Below, piece by piece: positions 1-10,754 of a stretch of 10,754 bases of DNA. How positions within the stretch are numbered: the stretch's first letter is position 1; the number at the start of each line of letters is the position of its first letter. The stretch spans positions 1 through 10,754 of the forward strand of contig JAIPJR010000080.1 in assembly GCA_021734045.1 (NCBI GenBank), written 5' to 3'. Both the position numbers and the translations under genes were made by a program. The notes below the pieces were generated by a model that worked only from the letters and a program-made list of their open reading frames with translations, was not told the origin of the DNA and ran no database searches. Source of the DNA: Fidelibacterota bacterium. Lineage in GTDB: Bacteria > Fidelibacterota > UBA8477.

Positions 1-1046
1 CCCGGATTGCCTACAAACCTTACCTGAGCAGTACCTATGCCACATACTACATCACTGGTGATTTCACGATAACCGGCTATGAAAGTGGTGACGCCTTCTG
101 GGTCGCCATGGGATCACCCAATCAGGAACTGGCCCATGGGATCTATGATTTCAAAATCGAAATCTATGACGCCAACACCGATCAGGTGCTGGTGACCCAC
201 GGACCTGAAAACGATGGGGATTTGGATAATATTTCCATTGAAACGGCCGCCGAGGATGGCAGTTCATCGGAAACCTACAGCGTTTACAATGCCTGGTGGA
301 CTGACGCGGTGGATAATGACGGCGATGAGTATCCCTGGTACCGGAAACTGAACATGGACATTGATTGCAGCTCAGGAACGCACAATATCTATGTGAAGGT
401 ATTGTATAAGTATGCTACCAGCAGCACGTGGACGGAATATTTTGAAACCGGTGTTTTTGCCATTACCGAATACCAAACCGGCGACGCTATCTGGGTCGCC
501 ATTGGGAGTCCCAACACGGAGCTCAGCCACACTTTATATGATTTCAAAATCGAGGTTTATAAAGAGGGGGGCAGTAGTTCCGTTGCCTCACTGGATCCTT
601 CCGGTGACGCTGACCTGAATGACATGGCTTCGGAAACAGCTGTGGAAGATGGCGCCAATGACCGGACATATAGTGTTTACGATGCCTGGTGGGGTGACCA
701 GGTGGACGGTGACAGCGATGGCTACACCAGTTACCGGAAGCTCTACTTTGATGTGGATGTGAGTAGCGGCTCCTGGCCGGTATATGTGCGAGTTTCCTAC
801 AAAACCGCATCGGCAAGTACCTACAGCACATACTTCACAACCAGTCGCTATATGATTACCGGTTATAATTCCTCTGATGCTCAGTGGGTCGCCGTGGGTT
901 TGCCAAACACACAGTTACCACACAATTCCTATGACTTCAAGCTGGAGGTTTTTGTGTCCGGTACTTCCAGCGCCAAAGCAAGTACGGATGCCGCCGATGA
1001 CGCCTCACTGGATAACCAATCCTTTGAAATGGCATCTGAGGATTAA
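1..1046 (+). CDS. Repetitive secreted/surface protein, C-terminal part (5' end outside window)
   Basis: The reading frame is open from the first complete codon at position 3, so the true start lies upstream; the ATG at 108 falls inside a repeat and is not a start. The visible 347 codons contain the tail of one module, two full modules and the first part of another, each exactly 131 residues long. Every unit shows a WVA-x-G-x-PN stretch, a YDFK-[IL]-EV/I strand, an ET/EM-A-x-ED segment and, in full units, a YSVY-x-AWW motif followed by an acidic DNDGD/DGDSD loop and a YRKL strand. The composition (Ser, Thr, Asp, Tyr rich, no Cys in most units, alternating hydrophobics) suggests an extracellular beta-sandwich protein with possible calcium loops. 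I do not recognise the family. No C-terminal sorting domain is visible, and the chain stops mid-unit. The function is unknown; adhesion, cell-surface display or carbohydrate binding are only guesses. Confidence 0.8.
   Translation, partial: RIAYKPYLSSTYATYYITGDFTITGYESGDAFWVAMGSPNQELAHGIYDFKIEIYDANTDQVLVTHGPENDGDLDNISIETAAEDGSSSETYSVYNAWWTDAVDNDGDEYPWYRKLNMDIDCSSGTHNIYVKVLYKYATSSTWTEYFETGVFAITEYQTGDAIWVAIGSPNTELSHTLYDFKIEVYKEGGSSSVASLDPSGDADLNDMASETAVEDGANDRTYSVYDAWWGDQVDGDSDGYTSYRKLYFDVDVSSGSWPVYVRVSYKTASASTYSTYFTTSRYMITGYNSSDAQWVAVGLPNTQLPHNSYDFKLEVFVSGTSSAKASTDAADDASLDNQSFEMASED
3..1043 (+). repeat. Tandem 393-bp (131-aa) coding repeats
   Basis: Units begin, by an arbitrary Asp-Ala landmark, at 90, 483 and 876, so the spacing is exactly 393 bp twice with no indels. 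Bases 3-89 are the end of a preceding unit (compare its TYATYYITG with STYSTYFTTS-type segments in later units). The last unit runs in perfect phase to the GAG-GAT at 1038-1043, which corresponds to 252-257 in the first full unit, and then meets the stop. The acidic loops sit at 312-326 (Asp-Asn-Asp-Gly-Asp) and 705-719 (Asp-Gly-Asp-Ser-Asp). The units are clearly diverged in DNA sequence while keeping phase and length, which points to old duplications under protein-level selection. Confidence 0.9.
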
Positions 1047-1097
1047 TACGGTAAAGTTGTGTAACTGACGGCAAGCACAATAAATTCCACTGAACAT

Positions 1098-1135
1098 GCC
1101 AATCCCCGGATATCCGTTCGGGGATTGGCTTTTTT
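1098..1135 (+). terminator. Rho-independent terminator after the repeat protein gene
   Basis: A perfect 11-bp GC-rich stem (1098-1108 pairing with 1119-1129) with a 10-nt loop is followed directly by six T residues (1130-1135). It lies 52 bases past the stop of the repeat-protein gene. There is no matching A-tract on the left side, so it works in the + direction only. It separates this gene from the acylase unit. Confidence 0.93.
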
Positions 1136-1198
1136 CTAGCACCCATTTACATCCACCGCTGCTGAGAAATGATTAAGGCTGCCGCAGTATTTAATCCG

Positions 1199-1229
1199 GC
1201 TGACGATTGGGTCTGTCATGTTCGTCAGC
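1199..1229. promoter_or_regulatory. Inverted repeat upstream of the acylase gene (possible operator)
   Basis: GCTGACGA (1199-1206) is repeated as its exact reverse complement at 1222-1229, with a 15-nt spacer. The half-site centres are 23 bp apart, about two helical turns, which would suit a dimeric DNA-binding protein. It lies about 55 bp upstream of the candidate -35 box. There is no T-tract, so it is not a terminator. Function is inferred from symmetry only. Confidence 0.25.
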
Positions 1230-1283
1230 GTAACACGCAATTTCTCCTAATTCTCATTCTCAAAAAGATAACCGGCGGTTACA

Positions 1284-1312
1284 TTTACATCTCATGCCGA
1301 AACGAAAATGAT
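1284..1312 (+). promoter_or_regulatory. Candidate sigma70-type promoter for the acylase-EEP unit
   Basis: TTTACA (1284-1289, one mismatch to the -35 consensus) is followed after 17 bp by AATGAT (1307-1312, two mismatches to the -10 consensus). Transcription would start near 1319, giving a short leader that holds the strong GGGGAGGA ribosome-binding site at 1333-1340. A promoter is expected here because the terminator upstream isolates the gene. If the host is a Bacteroidota member, its promoters follow a different consensus and this match would be meaningless. Confidence 0.3.
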
Positions 1313-1344
1313 TTTTATGAAAAACAATTAGTGGGGAGGAAGCC

Positions 1345-3747
1345 ATGTCACGCGCCAAAAAAGTCAGCTTTTGGATTCTGGGAATTTTAATTGTGTTGGT
1401 TCTGCTGGGCTGGGGATATGTCCATAATCTGGCCACGCGGGGCTTACCGGATTACGATGGTGAACTGCAACTCAGCGGTTTGCAGCAGCCGGTAACCGTT
1501 TACCGGGACGATCAGGCCATCCCCCATATATATGCGGCAAATGAAGTGGATTTGTATCGTGCAGTAGGCTACACCATGGCTCAGGACAGACTCTGGCAGA
1601 TGGATTTGATTCGCCGGGCAACACAAGGGCGGCTCTCGGAGATTTTTGGCATTGACATGTGGAAAACCGACCGGCTCATGCGGTCATTGCGAATTTCCGA
1701 AAAATCTGCGATGGTCTGGGACAGCACCAGCACCCAAATCAAAGCGGTGACACAAGCTTTCGCAGCCGGTGTGAATGCATACATCGAATCCCGGGGTAAG
1801 AACCTGCCACCAGAATTTGTCATTCTGGGGTATAAACCGGACCCGTGGGAGCCACAGCACTCTTTTAACCTCATTGGCTACATGGCCTGGGACCTGACCA
1901 TGCCCTGGTCAACAGAGATTATCCTGGCCAAGCTGACGGAAAAATTAGGTACTGAAATGGTCCAAGAGCTGGTACCCAATATCCCGGAATACACATCGGT
2001 GGTTTACGACGGCTATCATCTGGACCTCACTGAAACGCGCATACAATCGGAAATGTGGGATGCTGCCAAGCCCTTGGAAGCTTTGGGCATTGAAGTTTTT
2101 CAGGGCTCTAACAACTGGGTCGTGTCCGGGGAAAAGAGTGTCACGGGTAAGCCGATTCTGGCCAATGACATGCACCTGGGGCTCTTTGCTCCGGGGATTT
2201 GGTACCAGATGCACACCTGTATTCCCGGCGAGCTGAATGTCACCGGTGTGGCGCTGGCGGGCGCGCCCTTTGTAATTGCCGGGCATAATGATTCCATCGC
2301 GTGGGGACTCACCAATGTGATGGTGGATGATATGGATTTTTATCTGGAAAAGATTAATCCGGACAATCCAAATCAATATGAATTCAACGGAAATTGGCGC
2401 GATATGGAGGTTCGGGAGGAGGTCATCCTGGGAAGTGACGGTGAGGAGCGCACAGTTACGCTCCAATTTACGCACCGTGGACCGGTTATTTCGGATTTCA
2501 AGGGACTACCGGATCGCTCGGTTTCCATGCGCTGGATTGGGAATGAATATAGCAATGAGGTTCGCTCAGTATATATGCTGAATCGGGCCAAGAATTGGGA
2601 TGATTTTAAGAATGCGGTGCGCACATTCATTTCCGTCAGTCAGAATGTGGCGTACGCAGATGTTGCGGGCAATATCGGGATTTATTGCTCAGCCGGTATT
2701 CCCATTCGGAATGGGAATGGAATTGGTATTCAGCCGGGCTGGACGGCCGAGTATGACTGGCAACGGCTGGTGCCATTTGAAGAGCAACCACATGTTTATA
2801 ATCCGCCTGAGGGCTTTGTCTCCAGTGCCAACAATAAATCGGTGACGGACGATTATCCCTATTACATCAGCCATTGGTACGATCTGCCGCACCGTATCGA
2901 TCGTATCCGGGAAATGTTGCGGGACAAAGAAAAATTAAGTATTGCCGACATCAAAGCGATACAGGCAGACCGTAAGTCGAAGTTGGTAGAGCAATACCGT
3001 CCGCGGGTACTGGAATCATTGGAGAACATGCAGGGCCTTACCGCCACTGAGGAGAATGCCCTGGCGGCCTTGTCTGAATGGCGTGGCAATTTGGATCCGG
3101 AGTTAGCCGCACCGGCGATTTGGGAACAGACCTACCTCGCGCTGGTCAAGGTAATATTCCGGGATGAAATGGGTGATAGTCTATACCTGGATTACATTGA
3201 TCAACGGCTCCTGCCCAAGTATGGTATCGATCAACTCTTCCGTAACAATGGTTCTGCTTGGTGTGATGATGTGAATACACCAGATGTAACCGAGACGTTT
3301 GATGACATGCTTCAAAAGGCATTCCGCAATGCGGTGGCGCAACTCAGCAACATGCGAGGACCCACGGTCAATGGCTGGCGCTGGGGTGACATTCACCAGC
3401 TCACGCTGAATCATCCAATGGGCTCTGTGAGTCTGCTGGACAAGGTCTTTAACCTGAATCGCGGACCCTGGCCAGTAGGGGGGAGCAATCACACGGTTGG
3501 ACCCTATTCCTATAATTTTGCCAATCCCTACGCGGTGACGGACGGTGCGTCACACCGGCATATCTTCTCCACGGCGAATTGGGATGCAAGTCAGACGGTT
3601 ATTCCCACTGGGGTTTCCGGTATTCCCGCCAGTCCCTATTATTGTGATCAGACGGACGATTATGTGAATAATGTGTATCACGATGATTTTGTGAGTGAAA
3701 ATCTGGTGATTCAGCATGCCAGGTACACATTAAAATTGACGCCTTAA
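1345..3747 (+). CDS. Penicillin acylase family protein (Ntn hydrolase), membrane-anchored
   Basis: This 800-residue protein belongs to the penicillin G acylase / acyl-homoserine-lactone acylase family, which hydrolyses amide bonds and matures by autocleavage. Residues 1-6 are basic and about 8-25 form one hydrophobic segment without a lipobox Cys, so the protein is probably exported and anchored in the inner membrane facing the periplasm. The family signature VYRDD-x-x-[IV]-PHI-[YH]-A and the AQDRLWQMD helix lie at about residues 52-90. The nucleophile is Ser255 in QGSNNW, and cleavage between Gly254 and Ser255 would give a 254-residue alpha and a 546-residue beta chain. Counting from Ser255, Arg517 is beta-263, the position of the conserved Arg in E. 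coli penicillin acylase, and Asn496 is beta-242, beside beta-Asn241. Asp328 and Asp331 (beta-74, beta-77) fit the calcium site. The start has a strong GGGGAGGA ribosome-binding site. The substrate cannot be read from sequence. Confidence 0.93.
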   Translation: MSRAKKVSFWILGILIVLVLLGWGYVHNLATRGLPDYDGELQLSGLQQPVTVYRDDQAIPHIYAANEVDLYRAVGYTMAQDRLWQMDLIRRATQGRLSEIFGIDMWKTDRLMRSLRISEKSAMVWDSTSTQIKAVTQAFAAGVNAYIESRGKNLPPEFVILGYKPDPWEPQHSFNLIGYMAWDLTMPWSTEIILAKLTEKLGTEMVQELVPNIPEYTSVVYDGYHLDLTETRIQSEMWDAAKPLEALGIEVFQGSNNWVVSGEKSVTGKPILANDMHLGLFAPGIWYQMHTCIPGELNVTGVALAGAPFVIAGHNDSIAWGLTNVMVDDMDFYLEKINPDNPNQYEFNGNWRDMEVREEVILGSDGEERTVTLQFTHRGPVISDFKGLPDRSVSMRWIGNEYSNEVRSVYMLNRAKNWDDFKNAVRTFISVSQNVAYADVAGNIGIYCSAGIPIRNGNGIGIQPGWTAEYDWQRLVPFEEQPHVYNPPEGFVSSANNKSVTDDYPYYISHWYDLPHRIDRIREMLRDKEKLSIADIKAIQADRKSKLVEQYRPRVLESLENMQGLTATEENALAALSEWRGNLDPELAAPAIWEQTYLALVKVIFRDEMGDSLYLDYIDQRLLPKYGIDQLFRNNGSAWCDDVNTPDVTETFDDMLQKAFRNAVAQLSNMRGPTVNGWRWGDIHQLTLNHPMGSVSLLDKVFNLNRGPWPVGGSNHTVGPYSYNFANPYAVTDGASHRHIFSTANWDASQTVIPTGVSGIPASPYYCDQTDDYVNNVYHDDFVSENLVIQHARYTLKLTP

Positions 3748-3759
3748 GGATGATGATTG
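3745..3759 (+). promoter_or_regulatory. Ribosome-binding site and TTG start of the EEP gene
   Basis: AAGGA (3746-3750) lies 6 nt before a TTG at 3757 and overlaps the acylase stop codon TAA (3745-3747). The frame just upstream of the TTG is closed by two TGA codons (3751-3756), and the next in-frame ATG (near 3880) would remove the signal peptide and first strand. TTG is therefore the only sensible start as the sequence stands. Two ATG codons at 3750 and 3753 are in another frame and open only 16 codons, ending in TAG. Confidence 0.65.
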
Positions 3760-4731
3760 GGAAAATATTGCACCAAAGCAGCCGGGTTCTTATTGATTAG
3801 CGCGCTTATCCAGGCTCAACCGCTCAATGTGGTGACGATTAATGTGTGGTCCGGGTTGGATTATATCGGTTATCTGAAGATGGGTGAGTATGAAACGCCG
3901 GAGCATCGGGAAGCGCGGTATCAGGCGTTGCTTGCGGAGCTCAGGCAGATAGAACCAGATATCCTTGGATTAAACGAAGCTAATAAAGTACCTCATTACG
4001 CAGAACGCATTGCCCGGGACCTGGGCATGGACCAATTCCATCATTTAGGGATCGGTGGTGTGCGTGCCGGGCCGGTTGGACTGCCGGTGAATTTGCGGGA
4101 AGGTGATGTGATTCTGGCTAAGCCGGAACTTTCTTTGAAATGGGCCGGCCGCCTGCAATTATCGGGCGGACCGGTGGGAAAATGGTTCACTTTTCACACC
4201 ACGGATGCCACGCAGGTGGTTGCTGGTTCGGTGCAGGTTGGCGGACGAACGGTTTACCTCTTTGTGACGCACTGGCATGCTTCCCCTTTTCTTACACCGG
4301 AGCATTTAACCCTTTGGCGGGCGGATTCGATGGCCGGGGATATCACACCGGAGCGCTACGCGGCAAACAGGCGGGAAGCGGAAGAGGGGCAGCGCTGGCG
4401 AGAGCGTGAATCCGTGAAAATGCTGAAATACATAAATGAAATCGCTGGCGATGCACCGGTGATACTTATGGGGGACTTTAACGCCAGGCGGGGTATGCCG
4501 GAGGTTGAGCGCTATATCCGGGCCGGGTTTGTTGATGTTTACGCAGAATTAAACGAAGCGCCCGGGTACACCTGGGATGATGTCCTGAACAGCAACATCA
4601 TTCAATATCAATTACCTGAAAATGAGACTACAAAACCACGCCGGCGACACCGGATTGATTTCATATTTGCGCGAGGTGACTGGGAGCTGATTGAATCAAA
4701 GGTGGTATTGATTAGCCGGTTAATGGCGTGA
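3757..4731 (+). CDS. Secreted endonuclease/exonuclease/phosphatase (EEP) family hydrolase, frameshifted at the 3' end
   Basis: The frame encodes 324 residues. Residues 1-21 (basic start, then AGFLLISALIQA) look like a signal peptide, so the enzyme probably acts outside the cytoplasm. EEP motifs follow in order: NVVTINVWSG strand (about 24-33), metal-binding Glu74 in ILGLNEAN, THWH at 171-174, GDFNA with Asp240 and Asn242, and RIDFIF with Asp301. This superfamily cleaves phosphodiester or phosphomonoester bonds with divalent metal; members include DNase I-like nucleases, sphingomyelinases and inositol phosphatases. The final motif, Ser-Asp-His with the catalytic His, is absent from this frame. 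It occurs a few bases further on in the next frame (4737-4745). One extra base near 4717-4721 would restore a protein of about 342 residues. As read, the product should be inactive. It starts 9 bases after the acylase stop, so the two genes are likely cotranscribed. The true substrate is unknown. Confidence 0.85.
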   Translation: MGKYCTKAAGFLLISALIQAQPLNVVTINVWSGLDYIGYLKMGEYETPEHREARYQALLAELRQIEPDILGLNEANKVPHYAERIARDLGMDQFHHLGIGGVRAGPVGLPVNLREGDVILAKPELSLKWAGRLQLSGGPVGKWFTFHTTDATQVVAGSVQVGGRTVYLFVTHWHASPFLTPEHLTLWRADSMAGDITPERYAANRREAEEGQRWRERESVKMLKYINEIAGDAPVILMGDFNARRGMPEVERYIRAGFVDVYAELNEAPGYTWDDVLNSNIIQYQLPENETTKPRRRHRIDFIFARGDWELIESKVVLISRLMA

Positions 4732-4784
4732 TGCCTTCTGATCATTTTGGTGTCCTGGGGCGCTTGAAATTGCGTTCGAAATAA
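4716..4784 (+). pseudogene. Out-of-frame C-terminal remnant of the EEP hydrolase (SDHFGV motif)
   Basis: In the frame one base back from the EEP reading frame, codons 4719-4781 read V-N-G-V-M-P-S-D-H-F-G-V-L-G-R-L-K-L-R-S-K, followed by TAA at 4782-4784. PSDHFGVL is the classic last strand and catalytic His of EEP enzymes. A TAG at 4713-4715 closes this frame upstream, so it cannot be an independent gene. The frame change must lie between 4716 and 4731, most simply as one lost G in the CCGG at 4716-4719. The restored join would be R-V-N-G-V-M-P-S-D-H-F-G-V. Confidence 0.85.
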
Positions 4785-4875
4785 GTTTAATCATCCACCT
4801 AAAATCCTGGCTATTTGTCTTGTACCGTAGGGGGATGTTTACAGCCCATTAGCTGCCTGCGACTTACTGACCCAT

Positions 4876-4893
4876 TTGCACAAAAGTGTGCAA
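4876..4893. promoter_or_regulatory. Perfect palindrome upstream of the efflux operon (possible operator)
   Basis: TTGCACA (4876-4882) and TGTGCAA (4887-4893) are exact reverse complements around a 4-nt spacer AAAG. The shape resembles operators of dimeric repressors such as those of the TetR, LacI or MarR families, which commonly control RND operons. The right half overlaps the region where a -35 box would sit for the -10-like TATTAT at 4913-4918. No regulator gene is present in the window, so the partner is unknown. Confidence 0.4.
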
Positions 4894-4918
4894 CAATTTC
4901 TGGTTGTGAACATATTAT
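4890..4918 (+). promoter_or_regulatory. Weak candidate promoter for the efflux operon
   Basis: TATTAT (4913-4918) matches the -10 consensus at five of six positions. At 17-bp spacing the -35 position reads GCAACA (4890-4895), which matches only at its last three bases. A second weak option is TTGTGA (4904-4909) with TATACC (4925-4930) at 15-bp spacing. The position fits an operon whose leader lies in 4785-5049, but neither pair is strong. Confidence 0.2.
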
Positions 4919-5049
4919 TCTTTCTATACCCAACAGCCGGCAGGGTACGAACTTTGAAAGCTATTCAGGCAAATGCTGGTTGGGCGTCAGACAGGAAATA
5001 TTTAAAGGGGCGGGTTGTGCAGTAACCCGGGGTAATACAAGGGCTTGGC

Positions 5050-6222
5050 ATGAATAAAAAAATTGGATTTGGAATCGGTGGGCTGGTGGTGCTCTTCCTG
5101 CTGTGGCGCGTTTTTAATTTAATCTATAGCGGACAGTCCGGTGTGGGTCAACGCAGCGGACCACCACCTGTTGCGGTTGAGATTGATTCTGTTCGCCATG
5201 GATATCTGTCGGAAACCCGTCAGTTGACAGGAACCGTTTTTCCCCAATACAAATATGTGGTGGCACCCAAAGTTTCCGGCCGGGTCATGAAGCTGTACAA
5301 ACGAATCGGCGACTGGGTTAAAGATGGGGAAGTGGTGGCTCGTATAGATGATGCGGAATACGAGCAGAGTGTCATTGAGGCAGAAGCAAATTTGAATATT
5401 GCGCTGGCATCCCTGGCGGAGGCGGAAACCCAGTTTGACCTGGCGCGTCAGGATTTGGAGCGGGTACGTTCGCTCCAGTCCAAGGGGATTGCCTCCTCGT
5501 CCGAACTGGATGCGGCATTATCAAATTACACGGCGCAGGAATCGCGGTACCAGTTAGCACAGGCTCAGGTGGATCAACGCCGGGCGGCATTGAAATCAGC
5601 CCAGATTCGGCTGAGTTATACCGTGCTCACCGCTTCCAAGCCTGGTTTTGTGGGCGAGCGGTTCGTGGATGAAGGAGCGCTTCTGGCACCCAATACTGCT
5701 GTTATTTCCATTGTTGGAATCGACTCAGTGATCGTGCGAACCACCATTATTGAGCGGGATTATGGTTATATCCGCGTCGGGCAACCGGCACAGGTTCGTG
5801 TAGATGCTTACCGGGAAAAAGTATTTCATGGATTGGTTTCCCGAATCGCGCCCTTATTGCAGGAGAATGCCCGGGTGGCGGAAATGGAAGTGGAAGTTAC
5901 CAATCCCACCCGTCTGCTGAAACCTGGTATGTTCACCCGTGTAAATGTTCAAACTGCGGAGCGGGAAAACACACAGTTTGTACCCAGCCGGGCACTGGTG
6001 CGCCGGGGTAGTGAGACGGGAATTTATCTGGTCAATCCCCAGGTCAAGCTCGCCCGGTATGTCTCTGTGGAAACCGGTATTGTTTCCTCCGATTACACCG
6101 AAATCATTTCGCCGGAATTGGATACCTGGGTGGTGACCCTCGGGCAGCACTTACTGGATGACGGCAGTCCGGTGATTCTACCGGAAATGACGGAAGCAAA
6201 CCAGCCGGAGCGCGCGTCGTGA
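5050..6222 (+). CDS. RND efflux periplasmic adaptor subunit (HlyD/MFP family)
   Basis: This 390-residue membrane fusion protein links an RND pump to an outer-membrane channel. Residues about 5-22 form one hydrophobic helix with no lipobox Cys, so it is anchored by an uncleaved N-terminal segment. The two halves of the lipoyl/barrel-sandwich domain are about 68-100 (SGRV-x-K followed by GDWVKDGEVVARID) and 194-226 (FVGERFVDEGALL). Between them, about 103-192 is an Ala/Gln/Glu-rich coiled-coil hairpin. Its tip has Arg138-x3-Leu142-x6-Ser149, the RLS motif that adaptors use to dock to TolC-type channels. The beta-barrel domain follows at about 227-302 (ending LLKPGMFTRVNV) and the membrane-proximal domain at about 303-380. 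An AAGGG ribosome-binding site lies about 6 nt upstream of the ATG. The stop overlaps the pump start in GTGA, so translation is probably coupled. The drug or metabolite exported cannot be predicted. Confidence 0.95.
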   Translation: MNKKIGFGIGGLVVLFLLWRVFNLIYSGQSGVGQRSGPPPVAVEIDSVRHGYLSETRQLTGTVFPQYKYVVAPKVSGRVMKLYKRIGDWVKDGEVVARIDDAEYEQSVIEAEANLNIALASLAEAETQFDLARQDLERVRSLQSKGIASSSELDAALSNYTAQESRYQLAQAQVDQRRAALKSAQIRLSYTVLTASKPGFVGERFVDEGALLAPNTAVISIVGIDSVIVRTTIIERDYGYIRVGQPAQVRVDAYREKVFHGLVSRIAPLLQENARVAEMEVEVTNPTRLLKPGMFTRVNVQTAERENTQFVPSRALVRRGSETGIYLVNPQVKLARYVSVETGIVSSDYTEIISPELDTWVVTLGQHLLDDGSPVILPEMTEANQPERAS

Positions 6223-9200
6223 GTATTGCCAGAGGTCCCATCAATCGCCCGATTCTCACGGCAATTATCTTTCTGATTATCATTTTACTGGGCTCGGTTT
6301 CCTTAAGCCGGCTTTCCATCGATCTCATGCCGGAGATCAGCTATCCAACCATTTCGGTTATCACCGGTTATGGCAATGTGGGACCCCAGGAGATTGAGGA
6401 ATCGGTGACGCGTCCCATTGAGGAGGCGCTGGCAGCCGTACAAGGTGTTGAAGAGATCAATTCCACCTCGTCGGAAGGTCGCAGTCTGGTACGGGTTTCC
6501 TTCGCCTGGGGCACCGATCTGGATGTGGCTGCCAATGACATTCGTGACCGGATTGACCGGGTGCTGGGACGACTCCCGGAGGATTTAGAGCGTCCGCAGA
6601 TTCGGAAGTTTGACCCGTCGGCATTTCCCATCATCATTCTGGGCGTGTCCAGTAACCTGAACCCGCTGGATTTGCGTCAGCTCATCGATGATCAGGTGAA
6701 ATACCGGATTGAGCGGCTTCCCGGTGTGGCGGCATTGGATATTTGGGGTGGATTGAGCCGGGAAATTCATGTGGATCTGCAGGCAGACAAGCTGAAAGCG
6801 CTGGGACTTTCCACAGATGTGATTCTGGCGTCATTACGCAATGAAAATATGAATGTCCCCGCTGGTGTTTACCAGAAGGGGAATATGGATATTCTGGTGC
6901 GAACCCTGGGTGAGTACGCCTCAATCGAAGAAATCAGCAACACCGTGATTACCACCCGTCAGGGTGCGCCTATTCTCATTAAGGATGTGGCCACCGTATC
7001 TGATTCGTGGGAAGAGGTAACCCAGCTGGTGCGTATTAATGGCGAACCGGGCTTGCGTATCTCCGTGAACAAACAATCCGGCGCCAATACCGTCACCGTG
7101 GCAGAAGCGGTGAAGGCAGAGATGGAGCGGATTAACCGGGACATTCCGCAGATCAAGCTTCTGCCCATTATTGACACATCAAAATACATCAAGCAATCCA
7201 TTAATAATGTGGGCACATCTACCATTCTGGGTGGAATGCTGGCGGTGGTTATTCTCTTTCTCTTCCTGCGCAACATCTCCAGTACATTTATCATTGCCAC
7301 GGCGATTCCCATTTCGGTGGTGGCCACATTCGGGGTCATGTATTTTGGTGGGTTCACCTTGAATATTATCACCTTTGGCGGACTGGCGCTGGGTATCGGA
7401 ATGCTGGTGGATAATGCCATTGTGGTGCTGGAAAATATTTATCGGCACCGGGAGTCAGGCAAAACGACCAAAGCGAGCGCGGACATCGGTACCGGGGAGG
7501 TTGCTTCCGCAATTATAGCCAGTACACTCACGACTCTGGTTGTGTTTTTCCCTGTCGTTTTCATCCGTGGAATGTCTGGCATCATGTTCCAGCAAATGGC
7601 TTATGTGGTGAGCTTTTCCCTGCTCTGTTCGCTGCTGGTAGCGCTGACGTTGGTCCCCATGCTGGCTTCCCGCTTTCTCCATTATCAGGCTGCACAGGAG
7701 CACCAAAAACTGAGTCGTTTGCGGCGTATATATACCGCCAGTGAAGTGGTATTAAGCAAAGTTGAACAGCGTTATACCCGTATTTTGAACTGGGCGCTGG
7801 GACATAAGCGCACCGTTGTGTTTACCTCATTAGGGTTGTTCATAGCCTCCATTCTAATGGTACGGCTCATTGGTGTGGAACTCATGCCAGCAGCTGATGA
7901 AAGTGAAGTTCGTATCAATCTGGAAATGGCGGTGGGGACACGGTTGGCGGTGATTGATCAGGCTACAAAAACGGTGGAGGACATTATCCGGAAGGAGGTC
8001 CCCGAGAGAATTACCATGTTCTCGCGCATCGGTGGTGGCGGCTGGCGGTCAACGGGCGGACATACCGCACAAATCAGAGTGACCGTGGTGCCACGGGCGG
8101 AACGAAATCGCAGCAGCGAGGAGATTGCCAATCACCTACGACAGGCATTAAAAGGGATTCCCGGTGTCACAATCCGCGCCCGGGCGGGTCAGGGCTTGTT
8201 TCTGCTGCGGATGGGAACAGGTTCGGCTACCAGTGTGGATGTGGAAGTTCGCGGGTACGATCTGGCCACAGCCAATGAGTTGGCTCAACAGGTGCGTGCA
8301 GTGGTGGAGAGGGTTCCGGGCGTAACCGATGTGGAGATCAGCCGTGAGGAGGGGAGTCCGGAACAGATCATCCGCATTGACCGGCAGAAAGCTGCTGATC
8401 TGGGGCTTTCCGTGTCGCGCATCGGGGTGGCGCTGCAAACAGCTATCGGCGGCACGCATGCCTCATACTATCGTGACGGCGGCAAGCAATACCGCATTCT
8501 GGTGCGACTGAGCGAAAAGGATCGTGGTGATTTGAATGAACTATTAGATCTAACGGTGGTGAATAATCGCGGTGAACCGGTAATTTTGCGGAATGTGGTG
8601 AATGTGGTAAATGCCGAAGGACCCACGCGCATTGAGCGAAAAGACCAGGAGCGCATCATTAATGTGGAAGCCAATTTCACCAAGCGGGACATGGGATCGG
8701 TAGTGAGCGATATTCGCGACGCTATTCAAACCATTCCCGTCCCCAAGGGATTCGTTCTTCTGTTCGGTGGCGACTACGAAGAACAGCAGAAAAGTTTCGG
8801 GGAACTCTTGTGGGGACTGATTCTGGCTATTTTGTTGGTTTATATGGTAATGGCAGGCCAGTTCGAATCCTGGCGGGATCCGTTTGTGGTGCTGTTTGCC
8901 ATTCCCATGGGATTAATCGGTGTGGTCTTGACCATGATTCTCACCGGAACGATTTTCAGCATGCAGGCGTTTATCGGTGCCATTATGCTGGCGGGAATTG
9001 TGGTGAATAATGCCATTCTGCTGGTGGATTACACCAATCAACTCCGCCGGGATCACGGGATGGACTTATTGGACGCCATACGAACCTCGGGTGCACGGCG
9101 TCTGCGGCCAATTCTCATGACCACCCTGACAACGATTCTGGGGTTGATTCCGCTCTCGTTTGGGTTTGGTGAAGGTGGTGAAGCGCAAGCGCCACTGGCG

Positions 9201-9341
9201 CGGGTGGTCATTGGCGGCCTGTTGAGCGCTACACTCATTACGCTGGTGTTAATTCCGGTGATCTATGCCGTTTTTGAAAAACGCCTGCGGTCCCGGAATG
9301 CCATTTCAAAATCGCATCAATCCATTGAAAGAACCTCCTGA
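6219..9341 (+). CDS. RND family efflux pump, inner-membrane permease (AcrB-like, HAE type)
   Basis: This 1040-residue protein has the usual length and layout of proton-driven multidrug RND pumps: TM1 at about 11-30, a porter domain, TM2-TM6 at about 333-482, a cytoplasmic linker, TM7 at about 528-547, a second porter domain, and TM8-TM12 from about 865. The porter motifs YPTISVITGYGNVGPQEIE and DVAANDIRDRID are typical. In TM4 the relay segment reads GMLVDNAIVVLEN: Asp398 matches AcrB Asp407, but the Asp408 position is Asn399. In TM10 GIVVNNAILLVDY has Asn930 at the AcrB Lys940 position. Arg961 matches AcrB Arg971. The VDNAI/VVNNAI pattern is known from a broad subgroup, so the pump is probably functional with a reduced relay. 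The GTG start overlaps the adaptor stop by 4 bases, with GGAG 8 nt upstream. Adaptor and channel genes flank it, which supports a complete tripartite exporter. Hydrophobic or amphiphilic compounds are the likely class of substrate; metal pump (CusA-like) features are not seen. Confidence 0.96.
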   Translation: MSIARGPINRPILTAIIFLIIILLGSVSLSRLSIDLMPEISYPTISVITGYGNVGPQEIEESVTRPIEEALAAVQGVEEINSTSSEGRSLVRVSFAWGTDLDVAANDIRDRIDRVLGRLPEDLERPQIRKFDPSAFPIIILGVSSNLNPLDLRQLIDDQVKYRIERLPGVAALDIWGGLSREIHVDLQADKLKALGLSTDVILASLRNENMNVPAGVYQKGNMDILVRTLGEYASIEEISNTVITTRQGAPILIKDVATVSDSWEEVTQLVRINGEPGLRISVNKQSGANTVTVAEAVKAEMERINRDIPQIKLLPIIDTSKYIKQSINNVGTSTILGGMLAVVILFLFLRNISSTFIIATAIPISVVATFGVMYFGGFTLNIITFGGLALGIGMLVDNAIVVLENIYRHRESGKTTKASADIGTGEVASAIIASTLTTLVVFFPVVFIRGMSGIMFQQMAYVVSFSLLCSLLVALTLVPMLASRFLHYQAAQEHQKLSRLRRIYTASEVVLSKVEQRYTRILNWALGHKRTVVFTSLGLFIASILMVRLIGVELMPAADESEVRINLEMAVGTRLAVIDQATKTVEDIIRKEVPERITMFSRIGGGGWRSTGGHTAQIRVTVVPRAERNRSSEEIANHLRQALKGIPGVTIRARAGQGLFLLRMGTGSATSVDVEVRGYDLATANELAQQVRAVVERVPGVTDVEISREEGSPEQIIRIDRQKAADLGLSVSRIGVALQTAIGGTHASYYRDGGKQYRILVRLSEKDRGDLNELLDLTVVNNRGEPVILRNVVNVVNAEGPTRIERKDQERIINVEANFTKRDMGSVVSDIRDAIQTIPVPKGFVLLFGGDYEEQQKSFGELLWGLILAILLVYMVMAGQFESWRDPFVVLFAIPMGLIGVVLTMILTGTIFSMQAFIGAIMLAGIVVNNAILLVDYTNQLRRDHGMDLLDAIRTSGARRLRPILMTTLTTILGLIPLSFGFGEGGEAQAPLARVVIGGLLSATLITLVLIPVIYAVFEKRLRSRNAISKSHQSIERTS

Positions 9342-9345
9342 CCGT

Positions 9346-10754
9346 ATGAAAACAGCTTCTTTTCTTATCCTGACCTTCGTGGTGAGTATCACAAATCTGT
9401 CAGCCCAGGTTAATGGCCGGCCGTCAGCCAATCCGGCTAATCTGGATACACTGGCCATTGACATTAACACGGCCATTGTCACCGGTCTGGAAAACAACCC
9501 CACGATTCTGGTGAAAAAATTAGCACCTGTACTGAGTGAAACGGCGGTGAAGGAGCAAAAAGGCGTCTTTGATCCCACGGTCACTGCCAGCGTGCAGCGC
9601 AGTCAATCCCAGTCTCAGCGGCGTCTGGGTGCTTCTGCCAATCCATTTGACATTAAGGATACCACCACGACCGCCACAGTTGGCATTCAACAGGCATTAC
9701 CCACCGGGACGCGGATTAATTTTACTGGCGGGATGAGCGGCTCCGTATCCAATCTCTACACAGATCAATACGCCAGTAATCTGGACCTGACCGTGTCCCA
9801 GTCACTGCTGCAGGGGTTTGGTCCGGGAGCCAATCTGGCCAATATCCGCAAAGCGCAGATCGATGTGGATATCACCGAATCCGAACTGAAAGGGGTGGCT
9901 GAGGCGGTAACGGCTGACATCGAAGCTGCTTACTGGAATCTCTACCTCACCGCTCAGGAAATTCAGATTCAGACCAGCTCGCTGGCGCTTGCGCAAAAAC
10001 AATTACAGGAGACCCGTGAGCGGGTGAATGTGGGGAAGTTGGCGGATTTGGAAATGGCCGCTGTCAGTGCAGAAGTGGCTGCCCGACGTAGTCAATTAAT
10101 TGATGCCGAGAGTCGGCACGAACAGGCGCGTTTGCGCTTTATTTATCTGGTTTTTCCCAACCAGCCGTCCGTCTGGGACCGGTATCCCCTGCCTGTGAAT
10201 ACACCGGTTTTGCCCGCCGATTCCCTGGATCCGGTGGGCGTGCATACCGAATTGGGATTGAAATACCGACCGGACCTGATTCAGGCCAGATTGGGTTTGC
10301 AGAAGCAGGATTTGGCTGTCACCCAGACCCGTAACGGATTATTGCCCAAGCTGGATTTATTCATTTCGCTGGGGAAAACCAATTATGCCGCCACTTTATC
10401 CGATGCCACGCCGGATTTGGGAAGTCCCTACATGCAGATGAGTACGGGTTTAAATTTTACCATGCCCATTCCCAATCGTCAGTCATCAGCACAACTACAC
10501 CGGGCGCGGGTCTCCCGCGAGCAACAGGAACTGGCGGTGGGTAACATGGAGAAACAGGTCATCCTGGACATTCGTTCCAAATATGTTGAAGTGTTGCGCG
10601 CCCGCCAGCAGGTGGAGGCTACCCGGGTGACGCGTCAGTTACAGGAAGAAAAACTGCTGGCTGAGCAGGAAAAATTCCGAGTGGGTAAGTCCACCAATAT
10701 TCTGGTGCTGCAGGCGCAGCGGGATTTCACCGCCAGTCAATTGGACGAAGCGCG
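9346..10754 (+). CDS. TolC-family outer-membrane efflux channel (3' end outside window)
   Basis: An ATG at 9346, four bases after the pump stop, opens a frame that stays open to the window edge (469 complete codons). Residues 1-22 form a signal peptide (MKTASF, hydrophobic core, cleavage likely after LSAQ). The body has the two-fold outer-membrane efflux protein (OEP) repeat: a first unit with beta-strand segments at about 95-155 ending in the typical QSLLQGFGPGANLANIRKA, followed by long alpha-helices (about 165-270) that line the periplasmic tunnel. A second unit begins near 305 (KYRPDLIQARLGLQKQDL) with strands at about 330-375 and helices after that. TolC-family proteins are usually 430-550 residues, so only the last helices are missing. 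It completes the adaptor-pump-channel set as the outer-membrane exit duct. There is no good ribosome-binding site close to the ATG, so translation is probably coupled to the pump gene. Confidence 0.93.
   Translation, partial: MKTASFLILTFVVSITNLSAQVNGRPSANPANLDTLAIDINTAIVTGLENNPTILVKKLAPVLSETAVKEQKGVFDPTVTASVQRSQSQSQRRLGASANPFDIKDTTTTATVGIQQALPTGTRINFTGGMSGSVSNLYTDQYASNLDLTVSQSLLQGFGPGANLANIRKAQIDVDITESELKGVAEAVTADIEAAYWNLYLTAQEIQIQTSSLALAQKQLQETRERVNVGKLADLEMAAVSAEVAARRSQLIDAESRHEQARLRFIYLVFPNQPSVWDRYPLPVNTPVLPADSLDPVGVHTELGLKYRPDLIQARLGLQKQDLAVTQTRNGLLPKLDLFISLGKTNYAATLSDATPDLGSPYMQMSTGLNFTMPIPNRQSSAQLHRARVSREQQELAVGNMEKQVILDIRSKYVEVLRARQQVEATRVTRQLQEEKLLAEQEKFRVGKSTNILVLQAQRDFTASQLDEA

Follow-up and report, generated by a model that had tools for sequence, protein, structure and literature searches.

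A gene of the Exo_endo_phos (EEP) superfamily is separated, in the genome analyzed here (an uncultured Neomarinimicrobiota bacterium), from the codons for its own catalytic C terminus by a single missing base. We consider it probable that the gene worked until very recently, encoding a secreted phosphodiesterase/phosphatase of the EEP fold, and that a real, recent loss of one base broke it. The window (the whole stretch of DNA analyzed, 10,754 nucleotides) is the entire contig 49 of a 2.54-Mb assembly of 119 contigs that is 92% complete, and the species is represented by one genome. The appropriate annotation is a frameshifted, possibly pseudogenized EEP gene rather than a natural 324-aa enzyme.

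The EEP reading frame ends before the Ser-Asp-His strand

The truncated frame runs from a TTG start at 3757 to a TGA at 4729 to 4731 on the forward strand and encodes 324 aa. Its product scores 61.5 bits against the PF03372 profile, above the curated cut-off of 24.5, and covers profile positions 1 to 215 of 225, with the C-terminal end alone absent; the match of an intact relative spans the full profile (1 to 225). The N-terminal motifs that supply the Asn and Glu metal ligands (INVWSG and LNEAN) are present in the product and invariant in relatives, and the THWHA motif with the central His and the GDFN motif are present as well. The C-terminal Ser-Asp-His (SDH) catalytic strand is absent from the 324-aa product and is instead encoded one frame over in the DNA, where the −1 frame from 4731 reads MPSDHFGVLGRLKLRSK and then TAA at 4782 to 4784. 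Because this strand is missing from the product, we filed the gene as a broken EEP gene. The severed segment as a whole (PVNGVMPSDHFGVLGRLKLRSK plus TAA, 4716 to 4784, forward strand, −1 frame) is identical to the nearest relative at 20 of 22 residues. A first-pass annotation had described an EEP frame that ends at 4731 without SDH and a tail one frame over that closes with TAA at 4782, an arrangement confirmed by the open reading frames, the PF03372 match, and the relatives. Judged by eye, the hydrophobic N terminus of the product resembles a signal peptide, which suggests that the protein is exported or secreted.

Intact relatives retain the complete enzyme

The nearest relative, Candidatus Neomarinimicrobiota bacterium isolate Tobar14m-G39 (G001), belongs to the same genus, and a scan of genome contigs returned this same-genus relative alone. 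Its orthologue is about 85% identical to the window gene, has the same TTG start, and encodes 342 aa, the length that the first-pass annotation had predicted for the restored product. A second orthologue from the genus (G002, 345 aa, about 66% identical) also has the same TTG start and a similar ending through PSDHFGV, and relatives from other families within the phylum are 345 to 370 aa long. All of these intact relatives, within the genus and beyond it, end in SDH[FY]G. The G001 protein ends KGIMPSDHFGVLGRLKLRSK, and its last 17 residues, from the M to the end, are the same as those of the window tail, which indicates homology and not chance. Residues S328, D329, and H330 (G001 numbering) are invariant across 6/6 intact sequences, as are Asn29, Glu74, His172, Asp240/Asn242, and Asp301 among the intact relatives. 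These orthologues from the genus support the proposal that loss of one base severed the EEP gene from its SDH end.

We modeled the structure of the intact G001 protein from a six-sequence alignment (mean pLDDT, 77; pTM, 0.80). The model has the EEP fold, and its predicted last strand (residues 332 to 339) lies directly after SDH, so the truncated product would have neither the histidine nor the closing strand. The best Foldseek matches to the model are the catalytic domains of TDP2 (E of ~1e-17, target-normalized TM of ~0.75), and the TDP2 profile match covers the WD..N.N, R.D, and PSDH segments. However, identity between TDP2 and the intact relative is 17 to 18%, the relative is bacterial with an N-terminal hydrophobic segment suggesting export, and the likeness of fold gives no substrate. 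Among solved structures, the best sequence match is 3TEB, a bacterial endonuclease/exonuclease/phosphatase with unassigned substrate (profile E of 7.9e-12, SDHFG end aligned), which is distant from the EEP protein. Neutral sphingomyelinase and bacterial sphingomyelinase C share the fold superfamily and are weaker matches than TDP2 and 3TEB in both the sequence and the fold search; in the fold matches to the G001 model, nocturnin, CNOT6L, and neutral sphingomyelinase rank below TDP2. The assignment to the EEP superfamily (PF03372) is based on the profile and on catalytic residues common to the intact relatives, and the window copy differs from these in stopping before the SDH strand.

The missing base lies upstream of the CCGG

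We scored every single-gap placement against G001 by mismatch count. Four placements of a 1-base deletion are equally good, after 4709, 4710, 4711, or 4713, and the lesion thus maps to 4709 to 4714 on the forward strand (window GTATT-GATTAGCCGG against GTATTCAATCAGCCGG in G001). No homopolymer is present at the site, and two substitutions relative to G001 fall in the same 9 bases as the gap. The first-pass annotation had proposed a base missing from the CCGG at 4716 to 4719 and a shift confined to 4716 to 4731, with a TAG at 4713, in the frame of the tail, as the upstream limit. The CCGG is unchanged in the window and in both same-genus relatives, and all four gap placements lie upstream of it. 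The TAG (4713 to 4715, forward strand) shares the reading frame of the severed tail and is homologous to CAG (Gln) in the nearest relative. When the gap is placed after 4713, the deletion itself creates this TAG and a single event is enough; each of the other three placements also requires CAG to have become TAG, a second inactivating (nonsense) change. The loss of a single base may therefore not be the full account. It also follows that the TAG was misleading as a boundary, since either the deletion or a second change produced it. The earlier observation was correct and its cause misplaced, and close relatives can relocate a lesion that is unplaceable from a single sequence.

In our proposed sequence of events, one base would have been lost at 4709 to 4714 in the window genome. 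Translation would then stay in the ancestral frame until about residue 318, pass through a few unrelated codons, and end at the TGA at 4729 to 4731, so that the final beta strand, which carries the invariant Asp-His pair, would never be made. Because the SDH histidine has an established role in EEP enzymes, catalysis has presumably been lost.

Age of the break: very recent, if not an artifact

In the alignment with G001, which covers ~9.1 kb of coding DNA, the single base at the lesion is the sole gap of any length. Up to the lesion (codons 1 to 316), the EEP gene has a dS of ~0.97, a dN of ~0.09, and a dN/dS of ~0.10. The 22 codons of the severed tail carry 5.5 synonymous and 2.5 nonsynonymous differences (dN/dS of 0.12). 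Amino acid changes found only in the window lineage stand to those found only in its sister at 20:10 for the EEP gene; the intact acylase gene beside it gives 16:7, and the EEP gene is thus not decaying faster than its neighbor. In a rough Poisson estimate that assigns half of dS to the branch of the window lineage, a tail drifting for half of that branch would be expected to gain ~12 extra nonsynonymous changes (P[≤3] of ~0.003), whereas drift for one tenth of the branch is compatible with the data. The constrained tail and the lack of any rate excess led us to reject an old pseudogene. With mostly synonymous change in the tail and a dN/dS of ~0.1 in the gene, the break is either very recent or an artifact. 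The first-pass annotation had offered a newly inactivated gene or an assembly error, and both readings survive, each implying a very recent event.

Real mutation, assembly error, and other explanations

We regard it as possible, though not probable, that the organism's gene is intact and that the contig dropped one base through an assembly or consensus error, for example at low coverage or where strain variants were merged. Assembly artifacts account for many apparent bacterial pseudogenes (PMC11017572), the indel is single and isolated, and the lack of decay past the lesion, with the tail still constrained, is what an error would equally give. However, the surroundings of the lesion fit an error less well: it lies outside a homopolymer, with two substitutions close by and an independent nonsense change in three of the four placements. 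The assembly also shows few frameshifts overall. Comparing ~0.95 Mb from each of the two genomes yielded 276 and 271 orthologue pairs that could be tested, with five raw frameshift candidates in the window genome and five in the sister. When these were sorted by eye, about half were artifacts or weak; in the window genome, we rejected an open reading frame crossing a tRNA-like stretch (L040/L095), an apparent upstream start extension (L053), and a low-identity pair (L110/L100). About two convincing cases remained in the window genome, with roughly as many in the sister, so credible frameshifts affect ~1% of the 276 gene pairs and are rare in both assemblies. The second convincing case is a single-base frameshift on contig 7 (L036) near 16779 to 16782, where the orthologue of a 266-aa G001 open reading frame (L102, 8073 to 8874) is split between frames with halves that are 79 to 85% identical. 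An indel-rich assembly is therefore unsupported, and the few frameshifts together with the nonhomopolymer site lean toward a real mutation. On balance, the organism itself probably carries the lesion as a recent mutation, with an assembly error the less likely cause.

Explanations in which the cell still makes a useful product fare much worse. Programmed −1 frameshifting around 4716 to 4731, or stop-start reinitiation at the TGATG at 4729 to 4733, could in principle yield the SDH segment or the full enzyme, and the TGA/ATG overlap there and the preserved downstream segment speak for it. We nevertheless consider it very improbable: the relatives all encode the protein in a single frame, and hence there is no conserved recoding site; the TAG at 4713 restricts the slip window to 4716 to 4731, within which no slippery heptamer was recognized by eye; and a separate 17-aa peptide would need to assemble with the truncated fold. 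That the truncated protein is naturally short and serves another function is scarcely credible; this reading would account for the continued constraint on codons 1 to 316 but not for the equal constraint on the tail. Moreover, all six intact relatives keep the SDH motif and none ends naturally before it, an ending that the first-pass annotation had named as evidence against a severed gene. There is no sign of programmed frameshifting, and whether by mutation or by assembly error, this is an ordinary disrupted accessory gene.

Distribution and genomic context

An EEP gene match was found in 8/60 genomes searched (including the window genome) and in 0/20 genomes from the sister family within the order; the EEP gene is accessory. 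Five other PF03372 genes lie elsewhere in the window genome, and loss of this one is probably tolerable. In the window, a repeat-bearing protein gene is followed by a penicillin-amidase family (acylase) gene, the EEP gene, and genes for HlyD, AcrB-type, and outer-membrane efflux proteins. The acylase gene (PF01804; 1345 to 3747, forward strand) is intact and directly upstream of the EEP gene. The two are side by side in 3/3 genomes of the genus, with the efflux genes downstream of the pair in only 2/3, and in searches of two sister-family genomes, acylases were present but EEP matches were not. The association of the acylase and EEP genes may be functional.

The repeat-bearing protein at 3 to 1046 is truncated by the contig start, is built of units of ~100 residues (YDFK..., TYSVY.AWW), and has no Pfam match. 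Near 1100 to 1140, 3′ of it, an inverted repeat followed through by a T run resembles a terminator. Divergence from the relative is uneven along the contig: the outer-membrane efflux gene (9265 to 10754) is 92.6% identical in DNA, compared with 80 to 83% for the acylase, EEP, and HlyD genes.
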